Assembly: GCA_016188575.1 (NCBI GenBank)
Contig: JACPHN010000068.1
Location: 92,082 to 156,081, forward strand
Length of the DNA stretch: 64,000 nucleotides
Direction of reading: 5' to 3'
From: Candidatus Schekmanbacteria bacterium
GTDB lineage: Bacteria; CSSED10-310; JACPHN01
Shown here: positions 1-64,000 of the stretch, piece after piece
How the letters are laid out: every line of letters starts with the position of its first letter
Position numbering within the stretch: position 1 is the first letter of the stretch
Notes under the pieces: generated by a model
Seen by the model: only the letters and a program-made list of their open reading frames with translations
What the model was told of the DNA's origin: nothing
The model's database searches: none
Program-made: the position numbers and the translations under genes

Positions 1-1
1 G

Positions 2-196
2 GACATTCCAGCGGAAATCGCCGCGGGGCGGTTCGCGGCGCTACACGGCTGGCTCCGCGACAACATCTACCAGCACGGCAAGATGTTTACTCCAGCGGAG
101 CTGGCCATGCGCGCGACCGGTAAGCCCATGTCGGTGGAGCCGTTCATCCGCTACCTGCGCGCGAAGTACGGCCGCCTGTACGGAGTGGCGCTTTGA
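2..196 (+). CDS. Carboxypeptidase Taq (M32) family metallocarboxypeptidase, C-terminal end (partial)
   Basis: Only the last 64 codons are in the window, ending with TGA at 194-196. The translated tail contains IYQHGKMFTPAELAMRATG followed by a YLRAKYGRLYG-like ending, the usual carboxy-terminal signature of M32 zinc carboxypeptidases, which remove C-terminal residues from peptides in the cytoplasm. The HExxH zinc site lies upstream of the window, so catalytic competence cannot be checked. The next gene is convergent. Confidence 0.75.
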   Translation, partial: DIPAEIAAGRFAALHGWLRDNIYQHGKMFTPAELAMRATGKPMSVEPFIRYLRAKYGRLYGVAL

Positions 197-244
197 GCGT
201 TGGTGCCGAGCAAGTGCGCGGCCCGACCCCGTCCCGGCCCGCGG

Positions 245-1348
245 TCAGGCCATCCTGGCCGTCTCGGCGTGGGTGTCCTCGGCCAGCTCGACCACGGCAG
301 TTGGCGCGCCCGCGGCCTCCTCGACCACCCGGCGTGTACCCGGCGCGGCGATGAAAATGAGGCCCATGCCCGCCTCGAGCTCCAGCGTCTCCGGTGGACT
401 ATAGACCCACGATCCGTCCGGCCTCCGGACGGCCATCAGCAATAGCCCCGTAATCGCCTGCCCGTGCAGTGCGGCGACGGTGGCTCCATCCAGATCGGAG
501 CCCGCGCCGATCGTGACCTCTTCGACCCGCAGCCGCCGTTCGCGATCCCGGAGCATCTGATCGAGAAAGGTGACGACCGCCGGCCGCACCAGCTCGCTCA
601 CCAGGCGCAGGCCGCCGATCCGGTTGGGGGAAACGACCGCATTCGCGCCGGCCTTCACGAGCTTGTGCTGCTCAGCATCGTTGACGCAGCGCGTGACAAT
701 GCGCATGCTGGGATTGAGCTGGCGAGCGGTAAACGTCACGACCAAGTTGTCCTTGTCACCGCTGATGCACGCGACCAGACCTGCCGCGCGCTCGACGCCC
801 GCCCGATGCAGCACATCGTCAGACGTGGCGTCGCCGATGACGACCGCAAACTCGCGCCCGAGCATGTCGTACAGCGCCTGAGCACGCCCGGGATCCAGTT
901 CTACCAGAACGAAAGGCCGCCCGGTCTGGTCGAGCTCGCGGACGACGTACTCACCGGTATTGCCGCCACCGCAGACGATGACGTGGTTGCTCATCTTGCC
1001 GATCTGGCGGGTCATGCGTCGCCTCCACATGATGCGGTCCAGGGTTCCTTCGACGGCAAATGCCGTAACTGCCGAGAAAAAATACACGAATGTTCCGACT
1101 CCTACCAGCAGGAGCAAGACGGTGAACGCGCGGACCGCCGTTCCGGACAGGTCGACGACCGCGGTGTAGCCGACGGTAGTCAATGTGATCGTGGTCATGT
1201 ACATGGCGTCGAGCCACGTTGTGGTCGGGCCGCCGAGGCCATAGTAGCCGATAGTGCCGGCGGCGAAAATGAGCAGGACGGCGCATGCGGATCGCACCAG
1301 TGCACGACTGCCGTGACCGTGACCGGGTGCTGTGCTGGGGTTTAACAT
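245..1348 (-). CDS. Potassium channel with RCK (TrkA-N/TrkA-C) domains
   Basis: A 367-residue protein with two predicted membrane helices (about 17-40 and 72-98) flanking a pore loop. The filter reads TTVGYT at residues 57-62, so Thr replaces the usual final Gly of TVGYG. A Rossmann-type TrkA-N domain begins at VIVCGGGNTGEYV (about residue 123), and a TrkA-C-like domain lies around 265-345. This is the usual two-helix plus RCK architecture of ligand-gated prokaryotic K+ channels. It is transcribed divergently from the large secreted protein across a 518-bp gap. Family assignment is firm; the ligand and exact ion selectivity are not visible from sequence. Confidence 0.85.
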   Translation of the reverse strand: MLNPSTAPGHGHGSRALVRSACAVLLIFAAGTIGYYGLGGPTTTWLDAMYMTTITLTTVGYTAVVDLSGTAVRAFTVLLLLVGVGTFVYFFSAVTAFAVEGTLDRIMWRRRMTRQIGKMSNHVIVCGGGNTGEYVVRELDQTGRPFVLVELDPGRAQALYDMLGREFAVVIGDATSDDVLHRAGVERAAGLVACISGDKDNLVVTFTARQLNPSMRIVTRCVNDAEQHKLVKAGANAVVSPNRIGGLRLVSELVRPAVVTFLDQMLRDRERRLRVEEVTIGAGSDLDGATVAALHGQAITGLLLMAVRRPDGSWVYSPPETLELEAGMGLIFIAAPGTRRVVEEAAGAPTAVVELAEDTHAETARMA

Positions 1349-1866
1349 GACGTGAAGGCCTCGCGATAGGGCGGCATATGCGCAGCCAGCCGCGATGCGG
1401 CGCGGCCGTGGCAGGCACTGTACGGTTCCGCGGGCGCGGTTGCAAGCGGGGGGGAGGGGCCGACGCCGTCCAGCCGGTGGATACAGGTCGAGGCGATCGC
1501 GCGCAGGCCTCAGGAATCACTGCGACTTGGCGGATTATCGCCAATTATGTGCGCGAGCCTCGCCGCGTTCCGCAGTTTTCCGGCGTCGGCCGAATGTCGG
1601 GTGATGCTCTCTTACAACTGTCGCTGGCGCCCCCTCCCTGCCTCCCCCCGCAAGCGGGGGGAGGTGAGGTGGGGGGCAGCATGCCACGCGCTTTGCGCTC
1701 GCCAGGGTGTAAAGGACATTCGGCCGACGCCAGTTTTCCCATCCACCGCCACGCCGCCTCGCACGGAATGCTCCAGGGAGCCTGTCTCGCTCGTGGTCCA
1801 AGACTTGCATTGGTATTTTCGGACTGCCGAAATTCACCGTTCATCGTCAACCTGCGGAGTACACGC
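1349..1866. other. Divergent intergenic region with MITE-like repeat
   Basis: This 518-bp gap between divergent genes holds no convincing gene. The rightward reading frame is open across it, but the translation has no domain and the signal peptide of the next gene begins only at 1867. It contains the repeat at 1582-1731. Promoters for both flanking genes should lie here, but I could not identify them. Confidence 0.6.
1582..1731. repeat. MITE-like palindromic repeat, copy R1
   Basis: A 17-bp perfect terminal inverted repeat, GGCGTCGGCCGAATGTC at 1582-1598 and its complement at 1715-1731, encloses a GC-rich core. The core holds an 11-bp perfect hairpin (1641-1651 / 1654-1664, AA loop) followed by GAGGTGAGGTGGGGG and a degenerate form of the ATGCGCTTTCCG block seen in the other copies (32.6 kb, 49.5 kb, 26.6 kb). 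Confidence 0.7.
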
Positions 1867-4800
1867 ATGAAGACCTCCCTGGACCGCCGGCAAGGTACCG
1901 GCCGTCTGACCTCCCTGCACACCTTCTCCCTGCTCGCCCTCGCCGCTCTCTCCGGAACCGTGCTTCCCCTGCACCCCGCGCCACCCGCCGCCGCGGGCGC
2001 CGCGGATTTCGTGACGGTCACCTACCAGAACGGCATGGCACCGGACGCCTCCTACGGCGGCGCTGCTGACACCTTCCTCACCACCTGGAACGGCAACACG
2101 TCAGCAAACCTCGGGGGCTCGGATCATCTTTGGTTGAGCCGGCAAGGCGGTGCAACGAGCTCACGCCCCGTCATCGGCTTCGCCCTGGACGCCGGGATTC
2201 CCGATGGTGCCCACGTCGAATCCGCCTTCCTCGAGCTCTACGCGTACGATGGCGGCTACGATGGCGGCGCGCGGACGGCAACCGCGCATCTTTGCCTGCA
2301 GCCATGGATCGAGGGCACCGGTACGGACCTCTTTGCCACCGATCCAAACGGAGCAACCTGGATCGAGGCTCAGCCCGAGGTGCCCTGGGTAACCCCGGGG
2401 GGCACGTTCGACGTGGCCCCGCTGGACTCCGTCACCGTCGGCTCCGACCCGGACGGCTGGGTGCGACTCGACGTTACCGCCGCAGTTCGCGCCTGGCACA
2501 CGGGCACGACGCCAAACTACGGCATCGTCATTGACACTCCGGACGGCGACTGGCTCTACCATGAGCTCCGCTCGAGCGAATTCGCCGTGGCCGCGCAGCG
2601 CCCCCGACTCGTCGTCACCTACGACCCGGACGCCGAGCCCGTGCCGTTGCCGCCTATCGTCTCGCTCACCAGCCCCGTAAGCGGCATGGTTTACCAGGCG
2701 CCCGCTACCATCACCGTTGCGGCCGAGGCACGGGACGAGGACGGTACCGTGCAGTCGGTCTCCTTCGCATCCAGCGCCGGCGACCTCGGAGCTGTGTCCG
2801 TCCCGCCGTACACCGTCAAGTGGGCAGGCGTCGCCGCAGGAACCTACGACATCTGGGCCACCGCGACGGATGACGGCGGCCTGCTCGGCGTTTCCCAGAC
2901 CGTGACCATTCGGGTCGTGGACAAGCTCGCCTTCGCGCTCAGCCTGGACCCGGCGGCAGTGACTCTCGCACCGAGCCAGGCCGCCACCGTGGACGTCACG
3001 ATCACGCGCGACCCGGGATTTGCGGAGCCGGTAACGATCAGCGTCGACAACGCCCCGGCAGGCGTGCAAGTAGACGTCGCCCCCGAGGTCGTTCCTCCCG
3101 ATCGGAGCAACGCTGTGATCTCGCTCGCAGCCGCCGGCAGCGCCGCTCCGGGCCAGTACACCCTGACCGTGAGTGCCCTGTCGGATACCGCCGCCCAGGC
3201 CGCGAGCCTCCTGCTTACGGTCTCCGACTCCCCTGAGCAACCTGGCTTCCAAACCCACCCCGCGGTCACGCACCGCGGCGGTCAATCCTTCGTCACGTGG
3301 ACTGAAAACGCCGCCGAACGCGGCGAGCACTATCGCGTCTATCGCCACTGGGAGCCGATCACGGCCCAAAACCTGACGGCCGCCCGGTTGTTGCGGGAAA
3401 CGCCTGAGGGAACGAGCCGTTTCTACGCGGACTCCCGCGTGGACTACGCCAGCGCTACCGGCTGGGCGCCGAGATACCTCGAGCATTTCGTCATCGAGGA
3501 CGGCGGCAGCGAGCTCGCGGACGGCGTCGGGCTGCTCGTGTGGACCGTGGATGAGCAGGACGTGCCGGCTGGCCAGTCCCGGACCGGCTACTACGCGGTG
3601 ACCTACGTCAGCCCGCAGGGCATCGAAACGTTTGCGAACGGTGACGCCAGCGCCGCCATTTCTGGCGAGAGCGTCGCCGCGCCCGTACCCGTGCGCGTCG
3701 CGGAAAGCGCCGAGGGCGGCGTGCTCTTCCTGCAATACATGAACCTCGCCGCCTGGAACCCGACGTTCCACGCGCCGCACGAGGCCAACGGATATTACGG
3801 GTACGATCCCGCAGACCCGGCTGTCGCCGAGGCGATCCAGTACGCATACACCTACACGGTTGGGCGCCCGTCGGCTTCCCAATGCGGTGGTTCCGTGCCG
3901 GCATCGCTGCCGGTAGTCGTGCTCTTGCACGGTTGGGCGGGCGACACCTATGCGGCCGACTGGGCGGGGAGCCATTATTACTGCGCCCTCGAAATCCGGC
4001 CCATCGACGTCTCGGAGACGTGGTTCTTCGGTTTCGCCCGCGAGACTGATTATCGCTCCTACGCAGCGCCGCAACCCGGCGATCAGATCGCCAATTTCAC
4101 CGAGCAGCGCGTGCTGCGCATGGTGTACGACCTGCTGCGCGACGGCGAGCTCGGTACCCAGGCGGATCCACGGCGCGTCTACGTGTACGGCGGATCGATG
4201 GGCGGCAGCGGCGCCCTGGCCTTTGCCCTGCGCTATCCGACCGTTTTCGCCGCGGCGTACGCCGCGCAGGGAATGACGAGCTACGCCACTTCGGGGGATG
4301 CCGGAGGCACCGACTGGCGGCTGGACGTCGCGCCGAAGTGGGGCGACCCGGCCGACGATTTGCCGGTCTCAATTAGTGCTCCGGCAGACTGGGCCACTTC
4401 GCTGGCGCGCTTCAACGGCACCGGCGTGTGGAGCTGGCAGAATCATCAGCGCTGGATTGCCGCGCCACCAGCCGGCGACGTCGTGCCATTCGGCGTTACC
4501 CATGGGATGCAGGACAACGTCATCGAGTGGGAGACTCAGGGCCAACCGCTCTACGGCGTCGCGGACGGCGTCCCGTTGCCCTGGGGAGGAGCGGTGACCA
4601 ACGACGGGCACACCTGGCCGGGGTTCATCGGTCTGCCCCCCACGCTTGCCGTCAATGGGGCGCTCACGCCGTTCCAGGGCATGACCGTCGTTGTCAACGA
4701 GACGGTGCCCGCGTTTTCGGGCGCGAGCGGCAATCTCGCGAGCCCACCGGCGCAACCCGGTAGCTACAATCACACCCTGGAGTGGTCGGCGAGCTGGCAC

Positions 4801-7725
4801 CTCTGGGATCTGTCCCCGGTTGATGAGGATCTGCGCTGGGAAATGTCGATCCGCACGACGGACGGGTCGCGCCAGACCGTCGACGTGACGCCGCAGCGCA
4901 CGTCGCGCTTCCAGCCCGCGCCGGAAACCGCCGTGAGCTGGACCGCGTACGCGATCGGCAGCGGCGAGGTGCTCGCGCAGGGAAGCGCGCTGGCCGGCGA
5001 TGGCGGCCGGGTAACGGTGCCGGCGGTGCCGGTCGACGGGACGGGAACCCGCCTCGTGCTCGAAGTGGCGGCATGCACGGCCGCGGGAGCACCAGTGGCG
5101 GCGGTGGATGTGCGCGAGCCAGGTGGCGCCGACCGGGGACGGGAGCTCGTCAGGATTGGGGTGCCCCTGCCCTACGAGGCCGGTGCGACCGCACCTGCGG
5201 GTTGGGCGGTGATCGCACCGTCGGGCGCGGTCGTGCCGAGCCAATTCACGGTGCGCGCGACCTGGGGTCCGAGCACGGACGTCACGGCGCCGGCGCGCTG
5301 GGTCGACGGCGAATTCGTGGCGGAGCCAATGACGGCGTGGAGCGAGTCCAGGTACCAGATCGTTGCGCTGGCGAGCAACACGTGCGACGTCGCGCCGATC
5401 GACGTTCAAGAAGCGTCTGATCGGATTGCGATCGATACCGGCGCCGCCCGCTTTGAAGTCTCCACGGCGCGCGCCACGGTGCTCGGCGAGATTCGCCTCG
5501 CGGGCACTGCCGGGGCCATCGCCGGCGCGGGCGACAGCGGCGACGGCGGCATCGCCATCCGCACGGTCGGCGGTGAGACCCTGATCTCCAGCCGCGACGC
5601 CGAGCTGTTGTCCACCGAGGTCGTGCGCCGGGGCGCGGCCGCGGTCACGCTCCATCAGCGCCTCGCCTTTTCCGACCCCCGCCTCGTCGACGAGCGCCGT
5701 GGCACCGATCGCAGCGAAGTCTACACGAGCGGGGTTCCCTGGCTGTACGCGGAGTCCGAGGCCTACGGACAGCGGCTGTGGATCGACGTCTGGTCGACCT
5801 TTACGCGCGGCTCCGCGACCGCTCACCTCCGTGTGTCCATTCGCAACCCCAACACCTGCCTGGTGAAAAAGTCGGGCAACATCGAGTGCGGCTCCGTGTC
5901 GTCGCTGAACTCGGTGTACGTCGGCGATCTCGCCGTGCGCCTGCCGGTACGCCTTGCCGCGGACGGCAGTGGTGCTCTGAGCTACGCATCCGGCGAGGGA
6001 AGCGGGCAAGTCGCGGAGCGCGTGGTGCTGGCGCAGCACGGATCGGGACTCGACGGCTGGCAGTACTACGCGCAGCTCGCCGGAGAATGGGAGCGCAACG
6101 CGCGCCATCTGCAATACCGAGGCTACCGGCTTGATGACGACGGGGAGACGGTCGCCAGCGGCGATCAATCAGCGGGGTGGCTGGCCCTTGGCGACGCCGC
6201 CGCCACCGTGGGGCTGGGAGTCGCGGACGCCTGGAAGCGATTTCCGGTGGTGCTGCGCGGGGACGTCTCGGCGAGCGTCGTCGAAGCGGCGCTCCTGCCC
6301 CAGGACGACTGGTCCGAACCGCACAGCCTGCGCGCCGGTGAAGCGCGCACCTACGACGTCATGATCAGCGTCGGCGGGGCCGAGGGCGCGATGCCCGCGC
6401 CCTCGGCGATGGCCACCGCCCAGACCGGGCTACAGTCTCCGTTGCGGTGGCATCTTGACGACTCGACCTGGATCGGCTCGGGCCTGGTCCCCGAGTTTGC
6501 TTCCTGGGGCGCCGACGAGGCGCACGACTTGTGGAACGAGGTATCTGTAAACGTCGAGCTCAGCCGGCGCAACGCGGCGGGAAGCGGCTATTCGCCCTCG
6601 AGCCTCGTCGAGTCGCGTGAGCGCTACCACCTCTGGGGTGCCGATGTGGCCGGCTATCTGATCAATGATAACGAGCAGAAGACGTCCACGGACCTGTCCA
6701 AGTACTCCCAGTACGCGGGATTTCTCGTGCAGGCTCTGCGCTCCCCGTTCCGCGAGATCAACGCGGACCTCGGCGTGCCCCTGTCCGACGCCTGGTGGGA
6801 GCTCGCCGTGGACGCCGGGCGCGCCCAGGCCGACACGGGCTACCTGGTGCAACCGTTCATGGAAAGTGGGTCGTGGTACATTGGCGTAAACTTCGCTCAT
6901 TGCTATCACGAGCAGAGCATGGCGCTCGATTTCCCGCGTGGCAGCGGATTCGGTTGCGACTTCCAAGGGGACATCCGCGGGCTGGCGCTGCTCGGCTTCC
7001 TGACGGGCTACGAACCGGCGCTGGAGGCCTTAAAGGCGCATACGCGCTATGTGCTGAATCACGCCGGGGTGCCCGCGGGCGGCGTCGGCTGGAGCCGGGG
7101 CATGGCGACGCGTCTGGACGCGCTGCTGGCCGCCTACCAGACCACGGGAGACGCCGCGGTCCTGGAGCAGTCGGTCGCCCTGTTGGCGGCGACCGGCACG
7201 GGGGACGCTTCGGGCTACCTGCAGTGCCCGTGCCCGGCCGCGTCTTCGGGTCAATACGTCGAGCTGCAGACCGGCGGACAGTTCTTGCTGGCGCTGGTGC
7301 GGTGGCAGCGAGAGCTCGCCGTGTTGGCGTCGCGCAACCTGGCGTACGCGAGCGTGCGGGATCACGTTGCGGCGCAAGTCGCCGCGCATGCCGAGTGGCT
7401 GGCTAGCCGGGTCTTGATTGCTGGCGACGCCGCCGACGAGGCGTTCGTGCCGTACTGGTGGTACTGGAACGACACCTCGGGGGCGAATGGCCAGGCGTCC
7501 TACTCGGCGTACTCGTTGATGCTTGCGGACGGCCTGGCTGCCGCCGCGGGCGTCACGGGCAGCGCGGCTCACAGCGATGCGGCGGCGCGCCTGTACAACG
7601 GCGCGGTGCGGCATTCGTTCGGCTGGGGCTGGACCTACGGCGTCTACTCGACAATCAACGAGGCGGGCAAGTTCGCCACGTTTGGCGCGGAGGTCGTGCG
7701 GCTCGACAGCGCCGCTAGCCGCTAG
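1867..7725 (+). CDS. Giant secreted multidomain protein: DNRLRE-like, Ig-like, alpha/beta hydrolase and RIFT-barrel modules
   Basis: The reading frame is open from 1378, but ATG 1867 is chosen because it starts a classical signal peptide (MKTSLDRR, then a hydrophobic stretch ending AAAGAADF). The 1,952-residue product shows in order: a DNRLRE-type adhesion/stalk domain (about 50-255), Ig-like domains (about 265-455), a linker, an alpha/beta hydrolase (about 645-900) with an HGW oxyanion segment near 688 and a GGSMGG nucleophile elbow with Ser777, and a C-terminal half resembling the RIFT-barrel (PcRGLX/YetA-like) rhamnogalacturonan-lyase family (about 1085 to the end) with helical repeats. 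An extracellular polysaccharide- or ester-degrading role is inferred. No anchor or sorting signal was recognised. No operon partner is visible. Confidence 0.75.
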   Translation: MKTSLDRRQGTGRLTSLHTFSLLALAALSGTVLPLHPAPPAAAGAADFVTVTYQNGMAPDASYGGAADTFLTTWNGNTSANLGGSDHLWLSRQGGATSSRPVIGFALDAGIPDGAHVESAFLELYAYDGGYDGGARTATAHLCLQPWIEGTGTDLFATDPNGATWIEAQPEVPWVTPGGTFDVAPLDSVTVGSDPDGWVRLDVTAAVRAWHTGTTPNYGIVIDTPDGDWLYHELRSSEFAVAAQRPRLVVTYDPDAEPVPLPPIVSLTSPVSGMVYQAPATITVAAEARDEDGTVQSVSFASSAGDLGAVSVPPYTVKWAGVAAGTYDIWATATDDGGLLGVSQTVTIRVVDKLAFALSLDPAAVTLAPSQAATVDVTITRDPGFAEPVTISVDNAPAGVQVDVAPEVVPPDRSNAVISLAAAGSAAPGQYTLTVSALSDTAAQAASLLLTVSDSPEQPGFQTHPAVTHRGGQSFVTWTENAAERGEHYRVYRHWEPITAQNLTAARLLRETPEGTSRFYADSRVDYASATGWAPRYLEHFVIEDGGSELADGVGLLVWTVDEQDVPAGQSRTGYYAVTYVSPQGIETFANGDASAAISGESVAAPVPVRVAESAEGGVLFLQYMNLAAWNPTFHAPHEANGYYGYDPADPAVAEAIQYAYTYTVGRPSASQCGGSVPASLPVVVLLHGWAGDTYAADWAGSHYYCALEIRPIDVSETWFFGFARETDYRSYAAPQPGDQIANFTEQRVLRMVYDLLRDGELGTQADPRRVYVYGGSMGGSGALAFALRYPTVFAAAYAAQGMTSYATSGDAGGTDWRLDVAPKWGDPADDLPVSISAPADWATSLARFNGTGVWSWQNHQRWIAAPPAGDVVPFGVTHGMQDNVIEWETQGQPLYGVADGVPLPWGGAVTNDGHTWPGFIGLPPTLAVNGALTPFQGMTVVVNETVPAFSGASGNLASPPAQPGSYNHTLEWSASWHLWDLSPVDEDLRWEMSIRTTDGSRQTVDVTPQRTSRFQPAPETAVSWTAYAIGSGEVLAQGSALAGDGGRVTVPAVPVDGTGTRLVLEVAACTAAGAPVAAVDVREPGGADRGRELVRIGVPLPYEAGATAPAGWAVIAPSGAVVPSQFTVRATWGPSTDVTAPARWVDGEFVAEPMTAWSESRYQIVALASNTCDVAPIDVQEASDRIAIDTGAARFEVSTARATVLGEIRLAGTAGAIAGAGDSGDGGIAIRTVGGETLISSRDAELLSTEVVRRGAAAVTLHQRLAFSDPRLVDERRGTDRSEVYTSGVPWLYAESEAYGQRLWIDVWSTFTRGSATAHLRVSIRNPNTCLVKKSGNIECGSVSSLNSVYVGDLAVRLPVRLAADGSGALSYASGEGSGQVAERVVLAQHGSGLDGWQYYAQLAGEWERNARHLQYRGYRLDDDGETVASGDQSAGWLALGDAAATVGLGVADAWKRFPVVLRGDVSASVVEAALLPQDDWSEPHSLRAGEARTYDVMISVGGAEGAMPAPSAMATAQTGLQSPLRWHLDDSTWIGSGLVPEFASWGADEAHDLWNEVSVNVELSRRNAAGSGYSPSSLVESRERYHLWGADVAGYLINDNEQKTSTDLSKYSQYAGFLVQALRSPFREINADLGVPLSDAWWELAVDAGRAQADTGYLVQPFMESGSWYIGVNFAHCYHEQSMALDFPRGSGFGCDFQGDIRGLALLGFLTGYEPALEALKAHTRYVLNHAGVPAGGVGWSRGMATRLDALLAAYQTTGDAAVLEQSVALLAATGTGDASGYLQCPCPAASSGQYVELQTGGQFLLALVRWQRELAVLASRNLAYASVRDHVAAQVAAHAEWLASRVLIAGDAADEAFVPYWWYWNDTSGANGQASYSAYSLMLADGLAAAAGVTGSAAHSDAAARLYNGAVRHSFGWGWTYGVYSTINEAGKFATFGAEVVRLDSAASR

Positions 7726-7753
7726 CCCGGCGACGCGACTGCGCCCACTCCCT

Positions 7754-7775
7754 CCTCCCCGCTTGCGCGGGGAGG
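7754..7775. terminator. GC-rich hairpin after the giant secreted protein (repeat R2)
   Basis: A perfect 9-bp stem CCTCCCCGC / GCGGGGAGG with a TTGC loop, 28 bp after the stop codon at 7725. It is the palindromic core of the dispersed repeat family and could serve as a terminator, although no T-run follows. Confidence 0.4.
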
Positions 7776-7798
7776 GCGGGGTGCTTTCAGCGGTAGGT

Positions 7799-7906
7799 AT
7801 TTGAAAGGAAGCGCTCGGCCATCGCGTTGTCGTAGACCTTGCCCTGGTAGTAGCCTTCGCCCTCGGCGTAGGCGTGTGCGAGGACAATCCCGAGATCTCA
7901 TGCAAC
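7799..7906 (-). pseudogene. Short transposase-like C-terminal remnant
   Basis: Reading leftward, this frame gives a tail containing AHAYAEGEGYYQGKVYDNA then MAERFL before a stop. The YDNAxAExF string resembles the DDE-core motif of IS3-family transposases. An in-frame stop lies immediately upstream, so only about 35 codons survive. A diverged copy of the same DNA (an AHGHAEGKGY segment) occurs at about 28,206-28,310 in the opposite orientation. The IS3 assignment is tentative. Confidence 0.3.
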
Positions 7907-7934
7907 GTGGTCCCGGAGCTCGTCCTCACGGGGA

Positions 7935-8002
7935 TTCACCGCAGAGCGCGCAGGGGGCGCGGAGGAGCCCACTATTTCCTTCTCTGCGCTCTCCGCGGTG
8001 AA
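7935..8002. repeat. Inverted repeat of the TTCACCGCAGAG type
   Basis: TTCACCGCAGAGCGCGCAGG near 7935-7954 is mirrored by CTCTGCGCTCTCCGCGGTGAA at 7982-8002, giving a long imperfect hairpin. Elements of this CACCGCAGAG...CTCTGCG...CGCGGTG form are common intergenic repeats in many unrelated bacteria. Placed downstream of the remnant gene, it may act as an RNA hairpin; no function is shown. Confidence 0.6.
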
Positions 8003-8326
8003 TTTCCTGCCGACCCACTCCTACCAAACCTACAAGGTGAACCGTGAAACTCTCCACCACGCCGCCCAGAGCCGCCCATGAAAAAACCGAAGAGAGCCGC
8101 CGCTTGTAATACTTTCCCTTGACAGGGGTCGAGGGGGAGAAACGTGATTGCCAGGCGCATCGACGACGGTCAACAGCACTCCCTCGAGGCTGTCAAAAAC
8201 AGGGTTGTTCCAGAATTCGTTCAGCGGCGATCATCTCGGTTCTCCGAGATCGGGCACGAGCGCGTTGTTGCACCATTCGTGATCTCCCCCCTCTCTATTC
8301 ACCCGCAAGCGGGCGGAGGGGAAAAG

Positions 8327-9058
8327 TTACTTATCCTTGAGAACAAAGATAACCTCTAGTTGTCGCAGTCTGCCGTCTGTCTTGAGGGAAATATTGTATA
8401 TATTATGGACAATAAATCCATGGCTGTAAAAATCTGCAAGCGATTCGTGGAATAGCAGCTGACCATTATATGTCGGCTGAGTAATTATCTCTGAATACAC
8501 AAGTGTTACATTTGATCTGGAGAGAAAATCCCTTCCACCTCTGAGTACCATGTATTCTGCGCCTTGAACATCGAGCTTCAATATGTCTATACGCGGAATG
8601 CTCATCTCGCGAACGAAGGAATCAAGCGTCGTAAACTGCGCTATGATCTTTTCCTTCGTATTGAGCACTCCGTCTCCCCACGTCTCTTCTCCCCGTGTGT
8701 CGGTTTCGAGAAGAGAGTTTGTAACTGAGGCGACGTTTGAGTTGAAGGTGAGCTGTCCTGATGTGTCTGAAAGGCCGAAGTTGAATGTCTTGATCAGCGG
8801 ATCAGTCGATGTATTCTCCTTGAGGCGTTCAAATGACTTCGGGAAAGGCTCAAACGCATATATCGTGGCCTTTGGAAACAAGCTTCTGAACGAGAGGCTT
8901 AAATGGCCATGGTGAGCGCCGACGTCGAAAATTATCGGGCGCTCGATGTCCCGGCAAAGCCTGTGAATTTCGGAGAGCGGCTCTTTCTCAGACAATGTCA
9001 CTCTGGATATCCTATATCCGAGCTTGTTCGCTGTCTTCTGGATCAACTTTCTAATCAT
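8327..9058 (-). CDS. FkbM family SAM-dependent methyltransferase
   Basis: ATG 9058 (MIRKLIQK) is preferred over the upstream in-frame start at 9097, which has no ribosome-binding site. The 243-residue protein has the FkbM fold: motif I FDVGAHHGHLSL, then AFEPFPKSFERL, and a late LKLDVQGAEYMVLRGG segment. These enzymes O-methylate sugars or polyketides. Next to a flippase and glycosyltransferases it probably methylates a surface glycan. Base composition is strikingly AT-rich compared with the rest of the window, which suggests recent acquisition. Confidence 0.85.
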   Translation of the reverse strand: MIRKLIQKTANKLGYRISRVTLSEKEPLSEIHRLCRDIERPIIFDVGAHHGHLSLSFRSLFPKATIYAFEPFPKSFERLKENTSTDPLIKTFNFGLSDTSGQLTFNSNVASVTNSLLETDTRGEETWGDGVLNTKEKIIAQFTTLDSFVREMSIPRIDILKLDVQGAEYMVLRGGRDFLSRSNVTLVYSEIITQPTYNGQLLFHESLADFYSHGFIVHNIYNISLKTDGRLRQLEVIFVLKDK

Positions 9059-9217
9059 TGTCGCTATCCGATCATCCTGTAATGAGAAACAGTACATTCA
9101 GAGATTCTGAATCGAGCCTGGAATCGTACCACTGGATCTGACGGGTGTCAAGACGGCCGGCGTGCGGCCTTTCGGGTTGTCGCCGAGTGTGCGACAACCC
9201 GCCCTGTTGGCAGCATC

Positions 9218-10654
9218 TCAATCCATCCACATGAACCAACAGGAAGTAATCAATCCAATCACCAGACTTGGAATATATGTCCTGGTTGCGAATCTTATCT
9301 CTTTAAGATTGATGAGCCGCTCCGCAAGGAAAATCGTATATGGTGTGAAAAATACCATGTACGCTGCAAGCATTGCTCCTGGAAACGCCGCGATCCCCAC
9401 GATCCCGTATGCGGAAACAGAAATCACTATTATTATCGCAGCATTTATTCCGGCTACCGTATGCCATACGATATGATTGCTCAGGGAATACAACTGTAGG
9501 TGCACTTCGCCTATCCGCTCCACCAAGAATGCCATGTTCGCAAGAGCCCATAGTAAGCCAGGTGCCGACTGAACGTTCTTTCCTATAGCCGGAAATACAT
9601 AGCTCAGAAATACGTACCCAGCCAGGACGCCACCGTTGAACGCAAAAAAAGACCTCGCCGCGTACTTCACTGCAAGACCTCGCAGCTTCTCAACCTCTCC
9701 AGCGGCATACGTATAAGCTAGCTCCGGAATCTTTGAATAGAACGGAGGTTGCGAAAACGACGAAACCGCCCGCAATACCTGCAACAATACGAGATACGAT
9801 GCCAGTTCTTCCGCACTGGCCATCCGGGCATAAACGACGCCGCTCCCGAGCACGACGCCCTGCGCGAATAGCAGCCCCAACCCGCTGCGCCACGCCGAGG
9901 CGATGGCTACCTGTCGCAGTTTCCTTCGCTGCGCCGCCGTCGCCTCCCCCGGCCCCTGCGAAACCGCTCCCGTCAGCTCTCGCGCCGCCTTGCGCGCCCA
10001 CACCAGCGCCCCCGCGCTCGCCAGGCAAGGCATCGCCACAAACACTGCCAGACGGGGTGTTGCCAGCAGCGCGAAAGCGGACAGCGCGAGGCCAGCACAG
10101 TTGAACATCGCCTGGGTGCGGTGCCACCGTGCGACCTGCCCGAGCCCCTGAATGGCCGCCCCAAAGCCCATGATCGCAAGCTGCAGCAGTGTATTGGCGG
10201 CCACGACGCACCAGGCCAGGCCGGCATCGGTCGTGTCGGCGGTCTTGGCGACAAGACCGCTCACCGACCAGGTGCCGGCAGTCATGATGCCAATCGCCGC
10301 TATCGCCACGATGCCCCGATAGATGCGCCGCGATTCGTGCATGACGACGGGAACGATACTTTCTCCCGGCGAGCACTTGTTCCCCTTGAGCTCCACGACG
10401 CCGACCCGCGCGATCGCATCGATGTCAAGTCCCGCGTTCGCGTACGAAAACAGGCGCACGAACGTCGGCGAGAGCCCGAGGTCAAACAACACGAAGAGCG
10501 ACCGGATCGTCGCAAACAGCAGCCAGAGAGAAAGCTCAGCAGTGCCCAGCCTGTGCGTCGCCAATGGCAGGAGAAGGAACAAGCTCGTCGACTGAACGAA
10601 CATGTTCATCCAGGTCATCAGCGTCGACGACTGGAACAACCGGGAAAGAGACAT
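9218..10654 (-). CDS. Polysaccharide/O-antigen flippase (Wzx/MATE-like, polytopic)
   Basis: A hydrophobic protein of about 478 residues with 12 or more predicted membrane segments. It has the MOP-superfamily look of lipopolysaccharide exporters, which move lipid-linked oligosaccharide units across the inner membrane. ATG 10654 (MSLSRLF) has a GAGG 11 nt upstream; a GTG at 10693 and ATG at 10690 are alternatives. The gene is compositionally split: the 3' part (9218 to about 9780) is AT-rich like the neighbouring FkbM gene, while the 5' part is GC-rich like the cluster upstream. Confidence 0.75.
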   Translation of the reverse strand: MSLSRLFQSSTLMTWMNMFVQSTSLFLLLPLATHRLGTAELSLWLLFATIRSLFVLFDLGLSPTFVRLFSYANAGLDIDAIARVGVVELKGNKCSPGESIVPVVMHESRRIYRGIVAIAAIGIMTAGTWSVSGLVAKTADTTDAGLAWCVVAANTLLQLAIMGFGAAIQGLGQVARWHRTQAMFNCAGLALSAFALLATPRLAVFVAMPCLASAGALVWARKAARELTGAVSQGPGEATAAQRRKLRQVAIASAWRSGLGLLFAQGVVLGSGVVYARMASAEELASYLVLLQVLRAVSSFSQPPFYSKIPELAYTYAAGEVEKLRGLAVKYAARSFFAFNGGVLAGYVFLSYVFPAIGKNVQSAPGLLWALANMAFLVERIGEVHLQLYSLSNHIVWHTVAGINAAIIIVISVSAYGIVGIAAFPGAMLAAYMVFFTPYTIFLAERLINLKEIRFATRTYIPSLVIGLITSCWFMWMD

Positions 10655-10746
10655 TCGCCAGGATACCTCGTCGCCGCCAGCCCGAATCATCACGGCCTGC
10701 CGCCGCAGGGGCGCGGCGACCGGCGGCAGTGGGTCGTGGCCATCGA

Positions 10747-11496
10747 CTACTCCGTGCTGAGCCGCGCAGTCGCGCCGCCGTCCACCACGATGGCCTGCCC
10801 CGTGAGAAAGGAAGAACGCTCGTTGTCGGCGAGAAACAGAATGGCCTCGCCGATCTCTTTGGGCTGCCCGACGCGGCCCAGGACGTGCTTGTGGCCGAGG
10901 CCGCGAACCAGCTCCTCGATCGTCCGCCCGGCCACGTGCCCGCGCGCCAGGCCGGCGTGCAGCATGGGGGTGTCCACCGCGCCCGGCAGCACGGCGTTGA
11001 CGCGAATGCCCGCAGCGCCGGCCTCCAGCGCCATGGCGCGCGTGAGCGCCAGCAGCGCGCCCTTGCTGGCCGCGTAGGCGCCGATTCCCGCCGAGGTGGC
11101 GATCGCATGCACCGAGCTGACGTTGACGATCGCACCGCGGCGCACGGCCAGCAGCTCGTACGCTGCCTGATAAGCGAGAAAGACCGGGCGGACGTTGGAC
11201 GTCATGACGCTGTCCCAGTCTTCGAGCGTCGTCTCCCGAAGCGGCTTGCAGATCTGCACCGCCGCGTTGTTGACCAGCGCATCGAGCGCCCCGTGGCGCG
11301 CTTCGACGCCGGCGAAGAGCGCTGCGATCTGCTCGGGATCCGCGACGTCACCGGCAACGAAATCCCCCACCGGATCGCGGTTTGCCGGCTGCCTTCTGTC
11401 AATGCCCACGACGTGCCACCCGTGCTCGCGAAAAACCTCCGCCGTCGCGTACCCAATGCCTCCTGCGACTCCCGTAATCGCCACGACGCGCGTCAT
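10747..11496 (-). CDS. Short-chain dehydrogenase/reductase (SDR)
   Basis: The start ATG at 11496 shares one base with the stop of the upstream dehydrogenase (TGATG), indicating translational coupling. The 249-residue product has the classical SDR pattern: TGVAGGIG cofactor loop (residues 8-15), NNAAVQ, catalytic Ser in VNVSSVHA, YAASK catalytic pair, and LPGAVDTPM. It is an NAD(P)-dependent oxidoreductase, and its position between a 2-hydroxyacid dehydrogenase and a flippase suggests modification of an activated sugar acid. The substrate is unknown. Confidence 0.88.
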   Translation of the reverse strand: MTRVVAITGVAGGIGYATAEVFREHGWHVVGIDRRQPANRDPVGDFVAGDVADPEQIAALFAGVEARHGALDALVNNAAVQICKPLRETTLEDWDSVMTSNVRPVFLAYQAAYELLAVRRGAIVNVSSVHAIATSAGIGAYAASKGALLALTRAMALEAGAAGIRVNAVLPGAVDTPMLHAGLARGHVAGRTIEELVRGLGHKHVLGRVGQPKEIGEAILFLADNERSSFLTGQAIVVDGGATARLSTE

Positions 11497-12440
11497 CACC
11501 TGTCGAGCTCCTCGACGAGGTTGGCCAGCGTTCTGTCGTGGACGTGCTCCCACGCCCGCGGGCTCGCGTTTGAAGCGTGTGCCGCCAAGAGAACGTTCGG
11601 TAGCGACCGCAGCCGACTGTTCAGCGGCAGCGGCTCGATCTCGAACACGTCCAGCGCCGCGCCCGCGATCGTTCCCGCTTCCAGTGCTTCGACCAGCGCC
11701 ACCTCGTCGACGATCGGTCCCCGCGCCGTATTGACGAGCACGGCCTGCGGGCGCATCAGCGCCAGCCGCGGGGCATTGATCAGATGGAAGCTCGTGGGAT
11801 TCAAATCGCAATTAACACTCACGAAATCGCTCTCGCGCAACAGCGTCTCGAGGTCGACGGCGCGCATCCCCGTTCCCGCGAGGACCTCTTCCGGAATCGC
11901 GCGAATGTCGTTGCCGAGCAGCGTCATTCCAAACGCCGCCGCTCGCGACGCCACCGCGCGCCCGATATTCCCCACGCCGACGATACCGAGCGTGCACTCG
12001 CCGAGTGCTCTTCCGGCTAGCTTGCTCCACTCCGACGATGCAACGATGCGATGCAGCCACGGGATCTGCCGGGCGAAGCACAGGATGTAGCCGAGCACGG
12101 AATCGGCCACCGGCCTGGTAAACGCATTGGGGGTGTTGCGCACCGCGATTCCGAGCCGGGCGCAGCACGCCTGATCGATGGAGTCGATCCCGGTTCCCCA
12201 TTTCGATATCACCTTGAGCCGTTTCGCCTTGTTCAGCACGCGCTCGGTAAAACGATCGTCGCCGCAAATCACGCCGTCGATGTCCTCGATCCAGGCCAGG
12301 AGCTCGTCCTCCTCCAGCCGCTCGCGCACCGGCGGCACGACGACTTCGATGTCATGGTCCGCGAAAAACTGCGTGAAACGGGAGAGCACGGGTTGCATAT
12401 AGGGGGCGGAGACGAGCGCTCGCCTCTTCCTGTGGCTCAT
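11496..12440 (-). CDS. D-isomer-specific 2-hydroxyacid dehydrogenase (phosphoglycerate dehydrogenase-like)
   Basis: ATG 12440 overlaps the stop of the cytidylyltransferase by four bases (ATGA). The 314-residue protein has the family landmarks: a WGTGIDSID segment, the nucleotide-binding GIVGVGNIG near 150, NTARGPIVDE, ALDVFEIEPLP with the catalytic Glu, and LAAHASNAS with the catalytic His. There is no C-terminal ACT domain, so it is not a typical regulated SerA. In this cluster it probably oxidises or reduces a hydroxy acid used for a charged sugar. Confidence 0.88.
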   Translation of the reverse strand: MSHRKRRALVSAPYMQPVLSRFTQFFADHDIEVVVPPVRERLEEDELLAWIEDIDGVICGDDRFTERVLNKAKRLKVISKWGTGIDSIDQACCARLGIAVRNTPNAFTRPVADSVLGYILCFARQIPWLHRIVASSEWSKLAGRALGECTLGIVGVGNIGRAVASRAAAFGMTLLGNDIRAIPEEVLAGTGMRAVDLETLLRESDFVSVNCDLNPTSFHLINAPRLALMRPQAVLVNTARGPIVDEVALVEALEAGTIAGAALDVFEIEPLPLNSRLRSLPNVLLAAHASNASPRAWEHVHDRTLANLVEELDR

Positions 12441-13120
12441 CGGGCAGGTCCTTTCAGCGTCGTGTAGAGATGCTCCGCGATGGAGAAATCGAGCTCCTCG
12501 TCGATGTCGACGGCTTCGAGCGGGCTCATCTCGAAAAACATGGGCGATTCGCCGATGCGATTGCGCGTGCGCAGGAACACCTCGCGCCTGAACATGTACA
12601 GGCACGAGTTTTCCAGATAGATCGGCGTCAGATCCTGAGTTCTGATCAGCACCGCGGGATCGTGGTTCACGGGCGAGCCGTCGGCAAACCACAAGCGGGT
12701 TCTGAGTGGCGTCACGGAGAACAGCGAGTCACACCCGCGCGTGTTGGTGCGAAAGGCCTCGATTGCCCGCCCGATCGTGTCGGCGCCGAGCAGTGGGTTG
12801 GTGGAATGCGTTTGCAGGTAGATCGGCGCGCTCGTCTGCATGACGTCGTAGCACAGGACGTCGTTCATCGGCACCATGCCGCCGCACAGCGACGGTGGCC
12901 GGTGCAGAACGCGTACGGTCGGGAAATGCTCGGCGAGCTGCGCGGCGATGATGGGGCTATCCGTATTGACCACCACGGAGCTGATTGCCGGGCACGAAAG
13001 AAGCTGGCTGACAATGTGGTGAAACAGCGGTTTCCCCGCAAAGGGGCGGTAGTTCTTCCCGGGAACCCGCTCGCTGGCATGCCGCATCGGCACCAGTGCC
13101 GTGATCTCGAATGGCTCCAT
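12437..13120 (-). CDS. Acylneuraminate cytidylyltransferase family protein (CMP-sugar synthetase-like)
   Basis: 227 residues. The N-terminus contains the nucleotide-binding signature of CMP-sugar synthetases (LVPMRHASERVPGKNYR), followed by PIYLQTHSTNPLL and a late SPLEAVDIDEELDF segment typical of the NeuA/KdsB superfamily. The expected reaction is CTP plus a nonulosonic or related acidic sugar giving a CMP-sugar. No NeuB-like synthase is in the window, so the exact acid is unknown. It overlaps the next gene by four bases and follows a GT2 after 9 bp. Confidence 0.85.
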   Translation of the reverse strand: MEPFEITALVPMRHASERVPGKNYRPFAGKPLFHHIVSQLLSCPAISSVVVNTDSPIIAAQLAEHFPTVRVLHRPPSLCGGMVPMNDVLCYDVMQTSAPIYLQTHSTNPLLGADTIGRAIEAFRTNTRGCDSLFSVTPLRTRLWFADGSPVNHDPAVLIRTQDLTPIYLENSCLYMFRREVFLRTRNRIGESPMFFEMSPLEAVDIDEELDFSIAEHLYTTLKGPAR

Positions 13121-13129
13121 CCTCGGTCC

Positions 13130-14086
13130 TCAGTCCTTTCCCATGATCCGCGCATAGTCGATGCGCGCGTCGGAGTGGCGCTCGTCATGGCCGTCCGCGG
13201 CGCTGTCGAGGCGATTCGGATAATAGAGGGTCTCCTTCAGGTGCGCATTGGGCGCGCCCATCTGCGCAAAGCCGCTGGCCGTGCCGGTGAACTGCATGAA
13301 GCGGAACCTCACGATGTCGGACGCGGTGGCTAACAGCCTACCGCGCTGATAGGCGTGATACAGGTCGCTCGCCACGTTGCCCCCGAGAAGCTGCAAGAAT
13401 TCCAGCGACGTCATGTGCTGCTCGGGAAAGATCCGCTTGAGCGCCATGGCTTCTCGGCGGTAGCGGTTATAGATCCGGCGCGCGGTCTCTTGGTGCACGT
13501 GCGCCACCACGGCCTCGGCGGAATAGGCGATCCGCCCGCCGTCGCGCAACACCCGGCACGCGAGCTCGATGTCCTCGAGGCCCGTCAGCGACTCGTCGTA
13601 GCGCAGGCGCCGCCAGGTAGCGCGGCGAACCGCGGCATTGGCGTTGTTGCAAAACGGTGTCGTCTGGTTGGCGAGCGAGCGCGCGGGAAACCACTTCCGG
13701 AAGATCTGCTCCTCGGAAAAACGCGTCCGCCAGTCGCCGCATTGCCGGCCATAGGCGACCTCGACGGCGGGGTCGGCGAACGGAGCGAGCAAGCTTTCGA
13801 GCCACGTGGTGTGGATCGGGTAGACGTGCGCGCTGGCGACGACGAGGAGCTCGTGGTGCGCCGCCTCGCAGCCGATATTGAGCGACCGCCCGAAGGAAAA
13901 ATCCGCGGGCGCGATGTGACAGACGGTTGCTGGAAAGCGCTCGACGATCGACAGCGTGGCGTCGGTTGAGCCCGAATCCACGACGATGATTTCCACGCCG
14001 GTAACCGTCTGCAGCATCAACCCCGACAGGAGCCGGCCGATGTGCTCCTCCTCGTTAAAGCAGCGGATGATGACAGAACAGCTCAT
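13130..14086 (-). CDS. Glycosyltransferase family 2
   Basis: 318 residues with a GT-A fold: SVIIRCFNEEEHI at the N-terminus, VVDSGSTDATL (the UDP/metal-binding region), FSFGRSLNIG, a NNANAAVRR segment and LTGLEDIELACRV supplying the ED acid pair. It is soluble, with no clear membrane helices. As the first gene of the leftward cluster (GT2, cytidylyltransferase, dehydrogenase, SDR, flippase, FkbM), it likely transfers a sugar during surface glycan assembly. Confidence 0.88.
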   Translation of the reverse strand: MSCSVIIRCFNEEEHIGRLLSGLMLQTVTGVEIIVVDSGSTDATLSIVERFPATVCHIAPADFSFGRSLNIGCEAAHHELLVVASAHVYPIHTTWLESLLAPFADPAVEVAYGRQCGDWRTRFSEEQIFRKWFPARSLANQTTPFCNNANAAVRRATWRRLRYDESLTGLEDIELACRVLRDGGRIAYSAEAVVAHVHQETARRIYNRYRREAMALKRIFPEQHMTSLEFLQLLGGNVASDLYHAYQRGRLLATASDIVRFRFMQFTGTASGFAQMGAPNAHLKETLYYPNRLDSAADGHDERHSDARIDYARIMGKD

Positions 14087-14332
14087 GATGGCCTCAGAAA
14101 AGACGGCGCCGCCGCACAGGCGCGCCGGCGATTTTTGCGGAGCCAGATTATATCCGCGGGGGGGCCATTCACCACTAGCAAACCCAGGCTGCTCGCGGCG
14201 AAGCCTTCCGCCATCCTCATGCCGGCGAGATTCCAGTGCCGGCCCCAGTGAAAAGCCGAGGAGACCGAGATCCTCCTCGCTTCCGGGTCCGGCGATTGCC
14301 CGTCACGGTCCAGGATGGTAGGTTGTCCCGCC

Positions 14333-15179
14333 ATGCTCTCCGAGCTCCACGAAGTCCTCGTCGATGCCTTTCGCCGCCGCCCCGAGCTGCTGCTCGTGCT
14401 GTTGCCCGGCGTGCGCCAGGCACCGGTTCCCGCCCACGACCGCGCCCGCACCGACGATCCCGATGCCGTCGCGATCCTCCCCGTTCCCTGGCGCGCCGAC
14501 CTCCTCGTCGTCTTCGAGCAGGCAGGCGCGGCGACGCTCGCCGTGATCCTCGAGGTCCAGCTCGCAAGAGACGACAACAAGCGCCGCTCCTGGCTCAACT
14601 ACGTGACCGCGGCGGCGGCCCGTTACGATTGCGACGTCTGGCTCATGGTGCTCGCGCCCGACGACGCGGTCGCCCGCTGGGCGGCCCGGCCGATCCGCAC
14701 CGGCCACCCCGGCGAGGAGGAAGTGCTGAGTGCTGAGTTGGGAGCGGGGAGCGGGCGTCTCAGCGGCCATTGTAGCTGTCCTTCTGGCTCTCGAGGGACG
14801 ATCGAAGGCCACCGCCGAGCTTGAGCCCGATCGCGCCCTGGCCTACACCGATCTCATCTGGCAGCACTTGGGAGAAGCCGCGAGGAAAGTGCTCGAAAAC
14901 ATGCTCGACCTGAGGGAATACCAACCCAAGAGTGAGCTCTACCACAAATACATCCGCCGCTGGCTCGAAGAAGGCAGATCCGAGGGAATGGCGGAGGGCA
15001 AGGTCGAAGGCAAGGCCGAAGACGTGCTCGCCGTGTTCGAAGTCCGCGGCCTGTCCGTCACGGACCAGCAGCGCGAGTTGATCCTGTCGTGCCGCGATCC
15101 CGACCGACTCGACTGCTGGCATCGCCGGGCGATCTCGGCGCGGTCGGTCGAGGAGGCCCTGGAGGGCGCGGGAAGCTGA
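14333..15179 (+). pseudogene. Rpn-like / PD-(D/E)XK family nuclease, frameshifted and internally deleted
   Basis: The 5' part (ATG 14333) encodes MLSELHEVLVDAFRRRPELL and a nuclease-like core including RADLLVVF and AVILEVQLARD. The frame is lost near 14,725-14,760 at a low-complexity AGTGCTGAGTGCTGAG string. A second frame (about 14,760-15,179) continues with the typical tail: EYQPKSELYHKY, a repeated EGRSEGMAEGKVEGKAE, and GLSVTDQQRELIL. Members of this family are usually about 290-300 residues; roughly 30 residues of the middle appear to be missing. Either a sequencing error or, more likely, a dead gene. Confidence 0.7.
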
Positions 15180-15282
15180 GCCCATCGGTCTCGAGCGGCG
15201 CGCCGGGGACCGTCCCGGAGCGCTCGTGCCGCCACCGCGGCCTGGCGTCCTCAGCGTCCCCTCCGGTGCCCAGGCAGGGCCG

Positions 15283-18216
15283 TCACCGTGCCGGCGCTTC
15301 GGTCCCGCCTCTCGTGGCGGCGATTTCCGCTCGCTTGCCGGCGGCGATAGGCCCGACGGGACGCAGCGCCGACGGCGGAATCGGCTCTCCATCGCCGCCA
15401 CTGCCCGCCGCCACACCTCCGGGGGTCACCCAGTAGAGGTACACCTGGGAGTAATCGCGGACCGCCTCATAGGTAACCTGGATGTCGTGCGGTCCCGCGG
15501 TCAGCTCTACCGCCGGCCCATAGATGAGCCCGCCGCCTCCCCCGTTCTGCGCCACCGGCGCGCCCTCCACGACGACCTCGCTGCCATCGATCGACTTGGT
15601 GCCGAACCGGTAGCGGCCCGCCGTCGGACAGAGCACGCTGCCGCTCCACTCGATGGTGAACGGGCGCGGGAGCGGCAGAAAGTGGAAGTAGAAGGCGATC
15701 TGCGGGTCGATCTGCATGTAGTCGAGCTGCAGCTCGGGGCGGCGACCCCGCGAGTATTTTCCGAGCAGCCCGCCCTCGAACAGCTTCGGCGAAAACATGC
15801 GGTCAGCGGGGATCGGCGCGAGCTGGGACAGTCCGGGGCCGCGCAGGCGCAGTCCCGTGCGGCCCGGACCCGTTGACGGCGTCGCCGCCTGCGGCGCGGC
15901 AAACGACACGGACACCGCTACCAGGTGGTTGCCGCGCGCGAGGTGCAGCGCGGAAACCACGGCGCCGGGCTCATTCCCTCCGGCGCTGCTGATCCTTTCG
16001 CCGTCGATGGCGAGAGTCGCGGGGGGATCGCTGCCGAGCTCCACCTCGTATGCTCCATCCTGCGATATCCGGAGCGTTCCGGTGATCTCGCCCGCGACCA
16101 CCGCCGCGCCGAGCCCGACGGCGCGCCAATCCCACTCGCTGCCCTCCAGGCTCCGTTCGCCGGCCGTCTCGCCACCCGCCGCGGCGCCGCGCAGCTTCCA
16201 GCCCTTGACCGCCCCGATATCGGCGGCGGGAATTCTCGCGATGCGCAGGATCGGGTGCTCCTGCCCCCCGCCCTGACGCGGCGCCCCAAAGCCTTCAAGC
16301 GTCGCGTTCGGGTAAAACTTGCCGATCAGCTCGGCAGTCGTGTCCTCGTTCCCTTCAAAGAAGACCAGCGCCGGCCGGCCGTGATCCGCAAGCGGCAAGT
16401 CACCGCCGCGGTTGAAGGGGACGCCGGAAAACGGCGCGCCGCGGACGAACGTGAACGTCGGCGTTCCGGAGAGGACCGGCACCACGTACACATCCGCCCC
16501 ACCCCCTTCGTCGCGGACAACCTCGGCAATCTTGGTCTGTGGTGTGGAATAGGACGCCCAGGCGGCGGGATCCCAGAGTTGCCGTTCGAAAAATACCGTC
16601 CAGTTTTCCAGAGCAGCCGCCGCGACCGCGAGCGCTGCTCCGGCAACTGCCACGCGGCCCAGCCGCGCCGACCGCGCCGCGAGAAACCCGCAGACGGCCG
16701 CGATGGGGAGCGAGGCGAGCACCGCGATGACCGCCGTCGACCCAAACGTGCGCGCGCCTTGCGGCGCCTCAAACGCGAGTGTGAGCACGCCGGAGGCCAT
16801 CATCGCGCCGAACCACAACAGCAGCAGCGAAAACCGCGGGTCAGTCACGAGCGCGACCGCCCACAACAGCCCGATCGCGAACAAGAGACCAGTTACGGGG
16901 TCGAGCATCGGATGGCCGGGAAGATTGTGTCGGCCGTTGTTGTCCCCGACCAGGTGAAACATCCGCGCATGGCGGTCCAGGGTGTGCTTCAGCTCGCCGA
17001 CCACGCGGTCGCGCTCCGCCGACGGCCGGGCGAAGAGGTCGACCGCGGCGCGCAGCGACGGTGCCTTGATGATCGAGACCGTGTTCACCCTCTGGCTGAA
17101 TTCGCGCGGATGCTCGGACGCGTACAGCATGAGCGGTGCGTAGGCGAAGAGCGCCGCCGCCAGCGTCAATGCAATCAGGCCCAGGCGCGCGGCGCGGTTG
17201 TCCCACTCCACGAGCAGGCCGTGACCGCCGACCAACGCGACGATCAGCGGTAGCGTCAGCATCGAGTAGTAGAACTGCAGGCCGACACCGATGGTCAGCC
17301 CGGCTAGTAGCGCGAGCCGCGGGCTGAGTCGCCGTTGGCTGCGCTGGAACAGCAGGAGGGCGAGGGGGATGAAGACCGTCGTCACGATCATCGCCATCGC
17401 GAAGCGGCTGAAGGTGACGTGCCAGCGGCAAATCGCCAACAGCGCCGCCGCGGCGATCCCGGCGCGGGCGCCGAAGAGCTCGCGCGCCAGTAACCACACG
17501 AGCGCTACCGCGAGCAGGGCGAGCACGGTCGTCGCCAGGCGGATCGTGACAACGTCAGGGCCGAATGCCTGGATAAAGACCGCGTAATAGTAGAACAGCA
17601 TGGCGGGCATTTGCGACAGGCCGGGGACAAAGACGGGCCGGTACTGCGGTTGTTCCAGGATTCGCATCGAGATCAGCGCGTTTTCGGCCTCGTCGAACCA
17701 GACGCCGTACGGGCGATCGCCGAGCTCGTGGCAGCGAAACGCCACGGCGATAGCGAGGACCAGCAGAATTGCGCCGAGCTCCCAGCGCGCCAGGCGCGCC
17801 GGCTCCGTGCGGCGCCCCGGCCCCCAGGCCGCGAACCCGCCGACGAGCGCCGCCAGCGCCCCAAGATACAGCGCCCACCCCGTCGGATGCCCCGTGTCGC
17901 TTCCCGAAAAATAGAACAGCGCCAGCGCCAGCAGACCGCTTCCGACCAGACTCCCGAGCACCGCGGCGGCGAGCACCCGCCGGCGCGAGCCTGCCACCCG
18001 CGGACCGACGGTCAGCGGGACCGCGTCAAGCCCGGAGCGCCCTGTCGCGGCGAGCAGCAAGATCGCCGCGCCCGCGAAGCACAGGAGCAACCTCACGAGA
18101 TCGTCGCCCGGCGCCGCCCCAACGAGCGGCCAGGCGCCGAGCGCCAGCGCGGGGAGGACGAGCACCGGCCGCAATCGGCCAGGCCAGGGAGAAATCCACT
18201 CGCGGACGGCCGCCAT
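15283..18216 (-). CDS. GT39/ArnT-like membrane glycosyltransferase fused to a PA14 domain
   Basis: 977 residues. The first about 560 residues are polytopic (11 or more predicted helices) with a GT-C signature DEAENALISMRIL in the first large loop, as in dolichyl/undecaprenyl-phosphate-sugar transferases. The next about 400 residues are extracytoplasmic: a beta-rich region with an ELGSDPPATLAIDGER segment and a PA14 domain (about 825-950, GLLGKYSRG... YRFGTKSIDGSEVVVEG). PA14 commonly binds carbohydrate. It begins 29 bp after the upstream gene's stop and probably belongs to the same run. The sugar donor and acceptor are unknown. Confidence 0.8.
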   Translation of the reverse strand: MAAVREWISPWPGRLRPVLVLPALALGAWPLVGAAPGDDLVRLLLCFAGAAILLLAATGRSGLDAVPLTVGPRVAGSRRRVLAAAVLGSLVGSGLLALALFYFSGSDTGHPTGWALYLGALAALVGGFAAWGPGRRTEPARLARWELGAILLVLAIAVAFRCHELGDRPYGVWFDEAENALISMRILEQPQYRPVFVPGLSQMPAMLFYYYAVFIQAFGPDVVTIRLATTVLALLAVALVWLLARELFGARAGIAAAALLAICRWHVTFSRFAMAMIVTTVFIPLALLLFQRSQRRLSPRLALLAGLTIGVGLQFYYSMLTLPLIVALVGGHGLLVEWDNRAARLGLIALTLAAALFAYAPLMLYASEHPREFSQRVNTVSIIKAPSLRAAVDLFARPSAERDRVVGELKHTLDRHARMFHLVGDNNGRHNLPGHPMLDPVTGLLFAIGLLWAVALVTDPRFSLLLLWFGAMMASGVLTLAFEAPQGARTFGSTAVIAVLASLPIAAVCGFLAARSARLGRVAVAGAALAVAAAALENWTVFFERQLWDPAAWASYSTPQTKIAEVVRDEGGGADVYVVPVLSGTPTFTFVRGAPFSGVPFNRGGDLPLADHGRPALVFFEGNEDTTAELIGKFYPNATLEGFGAPRQGGGQEHPILRIARIPAADIGAVKGWKLRGAAAGGETAGERSLEGSEWDWRAVGLGAAVVAGEITGTLRISQDGAYEVELGSDPPATLAIDGERISSAGGNEPGAVVSALHLARGNHLVAVSVSFAAPQAATPSTGPGRTGLRLRGPGLSQLAPIPADRMFSPKLFEGGLLGKYSRGRRPELQLDYMQIDPQIAFYFHFLPLPRPFTIEWSGSVLCPTAGRYRFGTKSIDGSEVVVEGAPVAQNGGGGGLIYGPAVELTAGPHDIQVTYEAVRDYSQVYLYWVTPGGVAAGSGGDGEPIPPSALRPVGPIAAGKRAEIAATRGGTEAPAR

Positions 18217-18245
18217 CTATGTGCTCCTGCACCCTCTCCGCGGCG

Positions 18246-18971
18246 CTACCGGTCGACCTCGTCGCCGGCTCCGCCGGCGGCCTCATCGGGCTCCGATTCC
18301 GCCTCGTCGCCGCGACCTTCGGCCGATTCGTGAGCCCGCCCGGGTTTCCCAGCCGCGTCTGATTGCTCGTCTGCCGCCGCCGGTTCACACGCCGCCTCGT
18401 CCGTCATGTTGAGCTGCAGGGTCACCATCGTGCCATCCTTGAGCACAACTTCCTGCAGCCCGAGCAGCGCCGGCGAGGTATAGGCGACGCGGCAGTCGGG
18501 AAGCAGGATCGGAACGACGTGGCCTCCGCCTCCAGGTGCCGGACCGGAGCCGGCACCGCCACCGGTCGCCGCGGCGCGCGCCCGTTCGCGTTGTCGCCGC
18601 GCGGCCGCGAGCTCCGGGGCAGACTTCTCCACCTGCTCCTGGAGGGCAGCGCCGGTCTCGGGCGGCACCCCGCTGTTGTGATTGGCCTGGCATTGCACGG
18701 GCTGCACCACCGCCCCTTCCGCTGGCATTGCGTGGGCGTGCTGATACGTGTGCGGGGGCGTCCCGTGCGTGTGTTCCTCATCGCCGCCGACCTCAGGGTG
18801 CGCTCCCTGCGAAGCGTTGCAGTGGTACTCCCCCGTCTTCTTATCGAAGTGCCCGAAGTGCCCATCGATTCCGCCTCCGTGCCCCCACGCGAGCGCGGCG
18901 AGCAGCAGCGCGGATGCGCCACCGGCCCCACTCAGCGCCCGCACGAAGGTCCGGGTCCACTCGCTGACCAT
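18246..18971 (-). CDS. Secreted His-rich protein with a YHCN/YHYH-like motif
   Basis: 241 residues. A signal-like N-terminus (ALLLAALAWG) is followed by HGGGIDGHFGHFDKKTGEYH then CN, resembling the HGGGLDxxGCHxxxKTGxYHCH motif of secreted YHYH/excalibur-like proteins. A His-rich segment (EEHTHGTPPHTYQHAHAMP) suggests metal binding. The middle is a Gln/Glu/Ala coiled coil, and the C-terminus is acidic low-complexity sequence. It lies 4 bp from gatB in the same direction. No enzymatic function is recognised. Confidence 0.6.
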   Translation of the reverse strand: MVSEWTRTFVRALSGAGGASALLLAALAWGHGGGIDGHFGHFDKKTGEYHCNASQGAHPEVGGDEEHTHGTPPHTYQHAHAMPAEGAVVQPVQCQANHNSGVPPETGAALQEQVEKSAPELAAARRQRERARAAATGGGAGSGPAPGGGGHVVPILLPDCRVAYTSPALLGLQEVVLKDGTMVTLQLNMTDEAACEPAAADEQSDAAGKPGRAHESAEGRGDEAESEPDEAAGGAGDEVDR

Positions 18972-18975
18972 GCTC

Positions 18976-20418
18976 CTACCCTCCCAGCGCGGAACGTAAG
19001 AGCTGCTGCGCGACCTTCGGGTCCGCCTGGCCCTTACTCCGCTGCATGACCTGCCCCATGAGGAATCCGAAGGCGCGCTCCTTGCCGGCCCGGAAGTCGG
19101 CCACCGGCCCCGGGTTAGCCGCGATGACGCCGGCGATCATACCTGCCAGCGTGGAGACATCGCCGATGCGCTCGATGCCGCGCGCGCGGATGACGGCGCC
19201 GGCGTCCTTGCCTTCCGCCCACATGGCTGCATAAACCTCGCGGCCCTGCGGTCCGGTAATGGCGCCGCTACTGATGCGCTGCAGCAGCTCCGCCGTCTGC
19301 GCCGCACGCACCGGCGCCTGGCCTGCCGTCAGGCCGCGGTTGTTGAGCTCTCGCAAGAGCTCGCTCTGCACCCAGTTGGCGGCCTGCTTGCCGTCGCCCG
19401 TAGCCCGGACGACCTCCTCGAAATAGTCGGCAAGCTCTCGCTGGCTCGTCAGGAGCTCGGCATCGGCCTCGCTCACCCCGAACGCCGCCACGAACCGCGC
19501 CCGGCGCGCCGCCGGGAGCTCGGTCAGCGCGCTCGCCACCCGCGCGACGAGCGCCGGCGGCACCAGCAGCGGACGCAGGTCCGGTTCGGGGAAATACCGG
19601 TAATCGTGCGCGTCCTCCTTGCTGCGCTGACTGTAGGTGACGCGCCGCTCCGCGTCATACCCGCGCGTTTCCTGAATGACCCGCTCGCCCCGGTCGAGAA
19701 CGCCTCGCTGACGCTCGATCTCGTATTCCAGCGCCTGCTCGAGAAAGCGAAACGAATTCAGATTCTTGATCTCGGTGCGCGTCCCGCAGAGGCGATCCCG
19801 CGGCGTCCCCAGCGAGACGTTGGCGTCGCAGCGCAAGCTGCCTTCCTCCATCACCCCGTCACACACCCCCACGTGCACGAGAATCTCGCGGAGACTCTGC
19901 AGGTAGGTTTTCGCCTCCTGCGGGCTGGACAGGTCCGGAGCGCTGACGATCTCGAGCAGTGGGGTGCCGCAGCGGTTGAGGTCGACCTGGCTGTATCGCC
20001 CGTCGCCCTCGGGGTGCAGGAGCTTGCCGGCGTCCTCTTCCATGTGCGCGCGGATGATGCCGATCTCCTTGTGCGTGCCGCCCGCCGCGCCGATGACCAT
20101 CTTGCCGTTGACCGCAAGCGGGTACAGATATTGCGAAATCTGGTACCCCTTGGGCAAATCGGGATAGAAGTAGTTCTTGCGCTCAAATACGCTGCGCTCA
20201 CGGATCTCGCACCCGAGCGCCAGACCGGCGAGAACCGCCAGGCGCACCGCCTCGCCGTTGAGCACCGGCAAGGCACCGGGGAGACCCAGGCAGACCGGGC
20301 AGGTATTGGCATTCGGCTCGTCGCCGAACCGTGTGGAGCACGAGCAAAACAGCTTGCTGCGGGTGCGAAGCTGCGCGTGACATTCCAGGCCGATGGCCAC
20401 GACGTACTGAGCGCTCAT
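18976..20418 (-). CDS. gatB: Aspartyl/glutamyl-tRNA amidotransferase subunit B
   Basis: 480 residues, normal for GatB. The N-terminus carries GLECHAQLRTRSKLFCSCS with the zinc-cysteine pairs CSCS and CPVC, then the cradle domain, the helical region, and a C-terminal YqeY-like tail (GFLMGQVMQRSKGQADPKV). With GatA and GatC it converts Glu-tRNA(Gln) and/or Asp-tRNA(Asn) to the amidated forms in organisms lacking GlnRS and/or AsnRS. The start overlaps the gatA stop by four bases. Confidence 0.96.
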   Translation of the reverse strand: MSAQYVVAIGLECHAQLRTRSKLFCSCSTRFGDEPNANTCPVCLGLPGALPVLNGEAVRLAVLAGLALGCEIRERSVFERKNYFYPDLPKGYQISQYLYPLAVNGKMVIGAAGGTHKEIGIIRAHMEEDAGKLLHPEGDGRYSQVDLNRCGTPLLEIVSAPDLSSPQEAKTYLQSLREILVHVGVCDGVMEEGSLRCDANVSLGTPRDRLCGTRTEIKNLNSFRFLEQALEYEIERQRGVLDRGERVIQETRGYDAERRVTYSQRSKEDAHDYRYFPEPDLRPLLVPPALVARVASALTELPAARRARFVAAFGVSEADAELLTSQRELADYFEEVVRATGDGKQAANWVQSELLRELNNRGLTAGQAPVRAAQTAELLQRISSGAITGPQGREVYAAMWAEGKDAGAVIRARGIERIGDVSTLAGMIAGVIAANPGPVADFRAGKERAFGFLMGQVMQRSKGQADPKVAQQLLRSALGG

Positions 20419-21941
20419 GCGACCACCTCGGCGCGAGGGAAAACAGGCGTCAGCGGCGGGTAGGCGTGCGCCTCCAGTGCGGCAGCGACGCGCAGTATTG
20501 TCGCCTCGTCGAAGTGCCTGCCCATGAGCTGCAGGCCGATCGGCAGACCGGCGCGGTCCGTACCGCCGGGGAGGCTCAGCGCGGGGATGCCGGCGAGGTT
20601 GGCGCCGGTGGTGTAGATGTCACCGAGGTACATGCTGAGCGGGTCGGCGGTTTTCTCGCCGATGCGAAAGGCGGTTGTCGGCATGGTTGGCCCGAGTACC
20701 AGGTCGACGGTCTGCAGCACGGCTTCGAGCTCGGCGCGGATTTTGGCGCGCACGCGCTGCGCCTGGCCGTAGTAGGCGTCGTAGTAGCCGGCGGAGAGCA
20801 CGAAGGTGCCGAGGATGATGCGGCGTTTGACCTCGGGGCCAAAGCCCTCACCCCGGGAGCCGGCGAAGAGCTCGGCCAGCGAGCTGGGGGGGGCGCCAGT
20901 GGGCGCGGAGCCGGGAGGCCACGCCGCTGCCGCGCCCGCCGATCCGGCGCGGTGCCCGTAGCGGACGCCGTCGAAGCGCGCCAGGTTGCTCGAAGCCTCC
21001 GCCGTGGCGATGACGTAGTAGGCCGCCACGGCGTGCCGGGACATGGGGAGGCTGACCTCGCGGACCGTGGCGCCGAGCCGTTCCAGGTGCTGCGCGGCCT
21101 CGGTCACGCGGTCGCCCACGGAGGCGTCGAGGCCGGCGCCGAAGTACTCGCGGGGGAGGCCGATGCGCACGCCGTCCAGCCGTTCGCGAACGCCGCGTGC
21201 GGCGGCCGCGGAGTAGTCGGCGAGCTCGACTCGCGCACTCGTGGCGTCACGGGGATCGTGCCCCGCGATCGCGCCGAACAACAGCGCCGCGTCGGCGACC
21301 GAGCGCGCCAGGGGGCCGATCTGGTCGAGCGACGAGGCGAACGCCACGAGCCCATAGCGCGACACGCGACCATAAGTGGGCTTCAACCCCACGACGCCGC
21401 AGCAGGCGGCGGGCTGGCGGATCGATCCCCCGGTATCTGACCCGAGAGCAAGCTGCGCGCTTCCGGCGGCGACCGCGGAGGCGCTGCCTCCGGAGCTGCC
21501 GCCGGTGACGTGAGCAAGACTGAATGGGTTTCGCGACGGCCCCCAGGCCGAGTTTTCCGTAGAGGAGCCCATGGCGAATTCGTCGAGGTTGGTCTTGCCG
21601 GTGATGACCGCACCGGCGGCCTTGACGCGGGAAACGACGGCAGCCTCGTAGGGGGAACGGTAGTTGGCGAGGATCTTGGATCCGCATGTCGTGGGGCCGT
21701 CGACATCGGCGATGTTGTCCTTGATCGCCAGGCACAAACCCGCGAGCGCACCCGCGCGGGGTCGCCCGGCAGCCGCCGCCGCGCGCTCGAAATCGACGCG
21801 GCGGTAGGCGCGGATGTGCGGCTCGACGAGGTCATGGCGGGCGCGGGCTCCAGCGAGCAGCTCGGCGGGCGCGAGCTCCGCGCGGGCGATCGCCGCCCTG
21901 GCCTCTACCGCGGTAAGCTCATGCAGCTCAGGCACGATCAC
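20415..21941 (-). CDS. gatA: Aspartyl/glutamyl-tRNA amidotransferase subunit A
   Basis: The frame is open to 22145, but homology begins at VPELHELTAVEARAAI, so a GTG at 21941 (or the in-frame GTG at 21935) is chosen. It overlaps the end of gatC by a few bases and is preceded by a G-run. The 508-residue amidase has the Ser-cisSer-Lys triad: Lys in CLAIKDNIAD, the cis-Ser in TGGSSGGSASAV and the nucleophile in GSDTGGSIRQPA. It hydrolyses glutamine and channels ammonia to GatB. Confidence 0.95.
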   Translation of the reverse strand: MIVPELHELTAVEARAAIARAELAPAELLAGARARHDLVEPHIRAYRRVDFERAAAAAGRPRAGALAGLCLAIKDNIADVDGPTTCGSKILANYRSPYEAAVVSRVKAAGAVITGKTNLDEFAMGSSTENSAWGPSRNPFSLAHVTGGSSGGSASAVAAGSAQLALGSDTGGSIRQPAACCGVVGLKPTYGRVSRYGLVAFASSLDQIGPLARSVADAALLFGAIAGHDPRDATSARVELADYSAAAARGVRERLDGVRIGLPREYFGAGLDASVGDRVTEAAQHLERLGATVREVSLPMSRHAVAAYYVIATAEASSNLARFDGVRYGHRAGSAGAAAAWPPGSAPTGAPPSSLAELFAGSRGEGFGPEVKRRIILGTFVLSAGYYDAYYGQAQRVRAKIRAELEAVLQTVDLVLGPTMPTTAFRIGEKTADPLSMYLGDIYTTGANLAGIPALSLPGGTDRAGLPIGLQLMGRHFDEATILRVAAALEAHAYPPLTPVFPRAEVVA

Positions 21942-22236
21942 CGTCCCCCCGGCTCTCCGCAGCCCCAAAAACCGCCGGCACCAGGAAGAAGCGGCCATCC
22001 GTGTGCGGTGCGTGCTCCAGCAGGCGCGCCCCCTCGCTCTGGACTGCCTCGTCGGCCCGCCATTCCGGTTCGGGAGCGCCGCGAAGCGCCTCATCGAAAC
22101 TGTTGGCGACATCGGCCTCGCGCAACTGCTGGACGTAAGCGACAATCCGCTCGAGCTGAGCGCTCATTTCCCGTTGCTCCGCGGGCGTCAGCGTCAGACA
22201 CGCAAGCCGCGCCACCTGATCCACCGAAAGCTCCAT
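21928..22236 (-). CDS. gatC: Aspartyl/glutamyl-tRNA amidotransferase subunit C
   Basis: 102 residues with the GatC pattern: VDQVARLACLTLTPAEQREM at the N-terminus, then a helical region and a long wrapping tail with LREADVANS. It stabilises the GatA-GatB complex. It starts 4 bp after the HAD hydrolase gene, showing that the amidotransferase operon is continuous with glmM. Confidence 0.93.
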   Translation of the reverse strand: MELSVDQVARLACLTLTPAEQREMSAQLERIVAYVQQLREADVANSFDEALRGAPEPEWRADEAVQSEGARLLEHAPHTDGRFFLVPAVFGAAESRGDGDRA

Positions 22237-22240
22237 TCTG

Positions 22241-22963
22241 CTACCCTATGATGATCTCGTAATCCCGGCGAAGAATATCGACCAACTCCCAGAAGTCGGC
22301 GATCGTGTGGTCCGGAATGGTTCTGCCGTGCGCGGCAAGCTCCTTGCCGCCGCGGCGCACAAGAACAGTAGTCATGCCTTCGTCTTTCGCCGGATCGATA
22401 TCGTTGACCGGACTGTTGCCTACATACATGCACTCACCGCCCGCCAGGCCAAGCGCCGTGTGAACCTTGTGATAAAGTTTTGGGTTGGGCTTGCTGATTC
22501 CCATCTGGTCGGTGATGAATATGGCTTCCGGATCAAAGTACGGCAGCACGTGAAGGCGCACGAGCTTTTCCGCCTGTTTGTGTTTCAACCCGGCGGTGAT
22601 GATCCCGAGCCGCCTGCCGCTCGCGTGGAGCCGGGGAAGCACCTCGGCAACGTCCGGGAACGGGCGGAGCCTGCTCATTTTCGTGTCGTGATAGGCGGCC
22701 ACGCCGGCGGCGACGACCACGGCCTCGTTGCGGCCGGCGTACGCCTGGTGTCCGAGCCTGCGCAGCAGCATCTCAAAGTGGTGAGGATAATTCGAGCCGA
22801 ACTCGGCGACAATCTCGCGCAGCTCGCGATAGCACTCCTCGCTACCGGCGCGCAGCCCAGCGCCGATCATGGCGGTGATGCTGGCGAGCCGGGCCTCGTG
22901 CGTGAGCTCGCTGGTCGAAAACAGGGTGTCGTCGATGTCGAAGAGAATCGCCCGCAACATCAT
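22241..22963 (-). CDS. HAD-superfamily hydrolase (subfamily IA, TIGR02253-like)
   Basis: Start ATG 22963 overlaps the glmM stop (ATGATG arrangement). The 240-residue protein has the HAD motifs: FDIDDTLFST (nucleophile and acid Asp), GIITAGLKHKQ (motif II Thr), KPNPKLYHK (motif III Lys) and YVGNSPVNDI with a following Asp (motif IV). The cap region matches class IA. It is probably a small-molecule phosphatase; the substrate is not evident, although coupling to glmM hints at sugar phosphate metabolism. Confidence 0.85.
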   Translation of the reverse strand: MMLRAILFDIDDTLFSTSELTHEARLASITAMIGAGLRAGSEECYRELREIVAEFGSNYPHHFEMLLRRLGHQAYAGRNEAVVVAAGVAAYHDTKMSRLRPFPDVAEVLPRLHASGRRLGIITAGLKHKQAEKLVRLHVLPYFDPEAIFITDQMGISKPNPKLYHKVHTALGLAGGECMYVGNSPVNDIDPAKDEGMTTVLVRRGGKELAAHGRTIPDHTIADFWELVDILRRDYEIIIG

Positions 22964-24378
22964 TCGCTCGCTCGCGTCTCCGCCGCCGTCGCGTCGCCTA
23001 GCGCTGCCTTGACCACTGCCGCGAGGTGATCGCCGATCTCGGCGACGAGGTCCGCGTCGGCGCCCTCGACCATGACCCGGGCCAGCGGCTGAGTGCCGGA
23101 AAAACGCACGACGACGCGGCCGATACCGGACAGCCGGCGCTCGGCGTCGGCAATTTCCGCGGCCACCTCCGGCAGCTCCGCGAGCGCGATCTTGCGGGCG
23201 ACGGCCACGTTGCGGATCACCTGCGGCACCTTTGGAACGTCCTGCACGAGCTCGCGCAGGGAGCGGCCTCCCGCGGCGCGCATGGCCGCGCACACCGCGA
23301 GCGTCGTGACAATGCCATCTCCGGCAATACTGAGCGCCGGGACGAGGATGTGGCCGGAGGGCTCGCCGCCGAGCCGCGCTCCGGTCTGGTCCATCAGCTC
23401 CTTGACGTAGCGGTCCCCGACGTCCGCGCGCAGCAGGCGAATCCGCCGCTGCTTCAACGCGAGCTCGAGGCCGAAGTTCGACATGGTTGTCCCGACGACG
23501 ATGGGCGGATCGAGCTCTCCTGCTGCCGCGAGTCGTCCCGCCAGCAGCGCAAGAACGTGGTCACCGTCCACGATTTCCCCATCGGCCGCGGCGAATATCG
23601 CGCGATCCGCGTCACCGTCAAACGCGACGCCGAGCGCCGCCCGCTCACGCACGACCGTAGCGGCCATCTGCTCCGGGTGGAGCGCGCCGCACGCAGCGTT
23701 GATGTTGGCGCCGTCGGGGGCGGCGTTGAGCACGATCGGCGTGGCGCCGAGGCGCGCAAACACCTCCGCCGCAACCTCGCTCGCCGCGCCGTTGGCACAA
23801 TCCACGACGATGCGCAGGCCGTCGAGGCGGCCGTCACCCGCAACCACGGTCACGAGCTCAGCGACGTACTCGGCAGCATATTGGTCAGAACGGGCGATTC
23901 TTCCGGGCGCTGACCCGCCTTCCACGATGGTGGCGCCACCAGTCTGCGCCATCAGCTCTTCCACGCGCGCCTCGTCTTCGTCCGACAGCTTCGTGCCGCT
24001 GGCGCCAAAGACCTTGAGCCCGTTGTCGTCCGCGGGGTTGTGCGATGCGGACACGACGACGCCCATCGTCGCGCCGAACCGGCGAACGAGATACGCCACG
24101 GCCGGCGTCGGCAGCAGGCCCGCCAGCCCTACGTCGCCACCGCTGCTCGCGAAGCCCGCCGCCACCGCTGCTTCCAGCATGTCGCCCGAGGCGCGACCGT
24201 CCTTCGCGATGATGAGCAGTGGTGCCGCTTCGCCGGCCGCACCGTCGCCGCGCTCGCGCGCCAGACGCGCCAGTGCCCTTCCGAGCGCCAAGGCCGTGTC
24301 CGGGGTCATCGGCGGCACGTTTGCCTTGCCGCGGATGCCATCCGTTCCGAACAGCTTCCGTTCTCCGGCTACCACCAC
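22960..24378 (-). CDS. glmM: Phosphoglucosamine mutase
   Basis: GTG 24378 is preferred because a GGGAGG lies 8 nt upstream and homology (ERKLFGTDGIRG) starts just after; GTG 24375 is equally possible. The product of about 472 residues has the phosphohexomutase signatures: VVVSASHNPADDNG with the phosphoserine, the metal loop AFDGDADRA, GGEPSGHI, and VRFSGTQPLARVMVEG in the phosphate-binding domain. It converts glucosamine-6-P to glucosamine-1-P for UDP-GlcNAc and hence peptidoglycan and LPS. It is the first gene of the leftward run with HAD and gatCAB. Confidence 0.95.
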   Translation of the reverse strand: MVVAGERKLFGTDGIRGKANVPPMTPDTALALGRALARLARERGDGAAGEAAPLLIIAKDGRASGDMLEAAVAAGFASSGGDVGLAGLLPTPAVAYLVRRFGATMGVVVSASHNPADDNGLKVFGASGTKLSDEDEARVEELMAQTGGATIVEGGSAPGRIARSDQYAAEYVAELVTVVAGDGRLDGLRIVVDCANGAASEVAAEVFARLGATPIVLNAAPDGANINAACGALHPEQMAATVVRERAALGVAFDGDADRAIFAAADGEIVDGDHVLALLAGRLAAAGELDPPIVVGTTMSNFGLELALKQRRIRLLRADVGDRYVKELMDQTGARLGGEPSGHILVPALSIAGDGIVTTLAVCAAMRAAGGRSLRELVQDVPKVPQVIRNVAVARKIALAELPEVAAEIADAERRLSGIGRVVVRFSGTQPLARVMVEGADADLVAEIGDHLAAVVKAALGDATAAETRASE

Positions 24379-24498
24379 CGCAAGCACCTCCCGTCGATCC
24401 TGCGACCCTCTCGTCTCCGCCGCGGCCGTCACCCGCGGCGCGGAGAAACCTACCACCGCGCCGCGGGCGCCGCAATGGAGCCGACGCCATCCGGATCG

Positions 24499-26319
24499 CT
24501 AGCGGAACAGCACCTCGTCCAGACAGCTCGTGTCCCCGGACCGTATGGACTTGCCTGCCGCGACCGTGGCGGGCAGAACCTGAGCGCAGTAGAAGCGCAC
24601 GTTGGCCACCTTCCCGCGATAAAAGCCCAGATCATCGCCGGCCGCACCCGCGGCCATGGCTTCTTGCGCCACGACGGCCTGCCGCAGCGCCTGCATGCCC
24701 AGCTCGACACCACCGAACTGATTCAGAAACGGCGTGGCATGGACCATGGCCGCGGCAATTTCACCCTTCATCGCGAGCCCACCGAGGTGCATCGCCGACG
24801 CGCCCAGATTGTCCCTGGCCTTTTCGAGCTCGCTGACCTCGGTTTCCAGCCCCCCGAGCGCCCTGGCCTTGGAGAGCAGCTCGGTACAGCCCCCGAGCCA
24901 TGCCCGCAGCAGAGCGCCGCCGCCCTGCTGCAGCTTGCGGCCGAGCAGATCCATGGCCTGAATGCCGTTGGTGCCTTCGTATATGGAAGCGATCTTGGCG
25001 TCGCGAACGTACTGCTCGACGGGGAACTCCTGCATGTACCCATAGCCCCCGTAGGTCTGCAGCGCCAGCACCGTGCTCTCGAAGCCGCGGTCGGAGCAGT
25101 ACGCCTTGCAAATCGGGGTCAGCAGCTCAGCGATTCCGAGCTGCTGCTCGGCGACTGCCTTGTCGGCTGCGCTCTCGGCGACGTCGAAGCGCAGGGCCGT
25201 GCTGTAGAGCAGCGAGCGCATGGCCTCGACGTGCACCTTCTGCCACATCAGCATGCGGCGGACGTCCGGGTGGCGCACGATGGGCACACGTTCGGCGGTC
25301 GCGTCGCGCATTTTCTCGACGGGAACGCCCTGGATGCGCTCCTTGGCATAGGCCACCGCGCTATTGTAGGCGGCCGCCGAGGCCGCGAGCCCCTGGATGC
25401 CGACCCCCAGCCGCGCTTCGTTCATCATCTGAAACATGATCCTCATCCCGTCGAATTCATTTCCGAGCAGGTAGCCGAGGCACCTCTTGCCGTCGCCGAG
25501 GACCAGCGTGCAGGTGGCGCTGCCGTGGATTCCCATCTTCTCTTCGACGCGCGTCACAAACGCGCCATTACGCTCGCCAAGCGCGCCCGAACCGTCGAAA
25601 AGGAACTTGGGCACCATGAAGATGGACAGTCCCTTGGTCCCGGGAGCGGCCGCGGGGGTGCGCGCGAGCACGAGGTGAATGATGTTCTCCGTCAGGTCGT
25701 GGTCGCCGGCGGTGATGAAGACCTTCTCGCCCTCCAGCTCGTAGACGCCGGCCGCGGCGGTGGGCAAGGCGCGCGCGCGGTTGTCGCCGACCGAGGATCC
25801 CGCGCCGGCTTCGGTCAAGCACATGGTACCGCCCCAGTCGCCGCCGTACAGCTTCTCCACCGCCGCCCGGCGCAGGTGCTCGGGCGCGAACTGAGCGAGA
25901 ATATTCGCGGCGCCGCGCGCCAGCCCAACGTAGTTCTCGAACGCGACGCTGGCGCTGCTGAGCATTTCACCCACGGCCACGTTCAACGCGTACGGGAGCC
26001 CCATGCCGCCGAAATCCTCATCTGCCGCGAGCCCGACCCAGCCCCCTTCGGCCAGAGTATCCCACGCCTTCTTGTAGCCGGGAGGAGTGGTGACGTTTCC
26101 GGCGCCGTCGAACCGGCAGCCGGCGCGGTCGCCAGGAGCATTGATGGGCGCGATCACTTCGCGCGCGATCTGCTCGGCTCCGGTCAGGATCGAGTCAACC
26201 GTCTCGGCGTCGAGGTGAGCGTGCCGTGGGTGCATCCGCAAAGTCTCCACGATGCGAAGTTGCTCGTTCAGCACGAACCGAATGTCTCTGAGGTCGACGG
26301 AATAGTCTGTGGCACTCAT
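24499..26319 (-). CDS. Acyl-CoA dehydrogenase, DmdC/long-type with C-terminal extension
   Basis: ATG 26319 has a GGAGA 8 nt upstream. The 606-residue protein is longer than standard acyl-CoA dehydrogenases (about 380) and matches the subgroup with an N-terminal leader and a C-terminal helical extension, as in 3-methylmercaptopropionyl-CoA dehydrogenase. Visible motifs: GTMCLTEAGAGSSVG (FAD/substrate), EEKMGIHGSATC, LQTYGGYGYMQEFP, and the catalytic Glu context IYEGTNGIQAMDLLGRKL. It oxidises acyl-CoA to enoyl-CoA with an ETF acceptor; chain specificity is unknown. It stands alone in the window. Confidence 0.92.
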   Translation of the reverse strand: MSATDYSVDLRDIRFVLNEQLRIVETLRMHPRHAHLDAETVDSILTGAEQIAREVIAPINAPGDRAGCRFDGAGNVTTPPGYKKAWDTLAEGGWVGLAADEDFGGMGLPYALNVAVGEMLSSASVAFENYVGLARGAANILAQFAPEHLRRAAVEKLYGGDWGGTMCLTEAGAGSSVGDNRARALPTAAAGVYELEGEKVFITAGDHDLTENIIHLVLARTPAAAPGTKGLSIFMVPKFLFDGSGALGERNGAFVTRVEEKMGIHGSATCTLVLGDGKRCLGYLLGNEFDGMRIMFQMMNEARLGVGIQGLAASAAAYNSAVAYAKERIQGVPVEKMRDATAERVPIVRHPDVRRMLMWQKVHVEAMRSLLYSTALRFDVAESAADKAVAEQQLGIAELLTPICKAYCSDRGFESTVLALQTYGGYGYMQEFPVEQYVRDAKIASIYEGTNGIQAMDLLGRKLQQGGGALLRAWLGGCTELLSKARALGGLETEVSELEKARDNLGASAMHLGGLAMKGEIAAAMVHATPFLNQFGGVELGMQALRQAVVAQEAMAAGAAGDDLGFYRGKVANVRFYCAQVLPATVAAGKSIRSGDTSCLDEVLFR

Positions 26320-26704
26320 TAGCGATTCTCCGCTGTTGGACCTGCTAGGGAGGCGCAGCTTGCCCGGCGAGCGGTCCAGTTTCTCGCGAGGCTTGGGCCG
26401 TGAGAGGGTGCCGTGGTACGCGCTGCCGCGAATACCTGAATCCACCGCCGTAAGGACCCGCAACGAAATAACTGTTGCATTCGGCCGGCTGCGAAGGCCG
26501 CCGGCTTCGTCTCTCCTCCTCACCGTATCGCTCCATTGATACGCTTCGTCGTCGTTCCTCGCCAGCGGCCTTCTCGCTCGGTCTCGGTGCTTGACACAGT
26601 TAGTGGGAGGTCTTCGTGCTGCGCTTTCCGCGCAGCTTCTAGTCGAACCGGCGGTGGTTTCGGGAATAGATTGCGGCCTTGGCATGAGCGCGCCATCCGT
26701 CATT
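26320..26704. other. Intergenic region containing repeat copy R4
   Basis: 385 bp upstream of the acyl-CoA dehydrogenase. No gene is supported. It contains a partial copy of the dispersed repeat at 26,603-26,668. The remaining sequence should carry the dehydrogenase promoter, which I could not pinpoint. Confidence 0.6.
26603..26668. repeat. Dispersed repeat, partial copy R4
   Basis: Contains GTGGGAGGTCTTCGTG, CTGCGCTTTCCGCGCAGC and GCGGTGG in the same order and spacing as copies R5 (32.6 kb) and R7 (49.5 kb, inverted). The palindromic G/C core of the other copies is missing, so this is a half-element. Confidence 0.65.
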
Positions 26705-27838
26705 CTAGGCTCGGAGCCGGCGTTTCCGCTCGTGTCGCTCGCACGCCAGATGCACCAGCCTGTCGATGAGCTCGGGATAGGGTAGCCCGGAGGCCGCCCA
26801 CAGTTTCGGGTACATGCTGATCGGCGTGAAGCCGGGGATCGTATTGATCTCATTGACGACGATCTCGCCGTCCTGGGGCGCGAGCAGGAAATCGACGCGC
26901 GCCATGCCCTCGCCGTCGACCGCGCGGAATGCGGCGATGGCCAGACTGCGGCAGCGCTCGGCTTGCGCGGAGGAAAGCGGCGCCGGAATGAGCAGCCGGG
27001 CGGCTCCTCCCACGTACTTGTCCTCGTAGTCGTAGAACTCGTGCGAGGGCACGACCTCGCCCGGAACCGAGCTCTCGGGCGTGAGGTTTCCGAGCACCGC
27101 GCACTCGATTTCGCGCGCCCGCAGCACGGCTCGCTCCACGAGCACGAGCTCGTCGAAAGTGAGCGCGGCGACGACCTGGGCCGCCAGCTCGGCATCGCCC
27201 GTGGCCTTTCCGACCCCAACGCTCGACCCGCAGCGCGCGGGCTTCACGAACACGGGGTAGGAAAAGCCGTTCTTCTTCATCCCCGCGAGCGCCGCGTCGG
27301 CGCCGCCCGCCGTCTCGACGGCGAACCAATCGGCGACTGGAATGCCCTCCTGGCGCAGCACGAGCTTGGTCCGGTGCTTGTCCATGGCCAGCGAGGAGCC
27401 GAGCACGCCGGGGCCCACATACGGGAGGCCCGCGAGCTCGAGCAGTCCCTGAATCGCCCCATCCTCCCCGAGCCGGCCGTGCATTACCGGAAAGACGACA
27501 TCGATTCTGATCGGCAGCGCGGCGTCGCCGGGAAGCAGCACGCCGGCAGCGGCGTCGAAAGTCACGCGCACAGGCGGCGCGCCGGAAGGCTCCGGCAGCG
27601 CCAGTGACCGCGCCACAGCGCCTCGCGGCCCAGGCTGCTCGAGGGCACGCTGGCGCAGCTCCGCGAGCGCGCCGTCACCAGCCAGCCACTCGCCCGTCCG
27701 GGCGATGCCTACAGGCACCACGGCGAGCTTTTCGCGGTCGATGGCCTGCAGAACCGAGGCCGCTGAAACCAAGGATACCTCGTGTTCGGGGGAATCTCCG
27801 CCGAACAGGACGGCGACGCGGACTTTTTGCTCGCTCAT
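26705..27838 (-). CDS. ddl: D-alanine--D-alanine ligase
   Basis: ATG 27838 (MSEQKVRV) is chosen because the GTG 12 bases upstream lies within the GAGGAG ribosome-binding site. The 377-residue ATP-grasp enzyme has VLFGGDSPEHEVSLVSA, VMHGRLGEDGAIQGL, the KPARCGSSVGV loop (Arg-Cys where many relatives have Asn-x), and the C-terminal VNEINTIPGFTPISMYP. It makes the D-Ala-D-Ala dipeptide for peptidoglycan and complements the alanine racemase at 41.4 kb. Confidence 0.95.
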   Translation of the reverse strand: MSEQKVRVAVLFGGDSPEHEVSLVSAASVLQAIDREKLAVVPVGIARTGEWLAGDGALAELRQRALEQPGPRGAVARSLALPEPSGAPPVRVTFDAAAGVLLPGDAALPIRIDVVFPVMHGRLGEDGAIQGLLELAGLPYVGPGVLGSSLAMDKHRTKLVLRQEGIPVADWFAVETAGGADAALAGMKKNGFSYPVFVKPARCGSSVGVGKATGDAELAAQVVAALTFDELVLVERAVLRAREIECAVLGNLTPESSVPGEVVPSHEFYDYEDKYVGGAARLLIPAPLSSAQAERCRSLAIAAFRAVDGEGMARVDFLLAPQDGEIVVNEINTIPGFTPISMYPKLWAASGLPYPELIDRLVHLACERHERKRRLRA

Positions 27839-28315
27839 TGCGCTCCTCACTGGCAGCGCCGATGGGATGAATCCCGCTTCGTGCCTGCGCGCGGATCAGG
27901 CCGAGAGGGGCGCCATCCCCTCCGGCATCTCGATTTTCGTGGGTTGACTGCTCGATTTTCAGCCGCGGAGGCGCGGCGTGTCAAGTCCTCATCGATGCAC
28001 AAGAGCCTGCCCCAGTAAGCCCGCCGACCGCCAGGTGATGATCGCCAGGGCTAGATGCAGTGGCGCTAAATAGTCACGCCGTTTCCTTGCCCAGCGCACC
28101 ACGATTCCGCGAATCCGGTTGATCCAATGGAAGTGCTCGATGCACGCCGAAGGCAAGACGATACTCCACAAGCTCGTTGCTGATGAAGATGAGCGCACCA
28201 TGAGGTCCCGCCAACGGTCTGGCACACGGCCACGCCGAGGGCAAAGGCTACGGCTACGACGACGGGCAGGTCCGGGCGAGCGGGAAGAATGCACAACGCC
28301 TGCTGGGATAGGCGC
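27839..28315. other. Intergenic region with IS relics
   Basis: About 480 bp without an intact gene. It contains the IS5-type fragment and, at about 28,206-28,310, a stretch similar to the transposase-like remnant at 7,799-7,906 but in the opposite orientation. It appears to be a graveyard of insertion events next to the Uma2 gene. Confidence 0.5.
27989..28150 (-). pseudogene. IS5-family transposase, C-terminal fragment
   Basis: The leftward frame ends with ACIEHFHWINRIRGIVVRWA, then RKRRDYLAPLHLALAIITWR. This is the typical end of IS5-group DDE transposases, where the catalytic Glu helix (xxExFFxxlKxfR) is followed by a hydrophobic helix. Nothing upstream in frame matches the rest of a transposase, so only about 50 codons survive. 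No terminal inverted repeats were identified. Confidence 0.65.
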
Positions 28316-29134
28316 TTATTCTGCCTTGAGCCCGCGCAGTCGCTCGCGCATGCTCGCAAGCTCTGCCTCTGCCGCCTCGGCGCGCCGCCGTTCAGCATGG
28401 GCGCGCTCCCGTTCAGCGTCGGCGCGCTCCCGTTCAGCATCGGCGCGCTCCCGTTCAGCGTCGGCGCGCTCCCGTTCAGCGTCGGCGCGCCGCCGTTCCG
28501 CCTCTTCCGCAAGCGGCACCAGCACCCCATCCGCCGAAAAGAATCGCAGCCACGTACGGTGCTCTCTATGGAAGGTCCCCTGCCATTCTCCCAGTCTGAG
28601 CTCCATTACCTGGCTGCTCAGGCGACCGGCGTGATCGGGCTCGAGCGGCCGGTAATTCCCGTACTGTAGGCGCCACCCGCGCAGCTCCGAGCGGTCCAAG
28701 TCGTAACAAAAATACTCTGTTGTGCGAAAGGTGCGCTCGTAGAGCGTCTTCTTCGCCCCGAGGTCCTCGTTCCTGGTGCTTTCGCTCAGCAGCTCGATGA
28801 TGATGTCGGGATAGCGCCCCCCTTCTTCCCAGACTACCCACGCCTTCCGGCTGCGCGTGCCGTCGACACCGAGCACAGCAAAAAAATCGGGACCGCGATA
28901 ATCGCGATTCCGCGCCTGCTCGACGCTGAAGTAGAGGAACATGTTGCCGCCCGTGTAGTAGTCGGTACGGCCGCGCCAGTGTTCATGCGTACTGTCGATG
29001 AGCATTTCCATCTGGGCGCGGTGCGCAGGGCTGTCCATCGGGATTCCGTCCTCGTAGATCAGATCGACCTGCGGCGCGAGGACAGTTTCGATCGACTGTT
29101 CGACCGTTGGCTCGGCGATGGCTGCCTCTGTCAT
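28316..29134 (-). CDS. Uma2 family (DUF820) PD-(D/E)XK nuclease-like protein with heptad-repeat tail
   Basis: ATG 29134 follows GGAGG with 7-nt spacing. The 272-residue product has the Uma2 core: a strand around YYTGGNMFLYFS, PDFFAVLGV, WVVWEEGGRYPDIIIELLSE with the PD...E pattern, and TEYFCYDL. The C-terminus (about 225-265) is a perfect heptad repeat RADAERE that predicts a coiled coil and is encoded by 21-bp tandem repeats. These genes are numerous in cyanobacteria and large-genome bacteria and often travel with mobile DNA. Biochemical role is not established. Confidence 0.85.
   Translation of the reverse strand: MTEAAIAEPTVEQSIETVLAPQVDLIYEDGIPMDSPAHRAQMEMLIDSTHEHWRGRTDYYTGGNMFLYFSVEQARNRDYRGPDFFAVLGVDGTRSRKAWVVWEEGGRYPDIIIELLSESTRNEDLGAKKTLYERTFRTTEYFCYDLDRSELRGWRLQYGNYRPLEPDHAGRLSSQVMELRLGEWQGTFHREHRTWLRFFSADGVLVPLAEEAERRRADAERERADAERERADAERERADAERERAHAERRRAEAAEAELASMRERLRGLKAE
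28390..28499. repeat. 21-bp tandem repeat inside the Uma2 gene
   Basis: About five copies of the unit GCGCGCTCCCGTTCAGCRTCG encode the ADAERER heptads at the C-terminus. Copies differ by a single G/A position, suggesting recent slippage expansion. Confidence 0.85.
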
Positions 29135-29403
29135 CGTGTGACCTCCAGGTGGCAAGGGAACAAACGGCGACAGCTCTCATTGTAAAGTGTGCGGCGCCGG
29201 CATTCAACGGCGGTACCCGTGCGTTGACAGCACAAACGGTCTTACCGCATTCTCGGCTCGCGAATCCGGTAAGCCCGGGTTCGGCGGCCCCAGACAGGAC
29301 TTGTTGGTCGCCTCGCTTGACGGCGTGCTGGTGCCAGGGACGCCGAGGCCGACGAGGCCGGCGAAGAGCCGCCGTGGCGATGGACTTGGGTTGTGGCCGC
29401 GGC

Positions 29404-29432
29404 GTGACAAGTTTCCGCTGCCGTGCTACCAT
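29404..29432 (+). promoter_or_regulatory. Possible sigma70-type promoter
   Basis: GTGACA (29404-29409), a 17-bp spacer, then TACCAT (29427-29432) lie about 50 bp upstream of the small gene at 29,483. The match is moderate and the surrounding sequence is GC-rich, so this is only a candidate. The rest of the 348-bp divergent gap to the Uma2 gene shows no other feature. Confidence 0.3.
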
Positions 29433-29482
29433 GGCCCGTACCGACTACAGTGAGGCCCGCTCGTCCAAGGAGAGTGTTAGGG

Positions 29483-29689
29483 ATGTCCAAGGCTCTGGGT
29501 TCGTCTTTGACAGCCAATGAGGAAGAAGTTCTTGCCTACATCGAAGCGGAGACCGACGGTACGACGATTGAGCAGATCATTCGGGATCTTGAAATCGTCG
29601 GCAGACTTCTCCCGGACATCATGCAATCCTTGCTTGAGAAAGGCCTCTTGCGCATGAGGGATAACCGCTACTTCGCCGCAAAGGGCTAA
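29483..29689 (+). CDS. Small winged-helix-like hypothetical protein
   Basis: 68 residues, ATG 29483 with AGGAG about 11 nt upstream. The sequence (LTANEEEVLAYIEAET... TTIEQIIRDLEIVGRLLPDIMQSLLEKGLLRMRDNRYFA) has the helix-turn-helix plus wing periodicity of small winged-helix domains, ending with a LLEKGLLRMRDNRYF wing. It may bind DNA or act as a protein adaptor. It is convergent with the large zinc-finger/DnaB-like gene (19 bp between stops). No named family was recognised. Confidence 0.6.
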   Translation: MSKALGSSLTANEEEVLAYIEAETDGTTIEQIIRDLEIVGRLLPDIMQSLLEKGLLRMRDNRYFAAKG

Positions 29690-29707
29690 TCGGCGCGACA
29701 CACGCTT

Positions 29708-32500
29708 TCAGCGGATGCGAAGCTCGGAGAATTCCGCGCGGTACCGATAGTAGGCAAAGGCGCTGGTTTCGGCGCGATCCTCACCTCTACCGATAGCATC
29801 GAGCACCGCGGCACGCGCGCGGAGCCGCTCGGCCTCCTGAGATGACAGCTCGGCGGATTCAAAGAGCCGGGTGAACCATTCTCTCTCCTCTCCAGTCAGC
29901 GCCCGGCGTCGCGCATGCTCGAGCTCGGCTTCGAGATCGGCGGCCGTCTCGGCAGTGACCAGCCGAGCCCCGGCCGAAGCCGCGACCCCGGCATCCAACT
30001 CACGCAAGTCGGTCGCGGGCAGCATGTGATCGGCAAGCAGCACGAGGAAGACACCCGCTTGCCGCGCCGCCGCCAGCAGTCGCACCCACGCCACGGTTTC
30101 GCCTCCCGTGACGCTGGCGAAAAGCGCCTTCAGCATCCGCACCGAGTCCACCACGAGCACCACCGGCTGAGCCGACGCGGGTTCAGAGCTGCTCGGCACC
30201 TCCAGTTGCTCCGCCGCCGCGGCGCGCTCGGCGTGCATGGTGTCGATCAGCAGTTGCAGCGCGCCTTCACCGCCGGTGACGCCAGCCATGGGCAACACCT
30301 GGATGCGAGCCGAAAACGCCTTGTAGGTATCGAACGCCCGTTCCAGCTTCTGGCGGATCCGCTCGATATCCGGCACGGTCCCGCCTTGCGAGGAGAACCA
30401 GGCGCGGCTTTGCAAGGTGCGCCGGCTCCACGAGCACAGCCGGGCGACGCTCGCCATGCACAGCTCGCTGGTATCCATGACGAAGTTGGCAAAGACGCAG
30501 CGGGCCAGGTGGCGCGCTGCCCAGTGGTCGACGTGCTGAATCGCGAAGTCGAAGACGCCCGTGTCGCAGCGGCCGCGCAGGATAAAGGTGTCCCCCGGTC
30601 GAGCACCACCCATGAAGATCTTGTTGAGCCCGTGGCTCAGGAACGTGAGTTGAGGCAGCGGTCGCAGCAACTCGGCCATGATCTCGTCCGAGGAAGAGTC
30701 CATACGCACCGGCACGACCGCACGCACCAACGGCGCCGCTTCCTTGAGAAGGTCGCGGAATAGCGAGGCCGCGCGGTCTTCGGGCGCCTCGGCCACCAGT
30801 TTGGCGTAGCGTCCCAGGAGCCCACCCAGCGCGCTTTCTCCGGCTGGCGCCACCGCCGCCGCCGCCAGCGGCCGCACGCGAATGAGGTGCGGGTGGTCGA
30901 TGGTCGGGTGCGGGCTCGGTTTGTCCGGAACCTCCTTGACCACGATCTCGTCTTGCAACTGGCGAACCGCGTCGCGCAGGGTCGCATCCTCTTCGGCGCG
31001 CAAGCGGCGCATTTCACCGGGCGAGGGAGCAACCGCGGCTCGCAGCAGGCTCGGATCGCCGGCGCTGGCATCCCCCTGATGCGAGGACCGCATCACTTCA
31101 ACCTCCGCCGCCTGAATAGAACGGGGAGGCGCTTCTCGCGCTTCGGCAAACGCGAGCGCTTCCGGGACCGGGGCCGGCTGCTCGGGCTCGGCGTGGTAGT
31201 GGTGCTGATCGGACACGATGAGGTCGAGTGCGGGTTCGGCCGCGTAGCCGGCAAAGTCGTTCGCCTCCAGTCCACGGGCCTCGTGGCCCGGCGCGCCCGC
31301 CGACAGGCTTTCCTTTGGATAAACCTCGTCAAGGCTGAGCAGCTTGCGTTCCTCGATCTGCCTGCCGTCGCGCACCATCAGTGCCGACCAGCGGAAAAAG
31401 GCCGCTGCCAGGGGTTGCGGGGTAACGACTTCGGGCCGGGTTATCGACGGCCGCACGTGCGTTCCGGCGCGCAAGAGCTGGATGGGTGGCTCCGAAAGCA
31501 GCTCTTCGATGTGCAGCGGCACCTTGTGCAACTGGGTCGAAGTGCTGCGCGAGCCCTCGGCTCGCCATTTCTGGCTGTTGCTGTAGCGATCGGCGAGGAC
31601 TTGCTTGATCTTCTGGGTCACTACCCCGCGACCCTCGCGCCGGTAGATGCCCGCGATGTAGTCGGTCATGCGTTCATAGATGCGGTGGAGGTCGCTGGCC
31701 GGCCGCACGCCAAAGACGCGGTAGTCGATCTGCAGATCGATTCCCGAACCGTTCATGTAGGGGTAGACGACGTTTCGGCTCAGGCCGAACTTCTTCCACA
31801 GCGTTTCCACGTAGGTGGCGGCGTCTCGCTGCGCGGCCTTCATTCCTTCGCCAAGCGCCGTCAGCGTGCGACTGGAGTCCCCACCTCGCTCCGGGTTCTC
31901 GAACACCGCGAAAAGATCTCCGAGCAGCATGGCGGACTGGTCGGCAAGCCCCCGCTGCAGGCGTTGCAGATCGCCATCGCGATAGCGAAAGACGCTGGTA
32001 AGCACGTCCGAGGCCTGCGCGGCGATTGCGGACATCGAGACTGAAGCCATGGGGGTAAGGACGGTCCGCGTCTGTCGCGTGCTCGGATCGGCGAACTCGA
32101 GCTGAATATAGGAAAACTCCTCGTCGGCCACCGCGGGCGGTTCGGGGACGGGAAGCGAAAGATCGATGCGCTTCTGAGGTGCCCAGGTTTCGACGACTTC
32201 CTCCAGGGAAAAGCCCGTCGACAGGCAGAAGATCTCGAGCAAGTTGACGGCGCCGACCTTGCGAAAGTAGATCTCGCAATCCGGCTCCTGGCAGTACCCG
32301 TAGTTGAACGTCGTATTGATGGTGAGAGACTTGCCCGTTTCTCGGGTGTGAATCGGGCAGACCGCGGTAATCTCATCGCCGTTGATGTCGACGTCGTCCA
32401 GACAAAGCGAGCGAAAGATCTCATCCGCCGTAACGGAGAGATTCAGGACGTCGATGCTGGCGTCCGGCCAGCGCGTGTTGAATCGCGAGTTGTCCTGCAT
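29708..32500 (-). CDS. DnaG-type zinc finger plus DnaB-like protein with degenerate ATP site
   Basis: 930 residues. Residues 33-106 resemble the CHC2 zinc-binding domain of bacterial primase: C48-P-I-H51, then C70-x4-C75, then NLLEIFCLSTGFSLEEVVETW, matching the primase helix after its last cysteine. No TOPRIM polymerase core follows; residues 110-600 are unassigned and include a charged linker. Residues 615-880 resemble a DnaB/KaiC RecA fold: FLSHGLNKIFMGGARPGD then LRGRCDTGVFDF where the Walker A loop should be (no GK[ST]), and VVLVVDSVRML as a Walker B-like strand with D785. Probably a DNA-associated regulator rather than an active helicase; both assignments are by eye. Confidence 0.55.
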   Translation of the reverse strand: MQDNSRFNTRWPDASIDVLNLSVTADEIFRSLCLDDVDINGDEITAVCPIHTRETGKSLTINTTFNYGYCQEPDCEIYFRKVGAVNLLEIFCLSTGFSLEEVVETWAPQKRIDLSLPVPEPPAVADEEFSYIQLEFADPSTRQTRTVLTPMASVSMSAIAAQASDVLTSVFRYRDGDLQRLQRGLADQSAMLLGDLFAVFENPERGGDSSRTLTALGEGMKAAQRDAATYVETLWKKFGLSRNVVYPYMNGSGIDLQIDYRVFGVRPASDLHRIYERMTDYIAGIYRREGRGVVTQKIKQVLADRYSNSQKWRAEGSRSTSTQLHKVPLHIEELLSEPPIQLLRAGTHVRPSITRPEVVTPQPLAAAFFRWSALMVRDGRQIEERKLLSLDEVYPKESLSAGAPGHEARGLEANDFAGYAAEPALDLIVSDQHHYHAEPEQPAPVPEALAFAEAREAPPRSIQAAEVEVMRSSHQGDASAGDPSLLRAAVAPSPGEMRRLRAEEDATLRDAVRQLQDEIVVKEVPDKPSPHPTIDHPHLIRVRPLAAAAVAPAGESALGGLLGRYAKLVAEAPEDRAASLFRDLLKEAAPLVRAVVPVRMDSSSDEIMAELLRPLPQLTFLSHGLNKIFMGGARPGDTFILRGRCDTGVFDFAIQHVDHWAARHLARCVFANFVMDTSELCMASVARLCSWSRRTLQSRAWFSSQGGTVPDIERIRQKLERAFDTYKAFSARIQVLPMAGVTGGEGALQLLIDTMHAERAAAAEQLEVPSSSEPASAQPVVLVVDSVRMLKALFASVTGGETVAWVRLLAAARQAGVFLVLLADHMLPATDLRELDAGVAASAGARLVTAETAADLEAELEHARRRALTGEEREWFTRLFESAELSSQEAERLRARAAVLDAIGRGEDRAETSAFAYYRYRAEFSELRIR

Positions 32501-32609
32501 CGGTGGCGACTCTTCTGTTTGGCGAGGGAAAGCCTCAGGAGCACATGGGATGAGCGAAAAACTTTAGCATAACGCAGTGCAAACGATTATGCCAAAGGGC
32601 AACAAGTAG

Positions 32610-32739
32610 ATCCACCGCCTGTTCTCCGCCGGCGTGACAGCGCCCCCGTCCGTCCCTCTTCCTGCAAGTGGGGGGAGGTGAGGTGGAGGGTCTTCGTGAT
32701 GCGCTTTCCGCACAGCTCGCAGTCGCCCAAGCGGTGGAT
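32610..32739. repeat. MITE-like repeat, copy R5
   Basis: A 130-bp element bounded by 12-bp inverted termini ATCCACCGCCTG (32610-32621) and CAAGCGGTGGAT (32728-32739), one mismatch. Inside: GTGACAGCGCCCCCGTCC, a C-run/GCAAG/G-run core, GGGAGGTGAGGTGGAGGG, TCTTCGTGATGCGCTTTCCG and GCACAGCTCGC. It lies in the gap between two same-strand genes. Confidence 0.75.
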
Positions 32740-32766
32740 TCAGGAACACCGGCGTCGGTTCCACGC

Positions 32767-34002
32767 TCATAAGGCCCGCAGCACGACGATGGTCTGATCG
32801 TCGTGCGGGGGAATGCCCGCGAGAAACGCCTCGACGTCGGCAATCAAGGCCGCGACGACTTCGTCCGCGGGCAGCCGCGCGCAGTTGCGGACCGTCTCCT
32901 GCAGGCGCTCGAGACCAAACATCTCCCGCGTGCTGTTCATCGCCTCGACGAGACCGTCGGTCGTGAAGACCAACAGATCGTTCTTGTTCAAGGCGACGGA
33001 TTGAACTCCGTACTGATATCCGTTTTGCCGTAGATCCATAACCCCTAGAGGTAGCCCCTGGACATCGACGAAATCGCAATAGGAGCCGTCGCTCCGGCAC
33101 AGAACCGGCTGCATCTGTCCTGCGTTTGCCAGCAGTACCTCATTGCTGTCGTCATTGACGCACGCATACCCCAGCGCCACGAACGAGCGATTGCCTTGCA
33201 TCTTGTCATACAGGGCGACGTTGGATTCGAGCAAGACCTGAGCGGGGTTGTTCTTGCCGATCGCGATCGAGGAGATGACACTCGAAGCGACCGCCATGAG
33301 CATCGCGCCGGGAACGCTCTTGCCGGACACGTCACCGATGGCGATGCCGAGATGACCGTTGTGGTCGGAAATGTACGAGTAGAAGTCACCGCCGACCTCG
33401 TGGGCCGGGCGGCAGAGAGCGCGGATCTCGAATCGCTCGAGATTCGGGTCCTGCCTGGGCAAGAGTGACATCTGGATCCGGCGTCCGATGCGCAGCTCCT
33501 CCTGGATGCGCGCCTGCTCGCGCAGTTGCTCCTGCGCGCGGCGCAGCTCCTTGAAGGCGCGGCGCAGCCGGCGGTTGCGTTCCTGAAGGTCGCGGATGAA
33601 CCCGGCATCGGCCTCGCGAATGCGGTTGGAGAGCGCCCGCAGCATGCCGAGGTTGATGTCGGGAAAGCGGACCAGCAGCTCCTTGAAGTTCACCCGGCTG
33701 AGCACCATCGTTTCAGTATCTTCGAGCGCGATGACGTTCGCCGATCGGGGGCGGTCTTCAAGCAGGGCCATCTCGCCGTAAAACGTGCCCGGTTTGCCGA
33801 CTGATGCGATCTGCTCGGTGCCGTCGACGGTGTTCTTTGACACCTTGACGCTGCCGCTTTTGACGACGAATAGCTCGTCACCCACCTGACCCTCGCGAAT
33901 GATGAATTCGCCAGCGGCGTAGGAGCGCTCCGTAAAATAGGGCGCCACCTCGGAGAGCTGCTTGTCGGAGAGATCGGTCAGAAACGGAATTTTGCGCAGC
34001 AT
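32767..34002 (-). CDS. Cyclic-nucleotide-binding domain fused to a PP2C-type (SpoIIE/RsbU-like) phosphatase
   Basis: ATG 34002 (MLRKIPFLTDLSDKQL) fits the start of the cNMP-binding fold; the frame is open further upstream. Residues 1-125 form the CAP_ED domain (GEFIIREGQVGDELFVVKSG, then FYGEMALLEDRPRSANV). A coiled coil (about 130-185) leads to a SpoIIE-like phosphatase: RRIQMSLLP, GGDFYSYI, GIAIGDVSGKSVPGA, GLPLGV, LLVFTTDGLVEA and a final DDQTIVVL. Such proteins dephosphorylate anti-sigma antagonists in partner-switching pathways. No anti-sigma factor genes are nearby. 411 residues. Confidence 0.9.
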   Translation of the reverse strand: MLRKIPFLTDLSDKQLSEVAPYFTERSYAAGEFIIREGQVGDELFVVKSGSVKVSKNTVDGTEQIASVGKPGTFYGEMALLEDRPRSANVIALEDTETMVLSRVNFKELLVRFPDINLGMLRALSNRIREADAGFIRDLQERNRRLRRAFKELRRAQEQLREQARIQEELRIGRRIQMSLLPRQDPNLERFEIRALCRPAHEVGGDFYSYISDHNGHLGIAIGDVSGKSVPGAMLMAVASSVISSIAIGKNNPAQVLLESNVALYDKMQGNRSFVALGYACVNDDSNEVLLANAGQMQPVLCRSDGSYCDFVDVQGLPLGVMDLRQNGYQYGVQSVALNKNDLLVFTTDGLVEAMNSTREMFGLERLQETVRNCARLPADEVVAALIADVEAFLAGIPPHDDQTIVVLRAL

Positions 34003-34081
34003 ACCGCAAGTAGGCTTGTGGTGAACGGTCTGGCCCCCGGGGGGCTCGGCCAGCCCAATAAGCGTTGTCAGCTTGTGCAGT

Positions 34082-35215
34082 CTAGTCTCCCCGCGAGCCT
34101 GGCGCAAGCATGCTCGCCGCGATCACGCGCCGGCCCGCGCCGGCCTCCGTGGCGAGCTGCCCGCAGGCGGCGCGTATCTCGCGGCCTTTCGATTCGCGGA
34201 TGAACGCATGATACCCCGCCGCCCGGAGCCGCTCCTGAAACGCCAGCACCACGGCCGAGCCAGGACGCCGGAACGGAATACCCTCTGCTTCGTTCAGCGG
34301 AATGAGGTTGATCTTGCAAGCGATACCGCGCAGCAAACGCGCCGTCTGGTCCGCAAGCGAGAGCTCGTCGTTCACGCCCGCAAGTAGCACGTACTCGACA
34401 GTGATGCGCTGGCCGGGCTTGAGCGGATAGCGACGCATGGCCGCCACCAGCTCCGCGAGCTCGTAGCGCCGGGCGATCGGCATGAGCTCCCGGCGCAAGT
34501 CGTCCAGCGGCGCGTTGAGGCTCACGGCCAGGTTGACATCCAGCATGGAAGCGCCAAGCTTGTCGATCCCCGGCACGACGCCCGCGGTCGACACCGTGAT
34601 CCGCCGCGGTGAGTACCCGGCGCAGTGGGTGTCCGTGAGGATTTCGATGGCACGAGAGACGTTGTCGAAGTTCGCCAGCGGTTCACCCATCCCCATGAAC
34701 ACGATGGTCTGCATGCGCTCCCCGCTCAGGCGCTCCGCCAGCACGACCTGCTCGACGATCTCCGCCGCGCGCAGGTGCCGGCGCAGGCCCATCGTTGCAG
34801 TAAGGCAGAAGGTGCAGCCAAGCGGGCAGCCGACCTGTGAAGAGATGCACAGTGTGCTGCGGTCCGCGTCGCTCTGCGCCATCAGGACGCTTTCGATCGC
34901 AGCGCCGTCGCTGCAGCGCCACAAGAGCTTGCGGGTGCCGGCAGCGTCCGCTGTCTCACGTTCCAACGCCAGCACGTCGACCTGGCATCGCTCGCCGAGC
35001 TCGGCACGCAGCTTGAGAGAGAGGTTCGTCATGGCGGACAGGCGGTCCACGCGCACCTTGTAGAGCCAGTGCAGAAGCTGGTCCGTGCGGTAGCGGGGCT
35101 GCCCAAGCTCCGCGACCATTGCCGCCAACAGCTCGGCGGTCATTCCGCGTAGCTCGATGGGGGTCGACTGCGCCGGTGGCGCCGGGGAATGCTCCTGAAT
35201 CGCCGGTTCAGCCAT
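34082..35215 (-). CDS. rlmN: 23S rRNA (adenine(2503)-C(2))-methyltransferase / tRNA A37 methyltransferase
   Basis: ATG 35215 overlaps the stop of the upstream gene (ATGGCTGA). 377 residues. The radical SAM cluster motif is CPLGCTFC (C-x3-C-x2-C), preceded by SSQVGC. GMGEPLANFDNV and VSLNAPLDDLRRELMPI are typical, and the C-terminal AACGQL supplies the catalytic methyl-carrying cysteine. It methylates A2503 of 23S rRNA and usually tRNA A37. Confidence 0.95.
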   Translation of the reverse strand: MAEPAIQEHSPAPPAQSTPIELRGMTAELLAAMVAELGQPRYRTDQLLHWLYKVRVDRLSAMTNLSLKLRAELGERCQVDVLALERETADAAGTRKLLWRCSDGAAIESVLMAQSDADRSTLCISSQVGCPLGCTFCLTATMGLRRHLRAAEIVEQVVLAERLSGERMQTIVFMGMGEPLANFDNVSRAIEILTDTHCAGYSPRRITVSTAGVVPGIDKLGASMLDVNLAVSLNAPLDDLRRELMPIARRYELAELVAAMRRYPLKPGQRITVEYVLLAGVNDELSLADQTARLLRGIACKINLIPLNEAEGIPFRRPGSAVVLAFQERLRAAGYHAFIRESKGREIRAACGQLATEAGAGRRVIAASMLAPGSRGD

Positions 35216-36695
35216 GGGCCGGCCTCGGCGTCCCGACGGCGAACGACTCACCACCTCGGGCGCGTTCCCCAGCGATGCCCAGGAGATCCGCCTGCAGGCT
35301 GCCATCCTCCGGATAGGAAGCGTGCGCGAGGCGCCCCACCAACGGATCGCGCATCAGTCGCGGTGGAAAGGACATCCCCTCCAGTGCGCACCGCAATCGC
35401 GCCGCCGCGACGGCCGCGCCGCGAGCGTCGGCACCGAGCAAGAGCACCGCATATCGCCCCGCTCCCATCTGCGCCACGGCGTCGAGCCCGCGGACCCCGG
35501 AGATACAGGTCGCGGCGACATCTTGCAGCATGCGCCCGGAGAGGATCTCGCCCGCCGCACTGGCGATGCGGTCGATGCCGATGATGTCCAGGAAGGCTAC
35601 GGAGATGGCGGGCAGCCGGAAGGTGTCCACGCGATGGATTTCCTCCGAAAGGCGCTGGCGCAGCCGGGATTCGCTCAGCAGAGCGGTCGTCGCGTCGATC
35701 ATGACGTATTGGGAGAGCTGCCCGAGCATGGTCAGGTCCTGCAGCGCGGCGGCGGCCTGCCCCGTTACCATCCGCAACATGTTGAGATCGGCAACGCAGA
35801 AAACCTCGTCATTGTCCTTGTTGTTGACATTGACCACGCCAATGACGTTGCCTTTGATCCGCAGCGGCACACTGAGCAGCGATCCCGTGCGGTACCGCCT
35901 GCTCTCCGGTATGCCGATGAAGTCGGCCTCTTTGGCGAGATCGCGAACGAGCAGCGGCTTGCCCGTCTCGGCCACCCAGCCGCTGATCGCCGAGCCTACG
36001 GACACCTCGGTGTCCCGCACCACCGCTACCGGCAACCCGCGCGCGGCCCGGAGCCGCAGCACCGAGCGTGATTTCTCGCGCAACATGACCGAACAAATGC
36101 GCACGCCCAACACCCGCGTGACCACGTCCACGAGTTGCTGCAGGACGCGGTCGGGACCGTCGGGGTAGACGAGCCCGCGGGCGATGCCATAGAGTGTCGT
36201 GCCCTGGCCCTCACCCTCGGCGAAACCGTGGTACAGCATGTCCATGCGGACAACCGCGGTGATCAGATCGGCGTAGCTCCTGAGGAGATGGGCGAGCGAC
36301 TCGCTGTCGCTCGGCGCTCCGGGGAATCCGACGATCAGCAGACCGCGACGGTCGCGCAGTGGCGACAGGACCTGCAATTGGCAGGAAGCGCTGCAGAGCG
36401 GCCCGAATGCCCCGGCAGCGCGAGGCTGACCGCAATCACCGGCGCAGCCGTCCTGTTCCTTGCTCGCGGCAAGCTCCAGGAGGCCGGACTCCGGGTAGTC
36501 CGGGGCAAGCAGAGACTCGTTCACACCGCGGCTCGCTACCAGGCGCACCGTGTCGTCCGCGGGGTCTGGTAGATAGATCGCGACCCGACTGTCCTCGACC
36601 GCGCGCGTCAGCGCGTCCAGGACGGTGTCAAAACGGCCGCGCATACTGGTCGCTTGCATCGCCGCAAGAACCGTTTCCGTCAAGTCTACTGGCAT
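35208..36695 (-). CDS. GAF-domain protein with degenerate GGDEF domain
   Basis: ATG 36695 (MPVDLTETVL) is taken as the start; the frame is open to 36776. 495 residues. An N-terminal GAF-like half (about 15-165) contains a Cys-rich insert (CAGDCG...CSASC). A second GAF (about 170-330) has the SAISGWVAETGKPLLVRDL and SLLSVPLRIKGNVIGVVNV signatures. The C-terminus (335-490) has the GGDEF fold, but the active loop reads GAGRY instead of GG(D/E)EF, so cyclase activity is unlikely. A sensory or regulatory role is inferred. It overlaps rlmN by eight bases. Confidence 0.75.
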   Translation of the reverse strand: MPVDLTETVLAAMQATSMRGRFDTVLDALTRAVEDSRVAIYLPDPADDTVRLVASRGVNESLLAPDYPESGLLELAASKEQDGCAGDCGQPRAAGAFGPLCSASCQLQVLSPLRDRRGLLIVGFPGAPSDSESLAHLLRSYADLITAVVRMDMLYHGFAEGEGQGTTLYGIARGLVYPDGPDRVLQQLVDVVTRVLGVRICSVMLREKSRSVLRLRAARGLPVAVVRDTEVSVGSAISGWVAETGKPLLVRDLAKEADFIGIPESRRYRTGSLLSVPLRIKGNVIGVVNVNNKDNDEVFCVADLNMLRMVTGQAAAALQDLTMLGQLSQYVMIDATTALLSESRLRQRLSEEIHRVDTFRLPAISVAFLDIIGIDRIASAAGEILSGRMLQDVAATCISGVRGLDAVAQMGAGRYAVLLLGADARGAAVAAARLRCALEGMSFPPRLMRDPLVGRLAHASYPEDGSLQADLLGIAGERARGGESFAVGTPRPAHG

Positions 36696-36825
36696 GGTGT
36701 TGCGCCTCGCCGCGATGGTCCGTGCACCGTTCTTTTGACTCGTGACGGGCTCTTGAATAGCACGAGCAGCGCCCAATTCGCAAGAATTGATGAACGGCCA
36801 CTTCGTCGCGGCAGCGCGACGTTAC

Positions 36826-36880
36826 CCCCTTCGTCCCCCCGCTGGCGGGGTTGAGGGTGGGGGTCTTCGCGGATGGATTG
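36826..36880. repeat. Dispersed repeat, partial copy R6
   Basis: CCCCCTTCGTCCCCCCGCTGG followed by CGGGGTTGAGGGTGGGGGTCTTCGCGGATGG aligns with the core and right half of copies R5 and R7. It lies just upstream of the DinB-type gene, in a region where the reading frame happens to be open. Confidence 0.5.
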
Positions 36881-36951
36881 CTGACTTGACAGCGGCCGCG
36901 TGGCGAATTAAAAACGAAACAAAGCCCGGCAATCCCGCAAGCAGGTTACTC

Positions 36952-38181
36952 GTGCAACTTTCGGCTCCACGCATCTGCTGTCTGGACCTCGATACGTTCT
37001 TCGTCTCCGTCGAGCGACTTCTGGATCCTTCGTTGCACGGTCTGCCCGTGGTCGTGGGGGCCCTGCCCGGCGGGCGCGGCGTCGTCACTTCCGCAAGCTA
37101 CGAGGTGCGCGCCTATGGGGTTCGCTCCGGGATGCCCATCGCGCAAGCGGTCGCACTCGCCCCGCAGGCCGTCTTTCTGCCGACTCGGCACAGCGAGTAC
37201 TCCCACTACTCGAGCCGCGTGCGCGAGCTCGCCGCCAACTACAGTCCGCTCATGCAAATCGCCAGCATCGACGAGCTGTACCTCGACTTCACGGGATGCG
37301 AGCGCCTGTATCGGCGCCCCGGAGATCACTCTGCCGACGAGACCATTCTGCGCACCGTGTGGCAGTTGACGGATGACGTCGAGCGGGAGCTCGGCCTGCC
37401 GTCGAGTGCGGGGATCGCGGCCAACAAGCCGGTCAGCAAGGTTGCCTGCGGCCTGGCGAAACCACGCGGCGTGCTCATGGTGCCTGCCGGGCAGGAGCGC
37501 GACTTCCTGGCGCCGCTGCCGGTGCGGAAATTTCCCGGCATCGGGCCGGTCGCTGAGGCGGAGCTCGCGAAGCTCGGAGTTACGACTCTCGGTGAGCTCG
37601 CCGTGCTCCCGGCGGAGCCCCTTGGCAACGTCTTCGGCATTCGCTCGGCATATATCCGGCTGGGCGTGGCCGGGCTCACGCCATCCGGATTGGGACGCAG
37701 CCGCCCGGCGTTTGTCGAGCACGATCCGGCCGGCGAGCTGGCCGGCTCGATCAGCAACGAACGGACGTTTCGCGAGGACGTTCGCGATCCTCTCGTGCTC
37801 GAGGCGATGCTGTGCGGGCTGTGCGAGCGCGTGTGCTGGCGCGCGCGAAAGCGCGAGGCGCGCGCCGGAACCGTCAGCCTCAAGCTCCGCTACGCGGACT
37901 TTCAGACCGTGACGCGTTCGCGCTCCGTGGCGCCGACAAACTGCGAGCGCACGCTCATCCCCGTGGTCAAGGACATGTTTCGCCAGACGCGCGTTCGACC
38001 GCTACCCATTCGCCTGCTTGGACTCACGCTCTCCCGTTTGCTCCGGTGCGCCGAGCAGCAGCAGCTCTTCCTGGCCACCGGCGGCCGGGCACTGATGACG
38101 GCCGTTGACGCGATCCGCCAGCGACACGGGTTCGGTGCGCTCAAGATCGCAACATCCGCCTATCGCCGCAAGGACGGCTGA
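36952..38181 (+). CDS. dinB: DinB-type Y-family DNA polymerase
   Basis: GTG 36952 is chosen: a GCAGG lies 7 nt upstream and homology begins at once (CCLDLDTFFVSVERLLDPSL). An ATG at 36787 would add a tail encoded by repeat R6. 409 residues. Catalytic acids sit in DLDTFF and in ASIDELYLDFTG (the SIDE motif). The fingers include GRGVVTSASYEVRAYGVRSGM. HhH residues KFPGIGPVAEAELAKLGV and the little-finger domain follow. It performs low-fidelity translesion synthesis. No LexA box was identified. Confidence 0.9.
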   Translation: MQLSAPRICCLDLDTFFVSVERLLDPSLHGLPVVVGALPGGRGVVTSASYEVRAYGVRSGMPIAQAVALAPQAVFLPTRHSEYSHYSSRVRELAANYSPLMQIASIDELYLDFTGCERLYRRPGDHSADETILRTVWQLTDDVERELGLPSSAGIAANKPVSKVACGLAKPRGVLMVPAGQERDFLAPLPVRKFPGIGPVAEAELAKLGVTTLGELAVLPAEPLGNVFGIRSAYIRLGVAGLTPSGLGRSRPAFVEHDPAGELAGSISNERTFREDVRDPLVLEAMLCGLCERVCWRARKREARAGTVSLKLRYADFQTVTRSRSVAPTNCERTLIPVVKDMFRQTRVRPLPIRLLGLTLSRLLRCAEQQQLFLATGGRALMTAVDAIRQRHGFGALKIATSAYRRKDG

Positions 38182-38750
38182 GGGCTCATCCATTCGTTAG
38201 CCGGTCCGAAACCCCGCCCTGAAGGCCGGCATCCGTATTGGTAGCTCACCACCAGTAGCGCCCGGATAAGCAGTGGCAACGCGCAAGAACCTTCCTCCGC
38301 TCACTGGGCGGAGACCGGGAGAGGGGAAGAACGGCGAGCCCGCCCCCGTCCGCCCCCACCCCGACCGTCCCCCCGCAAGCGGGGGGACGGTCGCGGGGGC
38401 TGTCGCTTCGACGTCGAACCGGCGCCGGATATAGAGAGTGGAACCGCCGTTCTCGCGAGCGGAACGGAAGTTCTCTGAGTGGAGCCGGGCGCCGTGTTCT
38501 TGTCCCTACCCCCGCACCTCGAGAAACCTCACCGCTGGCGGCGGGCCGCCGTTTTCCGTCGCCGCCGCCGCCTTCCGGGCAACGCGCGCGATCGGGCGGC
38601 ACGAAAATTGCTGCTCCGAAGGGCGCCACGAGATTGCGCAAGTCCGCTCTCCTCAGCGCTTTGCGACCCCCCTGCCGCGACGCGTGCCGGAGCGGTTTCC
38701 CAATCTCGAGGGGCAAGTGTGATGTGAACCGAACTGGAAGGAGGAGCGTA
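38182..38750. other. Intergenic region with long palindrome
   Basis: About 570 bp without a supported gene. It contains the repeat palindrome R8 at 38,362-38,393, and otherwise GC-rich sequence with no tRNA or recognisable coding. An upstream in-frame extension of the lipoprotein ORF is open but has no coding signal. Confidence 0.55.
38362..38393. repeat. Perfect 15-bp stem palindrome, repeat core R8
   Basis: CGACCGTCCCCCCGC (38362-38376), AA loop, then GCGGGGGGACGGTCG (38379-38393). It is the largest perfect version of the CCCCCCGC-AA-GCGGGGGG core shared with R1 and could terminate transcription after dinB. Confidence 0.75.
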
Positions 38751-39263
38751 GTGAGCAGAAACGCGATTGCGCTTTGCTGCGTAGCCGCCGGGGCGGTACT
38801 GATGGCCGCCTGTAACTCCATTCCGACCGATCCGTTGGCGCCGATCGGAGGCGAGGATCCGGGCAAGATTGGCGCGGCCACGGTGGTCACGGGAGATAAC
38901 GGTTGCACGCCGGGGTACTGGAAAAACCACCTGGAGTCATGGCCAATAACGTCGTTGTCGCCCGACCAGCCTGTCGACACTGTCTTTGGCGAGCTCTGGC
39001 TCTACCCAGAGGTGGGCTCGGCAACGCTGCTGGAGGCACTGAGCTTTTCGGGCGGCTCCGACCTGCTGGGAGCCGTGCGGCTCCTTGTCCGGGCGGGTGT
39101 CGCCGCGGTGCTGAATGCCCTTCATCCCGACGTGCCGCACATGCTGCCGAGCGAGGTCCTCAATATCGTGAATACGGCCCTTGATTCCCAGGATCGTGAC
39201 ACCATCCTGGCGGCCGCCGCACTGCTCGGTGATCGCAACGACTCCGTCTGTCCCCTGGATTGA
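38751..39263 (+). CDS. Lipoprotein with CTPGYWKNH motif
   Basis: GTG 38751 has a strong GGAGGAG ribosome-binding site. 170 residues: a lipoprotein signal with lipobox VLMAAC (Cys at about residue 21), then CTPGYWKNHLESWP near residue 52, a motif recurrent in secreted bacterial and environmental proteins, where it precedes a globular helical domain. The rest is helical (ATLLEALSFSGGSDLLGAVR, LPSEVLNIVNTALDSQ). A surface-anchored protein of unknown function. Confidence 0.75.
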   Translation: MSRNAIALCCVAAGAVLMAACNSIPTDPLAPIGGEDPGKIGAATVVTGDNGCTPGYWKNHLESWPITSLSPDQPVDTVFGELWLYPEVGSATLLEALSFSGGSDLLGAVRLLVRAGVAAVLNALHPDVPHMLPSEVLNIVNTALDSQDRDTILAAAALLGDRNDSVCPLD

Positions 39264-39421
39264 CCGGGGAACGCTGACCTCGTAGCCGCGCACGTGGCCG
39301 CGGTAGCGACCGGAGAGACTGGCGCATTTCGGGGCCGGCGTACAAGATGCCACTGCGAGAGCCCGGCGTGCGGACACTCCGCGCGGCCGGGCATTGCCCG
39401 CTCAGCAGGAGGTTCCCCAAG

Positions 39422-39943
39422 ATGCGGTTCGTGTGCAACGCCGTAGGTCCGGATTTTCTCGATTCCGCTCCCCAGCGCATCGTCAACGCCGTGGAGATCC
39501 CCGCCTCGGCTGCCGCGATTTTCGCGGTCTTCGAGGACGCGGGCGCCTGGCCGAGGTGGTTTTCGGACATCGTCTCGGTCGAATGGACGAGCCCTCGGCC
39601 TTTTGGCGTGGGGACGACGCGGACCGTGCGCCTCCAGACGATGACCGTTGACGAGCGCTTCATCATCTGGGAGCAGGACCGGCGCTTTGCCTTTTATCTT
39701 GCCGCGACGAGCTTGCCGCTCGTCAACGCCCTGTGCGAAGATTACGTGCTGGAGCCCCTCGCATCCGAGCGCACCCGGTTCGTCTACACAGTCGCCTATG
39801 ATCCGCGCCTGCCGCTGCTGCTCGCCGGGCCGCTCGGAAGATGGTTCTTTGGTCGCATGTTCAGCAAGGCAACACAGTCGCTTGCCGTCTTCATGCGCTC
39901 GGGGCGCGCCGCCCAGACGGATGCACCGCACCCGAGCGCCTGA
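39422..39943 (+). CDS. SRPBCC (START/polyketide cyclase-like) family protein
   Basis: ATG 39422 follows AGCAGGAGG with suitable spacing. 173 residues with the helix-grip fold: VNAVEIPASAAAIFAVFEDA, WPRWFSDIVSVEW, FGVGTTRTVRL, and a final amphipathic helix (GPLGRWFFGRMFSKATQSL). Members bind hydrophobic ligands; the ligand is unknown. It follows the lipoprotein gene by about 160 bp in the same direction. Confidence 0.8.
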   Translation: MRFVCNAVGPDFLDSAPQRIVNAVEIPASAAAIFAVFEDAGAWPRWFSDIVSVEWTSPRPFGVGTTRTVRLQTMTVDERFIIWEQDRRFAFYLAATSLPLVNALCEDYVLEPLASERTRFVYTVAYDPRLPLLLAGPLGRWFFGRMFSKATQSLAVFMRSGRAAQTDAPHPSA

Positions 39944-39973
39944 AAGCATCGGCGCGAGCTGTCCCGGCGAAGG

Positions 39974-41212
39974 CTACGCGCCAAACAGCCCGCCAAAGTC
40001 AATCCCCGCGGCGCGCGCGACAGCCACCACCTGGGCAAGAGCCTCTGCAAACGGGTTCGGGCGATCGGCCGCGCCCGTGCGGATCTCGGTGACGTGCAGC
40101 GCGCCCCGGCCGGCGACCACCGCCTCGCTCAGCGCCGGAAATGAGGTCACCAGAAGCTCGTGACGGAGCTGCTCAGCGGAATAGCGCCCCTGAAGCTCGC
40201 GGTCGCGCGCCGCGATTTCCAGGCGAAGCTCCTCGCGCAGTCTCTCCGCGGCGAGCCGTTGCTCGGTCTCGGCAATGCCCGCCGTCGCCTCGGATCTGGA
40301 CAGGGCCAGACGCTGTTCCAGGGCGGCGCGTTCGAGCTCTGTGCGCTGCTCCGCCGCAAGCACGGCCAGCCCGTGCTGTGCCTCGCTCTCGTCTCGGCGG
40401 CGGCGGCTCGCCGCAAGCGCCGCCTGCAGCGTCGCGTCTTCCATCCGCTGCCGGCGTTCGAGCTGCTGCAGATGCAGGCGCTCCTCTCGCGCCAGTGCCG
40501 CGTGCCGGCCTTGTTCCTCCGCCTCTGCTTGCTGCCGCGCCAGCTCCTGGTCTACCTCCAGGGCTGCGCGCCGCGCCGCAACCTGCCGCTTGTGCACTTC
40601 CTGGTCGCGCTCGACCGCCGATTTCTTCGCCTCCATCTCCAGCCGCGTGCGATACGGAGCTTGCATGTGCTCAAATACAGTGCTGCTCAAGATGCGCACG
40701 TCCTGGATCTCGATCGTGTCGATCACGACCCCCCAGCCCTGAGTCGTGCCGTCGTCGAGCCGCCCTGCTCCCGAAACCACTGGCTGGATTTCGCGCATCA
40801 GCTCCTCGGCGATCCCCTCCTTTCGGCGCGTCAGGCAGTCCTGGACGGTCATGTTCGCCACCAGCCGGCGAGCGGCGCCCACAAACATCTCCTGCATCAC
40901 TTTCTCGAGCTCCCGCACCCCGCCGTTTTCGGTGAAGTCGAGCATCCTGAACGCGATCAGCGGCTCCGCGATGCGGTAGACGGCGATGCCGCGCACCTCG
41001 ACGCCGACTTTCTCCGCGGTAATCTGATCCGCCATGAAGGCGGATCGCTGAATCGTCGTCGGGACGCGGGTCGCCGCTTGCCACGGCCACAGGAAGACGC
41101 TGAGGCCGGGGCCATGGCGGACGACGCGGCCGTTATGAAGCTGAATGACGTACTCGCCGGGGCTCGCGTGCACGCGTCCCCAAGTTCGACGTTGGGTTCC
41201 GTTACTTGCCAT
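39974..41212 (-). CDS. SPFH/Band-7 domain protein with long coiled coil
   Basis: 412 residues. The N-terminus (about 15-205) is an SPFH domain (SPGEYVIQLHNGRVVRHGPG, then EKVGVEVRGIAVYRI, LVANMTVQDCLTRR, WGVVIDTIEIQDVRI). Residues 205-355 are a highly charged Ala/Arg/Glu coiled coil (RQQAEAEEQGRHAALAREER). It lacks an obvious N-terminal membrane helix. Such proteins form large oligomeric scaffolds at membranes. Its partner is unknown; no NfeD gene is adjacent. Confidence 0.85.
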   Translation of the reverse strand: MASNGTQRRTWGRVHASPGEYVIQLHNGRVVRHGPGLSVFLWPWQAATRVPTTIQRSAFMADQITAEKVGVEVRGIAVYRIAEPLIAFRMLDFTENGGVRELEKVMQEMFVGAARRLVANMTVQDCLTRRKEGIAEELMREIQPVVSGAGRLDDGTTQGWGVVIDTIEIQDVRILSSTVFEHMQAPYRTRLEMEAKKSAVERDQEVHKRQVAARRAALEVDQELARQQAEAEEQGRHAALAREERLHLQQLERRQRMEDATLQAALAASRRRRDESEAQHGLAVLAAEQRTELERAALEQRLALSRSEATAGIAETEQRLAAERLREELRLEIAARDRELQGRYSAEQLRHELLVTSFPALSEAVVAGRGALHVTEIRTGAADRPNPFAEALAQVVAVARAAGIDFGGLFGA

Positions 41213-41428
41213 GGGTGGATCTCCGCGAGGAAGAGGTGCTCAAGAATGCATCGGGCTCTTGGAGCCCACGGCAGCTCCTGCAGGTTTCGGGCCATGGCCG
41301 AACGCCGGAGGCAGCGGACAGGAATGCGGCCCGGGGCCTGCCGCACGCGCACGGCGGTCCCACCGTTCCAGGTCGGGTGAGCCAAAACGGCGCAGAGGTG
41401 CCGCGGCGGACCGGCCGGCGCGCCGCTC

Positions 41429-42601
41429 TCAGGCCACGAGCACGCGGGGGAGATCGGGGTGGATGCGCGCCACGATCTCGTAGTTGATCGTGCCGATATG
41501 GCGTGCGAGGTCCTCTGCCCGGACGCGCTCGTCTCCCTGCGCCCCGAGCAACACGACCTCGTCGTTGACCGCCGCCGCGGGGACGTCGGTGACGTCCACC
41601 ATGCAGATGTTCATGCAAATGCGCCCGCGCACCGGCGCGCGCACGCCGTGCACCAGCACGTGGGCCAGGTTTGACAGGCCGCGATCATAGCCCTCGTAAT
41701 AGCCTATCGGAAGCACCGCCAGCCGCGTCGGGTGCGTGGCACGGTAGGTCAGACCGTAGCCTACGTAGGCGCCGGCCGGCACGTCCTTGACTTGCGCAAT
41801 TCGCGCCTTGAGGGCCATGACCGGCACGAGATCCACGCGCATGCCGGCCTGTAGCAGCGAGGAGAGATAGGTTTCCTTGGAGGGCCACAGGCCGTACAGG
41901 CCGATGCCGACGCGCGCCATGTCCTGATGCGTTTCGCTCAACAGGATGGCCGCGGCCGAGCAGGCGATGTGGCGAATACCGGGAACAATGCCGTGGTCAG
42001 CGAGACGGCGCACGAGCGCTTCATAGCAGGCGAGCTGCTGGCGAGCGTAGGTATGATCGGTGGTGTCCTCAATATTGGCGAAATGGGTGGAGAGCCCGGC
42101 CAGCTCCAGGTGCGGGTCGGCGGTGATCGCTCGCGACACCGAAATGAGCTCTGCTTCGCTTACTCCCTGGCGGTGCGTGCCGGTTTCGACCTTGAGGTGG
42201 AGTCGCGCCCGAGTGCGCGCGGCGGCTGCGGCGGTTCGCGCTGATGCGATCGCCTCCATCTGGTAGACCGTAGGCTCAAGGCGCGCGGCCACGGCTTCGG
42301 CCATGGCCGCGGGCGTGAGGTAGCCGAGCACCACGATCCGGGTATCGATGCCGGCGCGCCGCAGCGTCAGCCCTTCGTCCACCGTGTTCACTCCAAGCGC
42401 CTCGACGCCGGCGGCGGCAGCCTCACCCGCGACGATCGCCAACCCGTGGCCGTAGGCGTTGGACTTGACGACCGCCATCAGCCCGCAACGCGGTCCGATG
42501 ATGCGCCGAAACTCGCCGAGGTTATGGCGGAGAGCCGTGGCGGAAATTTCGACCCACGACGACGCGCGCTCCGGAACCTCACGCAGTATGGCCGTGCTCA
42601 C
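41429..42601 (-). CDS. alr: Alanine racemase
   Basis: GTG 42601 overlaps the kinase stop by four bases (GTGA). 390 residues: PLP lysine in MAVVKSNAYGHG (K46), HLKVETGTHRQGV, DMARVGIGLYGLWP, catalytic Tyr in YVGYGLTYRA and a C-terminal beta domain (RICMNICMVDVTDVP). It converts L-Ala to D-Ala for peptidoglycan and feeds the D-Ala ligase at 26.7 kb. Coupling to a Ser/Thr kinase gene is unusual. Confidence 0.95.
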   Translation of the reverse strand: MSTAILREVPERASSWVEISATALRHNLGEFRRIIGPRCGLMAVVKSNAYGHGLAIVAGEAAAAGVEALGVNTVDEGLTLRRAGIDTRIVVLGYLTPAAMAEAVAARLEPTVYQMEAIASARTAAAAARTRARLHLKVETGTHRQGVSEAELISVSRAITADPHLELAGLSTHFANIEDTTDHTYARQQLACYEALVRRLADHGIVPGIRHIACSAAAILLSETHQDMARVGIGLYGLWPSKETYLSSLLQAGMRVDLVPVMALKARIAQVKDVPAGAYVGYGLTYRATHPTRLAVLPIGYYEGYDRGLSNLAHVLVHGVRAPVRGRICMNICMVDVTDVPAAAVNDEVVLLGAQGDERVRAEDLARHIGTINYEIVARIHPDLPRVLVA

Positions 42602-44325
42602 TTGCCTTCGCTCCACTCCACGACGCCGCCGCGGATGAGCCCGTCGAGCGCGCGGTAAAAGGTCAGGGGGTTCATGCGAATCGTCACGCGCAGCTCCTCC
42701 AGGTCGGCCGCCGCCAGGCCGGAGCGGGCCGCGCGCAGGATCGTCGACACCCGCGGCATCGAGAGGCGCAACTCAGACGCATGCTCGGCCTTGAACTGGG
42801 CGAGATAGAGCTCGAGCTCGCGGCGGCGTGCTGCGGCTTCCTTGAGAAAGCGCGGCGTGTCGAGCTCAAAACGCGTCGCATGATCCGGTGGCGTCACGTC
42901 CTCCAGGAAGAAGTAGCGGCCGGCGCGCCAGGCCGCGAGGTCCATCAAGATTTCCGCGGCCTGTTCGGTGAGGATTTCGTGAAGCCGCTCGCGCGAGAGG
43001 AGCTCCATGTCCAGCAGCACCAGACCGAGCCGACGGCGGCTGAGGCGCTGCGCCCGCGCCGCTCTCTCGATTTCCCTGCGCGTCAGGATACCTCGTCGCA
43101 GAAGCACGTTGCCGAGGCGCTCCGTGATCGCCGTCGACGTGGCGTAGACGATCCTGCCGTCGTTGAAGAACGCTGTTCTCCGCTCCACGGCGGAATCCGT
43201 CGCCGAGAAGCCCGCGGGGTCCTTGGGTTTGAGAGCCAAAATGCCAGAGGCACTACCGGCGAGCTCCCGTCGCGCGGCCGCACCAGGAGGGGCGGCGGCG
43301 TCGGCAGCCGCCGTCTCTCCGGGAGCGGCCCCATGGAGATTGCGGATGAACACCAACGCTCCGGTGCGTCGCGACTCCGTCACCTCCTGCAGCACCTCAA
43401 GCGCTCCGAGCTCGGCGGACAGCGCCCCCAGCGGGACCTTCTCGCCGCCCGTGCGCAGGCGCCGGCGGGCCGCGCCGCCGCCCGTGCCGTTGCCGCGGAG
43501 CAGATCGCGCCGGGCGAGGTCCTCGAGGAGGTCGCTCACCGTCGTGTAACGGTTTGCTGGATCCTTCTCCAGCATCTTCATGACCACGTCCTCGAGTCCT
43601 TGACTGACGGTGGGTACGAGGCGGCGCGGCGGCGTCGGAGGGTTGTGGAGGTGCTGGTAGATGAGCTGAACCATATTGTCCGCATCGAAGGGCTGGCGGC
43701 CGGTCAACGCCTCGTACAGGACGACTCCGAGCGAGTAGATATCCGAGGCCTCGGTTACGGGCGCGCGACCATCAATCCGCTCTGGAGATACGTAGTTGAG
43801 GGTCCCCACGAACTCGCCCGAGGTCGTGAGCCGGGTGTCGTCCTTTGACGTCGAGATTCCGAAGTCGGTGATGTGGACGTTGGCGTGCTCGTCGAGCAGG
43901 ATGTTTTGCGGTTTGATGTCCCGGTGGATGACGCCGAGCTGATGGATGTGCAGCAGCCCGCGACACACCTGGTCCAGGATCCGCAGGGCCTCGTTCTCCG
44001 GCAAGGCGCCGCGCTCCTCGAACAGATGTGCGAGATCGCAGCCGTTGACGAACTCCATGACCAGGTAGTAATGCTGATGCTCGACGCCCTGGTCGAGGAT
44101 GGCCGCGATGTGGGGGTGCGACAAGCGCTTGGCGTATTCGGCCTCGCGCCGAAACCGCGCGACCTTTTGGAGGTCCGAGAAGTGCTCCGGCGGCAGGACC
44201 TTGATTACCACCGGTGCATGGGAGCGGACGTCCTCGGCCTTGTAGACCTCACTCATGCCGCTGGACTTGATGCAGAGCAAGATCTGGTAGCGCTCGGCAA
44301 ACCAGCTTCCCGGCAGCCAGCTCAT
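42598..44325 (-). CDS. Serine/threonine protein kinase with DUF4388 (PATAN-like) tail
   Basis: 575 residues. Kinase domain 12-275 with invariant K42 (VVIKVLPP), HRD at 134-136 (HRDIKPQN), DFG at 154-156, and SPERIDG and SDIYSLGVVLYEAL. All catalytic residues are present. The C-terminal half (about 310-575) shows a DUF4388-type module (RRTGALVFIRNLHG, then RTAFFNDGRIVYATSTAITERLG, LGNVLLRRGILTRREIERA). There is no transmembrane helix, so it is likely cytoplasmic. It overlaps both neighbours (ATGA with the glycosyltransferase, GTGA with alr). Confidence 0.92.
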   Translation of the reverse strand: MSWLPGSWFAERYQILLCIKSSGMSEVYKAEDVRSHAPVVIKVLPPEHFSDLQKVARFRREAEYAKRLSHPHIAAILDQGVEHQHYYLVMEFVNGCDLAHLFEERGALPENEALRILDQVCRGLLHIHQLGVIHRDIKPQNILLDEHANVHITDFGISTSKDDTRLTTSGEFVGTLNYVSPERIDGRAPVTEASDIYSLGVVLYEALTGRQPFDADNMVQLIYQHLHNPPTPPRRLVPTVSQGLEDVVMKMLEKDPANRYTTVSDLLEDLARRDLLRGNGTGGGAARRRLRTGGEKVPLGALSAELGALEVLQEVTESRRTGALVFIRNLHGAAPGETAAADAAAPPGAAARRELAGSASGILALKPKDPAGFSATDSAVERRTAFFNDGRIVYATSTAITERLGNVLLRRGILTRREIERAARAQRLSRRRLGLVLLDMELLSRERLHEILTEQAAEILMDLAAWRAGRYFFLEDVTPPDHATRFELDTPRFLKEAAARRRELELYLAQFKAEHASELRLSMPRVSTILRAARSGLAAADLEELRVTIRMNPLTFYRALDGLIRGGVVEWSEGK

Positions 44326-46868
44326 GGCTCACCTGCAGAGGTCTTGCGGGTGAGCTCGGCGAGATGCTCGCCGCCCAAACCGGGCGGGGTCGTCGCTCCC
44401 CTTGGCGCCTGCGCATGCGTGGTCAGCGCCGACGTCCAGCGGCCGGCAGTGGGAAAGCCCTGCCGTGGCGGTCTGAGCGCCGCGGGCCAGTGGTCCAGCG
44501 GCGGTGGGCCAAAAAGCCACCAGCGCCGGCTTTCGCGCGCGCCGAAACGGAGTCTATCGACGCGGCCGGCGACGTATCCCGACATTTTGGCGATGTCCAG
44601 CAGCAAGACCAGGGCGGGGGCAAGCGCGGCGACGGCACGCCGGCCGATCCCGGGCGGCGGCGCCGAGGTCAGCGCCCGGAGCCATGGCCGCCGCAGGTAG
44701 ATCGCAGCGCCGAGCGCCAGCAGCGCTCCCCACGCCCAGGCCGCCCAGCCGGGCGCGCTAGCTCCCAACAGCAGCAGCGCCGGCAGCGTGCCGTATGCCG
44801 CGAACCGCGCCGCATGCCGCCGCCCGTGCATGCGCGCCCGGCCGTCGCCGCGACCAAAGGCAAAAAACTTCCGCCACGCCTCCGCCGTGGTCCTCGCCTG
44901 CTGCCAGACCACGGTCGAGCCGCGCGCGAACGCAACCTGCAGACCCGCGGCCTGCGCTTGCAGGTTGAAGAACATGTCCTCCCCGATGGGCAAGTTCTCG
45001 GGATAACCCGGCACGACGTCGAGCACGTGCCGGCGAATCGCCATGGAACGTGAGGAGGGCAAGAACCGGTCGGCCCGAACCTCGTCGCGGAGCGGGAGGT
45101 TGGCGGCCGCGAGCGCCGACTCGAACAGGCCGCCGGGAGCGGGGAGATAGAAGCCGCCGACGACGGAAACCCCGGGATCGGCCTGGAGCGGCCGAATGAG
45201 CTCCGCGAGCCAGTCATCCAGCGGCCAGGAGCCGGCATCCGCGGCGACGATGATGTCACCCCGAACGCGCGCGAGCGCGAAGTTGCGCCCTTCCGGGATA
45301 TTGCAGCCCGGCAGGCTCCAGACCCGGAGCCGGGCATCCCGCCGCTGATGGGCGAGCGCGATCTCCAGGCTCCCGTCGGTCGACCCGCCGTCGACTACCA
45401 GCACCTCCAACGGCGCGGGCACCTGCCCGAGGATTCGCTCGAGCAGCATGGGCAGCGTGTCGGCCTCATTGCGGACCGTCATGAGCACGCTGATCGCTTC
45501 GCGCCGGGGGCGGGCCGGCGGCGCGTGCCGCAGTCCGGGCACCAGCGACGGTCCGGCGCGATGCGCTCTTGCGGGGACCTCCGCGGGGGCCGACTCGCCG
45601 GCCGCAAGGCGCTTTCTGGCCGCGGTCGCGCGGCAGTCCGCGGCGACGGCGGCAAGCAGCGCCTCCATCCGCTGCCCCATCACCTCGTATCGGTATTCGG
45701 CCGCGACCAGTGCGCTCGCCCGATCGCTCATCTGCCGCGCCGACTCCGCATCGCCCAGCAGCCTCAAACAGGCGTCGGCGAACGCTTGCGCTGCGTCCGC
45801 AAAGAGCACGTGCCGGCAGGCCTCGACCTCGATTCCCGCCGCCCCGACGTGCGTCGATACGATCGGGCACCCGGCCGCCATGGCTTCGAGGATCTTCACG
45901 CGCTGCCCGCTCCCCATGCTCAGCGGCACCACCATGGCGTCGGCGGCCCAAAGGTGCGGCCGGATGTCGGGGACGTCGGCGTCGAGCACCACGCCGGGGA
46001 CAGCTCGCAGAGCGGTGACCGCGGCCGCAGGGCTGCGCCCGACGATGTGGAGCCGGACGTCCGCCAGAGTGGCGCGAATCGCGGGAAACACCTCGCGCAC
46101 AAACCAGAGCAGGCCTTCGACGTTGGGGTGCCAGTGCAAGGAACCGAGGAACAGCAGCGTCGGCGGGACCGCGCCTCGCGTTTGCCCGGGCGGCGGTGCC
46201 AGGTATTCGACGTCCACGCCGATCGGAATGCGCTCGATCCGGGCTGCCGGGTCGAGCTCCCGCAGGGCGTCTCGATCCAGGTCGCTCAGCGCCACGGTCG
46301 CCGCCACGTGCGATAGCGTCCGCTGCTCGTAGCGGCGGACACGGCGCGCTTCGCGACCCGCGAAACGCCGCCGAAGAGACGAAGAGGCCACCGCGGAGGC
46401 CTGCGCGAGAATGACGGATTCGACGTTGTGGGCGTCGTACACCACGCCGGCCGCCGTCGGATCGATGAGCCGGGAGTCGCGCGCAAGCTCCAGGTAGGGA
46501 ACCGTGCTCAGGTGCTCGGCCAGCACCGCATCGGGGCGCAGCGCCCGCACCTTGCCGGCCACCGCGCCCCGGAATGCACCCGAGATGCGCTCCCGAACCA
46601 TCCACGGCAGACCGCCGCCGGCGAGCTCTCCGGCGGCGTATTGGGCCAGGCGCCGGGGTACACCGCTCGCCCGATTCCCCGGCACCAGCGACACCGAGGC
46701 ACAGTGCATGTCCAGGAACCGACTCTCGTCCCCGCCGAGAGGCTCGTCGTAGAACGACACGAGGTGGACCTCGTGCCGATGCCCCAGATAGCTCAACAAG
46801 TAGTGGTTTCGAAACGCGCCGCCAAGCGGCCGGGCAGGCGGTTCCGGCGTCAACATCAGTATCCGCAT
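44322..46868 (-). CDS. Bifunctional glycosyltransferase: GT4-like domain fused to GT2 domain
   Basis: 848 residues. The N-terminal 400 form a GT-B enzyme (RILMLTPEPPARPLGGAFRN; LLFLGSLHWHPNVEGL; VPLSMGSGQRVKILEAMAAG CPIV, the GT4 EX7E-like region). A linker (400-455) joins a GT-A/GT2 domain (ISVLMTVRNEADTLPMLLER; VVDGGSTDGSLEIAL; ADAGSWPLDDW; GEDMFFNLQAQ; QQARTTAEAWRKF), followed by two to three predicted membrane helices (about 705-770). It probably adds two successive sugars to a lipid-linked glycan. It starts a three-gene overlapping unit with the kinase and alr. Confidence 0.87.
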   Translation of the reverse strand: MRILMLTPEPPARPLGGAFRNHYLLSYLGHRHEVHLVSFYDEPLGGDESRFLDMHCASVSLVPGNRASGVPRRLAQYAAGELAGGGLPWMVRERISGAFRGAVAGKVRALRPDAVLAEHLSTVPYLELARDSRLIDPTAAGVVYDAHNVESVILAQASAVASSSLRRRFAGREARRVRRYEQRTLSHVAATVALSDLDRDALRELDPAARIERIPIGVDVEYLAPPPGQTRGAVPPTLLFLGSLHWHPNVEGLLWFVREVFPAIRATLADVRLHIVGRSPAAAVTALRAVPGVVLDADVPDIRPHLWAADAMVVPLSMGSGQRVKILEAMAAGCPIVSTHVGAAGIEVEACRHVLFADAAQAFADACLRLLGDAESARQMSDRASALVAAEYRYEVMGQRMEALLAAVAADCRATAARKRLAAGESAPAEVPARAHRAGPSLVPGLRHAPPARPRREAISVLMTVRNEADTLPMLLERILGQVPAPLEVLVVDGGSTDGSLEIALAHQRRDARLRVWSLPGCNIPEGRNFALARVRGDIIVAADAGSWPLDDWLAELIRPLQADPGVSVVGGFYLPAPGGLFESALAAANLPLRDEVRADRFLPSSRSMAIRRHVLDVVPGYPENLPIGEDMFFNLQAQAAGLQVAFARGSTVVWQQARTTAEAWRKFFAFGRGDGRARMHGRRHAARFAAYGTLPALLLLGASAPGWAAWAWGALLALGAAIYLRRPWLRALTSAPPPGIGRRAVAALAPALVLLLDIAKMSGYVAGRVDRLRFGARESRRWWLFGPPPLDHWPAALRPPRQGFPTAGRWTSALTTHAQAPRGATTPPGLGGEHLAELTRKTSAGEP

Positions 46869-46934
46869 CGGTTTTCCGGGGAGGTGCCGGCAGCGCGTGG
46901 CGACTGTCAGGCGAGCGGGCCAGTCAGCTCCGAG

Positions 46935-47156
46935 TCAGATCTCCGTCTCCTCGCCCTCGCCCTCGGCTTCCGCGCCTTCGCCCGCGAGCTTGCGGCGGAG
47001 AACGTCCGAGAACTTCTTCGTCGACTTTTTTCTTTGCCCGGCCCGCGCGTACATGTCGACGGTATCCTGCATGGCCAGATATTTTTGCAGCTTGTCCACG
47101 TCGGTCCCCCACCCCATGCCGGTATACTGAAAAACGCTTTCAATTCGATCAGCCAT
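46935..47156 (-). CDS. Small hypothetical protein
   Basis: ATG 47156 (MADRIESVFQYTGMGWGTDV) with GGAG 9 nt upstream. 73 residues. A folded N-terminal half (DKLQKYLAMQDTVDMYARAG) is followed by a basic patch (QRKKSTKKF) and an acidic tail ending EGEGEETEI. No family recognised. It lies alone, divergent from hflX. Confidence 0.5.
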   Translation of the reverse strand: MADRIESVFQYTGMGWGTDVDKLQKYLAMQDTVDMYARAGQRKKSTKKFSDVLRRKLAGEGAEAEGEGEETEI

Positions 47157-47335
47157 GGCGCATTGCTCCGTAAACGTTTCTCCCGGAAGGGTTACTAGCC
47201 TTACTGTAGCCCGTCTCGAGCCTGCGGACAACGTCCGGCGATTCGGCCAACCTTCACTTGCGACCCGCGCCCCCGGATGATACATGCTTAGGGACGAAGC
47301 CCGAGCATTCCGCTCGCATCCCTTGAGGGAAACCC

Positions 47336-48640
47336 ATGAAGGCCAGCCCCGAATCCACCACCGCAGCGCGCGAAAGAGTTGTCCTCGTCGGCGTCGGCCT
47401 GGGCGGTTCCCCGGCTGAAATCGACGAGAGCCTCGCGGAGCTTGCCAGTCTGAGCGACACGGCAGGTGCCATCGTGGTGGGTTCGTTTCGCCAAAATCTC
47501 GCTCACCCCCATGCTGCGACCTTCATCGGCCCCGGCAAAGCGCAGGAAATCGCGTCATTCTGCGCGGAGAACGAGGTCGACACCGTGCTGTTCGACGACA
47601 ACCTGACAGCGGCGCAGCAAAAAAACCTGGAGCGTGCGATCGAACGCAAGGTCATCGACCGCCGGGCGCTGATTTTGGATATCTTCGCGATGCGTGCGCT
47701 CACCAACGAGGGCAAGCTGCAAGTCGAGCTCGCGCAGCTCGAATATATGTTGCCCCGCCTCACACGCCTGTGGCGCCATCTGTCTCGCCAGGCCGGTGGT
47801 ATCGGCACCCGCGGGCCCGGCGAGACACAGCTCGAGACGGACCGGCGCCGCATCGACCAGAGGCTGCAGAACCTCCGCGAGCGGCTGGAGAAATTCCGCC
47901 ACCATCGGGAACGCCAGCGCGAGCGCCGCCGCGGTATACCGGTGCCGACCGTCAGCCTGGTCGGATACACCAACGCCGGCAAGTCGACGATGCTCAATGC
48001 GCTCACCGGTGCCGAGACCTATGCCGATGACAAGCTGTTCGCCACGCTGGACCCGCTGCTGCGCCGCGCCGTCCTGCCTGGCGGCATGCGGGTCATTTTT
48101 TCGGACACGGTCGGCTTTGTGCGCAAGCTGCCTCATGAGCTCGTCGCCGCCTTTCGGGCGACGCTCGAGGAAATTCGCGAGGCCGATCTGCTGTTGCATT
48201 GTATCGACGGCGCCGACCCGGCGGCCGAGCACAAGATGCGCGCTGTCTACACGGTGCTGAGCGAGATCGACGCCGGTGACAAGCCGGTCATCGAGGTCTA
48301 CAACAAGCTCGACCAGGTAGCCGGGGCGCGCTTCGGTCGCTGGCCGGCCCTGGCAGGCGAGCCGGTGCGATGCGGCGCCTCGGCGATCACCGGCGCGGGG
48401 CTGCCGGATCTGCTTGCCGCGGTTGAGCAAGAGCTCGGGCGTTTCGTCGAAGAAGTCGTGCTGTCGATTCCGTACGGCGACCAGGATGCGATTCGCAGGA
48501 TTCGCAGCGAGGCCACGGTGCTCGCGGAGCACCACGAGCAGGGGCGCTTCGTTGTGCGCCTGCGCCTGGCGCGCAGCCGTCTGGGTCCGTTACTGCAGTA
48601 TCGCGTTCGCGACGACGCCCTGGTTCCCGTCGGGGATTGA
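47336..48640 (+). CDS. hflX: GTPase HflX
   Basis: 434 residues, ATG 47336 preceded by GAGGGAAACCC. The N-terminal HflX domain contains FIGPGKAQEIASF and FDDNLTAAQQKNLE. The linker has GGIGTRGPGETQLETDRRRI. The G domain has SLVGYTNAGKSTMLNAL (G1), DTVGFVRKLPHELVAAF (G3) and NKLDQ (G4). It binds ribosomes and splits stalled or idle 70S particles, particularly under heat stress. The downstream GT2 gene is 14 bp away. Confidence 0.96.
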   Translation: MKASPESTTAARERVVLVGVGLGGSPAEIDESLAELASLSDTAGAIVVGSFRQNLAHPHAATFIGPGKAQEIASFCAENEVDTVLFDDNLTAAQQKNLERAIERKVIDRRALILDIFAMRALTNEGKLQVELAQLEYMLPRLTRLWRHLSRQAGGIGTRGPGETQLETDRRRIDQRLQNLRERLEKFRHHRERQRERRRGIPVPTVSLVGYTNAGKSTMLNALTGAETYADDKLFATLDPLLRRAVLPGGMRVIFSDTVGFVRKLPHELVAAFRATLEEIREADLLLHCIDGADPAAEHKMRAVYTVLSEIDAGDKPVIEVYNKLDQVAGARFGRWPALAGEPVRCGASAITGAGLPDLLAAVEQELGRFVEEVVLSIPYGDQDAIRRIRSEATVLAEHHEQGRFVVRLRLARSRLGPLLQYRVRDDALVPVGD

Positions 48641-48654
48641 CGCGGTAACGCGCC

Positions 48655-49647
48655 GTGGACGTGTCCGCCGTCATTCCGACGCACAACCGCGCCAGCTTGG
48701 TCGTTACCGCCATCGAGTCGGTGCTGGCGCAATCGCGGCCGCCCGCGGAGCTCATCGTCGTCGACGATGGTTCGACCGATGAGACCGGGCGCGTGCTTGC
48801 CACCTTCGAACCGCGCATCCGCGTCATCCGCCAGGAAAACCGCGGGGTCTCGGCGGCGCGCAATGCCGGCATCGCAGCCGCTCGTGCCCCCTGGATCGCG
48901 CTACTGGATTCCGATGACTACTGGACTGCGGACAAGCTCGCAGCCCAGATCGACCATGTCGCGCGCCACCCCGGCACGCTCATCCTGCAGTCGCAGGATC
49001 GCTGGATCCGCAACGATCGGGCCGCGAACCCCAAGGGATACCATGCCAAACGCGGGGGCTGGATTTATCGGGATTGCCTGCCGCGCTGTATCGTGTCCTC
49101 GTCAGACGTGCTCATTCGCCGCGAGCTACTCGAACGTGAGGGGGGATTCGACGAAACGCTTCCCGCCTGCGAGGACTACGATCTCTACCTGCGCATCGCC
49201 AGCATCGCCCCCATCGGGCTTTGCGAGCACGTCGGCACCGTCAAGCGGGGAGGGCACGCGGACCAGCTCAGCAGGCGGTTCTGGGGGATGGATCGATTTC
49301 GGGTGCGGGCGCTGATCAAGATGCTCGGCCGCCCGCTGTCCGACCCGGATCGCGCGGCAACGGTCGCGACGCTCGACCAAAAGCTGCGCATTCTGACGAT
49401 GGGAGCGCGAAAGAGAGGGAACGTGGCCGGCGCCGCTGAGTGGGAAGAGCTGCGCCGGGCTCACTGCCATCAGGCGGGAGGTCCTCAATCCACCGCCTGT
49501 GCGCCGACAAGCTGCGTGGAAAGCGCATCACGAAGATCCCCCACATCACCTCCGTCCGCCTGCGGGGGAAGGGACGGAGGAAAGGGGCACTGTCGCGTCG
49601 ACACCGAGTCTGCAGCGGATTCCGGAGGCGACGATGAACGCCAGTGA
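48655..49647 (+). CDS. Glycosyltransferase family 2; C-terminus encoded by a repeat element
   Basis: GTG 48655, 14 bp after hflX. 330 residues as read. The GT-A domain is clear: SAVIPTHNRASLVVTAIESV, VVDDGSTDETGRVL, ARNAGIAAARAPWIALLDSDDYW and FDETLPACEDYDLYLRI. The glycosyltransferase proper seems to end near residue 277; the last 52 residues (nt 49,488-49,647) are the translation of repeat copy R7 and its flank. The stop lies 14 bases inside the next gene's start. Substrate unknown. Confidence 0.85.
   Translation: MDVSAVIPTHNRASLVVTAIESVLAQSRPPAELIVVDDGSTDETGRVLATFEPRIRVIRQENRGVSAARNAGIAAARAPWIALLDSDDYWTADKLAAQIDHVARHPGTLILQSQDRWIRNDRAANPKGYHAKRGGWIYRDCLPRCIVSSSDVLIRRELLEREGGFDETLPACEDYDLYLRIASIAPIGLCEHVGTVKRGGHADQLSRRFWGMDRFRVRALIKMLGRPLSDPDRAATVATLDQKLRILTMGARKRGNVAGAAEWEELRRAHCHQAGGPQSTACAPTSCVESASRRSPTSPPSACGGRDGGKGHCRVDTESAADSGGDDERQ
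49488..49621. repeat. MITE-like repeat, copy R7 (inverted relative to R5)
   Basis: Begins with the same terminus ATCCACCGCCTG (49488-49499) as R5, then TGCGTGGAAAGCGCATCACG, AAGATCCCCCACATCACCTC, a CCGTCCGCC/GCGGGGG core and GGGGCACTGTCGC. It aligns with the reverse complement of R5 along nearly its whole length. The right terminus (TGCAGCGGAT) is degenerate. It overlaps the coding end of the glycosyltransferase. Confidence 0.75.
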
Positions 49648-50542
49648 CCGTGCGGACCCCAGAGCGCTCCTGCCCGAAACCGCGGACGCGGCGGCCTACC
49701 GCTACCGTCACCCGACCCCACCGGAGGCGCTCCGCGCGTCAATCGCGAGGGATGGGGTGCTCTGTCCGGTGGGCGTCTGCGAGGACCGATTGGTATCGGG
49801 ATTTCGGCGCGTCGCGTTGGCGTGCGAGCTGGGGTTGGCGGAAATCGGTGTGCGGCGGTTGAGCGGGACGCCGCTCGCGCTCCTCTGTAGCAGCGTCCTG
49901 GAAAACCTCGTCACCGGGCCACTCGACCTCATGGAGCAGGCCGCGCTGGTGCGCGCCGCGATCGGGCTCGGAGTGGAGGTGGACGAGGTTGCCGGCGAGC
50001 TGCTTCCGAGCGCCCGAGTCGCCCGAGCGCCGCGGCTGGTCGAGCAGCTCCTCGCGGCCGCCGAGCTGCCGGTGCGGTGGCAACGCATCGTCCTTGCCAA
50101 GGGTCTGAACGCCCCGCGCTGCGCGCTGGTCGCGCGCCTGCCTGCGGGCGACGGGGACGCGCTTGCCGCCCTGATCGAGACGGCCTCGCTGAGCGGCAGC
50201 GAGTGCCGGATGGTCGTCGACGACCTCCTCGAGGCGTCACGGCGGGATGACCGGGGCGTCGGCGAGCTGGTGGCGGAGCTCGGCCTGATGGTGATCCCGG
50301 CCGGCCGCGATGTCGTCGCGGCGGTGCGCGCGTACCGCCGCCCCCAGCTCACCGCGCACCGCCGCCGCGTGGCGGCCGCCGTTGCCGCGATGACCTTGCC
50401 CCCGGCCCTGCGGCTCGCCTGGGATGAAGATTTGGAGCAGCGCGGCGCCGAGCTCCGCCTGCGTCTCCGCAGCGCGCGCGACCTCGACCTCGCCGGCGCT
50501 GTCGACCGGGTCGAGCTGCAGAAGCTGCTCGATCTGCTGTAG
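49634..50542 (+). CDS. ParB-like N-terminal domain protein
   Basis: ATG 49634 has a GGAGG 5-10 nt upstream; the open frame further up is repeat-derived. 302 residues. Residues 20-80 resemble the ParB/sulfiredoxin fold (PPEALRASIARDGVLCPVGV, then CEDRLVSGFRRVALACELGL), with LVSGFRR in place of the usual (I/L)xxGxRR. The rest is helical and Ala/Leu-rich with RAYRRPQLTAHRRRVAAAVA. A DNA-binding or regulatory role is inferred. It is followed in the same direction by the radical SAM gene 74 bp away. Confidence 0.7.
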   Translation: MNASDRADPRALLPETADAAAYRYRHPTPPEALRASIARDGVLCPVGVCEDRLVSGFRRVALACELGLAEIGVRRLSGTPLALLCSSVLENLVTGPLDLMEQAALVRAAIGLGVEVDEVAGELLPSARVARAPRLVEQLLAAAELPVRWQRIVLAKGLNAPRCALVARLPAGDGDALAALIETASLSGSECRMVVDDLLEASRRDDRGVGELVAELGLMVIPAGRDVVAAVRAYRRPQLTAHRRRVAAAVAAMTLPPALRLAWDEDLEQRGAELRLRLRSARDLDLAGAVDRVELQKLLDLL

Positions 50543-50616
50543 GCGGTGCAAAGGCGCGGCGATGGCTGTAGGCTCTGGGGATCCCGAAACTCTCTCCGCA
50601 TGCGACCGCAAACACA

Positions 50617-51708
50617 ATGAGCAAGCTGAACCTCGAAAGCACGCGCGGATCGGCGCTGCAGCCGTGCCCCGGAATTTGCGCGGGCGCCGTGTGCTGCAAC
50701 CTGCACGTCCTGGAACCCGTGGAAGGGTGCCCCATGTCGTGCACGTATTGCTTCCTGCAGGCGTATCGGCCCGAACCGTCCATCCTCGCGACGACCGACA
50801 CCGATCGCGTGCTCGACATCCTGGAGCGACAGGCGGCGAGCCAGCCCCGCCGGCTCTTTCGCGTCGGCACGGGCGAGATGGGCGACAGCGTCGCTCTGGA
50901 CCGGCGGCTCGGCTTCGCCGCTCGCGCCGTTCCGAGGGTGGCGAGGATGAGCAACGTGCTGCTCGAGCTCAAGACCAAGACGCACCGCATCGACCACCTG
51001 CTCGGTCTGGATCACGGCGGCCGCACCGTCCTGTCGTGGTCACTGAATTCCGACAAGATCGCGCGCGAGGAGGAGCTTGGCGCGGCGTCCATCGCCGACC
51101 GGCTGGCGGCCGCGGCGCGGGCGGCGGCGGCGGGCTACCTGCTCGGATTCCATTTCGACCCCGTGGTGGACTACGCCGGCTGCGAGGGCGAGTACGCTGA
51201 TACGATCCACCGGATCGGGGCTCACGTCGGCGCCGATCGCATCGCGTGGATCAGCATCGGCACGCTGCGCCTCGACCGCAAGTTGCCGCAACGGATCCTG
51301 GAGCGGTTTCCCGAAAGCAAGGTCGCCTGCGGCGAAATGGTCGCGGGTTTCGACGGCAAGCTGCGCTACCCGAAACCGCGCCGCATCGCGCTCAGCAGGG
51401 CGCTAACCGGGGCCATCCGCGCCGCGCTGGGGAGCGCGCCGTTCGTCTATCTGTGCATGGAGGCCGCGGAGGTGTGGGAACGCGCCCTCGGTTGGGCGCC
51501 GGCAGCCAACGGCGACTTCGACTACGAGTTTGCCGGCAGCGTCCTTGCCCGCTTTCCGTACTTGTTGCCGGCCCCGCCCGACCGCGCGCAGTACGTCGGC
51601 CCGCGGATGCTCAGGGATGACTGGGATGCTGCGGAGCCCGCCCCACGTGAGGCCAATCTCGCCAGCGCCGAAGCCGGCACGCCGCGCCCGGCTGCCCGAC
51701 GCCTATAG
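50617..51708 (+). CDS. Spore photoproduct lyase-like (SPL) radical SAM protein
   Basis: 363 residues. The cluster motif CPMSCTYC (C38-x3-C42-x2-C45) sits in EPVEGCPMSCTYCFLQAYRP, as in SPL proteins. Downstream are FRVGTGEMGDSVALD and LLELKTKTHRIDHLL, then LSWSLNSDKIAREEE and AGYLLGFHFDPVVDY. SPL reverses the 5-thyminyl-5,6-dihydrothymine lesion in spore DNA, but this protein is in a lineage not known to sporulate. Pairing with a ParB-like protein suggests a different DNA-related substrate. Confidence 0.85.
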   Translation: MSKLNLESTRGSALQPCPGICAGAVCCNLHVLEPVEGCPMSCTYCFLQAYRPEPSILATTDTDRVLDILERQAASQPRRLFRVGTGEMGDSVALDRRLGFAARAVPRVARMSNVLLELKTKTHRIDHLLGLDHGGRTVLSWSLNSDKIAREEELGAASIADRLAAAARAAAAGYLLGFHFDPVVDYAGCEGEYADTIHRIGAHVGADRIAWISIGTLRLDRKLPQRILERFPESKVACGEMVAGFDGKLRYPKPRRIALSRALTGAIRAALGSAPFVYLCMEAAEVWERALGWAPAANGDFDYEFAGSVLARFPYLLPAPPDRAQYVGPRMLRDDWDAAEPAPREANLASAEAGTPRPAARRL

Positions 51709-51740
51709 AAAGCCAGGATATTCATGCCCGGAGGACAGTC

Positions 51741-53309
51741 ATGCCGCGCACGTTGAAGGGACCGCTCGTCTTGTTCTTGCTTGCCGTGCTGGCGGCCGGA
51801 GACCCGGCGCTTCATGCGGAAGAAACGCCACCGGCGACTGCCGCTCCTGCTCCCGCCGCCGGTCTCCGCCTGGAGGCACCGGTGCCGCCGCCGCCCCGGG
51901 ACGACGCGAGCGCGGCGCCGGTGCGGCCGGAGGCCTCGGCCCAACGGCAGACAACCTTGCTGGCCCTCAAGACGGCGGGAACGCGTTCGACGCTCGCAGA
52001 CCGCATGCAGTCGCTGGTCGGGCTGCTCGGCCTGCTGGGATTGGCGTGGCTGCTGTCGAACAACCGCCGCCATGTCGATCTTCGCCTGGTTCTTTGGGGC
52101 ACGGGCTTGCAGCTCATCTTTGCCTTCCTGATTCTGGCGACCACGCCGGGGCGCGCGGTCTTTTCGTGGATGAACGACGCGGTCATCATCCTGCTCGGCT
52201 TCACCGAGAAGGGGGCAAGCTTCGTATTCGGCAACCTGATCAAGAATAACGTCCCGGTGGGAACGCCACTCGGGGATCCCACCATGGGACCGGTAATCCC
52301 GCCGAACCAGACCAGTTGGGCGAACACCGGCGCGTTCTTTGCCTTCAACATCCTGCCGACCATCATCTTCTTCTCGTCGCTGATGACGGTCCTGTACCAT
52401 GCACGGGTGATGCAGCACGCCGTGAGCTTCTTCGCGCGCATCATGCAGAGCACGATGAAGACCTCGGGCTCCGAGACGCTGTCGTCGGCGGCGAACATTT
52501 TCCTGGGGCAGACCGAGGCGCCGCTGTGCGTGAAGCCGTACGTGCCGGCGATGACCAACAGCGAGCTCATGGCGGTCATGGTGGGCGGCTTCGCCAACAC
52601 CGCGGGCGGCGTGCTGGCCGCCTACGTCGGAATGCTCAAGGGCCACTTCCCCGACATCGCCGGGCACCTGATCTCGGTCAGCGTCATGAGCGCGCCGGCC
52701 TCGCTGGTGATCGCGAAGATCATGTTCCCGGAAACCGAGCAGTCGATGACGCGCGGCCGCGTCAAGATGAGCGTGGAGAAAATCGACGCCAACGTGATCG
52801 ACGCGGCGGCACGCGGGGCGAGCGAGGGGCTGGCGCTGGCCCTGAACGTCGGGGCGATGCTGATCGCCTTCATTGCCCTGGTGGCGATGATCAACTGGGG
52901 AGTCGGGGCGCTCGGCGGCCTGGTGGGGCATCCGGACCTGAGCCTGCAACTGATCTTTGGCTACCTCTTCTGGCCGCTGGCGTGGATGATGGGCATTCCG
53001 GCGGGAGACTGCGCGGCTGCGGGACAGTTGTTGGGTACCAAGACGGTGCTCAACGAGTTCGCCGCGTACCTGGATCTCTCGGCCATGCTGCAGAATCCGG
53101 CCTCGCCATTGCGCCCGCGGTCCATCATCATCGTGACGTACGCGCTGTGCGGCTTCGCCAACTTCGCGTCGATCGCGATCCAGATCGGCGGCATCGGCGG
53201 CATGGCTCCGAACCGGCGCAGCGATCTGGCGCGCCTGGGCCTGCGGGCCATGATCGGGGGGAGCATCGCCACATTCATGTGCGCGGCCATCGCCGGCCTG
53301 CTGATCTGA
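51741..53309 (+). CDS. CNT-family (NupC-like) nucleoside transporter
   Basis: ATG 51741 with GGAGGA 7 nt upstream. 522 residues, longer than standard NupC because of a signal-like N-terminus and a Pro/Ala-rich linker (about 1-75). The core has 10 or so predicted helices with the CNT signatures GQTEAPLCVKPYV, NSELMAVMVGGFANTAGGVL, LLGTKTVLNEFAAYLDLS and ALCGFANFASIAIQIGGIG. It couples nucleoside uptake to H+ or Na+ flux across the inner membrane. Located 32 bp after the SPL-like gene. Confidence 0.93.
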   Translation: MPRTLKGPLVLFLLAVLAAGDPALHAEETPPATAAPAPAAGLRLEAPVPPPPRDDASAAPVRPEASAQRQTTLLALKTAGTRSTLADRMQSLVGLLGLLGLAWLLSNNRRHVDLRLVLWGTGLQLIFAFLILATTPGRAVFSWMNDAVIILLGFTEKGASFVFGNLIKNNVPVGTPLGDPTMGPVIPPNQTSWANTGAFFAFNILPTIIFFSSLMTVLYHARVMQHAVSFFARIMQSTMKTSGSETLSSAANIFLGQTEAPLCVKPYVPAMTNSELMAVMVGGFANTAGGVLAAYVGMLKGHFPDIAGHLISVSVMSAPASLVIAKIMFPETEQSMTRGRVKMSVEKIDANVIDAAARGASEGLALALNVGAMLIAFIALVAMINWGVGALGGLVGHPDLSLQLIFGYLFWPLAWMMGIPAGDCAAAGQLLGTKTVLNEFAAYLDLSAMLQNPASPLRPRSIIIVTYALCGFANFASIAIQIGGIGGMAPNRRSDLARLGLRAMIGGSIATFMCAAIAGLLI

Positions 53310-53340
53310 GCGGCGAGCTCCCGAGGCAGAGCGCGACCGC

Positions 53341-56082
53341 TCAGGGGGCGCTGCAGCGCGCCTCGATCCCGGCGCCGTCCGACGCGGCATGCGCGCGCAG
53401 GTGTCCGGCGATCAGCGCCGCACTCTGCCGCGGCGAGGCGGCAGCGACGATTTCCACTATTCGGGACTGGAGAGCGAGGATCACCGGTGAGGTTGCAGGG
53501 CCGCGCTGCGCGGCGGCGACGGCGTCGAGCGTCCTGGCTGCCCTGGCAACCCACGTGGCGAGCTCCGGGCTCCCTTGGCCCGTTCCCAGCGCCGCCGCCA
53601 GGGCGGCCGTCGCCGCTCCGACACCGGCAGCAGCGAAGTCGGGCGCCGCAAGCAGCGATTTTTCAAATCGGCCCAGCGACGCCTGGAGAGTGGGTAACGG
53701 ATCCTGGCCTGCCGCGCGTTGGGCATTGGCCATCGAAAGCAGCACCTCGCCGGCAGCGCAGTTGACCGTGTAGAGTCCGCCGTCGAGCTCGTCCGCCTGC
53801 CGAAAACTTTCCACCGCGCGCGCGTAGGAGAGCGCGAGCTCCTCGGCGCGCGCCTGGACGCCGCCGCTGCCGCCGCCATCCGGAGCGACAGCATCAAGCT
53901 CGAGCCACCCGCGCAGGCCATGCAGATACGGATCGCCGGCGTCACTTTGGAGTGCGCGGTCGGCGGCCTTGCGAGCCTCCCGAAGCGATCCCGCCGATTC
54001 TCGACCCGCGGCGCGCTCCAGCCTCGCGCGCTCGCGAAACCCCATGGCGACCAACGCCAGCGCCCGACTATCGTCCGGCGCACGCCGCACCGCTTCGCCC
54101 GCCAGGCGGATGACTTGCCCGGCGTACCCCAGCGCGAGCTCGCGCCGCTCGGGATCTGCCGCGACCCGACGCAGGTAGACGGCGAGCGCCAGCGCCTGCC
54201 GGGCATATCCCGGGCTCTGCTCGGCATCGACGCGAATGGTCCGGGCGCACGCCGCCAGTGCAGCATCGAGCGCCCGGGAGGATCCCGCCGCGGGTTCGCT
54301 TTCCTCGAGCTGAAGGACGTCGATCAGCCGGTCGCACTCGCCGAGCAGCACGGCCTGGTCGCTCGGCGCCACTTCGCCCGCGGCCTCATAGCTCGCCCCG
54401 GCCAACCCGTACAGCGCGCGCGCCTGGTCCGTGGCAGCGACTGCCGCCGCTTGCCGGGCCGCCAGCACATAGGCGTCGCCCTTGAGCCGATGGGCATCGG
54501 CCGCATATCTGAGGCCGGGTAGCGCGCGATCCGCCTTCCCCACCGCCTCCTCGTAGCGCCCCGCGAGCAGTACCGCGATCGCGTCCGTCTGCGGGTCCGC
54601 GGGCGCGGCCGTGAGTAGACGCGAGTGCTCCGCCAGTGCCGGCTCCGCCAATGTCTCGCGCGCGCGGCGGTGCGCCGCAGCTCGCAGCGCCGGGTCCCAA
54701 ATCGGGCGCGCCGCGCTCTCCGCGTCGATGAACCGCTCGTATGTGGCCGCAATGAGGCCCCGTCCGAGCTCCGGCGACGCGAACCCGGCGCGCCGCGCCC
54801 GCGCAATGTGGTTCATCGCCGCCTCACCGCGGTGCATCGCCAGGTCGATCTGTGCCAGGGCAAGCTCTCCCACTCCAACGGCATCATCGTCGCCCGCCGC
54901 GATGTCTTGTTCGAGCCGACTCCGGGCGAGCCCCACGCGCGCGAGCAGCGGGCCAAGATCATGATTGAGGGCGCGATACTCCGAGTGGATCTGCTCCACG
55001 AGCGTGGCGGCGCGGTCGCGGTACGACCGCTCCACAGCGAGCCGCCGCTCGGTGCTCCAGGCGACCAGTGAAAACCACGTCGCGGCGGCCAGCAGCACGG
55101 TCAGCCCGGCCGCGGCGGCACCTGCCGCGAGCCGGTGCCGCCGCGCCACAAGCGCGGCCCGGTCCACGAGCGTCGGCAGCTTCGTGCTGATCCGGCCGGA
55201 TCGGCAGTAGTCCTCCAGGTCGCGAGAGAGAACCACCGCATCGACGTAGCGCAGCCCGGGGTCCGCCATCAGGCACCTGGACACGATCGTCCACAGCGGT
55301 GCGGGGACCTCGCGGCGCCGCGGATTCCGCCAGCGCGTGCGCCCGCCACGACCGGCCCTCCGAGCGGAAGTGGCGCCGTCTACCGCTCGGTCAGCATCGC
55401 TACCGGCGCCGAACAGGACCCGGTAGGCGACCGCGCCGAACGCGTAGACGTCCCAGCTCGGGTTGGGGAGCCCGCCCGCACTGCCCGGATTCCGCCGCTC
55501 TGGCGCCACACCGTCGTCTTGCTCGCCCGGGCCGCCGGCCGCAACTGGCGGCAGGCCGAAATCCGTGAGCACGACGCGAGGCGTTTCGCCCGTTGCGCCG
55601 GCGACCAGAACGTTGCTCGACCCAAGGTTGCCGTGGAGCACGGACTTGCCATGCGCGTATGCCAGAGCGGCCGCTGCCTGCCGCAAGAGCTCCGCCTTGG
55701 CCGGCACGGAGAGGCCTACCGCGGTGAGGTCGATCGGTGCGGCGTGCAGGAGCTCCATGGCGATGTACGGTATTCCACCCGCAAAGCCAGCGTCATACAC
55801 GCGACAGATACTGTCGTGCTGCAAGTTTCCTTGATCGCGCGCCGCGGCGATCATCTGTCCCGCCGCGAAAAGATCATCCCCGACGTTCAGCACCTTGAGC
55901 GCTGCCACCCGGCGAAGCGCCGCGTCCCGCCCCTGTACGATCGTCCCGCGGCGGCCACGCGCCAGCACGGCCTCGATCGCGTAGCGACCCAGTCGCTCGG
56001 GGACGAGGTCGCCGGGCAGGTCCGCGGGCGGTGGGGTCGGTGTTGCGGCGGGAGGACTCATGGCGGGTTGGTCGGATCGCAT
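53341..56082 (-). CDS. Membrane-anchored pseudokinase with helical (TPR-like) ectodomain
   Basis: 913 residues. The kinase-like domain (about 30-300) keeps the VAIK-type Lys (K63, AALKVL) and DFG (174-176, LTDFGLPP), but the catalytic loop is H150-G-N152-LGSSN instead of HRDxxxxN, so the catalytic Asp is missing. The glycine loop is degenerate (LARGRRGTIVQG). A transmembrane helix lies at about 316-340 (AAGAAAAGLTVLLAAATWFS). The C-terminal 570 residues are Ala-rich helical repeats. A scaffolding or regulatory role is inferred. Start ATG 56082; ATG 56061 is possible. Confidence 0.8.
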   Translation of the reverse strand: MRSDQPAMSPPAATPTPPPADLPGDLVPERLGRYAIEAVLARGRRGTIVQGRDAALRRVAALKVLNVGDDLFAAGQMIAAARDQGNLQHDSICRVYDAGFAGGIPYIAMELLHAAPIDLTAVGLSVPAKAELLRQAAAALAYAHGKSVLHGNLGSSNVLVAGATGETPRVVLTDFGLPPVAAGGPGEQDDGVAPERRNPGSAGGLPNPSWDVYAFGAVAYRVLFGAGSDADRAVDGATSARRAGRGGRTRWRNPRRREVPAPLWTIVSRCLMADPGLRYVDAVVLSRDLEDYCRSGRISTKLPTLVDRAALVARRHRLAAGAAAAGLTVLLAAATWFSLVAWSTERRLAVERSYRDRAATLVEQIHSEYRALNHDLGPLLARVGLARSRLEQDIAAGDDDAVGVGELALAQIDLAMHRGEAAMNHIARARRAGFASPELGRGLIAATYERFIDAESAARPIWDPALRAAAHRRARETLAEPALAEHSRLLTAAPADPQTDAIAVLLAGRYEEAVGKADRALPGLRYAADAHRLKGDAYVLAARQAAAVAATDQARALYGLAGASYEAAGEVAPSDQAVLLGECDRLIDVLQLEESEPAAGSSRALDAALAACARTIRVDAEQSPGYARQALALAVYLRRVAADPERRELALGYAGQVIRLAGEAVRRAPDDSRALALVAMGFRERARLERAAGRESAGSLREARKAADRALQSDAGDPYLHGLRGWLELDAVAPDGGGSGGVQARAEELALSYARAVESFRQADELDGGLYTVNCAAGEVLLSMANAQRAAGQDPLPTLQASLGRFEKSLLAAPDFAAAGVGAATAALAAALGTGQGSPELATWVARAARTLDAVAAAQRGPATSPVILALQSRIVEIVAAASPRQSAALIAGHLRAHAASDGAGIEARCSAP

Positions 56083-56240
56083 CTGAACGGCGAGTTATTG
56101 TGGCCGATCCTACCGCGGCAGGCACTGCGGCCGCAATCCAATCCGCGCAGGCTTTTCTCGGGGCCGCAGCCGGGCTAGGCTAGGTGGATTCAGGTAGCCA
56201 TGTCCTCTGCACTCGCAGCCAATGGAGGCGGTCTCACGCC

Positions 56241-57419
56241 ATGCTCAGGCTTACTAAGTTGACGGTTTTCGGCTACGGTTTTCGCGCCATGTTCTTGCTG
56301 GCGAGCCTGTGGTCCAGCGTCGCGATCGCCACCTGGCTCGTCATGTTGTCGACCGGGACAGGCGCGGCGGTCATCGCGCCGGTGACGCCTCAGGCGTGGC
56401 ACGGACACGAAATGATCTTCGGCTTTGCCGGGGCCGCGATCGCCGGCTTTCTCCTGACGGCAACGCCGAACTGGACCGGCACGCCACCGCTCGCCGGTCC
56501 GCCCCTCGTAGCACTGGCCGCAGCGTGGTGCGTGGCGCGGCTCGCGTTTCTGGCTCCGGTACCCGCGCATCTGATTGCCGCGGCAGTTGCGGATGCCCTG
56601 TTCTCGGCGCTGTTGGCGTGGGCCGTGGTGCCACGCCTCTGGCGGCAGGCGGGGGCCTGGAATCGGCTGGCGGCGGCGATCGTCGGCGCCTACGTGGCCG
56701 CCAACCTGACATTCTGGGTGGCGATCTTCGCCCCCAGCGTGCTGGACCCGCGGGCCGTGCTGTACGCGTCTGTCGATCTGGTGCTGCTGCTCATCAGCCA
56801 CGTCACGGGTCGGCTGGTGCCGGTGTTCATGAAGCGCGATCTCAAGAGCGACGACCCACGGCTCGCCGTGGAGCCGAGAGGAGTTGGCGCGAGCGTCGAG
56901 CTGAGCGTAGCGGCGCTGGCGCTGTTGGACCTGGCGGCGCCGGCGAGCCGTGCGGCCGGCGTGGCGTGCGTCGTGGCGGGCGTGGCGGCCGCGGCCCGGC
57001 TGTGGTGCTGGCTGAGCCCACTCGTGCTGCGGAAGCCGCTGCTGTGGGTGCTGCAGCTCGGGCAGATGCTGCTGGCCCTTGGATTCGCTGGCCGCGGCCT
57101 GGCCCACTTCTCCGGCGCGCTACGTGACTCCACCGCGCTGCACCTGCTAACCATGGGAGGCATGGGGTTGCTCATTCTGGGCATCATGTCGCGCGCCTCG
57201 CTCGGCCACACCGGCCGGCCGCTGGCGCTCCCCGCGGGCACCTGCGCCGCCTACGCGCTTGTCCTGCTGGCGACCGCGGTGCGTGTGACCGCCGATTCCT
57301 GGAGCTTTCAGGCCGCGACCCACGGCGCCGGCGCGCTGTGGATCGCGGCGTTCGCCATCTTTGCGGTGCGCTTTCTGCCGATTCTACTGGCTCCGCGCGT
57401 GGATGGCCGGCCCGGATAG
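56241..57419 (+). CDS. NnrS family membrane protein
   Basis: ATG 56241 (MLRLTKLTVFGYGFRAMF) with GGAGG 12 nt upstream; an upstream in-frame start at 56184 is less likely. 392 residues and about 12 predicted helices. Typical NnrS pattern: WHGHEMIFGFAGAAIAGFLL followed by TATPNWTG, and a later SHVTGRLVPVFMKR, TMGGMGLLILGIMSRASLGH. NnrS is a heme- and copper-containing protein associated with nitric oxide and denitrification stress. No NO reductase genes are nearby. Confidence 0.92.
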   Translation: MLRLTKLTVFGYGFRAMFLLASLWSSVAIATWLVMLSTGTGAAVIAPVTPQAWHGHEMIFGFAGAAIAGFLLTATPNWTGTPPLAGPPLVALAAAWCVARLAFLAPVPAHLIAAAVADALFSALLAWAVVPRLWRQAGAWNRLAAAIVGAYVAANLTFWVAIFAPSVLDPRAVLYASVDLVLLLISHVTGRLVPVFMKRDLKSDDPRLAVEPRGVGASVELSVAALALLDLAAPASRAAGVACVVAGVAAAARLWCWLSPLVLRKPLLWVLQLGQMLLALGFAGRGLAHFSGALRDSTALHLLTMGGMGLLILGIMSRASLGHTGRPLALPAGTCAAYALVLLATAVRVTADSWSFQAATHGAGALWIAAFAIFAVRFLPILLAPRVDGRPG

Positions 57420-57424
57420 CGCCG

Positions 57425-58702
57425 TTACTTCGGCAGCGTCACCGAGATCTCGGTGAAGCTGCCGATTTCCGTCGCGAGCTCGACCTCGCCCTGGTGGCTC
57501 CCGACTACGATCTCGCGGCTGATCGACAGCCCGAGACCTGTCCCCACGCCAGCCGGCTTGGTCGTGTGAAAGGGACTGAAAAGGTTGGCCGCCACTTCGG
57601 GCGGGATGCCCGTGCCATTGTCGCGTACCCGCACGCGGGCGCGATCTCCGAGGTTCTCGGTCGAGACCCGCAGCACCGGCCGATACCCACCGTCCTCGGA
57701 CTCCCGCCGCTCCATCAGCGCGTAAAACGCGTTGTCGATGAGGTTAATGAACACCCGGGAAATTTCGGTAGGCGCCATGCGAACCTCGCCGACCGCCTCG
57801 TCATAGGCGGTCTCGATCGCGGCATCGAACCCCGGGTCACGTGCCCGCATCGCGTGATACGCGAAGTTGATCGACTCGGCCACCAGCGGGTTGAGCGCCA
57901 CGGCGCGACGCTGCCCGCCGCTGCCACGGGCATGCTCCAACATGCTCGTAACGATGTCGCTGGCGCGACGTCCATGGGCACTGATCTTCTTGACGAGACC
58001 GCCGAGCTCGCCGAGAACCTTCAACACTTCGGCTGTCCGCGCTGCGCCGTCACTCGCGGCGATCTCGCCAAGCTCCCCGATCAGGTCATCCGCAAAGCGG
58101 GCGAAGTTGGTCACGAAGTTCAGGGGGTTGCGGATCTCGTGCGCGATTCCCGCGGTGAGTTGGCCGAGCGAGGCGAGCTTTTCGCGCACGATGAGTTGCT
58201 GCTGCGTCGCCTGCAGCTTGTGCAGCGCCTCCGCGAGCTCCTTGTTCTGCCGCTCGAGCTGCTCCGCCTGGCTCCGCAGCAGCGCCTTTTGCTGATGCAG
58301 CTCCAGGAAAACGCGCACCTTGCTGCGCAACACGTCCGGATCGAGCGGCTTGAACAGATAGTCGACGGCGCCGGCCTCGTAACCCCGGAAGATGTGCTTC
58401 TTCTCCTTGCTGAGAGCCGTCACGAAGATGATCGGGATGTTCCGCGTCCGCTCGAGGCCGCGCATGAGCTCGGCGGTCTCAAAACCGTCCATCTCGGGCA
58501 TTTGCACGTCCAGGAGCACCAGAGCGAAGTCGCGCCGCCGCACGTGCCGCAACGCCTCCTGACCCGAGCCAGCGCACACCAGCTCGCACTCAAAGTCCTC
58601 GAGGAGGCTTTCCAACGCCAGCAGATTCTCCTGTCGGTCATCCACGAGGAGCACCGTTGGCGAGCCGAGCGACGGGCGCTCCACCTCCGAGCCGGCGCTC
58701 AT
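57425..58702 (-). CDS. Response regulator receiver-histidine kinase hybrid
   Basis: 425 residues. REC domain (15-135) with the acidic pair D21-D22, phosphoacceptor D65 in LLDVQMPEMDG, T95 and K118. A coiled coil (140-172) leads to a HisKA domain with H188 (GIAHEIRNPLN), and the HATPase domain has N-box VFINLIDNAFYAL, RVRDNGTGIPPEV and GVGTGLGLSISREI. It is soluble, with no sensory domain. It is convergent with nnrS (6 bp) and stands alone otherwise. Confidence 0.94.
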   Translation of the reverse strand: MSAGSEVERPSLGSPTVLLVDDRQENLLALESLLEDFECELVCAGSGQEALRHVRRRDFALVLLDVQMPEMDGFETAELMRGLERTRNIPIIFVTALSKEKKHIFRGYEAGAVDYLFKPLDPDVLRSKVRVFLELHQQKALLRSQAEQLERQNKELAEALHKLQATQQQLIVREKLASLGQLTAGIAHEIRNPLNFVTNFARFADDLIGELGEIAASDGAARTAEVLKVLGELGGLVKKISAHGRRASDIVTSMLEHARGSGGQRRAVALNPLVAESINFAYHAMRARDPGFDAAIETAYDEAVGEVRMAPTEISRVFINLIDNAFYALMERRESEDGGYRPVLRVSTENLGDRARVRVRDNGTGIPPEVAANLFSPFHTTKPAGVGTGLGLSISREIVVGSHQGEVELATEIGSFTEISVTLPK

Positions 58703-59325
58703 GACTTCGCCAGTCCGAGTAGGTCTCGTTGCCAGCGCACGGGTGCCCTTTCGCGGTCACGCCCCATGATTTTGCTCCGGGCTGATTTGTTCCGTGGTGA
58801 ATCGACTATCGAGCTGACGCGCAGAAAGCGAGCCCGCCTCACCGAGAGTAGACCACGGTTGGCCACTCTCCGGCCGACCTGCCACATCTCGCGGCGCGGA
58901 CGCTCAGCCCGCCCGGATCTTTCCCGCCTCGGTCGCGACGGCCAGGGTCTCTTGAAAACAGATCCGGATGCCAGGCGGCTTCGTCCGAAGAAAGGTTCCG
59001 CTTTCGCACGCCCTGGTGCTCATCATCTCGTTTGATAGCACGCAAGGCTAATCGAATCAACCGCGGTGGCGGCGCGCGACGCTGTAACTGTGAAAACCTA
59101 CAAGCGACACGAGAGTCGGCCTCACTGAGGGGCACATGCGACGTAAACTCCAGTTGACGGCGCGCAACCGGAGTTGACGGCGACAGGACGGCGGGTGCAA
59201 TCGGACCGCCGCATCGCGCGCTTCTCGGTCACGGCGACCGCCCGAAGTTGGAACGCAGTTTGCTTTCCTCACATCCATCATGCAACAACCGCACAGCATG
59301 GCGCTTTGGAGTGAAGGAAACTATC
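58703..59325. other. Non-coding boundary before the integron relic
   Basis: About 620 bp with no supported gene. It marks the change from chromosomal backbone to the accessory region. It contains a direct repeat at 59,152-59,182 and otherwise no recognisable feature. Confidence 0.5.
59152..59182. repeat. Direct repeat AGTTGACGGCG upstream of the integrase relic
   Basis: The 11-mer AGTTGACGGCG occurs at 59152-59162 and again at 59172-59182, 20 bp apart, about 150 bp upstream of the integrase start. Integron attI sites contain direct repeats bound by IntI, but no attI core was identified here, so the role is open. Confidence 0.5.
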
Positions 59326-60058
59326 ATGCCTGTCGAACGTACGCCTTTGCAAGTTGATTGTGCTGTCCGCGTCGAGCCGGGGAATGCAGGGGAGCTGCTC
59401 GTGTACGTGGCGTATCAACCGGAGCGAGTCCGAAAGATCCGGACCATTGCCGATGCGCGGTGGGACCCGCGGAACAAGTGTTGGCGGGTTCCCGATCGGC
59501 CGGAAACGCTGCAGCGTTTGCGGGATCTGTTCCGGGACGACGGGGTTCACGTCGACCGACGACTGCAGGCGGCTTCTTCACCGAGGCAGCCCCGCCGAGC
59601 TGCCCGACGTCCTCGTCATCTCGCTGTCTCGCCACCGCGAGACCGTGAGATCGATCCACGCTGCCGACCTCTCCGCCGGCCATGGCCGTGTCGTGCTGCC
59701 CGACGCGCTGGCCCGGAAGTACCCGGGAGCGCCGACCGATTGGCGGTGGCAGGTTGCATTTCCGCAGCAACGGCGCTGGCGAAACGAGGAAACCGGTGAG
59801 GAAGGTCGTCACCATGTCCACGAGACGGTCATTGAACGCGCCGTAAAGCAAGCCGTGACCGCGGCGGGTCTGAGCAAGCGGGCCATCTGCCACACCTTGC
59901 GCCACAGCTTCGCAATCCATTTGTTGATGGCTGGATACGACATCCGCACGGTGCAGGAACTGCTCGGCCACAAGGACGTCTCCACGACCATGATCTACAC
60001 GCACGTGCTGAACCGCGGTGGCATGGCCGTTCGCAGCCCGGCCGATGCGCTTGGGTAG
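59326..60058 (+). pseudogene. intI: Integron-type tyrosine integrase, internally deleted and frameshifted
   Basis: ATG 59326 (AAGGAAACTATC upstream) opens a frame encoding an N-terminal module ([37 protein letters not shown]). Near 59,570 the reading must shift to another frame, which continues [31 protein letters not shown], then [39 protein letters not shown] and [12 protein letters not shown], hallmarks of IntI. HxLRH and the final Tyr are present, but the SAM-like domain and first catalytic Arg region (roughly 190 residues) are gone. Inactive as read. The orientation is the same as the cassette that follows. Confidence 0.8.
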
Positions 60059-60072
60059 CCGGCGAGGAGGTT

Positions 60073-60079
60073 GTTATGC
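60073..60079 (+). other. Probable left recombination point (R' box, GTTATGC) of the cassette
   Basis: GTTATGC lies 15 bp after the integrase relic. It is the exact reverse complement of GCATAAC, the R'' box of the attC at 62,844. In integrons the first bases of a cassette (TTRRRY) complete the R' box of its circular attC, so this pairing marks the expected left junction. The motif is short and could arise by chance. Confidence 0.5.
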
Positions 60080-60228
60080 AGATCTTGACAAACGACTTAT
60101 CCAGCAACGCGACTCAGGGCAGAACCGCGCCATCGCGGGATTCTTGCCGTGAGCTGTCCGCGATGGAGCCCGAACTAGCAAACCAGGGACGCTGGGCGAA
60201 CAGGATATCACGGACTGGATAATTACAA

Positions 60229-60257
60229 GTTCTTCCGACGCTGCGCGTCGGAAGAAC
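60229..60257 (+). promoter_or_regulatory. Perfect 12-bp hairpin in the cassette leader
   Basis: GTTCTTCCGACG (60229-60240), loop CTGCG, then CGTCGGAAGAAC (60246-60257), ending 40 bp upstream of the first cassette gene. No T-run follows, so a simple terminator is unlikely. It could be an operator for a controller or a 5' RNA structure. Confidence 0.45.
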
Positions 60258-60297
60258 GGGGCGCCTGATTGTGAGACACGAACCATGAGGAGACCGA

Positions 60298-61815
60298 GTG
60301 GCCCCGCGTAACGCGTTCAAGACGAACTCCAGCTTCTTCCGAATGCTGGCGGTTGGTGCCGTCGGTGCTCAGGCAGTTCAACAGCATTTGAACTCCCTCG
60401 GTCACGACGTCATCGAACTTGAGCGCGGCTCACTGGCAACTCGGATTTGGCGAGATGTGAAGAGAAAGCGCGTCCGAATACCTGATCTATGTTGCACCCG
60501 ATGTGGTGTCCGGATCGAGTCGCGCGCGAAGACGAACGCGGACTTGAGTATGTCGCACTCGCCCAGCGACGCGGAGCGAGCCTGGCACTATGGAATGCTG
60601 GATTCAGACTGGATCGCTTTCCCAACCCTATCGGCGGAAGAGGGCACCTGGGGTGCAGGCGGGCTTCACTCACGCCGCTCGCTTTGGAGGGAGCGCACTC
60701 TGATAACGTGGCGCGTTGATGGTCGGATCAATCTCTTCACCGTGGCGTCATTCCGGGGTGTCGCCCCGAAGCAGCTCAAGCCAAAGGGAGTCAGCGAGGG
60801 GTCAGAGATCCAGGTGAAGTGGAAGGGCCGTTTCGCGCCCGAAGGCGGCCGGGTAGTTGATGCGAGCAGCGGACGTCTCGACTACCTGCTCGCCAGCGAA
60901 CCAAACAGAGCCCGCCACTTCCGACTTGCTGCAGACGAGCGGGCGTTCCTTGCCGCCGGAGAGCACTTTCAGACCAACCAAGTTCTGGCTGGTCAGATTG
61001 CGCCCCTAACAACTGATGAATCTCGCTGTGTCGGAGGATGCGACACCGCGAAGCTCAAGCAGATGCTCGGTTCACGGGAGCGCACTGTTCGCTTCACCGG
61101 CTGCAAGCTCGCCAGGTTCGCGAAGGATGCGACTCTTGCGGACCAGGTCCGGGAATTGGCAGAGGACACCGAGGAAGATGCCTACGTTCGCATGGAGGCG
61201 CGATCATGCCTCTGCGAGGTTGCTGCGGACTCTGCCGAAGATCAGTTCCGCGCGACGTTGCTTGAAGACACCGACGACCAGATGCGACTCGAGGCCGCCG
61301 TCGCTCTTGCCGAGACCCACACTTCGACTTCCTTCTCTCTCCTACGCGAAGTCCTCGAAGATGCCGCACAACCGCTCTTCTTGAGGAGCGCGTGTGCATG
61401 GGGCATCGGGTGCCACGGGACGCAGGAGGCCGCGGAGGTCTTGGTCCAAGCGTTCGCGGACGTCTCGCCCAAGATTCGGGAGGAGGCGCTTGTCGCCCTT
61501 CAGGATCTTGGTTCCGTCGGCTTCGATCCTCTGTTGAAGGGGCTGGAAGCGCCGTCAACCGAGGTCGCCGCTGGCGCCGCAGAAGCCTTGCGCCGGATCG
61601 AGGGCGCGCCCGCGAAGGAGATCGCGTCGCTGGCAGAGCGCGCATCCTCGACTTGGCCGACGTGGGCGCTGGCGCACCTACCGAAGGAGGCGGTTGCTCC
61701 CCATATCGCGGCATTGCAGGGCAAGAGACCGGAGGTCCACTACGCGATGTCCGTGCTTTGGACGTTCCTGGAAAGCTGGATCGCCGAGGACTGGACACCG
61801 AGGTCGACACCATGA
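60298..61815 (+). CDS. HEAT-repeat protein with N-terminal nuclease-like region (candidate restriction component)
   Basis: GTG 60298 with AGGAG upstream. 505 residues. The N-terminal 110 residues run FFRMLAVGAVGAQAVQQHL, a helix, then IPDLCCTRCGVRIESRAKTN, in which P62-D63 and E74-x3-K78 resemble PD-(D/E)XK spacing apart from the longer E-K gap; cysteines 65, 66 and 69 could bind metal. Residues 115-285 are unassigned. Residues 290-480 are HEAT/PBS-lyase-type repeats (AYVRMEARSCLCEVAADSAE; DDQMRLEAAVALAETH; PKIREEALVALQDLG). Overlap with a methyltransferase suggests a restriction partner. The nuclease assignment is tentative; the repeats are clear. Confidence 0.65.
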   Translation: MAPRNAFKTNSSFFRMLAVGAVGAQAVQQHLNSLGHDVIELERGSLATRIWRDVKRKRVRIPDLCCTRCGVRIESRAKTNADLSMSHSPSDAERAWHYGMLDSDWIAFPTLSAEEGTWGAGGLHSRRSLWRERTLITWRVDGRINLFTVASFRGVAPKQLKPKGVSEGSEIQVKWKGRFAPEGGRVVDASSGRLDYLLASEPNRARHFRLAADERAFLAAGEHFQTNQVLAGQIAPLTTDESRCVGGCDTAKLKQMLGSRERTVRFTGCKLARFAKDATLADQVRELAEDTEEDAYVRMEARSCLCEVAADSAEDQFRATLLEDTDDQMRLEAAVALAETHTSTSFSLLREVLEDAAQPLFLRSACAWGIGCHGTQEAAEVLVQAFADVSPKIREEALVALQDLGSVGFDPLLKGLEAPSTEVAAGAAEALRRIEGAPAKEIASLAERASSTWPTWALAHLPKEAVAPHIAALQGKRPEVHYAMSVLWTFLESWIAEDWTPRSTP

Positions 61816-62849
61816 CGAAAGGCATGATGAAAACGCCGTTCCGGGAACTGCCCCCGCCCATCTACCTCACACGCAACGGTGCGTGCTACCTCGGCGATTC
61901 CTTGGAACTTCTCCGGCACTTTCCGGAAGATTGCGTCGACCTCGTCGTCACATCTCCTCCCTTCGCTCTGTTGCGACAGAAGGCATACGGCAACAAGGAT
62001 CAAGCCGAATACGTCGACTGGCTCTGCGGGTTCGGAGCTGAGGTGCGTCGCGTGCTGCGCGAAACAGGTAGCTTCGTCCTCGACTTGGGTGGCGCGTACC
62101 AACGAGGAGTGCCCGTTCGCTCCCTCTACCAGTACCGTGTTCTCCTGAGAATGTGCGACGAGGTCGGCTTTTATCTCGCCGAGGAGTTCTTTTGGTACAA
62201 CCCGGCGAAGTTGCCCTCCCCGATCGAATGGGTCAACAAGCGGAAGTTGCGAGCCAAGGACTCGGTGAACTCCGTGTGGTGGTTGTCAAAGTCCGAATGG
62301 CCAAAGGCCGACGTGCGTCAGGTTCTGGCGCCGTACTCGGAGCGGATGAGAACCCTGCTCAAGAACCCTGACGCATTCTACAAACCGAAGGACCGTCCGT
62401 CAGGCCATGACATCAGCAGGGGCTTCGGCTCTGACAACGGCGGCGCCATTCCGTCAAACCTGCTGCAGATCCCCAATACAGAGAGCAATTCGTCCTATCT
62501 GCGGCAAGCCAAGCTGGTCGGACTCGAAGGACATCCCGCACGGTTTCCGGCAGGCTTGCCGGAGTTCTTCATCAAGTTCCTTACGACTGGCAGCGATCTG
62601 GTCGTCGACATCTTCTCGGGATCGAACACAACAGGAAGAGTCGCGGAGCACCTTGGACGGCGGTGGATCGCGATGGAGCTGGACGCGAGTTACGTTGCTG
62701 GTTCCGCGCTCCGGTTCATGGACCACCTTCCGGAGAGCGAGGTCGCGGAATGCTTCGCTCAACTGTCAGCGAGTTCAAGAAGTGCTCCAGTTGACCTCTC
62801 CGGGCCGCCCACCTTGTTCGATAAAGCAGAGGCGGAACGTGGCGCATAA
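61812..62849 (+). CDS. Site-specific DNA methyltransferase (beta-class, m4C or m6A)
   Basis: ATG 61812 overlaps the HEAT gene stop (ATGA); in-frame ATGs a few codons later are alternatives. 345 residues. Catalytic motif IV is TSPPF (residues 47-51), followed much later by the AdoMet motif DIFSGSNTTGRVAEHLGRRW (about 266-285), giving the beta-class order. SPPF favours N4-cytosine, but N6-adenine is not excluded. AxxPARFPAGLPEFFIKFLT is also typical. No target-recognition domain is apparent beyond the central region. The stop codon lies inside the attC R'' box. Confidence 0.9.
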   Translation: MTKGMMKTPFRELPPPIYLTRNGACYLGDSLELLRHFPEDCVDLVVTSPPFALLRQKAYGNKDQAEYVDWLCGFGAEVRRVLRETGSFVLDLGGAYQRGVPVRSLYQYRVLLRMCDEVGFYLAEEFFWYNPAKLPSPIEWVNKRKLRAKDSVNSVWWLSKSEWPKADVRQVLAPYSERMRTLLKNPDAFYKPKDRPSGHDISRGFGSDNGGAIPSNLLQIPNTESNSSYLRQAKLVGLEGHPARFPAGLPEFFIKFLTTGSDLVVDIFSGSNTTGRVAEHLGRRWIAMELDASYVAGSALRFMDHLPESEVAECFAQLSASSRSAPVDLSGPPTLFDKAEAERGA

Positions 62850-62927
62850 CAACCGGTTGCAGCGAACAGCGCCCTGCGGTAGTAAACTACCTCCGGGTGC
62901 TGCCGCTGACCCGGCGCCCCGTTAGGG
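62844..62927 (+). other. attC recombination site (59-base-element type)
   Basis: R'' box GCATAAC (62844-62850) and R' box GTTAGGG (62921-62927) bound an 84-bp segment that folds: outer CCGG/CCGG pairing, then CAGCG-AA-CAGCGCCC opposite GGGTGCTG-CC-GCTG, and an inner GGTAGT-AA-ACTACC hairpin (62878-62891). The opening ATAACAACCGGTTGCAGCG is very like many cassette attC sites. Both boxes deviate from RYYYAAC/GTTRRRY at one position. Confidence 0.75.
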
Positions 62928-62943
62928 TGCACGGGAAAGCGAC

Positions 62944-63072
62944 GTGAGCGTGTACGACAACCGTGAAGTCCCAGCCTACAGGGACGACTTCGAGCCCTAC
63001 TACAACCGAAACATCGCCGCATGGTGGTCCTCGGCCCACGATGAGATGCTCTTGCGCCTGATGGACCGGTAA
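62944..63072 (+). CDS. Short ORF after attC, probable truncated cassette gene
   Basis: GTG 62944 begins 17 bp after the attC, where cassette genes normally start. 42 codons: VSVYDNREVPAYRDDFEPYY, NRNIAAWWSSAHDEMLL, RLMDR, then TAA at 63070. The aromatic, acidic sequence looks like the N-terminus of a longer protein cut off at the junction with the IS fragment. No family recognised. Confidence 0.45.
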   Translation: MSVYDNREVPAYRDDFEPYYNRNIAAWWSSAHDEMLLRLMDR

Positions 63073-63089
63073 CAATAGACTAGGCGGGT

Positions 63090-63383
63090 CGTAACACCAG
63101 CGTAACGCTGACATCGGATCGCCGCGTGTTGTCGGTTCGACCAACGTGTCAAGGTCTGTCAGCAGACTATCGTCTTTGTCCGTGAGCTTCTTACGTCCAC
63201 CGCCCGGAGCGCGGATCGGGCCTCGCCTGCCATTCGCAACGGCCCACTCCGCCTCCATCTCTGGGCCAAAGCCGGCTGCCCTCAGCTCGGCCAGCCCAGC
63301 ATGAATTGTCGTACGAGACATGCCAATTGCGGCGGCAACCATGCTGACCCCACCGCGGCCCAGGCTACGCGCCTCCAGCTTAC
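63090..63383 (-). pseudogene. ISAzo13-type transposase fragment
   Basis: Reading leftward from about 63,383: LEARSLGRGGVSMVAAAIGM, SRTTIHAGLAELRAAG, then IRAPGGGRKKLTDKDDSLL and LVEPTTRGDPMSALRW. This matches the N-terminal quarter of ISAzo13-type transposases (HTH followed by the RxPGGGRK region). Similarity stops after LRW, near 63,090, so both ends are lost. It separates the truncated cassette gene from the nuclease gene. Confidence 0.75.
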
Positions 63384-63415
63384 AGCCGCTCGCCGATCTT
63401 GGCGTTCCCTATGCC

Positions 63416-64000
63416 ATGCTGCTTTACGAGCGGTTCCTCGGGAGGCCCTTCGCCGGGCACAGGGATTCGGTGAGCGAGCTGGTCGGCGATGTCCTGGAGA
63501 CAGCCATTGAAGGAGCCCTGCACCGCCACGGCATCGGCTACCGCAAGACCAAGCGGGCAGAGCGCGTTGCGGGCTTCGACCAGGCCCCGGATTTCATCAT
63601 CCCTGATGAGTTCAATCCGCAGATCGTGATTGAAGCCAAGGTCACCGAAGACGATGGTACGGCACGTGACAAGGTGACCCGCGTCCAGCATCTGAGATCG
63701 CTGGCCATGGCGGGCCAGCCCGCGGATCAGCCAAAATTCGAGGTCGTGGCCTGCATCGCCGGGCGCGGCTTCCGGGTCCGGCGCGAGGACATGAAGAAAC
63801 TCCTGCTGGCTACCAGAGGCAAGGTGTTCACGCTCGCTAGTCTCTCCCAACTGGTAGATTGCACAGGACTTACCGAATTCAGGACACGAATCCAGATCGC
63901 CGCCGAAACCGTCGCGACTCCGGCGCAGACTCCGTCCCGGCTGCGTCTCGTGAAGCCGCGCCCCAAGGACCGTTACGTCACCTGTCTGCCGGTCGTCCCG
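63416..64000 (+). CDS. PD-(D/E)XK nuclease (partial, runs off the window)
   Basis: Frame open from before 63,383 (where the IS fragment ends) to the last base; ATG 63416 (MLLYERFLGRPFAG) is the first plausible start, but the true N-terminus may have been lost. Visible: SELVGDVLETAIEGALHRHG, then a canonical nuclease core P58-D59 (APDFII) and E73-A-K75 (IVIEAKVTEDDGTARDK), followed by TRVQHLRSLA. These are the metal-binding residues of restriction-type endonucleases. A restriction or DNA-repair role is likely; the specific family is unassigned. Confidence 0.7.
   Translation, partial: MLLYERFLGRPFAGHRDSVSELVGDVLETAIEGALHRHGIGYRKTKRAERVAGFDQAPDFIIPDEFNPQIVIEAKVTEDDGTARDKVTRVQHLRSLAMAGQPADQPKFEVVACIAGRGFRVRREDMKKLLLATRGKVFTLASLSQLVDCTGLTEFRTRIQIAAETVATPAQTPSRLRLVKPRPKDRYVTCLPVVP

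What the first reader, a model, noticed from the sequence alone, without database searches (positions are those of the whole stretch)
60074..62927. Integron cassette carrying a HEAT-repeat protein plus DNA methyltransferase: candidate cassette-borne defence system
Seen: two genes overlapping by ATGA, the second a clear beta-class DNA methyltransferase with its stop codon inside an attC R'' box; the attC folds well; a GTTATGC exactly complementary to that R'' box sits just after the integrase relic. Known: cassettes end in attC and typically carry one gene, and integrons can carry defence genes. Inference: the HEAT protein, with PD (62-63) and E74/K78 near its N-terminus, is the restriction or effector partner. 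A HEAT-scaffolded nuclease paired with an orphan-looking methyltransferase in a mobile cassette is not a layout I recognise.
Basis: partly seen in the sequence, partly recalled or inferred. Interest (0 to 1): 0.85.

Follow-up and report, generated by a model that had tools for sequence, protein, structure and literature searches.

The report
Restriction gene pair inside integron cassette
A bacterium carries a two-gene unit, a PvuII-type DNA methyltransferase and a probable new kind of partner DNA-cutting enzyme, as a mobile integron cassette whose two ends match the two halves of a tiny gene-less cassette that occurs about 18 times in the same genome, which makes it a rare natural case for asking how genes become mobile cassettes.

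Summary
The gene pair is real and is a conserved module. The methyltransferase is a close M.PvuII relative (61% identity; expected mark m4C in CAGCTG). The HEAT protein (505 aa) has no known family at its N-terminus. All 7 HEAT homologues found (the window plus six Chloroflexota genomes) are followed at once by a PvuII-type methyltransferase, and PD62-63, E74, R76 and K78 are invariant. In the sampled part of the window's genome CAGCTG is by far the most avoided hexamer (7 seen, 159 expected; z -23), as a PvuII-specific restriction history would leave. Restriction-modification is therefore likely, but the nuclease fold is not shown (AlphaFold pLDDT below 50).

The cassette is real, with a corrected left edge: 60230-62921. 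GTTATGC at 60073 is part of the attI region, not the junction. One Chloroflexota homologue is also bracketed by attC sites, next to an SfiI-type system.

Unexpected: the cassette's first 37 bp and last 80 bp match the two ends of a ~152-bp gene-less cassette present in about 18 near-complete copies in this genome. The gene pair stands where its middle 38 bp would be, suggesting that the pair acquired, or exchanged, its attC through a mini-cassette.

The parts
59326..60058 (+). Integron integrase relic (intI), broken by a 593-bp internal deletion relative to the intact copy in contig C88; same direction as the cassette
   Evidence: TIGR02249 3e-63 on the C-terminal 152 aa; blastn to C88 in two blocks, 95.4% and 96.4%, with C88 9721-10313 missing
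   Evidence: 96% identical to the stretch after the intact intI in C88, homology ending at CAAGTT; GTTATGC also follows the C140 intI
60229..60265 (+). Left piece (positions 1-37) of the gene-less mini-cassette, hairpin GTTCTTCCGACGCTGCGCGTCGGAAGAAC plus GGGGCGCC; cassette start
   Evidence: 37/37 identity to the mini-cassette consensus
60267..60297 (+). 31-bp leader of the gene pair, shared with the cassette copy in G066
   Evidence: blastn homology window vs L047 runs 60267-62850
60298..61815 (+). HEAT protein, 505 aa: putative restriction nuclease (conserved core residues 38-110, beta-rich middle, HEAT repeats about 250-450)
   Evidence: Pfam HEAT_2 1e-18; 7-member alignment with invariant E40 E42 K55 K57 R58 R60 P62 D63 C66 C69 R72 E74 R76 K78
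60409..60627 (+). Codons 38-110 of the HEAT gene: candidate catalytic core (PD62-63 at 60481-60486, E74 at 60517-60519, K78 at 60529-60531)
   Evidence: 33 of 73 residues invariant against 13 of 140 in residues 111-250; fold not shown
61812..62849 (+). PvuII-type DNA methyltransferase, 345 aa, predicted m4C at CAGCTG
   Evidence: PDB 1boo (M.PvuII) E 1.3e-134; 61% identity over 304 aa
62844..62927 (+). attC of the cassette (R'' GCATAAC 62844-62850, R' GTTAGGG 62921-62927); 62844-62923 = positions 76-155 of the mini-cassette
   Evidence: 96% identity to the mini-cassette, whose copies stand at cassette ends across the genome
60230..62921 (+). The whole integrated cassette, 2692 bp
   Evidence: Junction G/TT at attI and G/TT at attC

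Best explanation
It is a two-gene type II-like restriction-modification module carried as an integron cassette. The second gene makes a PvuII-type methyltransferase that should put N4-methylcytosine in CAGCTG and protect the host. The first gene makes a 505-aa protein whose conserved N-terminal core (PD...E.R.K plus CxxC) is inferred to cut unmethylated CAGCTG DNA, with HEAT repeats as a DNA- or protein-binding scaffold. The cassette entered attI of a duplicated integron whose integrase, reading in the same direction, has since lost 593 bp. The cassette ends (first 37 bp, last 80 bp) are the two ends of a gene-less ~152-bp mini-cassette of this genome, so the pair probably received its present attC by fusion with a mini-cassette. 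Shown: the pair and its conservation, the cassette borders, the mini-cassette match, CAGCTG avoidance. Inferred: nuclease activity, specificity, direction of the fusion.
For: MTase is 61% identical to M.PvuII. All 7 HEAT homologues are followed within a few bases by a PvuII-type MTase. Catalytic-type residues are invariant although the distant members are only about 30% identical. CAGCTG is the most avoided of 3735 hexamers in 464 kb of this genome, 7 seen against 159 expected, z -23 against -9 for the next. M.PvuII relatives elsewhere stand beside nuclease genes: PvuII itself, HNH endonucleases, other restriction endonucleases. In G066 the pair is bracketed by two different attC sites and follows an SfiI-type R-M cassette. 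Cassette borders. Mini-cassette.
Against: Two AlphaFold runs, limited to two close sequences, left the N-terminus below pLDDT 50. No Pfam, NCBIfam, PHROG or PDB match for residues 1-110. The motif is E-S-R-A-K, not a plain E-x-K. CAGCTG is also avoided in some control genomes (G067, G069, G054), and genome-wide avoidance must be older than this one acquisition, so it may come from another PvuII-type system. For the cassette, R' (GTTCTTC) and the inner R'' (GCATAAC) are complementary at only 5 of 7 positions, so its excision may be poor.
Confidence: 0.62

Rival explanations
1. The HEAT protein is not the restriction enzyme but an accessory or a different effector (for example a nickase, a modification-dependent nuclease or an abortive-infection protein) working with a PvuII-type methyltransferase that marks self.
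For: The nuclease fold is unproven; HEAT repeats occur in several non-restriction defence proteins (weak PADLOC hits to HEAT-ARM and DRT proteins); the protein is far larger than R.PvuII and unrelated to it.
Against: Strict one-to-one pairing with one methyltransferase specificity and no third gene common to the loci; invariant PD/E/K residues; CAGCTG avoidance points to cutting at that site.
Confidence: 0.22
2. Reverse order for the mini-cassette: coding cassettes with this attC came first, and the gene-less copies are deletion remnants that then spread; the shared ends record common descent, not capture of the genes.
For: Deletion forms clearly arise (62-bp form C56:87266-87315 plus 11 bp, ~106-bp form at C142:2592).
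Against: The same payload in G066 stands between unrelated cassette ends, so the genes changed attC at some time; the full-length gene-less copies are 94-98% alike and keep a perfect 19-bp second arm that no gene-carrying copy seen here explains.
Confidence: 0.35
3. The cassette is a dead relic: old cassette, decayed integrase, no expression and no function.
For: intI is broken here; the next cassette is truncated after 44 codons.
Against: Both reading frames are intact and under constraint (78% and 83% protein identity to L002 with catalytic residues kept); intact integrases exist in trans (C140, C88).
Confidence: 0.1

Closest known systems
PvuII restriction-modification system (Proteus vulgaris pPvu1)
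   Same: Methyltransferase 61% identical over 304 aa, same expected site CAGCTG
   Different: R.PvuII is 157 aa, divergently transcribed with a C regulator; here a 505-aa HEAT protein unrelated to R.PvuII, in one operon before the methyltransferase and without a regulator gene
Other PvuII-type methyltransferases with HNH or other endonuclease neighbours (Thiothrix, Roseivivax plasmids)
   Same: Same methyltransferase clade paired with a different nuclease
   Different: No HEAT partner there
Integron cassettes carrying restriction-modification or defence genes
   Same: attC-ended mobile cassette with defence-type genes; R-M cassettes were described before (own recall of XbaI in Xanthomonas and of 2025 integron defence surveys, not tested here)
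   Different: The partner protein, and cassette ends that equal the two halves of a gene-less cassette
Gene-less integron cassettes of Vibrio and Treponema (PMC11014356, PMC6557892)
   Same: Cassettes without ORF inside arrays
   Different: Those tested by insertion into a reporter were matched with 450-650 bp control fragments and act as promoters (PMC11014356); here about 152 bp, essentially only an attC that folds as a three-way junction, in about 18 near-identical copies
PADLOC HEAT_CxxC_PDDEXK (PDLC01150)
   Same: Name describes the same ingredients
   Different: Only a 32-residue match at E 0.05-0.2

Membership tests
Integron gene cassette | Inserted between attI (or an attC) and ending in its own attC with G/TT junctions | tested here: met
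   G/TT at 60229/60230 after C88-like attI and at 62921/62922
Integron gene cassette | Own R' at the 5' end complementary to own R'' | tested here: inconclusive
   Inner R'' GCATAAC against GTTCTTC: 5 of 7; the mini-cassette's outer R'' GAAGAAC is 7 of 7 but lies at the far end here
Integron gene cassette | Bottom-strand attC folding | tested here: inconclusive
   Window attC z -2.0; full mini-cassette z -11.6
Integron gene cassette | Recombination by an integron integrase | not testable with these tools
   Needs an assay; intact integrases exist in C88 and C140
PvuII-type N4-cytosine methyltransferase | Close sequence relationship to M.PvuII with SPPF motif and SAM motif | tested here: met
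   E 1.3e-134 to 1boo; SPPF conserved in all
PvuII-type N4-cytosine methyltransferase | Methylates CAGCTG at N4-cytosine | not testable with these tools
   Indirect: CAGCTG is the most avoided hexamer in the sampled genome
Type II restriction-modification system | Methyltransferase and cognate nuclease as neighbours, conserved together | tested here: met
   7 of 7 loci for the pairing as such
Type II restriction-modification system | The partner is a site-specific endonuclease | not testable with these tools
   Needs a cleavage assay
PD-(D/E)XK nuclease superfamily | alpha-beta-beta-beta-alpha-beta core | tested here: inconclusive
   AlphaFold models below pLDDT 50 in this region
PD-(D/E)XK nuclease superfamily | PD ... 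(D/E)-x-K motif | tested here: inconclusive
   PD62-63, E74, R76, K78 invariant in 7; spacing is E-x-R-x-K
R.PvuII family | Sequence relationship to R.PvuII | tested here: not met
   BLASTP E 0.78; hhalign probability 0.1%
PADLOC HEAT_CxxC_PDDEXK | Full-length match to the model | tested here: not met
   Residues 45-76 only, E 0.21; best of 7 members 0.051

The most novel reading that the evidence does not exclude
The gene-less ~152-bp cassette is a self-spreading, attC-only element (an integron counterpart of a miniature transposable element) that makes new gene cassettes by fusing with genes: the restriction pair lies between its two halves, and its 3' part, with a fixed end and a variable start, occurs at some 14 other places in this genome, some of them just after a gene (a methyltransferase-like ORF in C150, for one).
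Probability: 0.35. Interest if true: 0.85.

Novelty: new variant of a known kind. Interest (0 to 1): 0.66.

Why it matters
If the HEAT protein cuts CAGCTG, it is a restriction enzyme family without a described relative in the libraries searched, paired with one of the best-studied methyltransferases, so its activity can be tested quickly with PvuII-methylated controls. The cassette ends matter more generally. How genes become integron cassettes is called largely unknown in the literature (PMC5371416). A genome with about 18 near-identical attC-only cassettes, a dozen or more 3' fragments of them with variable starts, and one gene pair lying between the two halves gives concrete joints for testing cassette formation or attC exchange.

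Tried and rejected
GTTATGC at 60073 as the cassette edge: rejected, it is part of attI. R.PvuII kinship of the HEAT protein: rejected. Membership in PADLOC HEAT_CxxC_PDDEXK: not supported. Structure prediction with the two sequences that the tool admits (window and L002): failed twice, so no fold search was run. The seven-member alignment was not sent to the structure tool, because its stated rule does not list loci from whole-genome searches. HEAT homologues in plasmids, phages and viral contigs: none convincing. Mini-cassette in 97 other genomes, plasmids, phages, viral contigs: no copy, only one 29-bp hit. Other left-piece fragments (C142, C265, C115, C162, C67) were checked for a closed cassette with a gene between two halves: none is complete, so the window is the only such case. 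First attC scanners missed known sites and were replaced by comparison within the genome.

Full report
What is there. The window holds two intact genes: a 505-aa HEAT protein (60298-61815, GTG start aligned with the ATG of its homologues) and a 345-aa DNA methyltransferase (61812-62849) overlapping by ATGA. The methyltransferase is a close M.PvuII relative: E 1.3e-134 to PDB 1boo and 61% identity over 304 aa to the pPvu1 enzyme. From family knowledge this predicts N4-methylcytosine in CAGCTG. The HEAT repeats are clear from about residue 250 on. The first 110 residues match nothing in Pfam, NCBIfam, PHROGs or PDB sequences. Residues 160-235 weakly resemble the RNA polymerase beta sandwich-barrel hybrid region (E 0.03).

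The pair is a conserved module. A pattern scan of 84,980 species genomes gave one relative (L002, a Chloroflexi MAG: 78% and 83% identity, same order, same ATGA overlap). Profile searches of Chloroflexota genomes added five more. In all seven loci the HEAT gene is followed within a few bases, usually with a 4-bp overlap, by a PvuII-type methyltransferase. The distant members share only about 30% identity with the window protein, yet residues 38-110 hold 33 invariant positions, among them E40, E42, K55, K57, R58, R60, P62, D63, C66, C69, R72, E74, R76, K78 and SMSHS (84-88). The order (helix, strand, strand ending in PD, strand with E-x-R-x-K, helix, strand) would suit a PD-(D/E)XK core, but this reading is inference: two AlphaFold runs with the two admissible sequences stayed below pLDDT 50 there.

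Test of the specificity. In 464 kb of the window's genome CAGCTG occurs 7 times against 159 expected from its sub-words. Among 3735 hexamers it is the most avoided by far (z -23; next -9), and 5 of the 7 sites lie within 5 kb on one contig. The other six pair-carrying genomes also avoid it (ratios 0.00-0.22). Four of seven control genomes do not (0.41-1.11) and three do (0.00-0.13). Avoidance of a single site is what long exposure to a PvuII-specific nuclease leaves; methylation alone would not be expected to do so. It cannot be credited to this one cassette, which looks acquired (third-position GC 0.70-0.71 against mostly 0.80-0.84 in neighbouring genes).

The cassette. The broken integrase (59326-60058) and the 170 bp after it are 95-96% identical to an intact integron integrase and its flank on contig C88, apart from a 593-bp deletion. 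Identity ends at ...CAAGTT, the attI cleavage point, so the cassette begins at 60230. GTTATGC at 60073 lies inside this attI region and also follows the C140 integrase; its match to the R'' box is a coincidence as far as the junction is concerned. The integrase reads in the same direction as the cassette, as reported for Treponema integrons (PMC11014356). The right end is an attC at 62844-62927 whose R'' box holds the methyltransferase stop codon.

A second, independent cassette. In G066 (Chloroflexota, 4.68-Mb contig) the pair stands between two attC sites of other sequence: ACCTAAC...GTTGGTC overlapping the methyltransferase stop, and GCTCAAC...GTTGGTC 40 bp before the HEAT start. The gene before it is an SfiI-type restriction enzyme with its own methyltransferase. 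G066 has integron integrases, the nearest 82 kb away. Homology between the window and G066 runs exactly from 60267 to 62850, that is, from a 31-bp leader to the stop codon. The payload is shared; both cassette ends differ. In circular form the two ends are one contiguous piece, so attC was exchanged as a unit. In the remaining loci no convincing attC was found.

The mini-cassette. The first 37 bp of the window cassette (100%) and its last 80 bp (96%) are positions 1-37 and 76-155 of a 155-bp sequence present in about 18 near-complete copies (86-98% identity, mostly 94-98%) in this genome, most of them directly after another cassette's attC or after attI, with the next cassette following. It carries no gene. 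Its 5' R' box GTTCTTC is the exact complement of GAAGAAC at position 23. Its bottom strand folds as a three-way junction: a base stem, an attC-like arm with unpaired bases and a perfect 19-bp arm (-65 kcal/mol, z -11.6). It was not found in 97 other genomes, plasmids, phages or viral contigs. Fragments tell more. About 14 places besides the window have only its 3' part, mostly with the same 3' end and starts at positions 8, 20, 32, 32, 37, 50, 79, 80, 80, 81, 84, 86, 94 and 94; some follow closely on an ORF, for example a DNA methylase-like ORF in C150 whose stop is 9 bp before the joint, though for many no clear gene ends at the joint. At C117 the joint runs through the middle of another attC. 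Others have only the 5' part, one followed by a gene (C115), but none of these is closed by a right half. The window is the only unit seen with an intact payload between both halves.

How it probably works and arose. Steps shown: two-gene cassette at attI; conserved pair; attC exchange between G066-like and window-like cassettes; many gene-less copies in the same arrays. Steps inferred: the HEAT protein cuts unmethylated CAGCTG; deletions or illegitimate joints between a gene cassette and neighbouring mini-cassettes replaced both of its ends. The opposite order (gene-less copies as remnants) is not excluded.

Comparison with the known. The methyltransferase belongs to the PvuII type. The whole is best filed as a restriction-modification system with a new partner protein; membership of that partner in PD-(D/E)XK remains open, R.PvuII kinship is excluded by sequence, and the PADLOC HEAT_CxxC_PDDEXK model does not fit. 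Gene-less cassettes are known in Vibrio and Treponema as promoter cassettes (PMC11014356, PMC6557892). Cassette formation is described as largely unknown (PMC5371416). R-M genes in integrons are known from earlier work (own recall), so carriage as such is not new.

Noticed in passing
window 60229-60265 and 62844-62923; G000 contigs C43, C56, C99, C102, C117, C197, C262, C7, C66, C81, C159 (L079-L086, L117-L136): Gene-less ~152-bp integron cassette in about 18 near-complete copies, plus many 5' and 3' fragments; three-way-junction fold of the bottom strand.
   Followed up: partly
G000 as a whole (464 kb sampled: window, L170-L189): CAGCTG is almost absent (7 against 159 expected), the only strongly avoided hexamer; 5 of the 7 sites lie in C235:8001-13004 near a recombinase-like ORF.
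   Followed up: partly
window 63371-64000: Open frame running off the contig end with a PD...IEAK stretch; weak Pfam PDDEXK_11 (0.01). Perhaps part of another restriction gene.
   Followed up: no
window 62945-63342: Next cassette's gene is cut after 44 codons; on the minus strand follows a transposase-like fragment (resemblance to ISAzo13 recalled, no Pfam match).
   Followed up: no
L047 8267-10026 (G066): SfiI-type restriction enzyme (PF11487 2.5e-58) with its methyltransferase directly before the HEAT pair, an attC between them: two R-M units in a row.
   Followed up: partly
C88 (L056), C140 (L055), C197 (L083): Integrons with the integrase in the same direction as the cassettes and attI after its stop codon; first cassette of C140 is a secreted HEAT-repeat protein.
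   Followed up: no
C150:75277 (-, L126), C86:438 (-, L124): Methyltransferase-like ORFs ending 9 and 41 bp before 3' pieces of the mini-cassette (function judged by eye, not searched).
   Followed up: no
C177:67361-69038 (L058): Second integrase relic on the window's contig, followed by an attC with the same R'' GCATAAC and a degenerate mini-cassette hairpin.
   Followed up: no
HEAT protein residues 160-235: Weak likeness to the RNA polymerase beta sandwich-barrel hybrid region (E 0.03).
   Followed up: no
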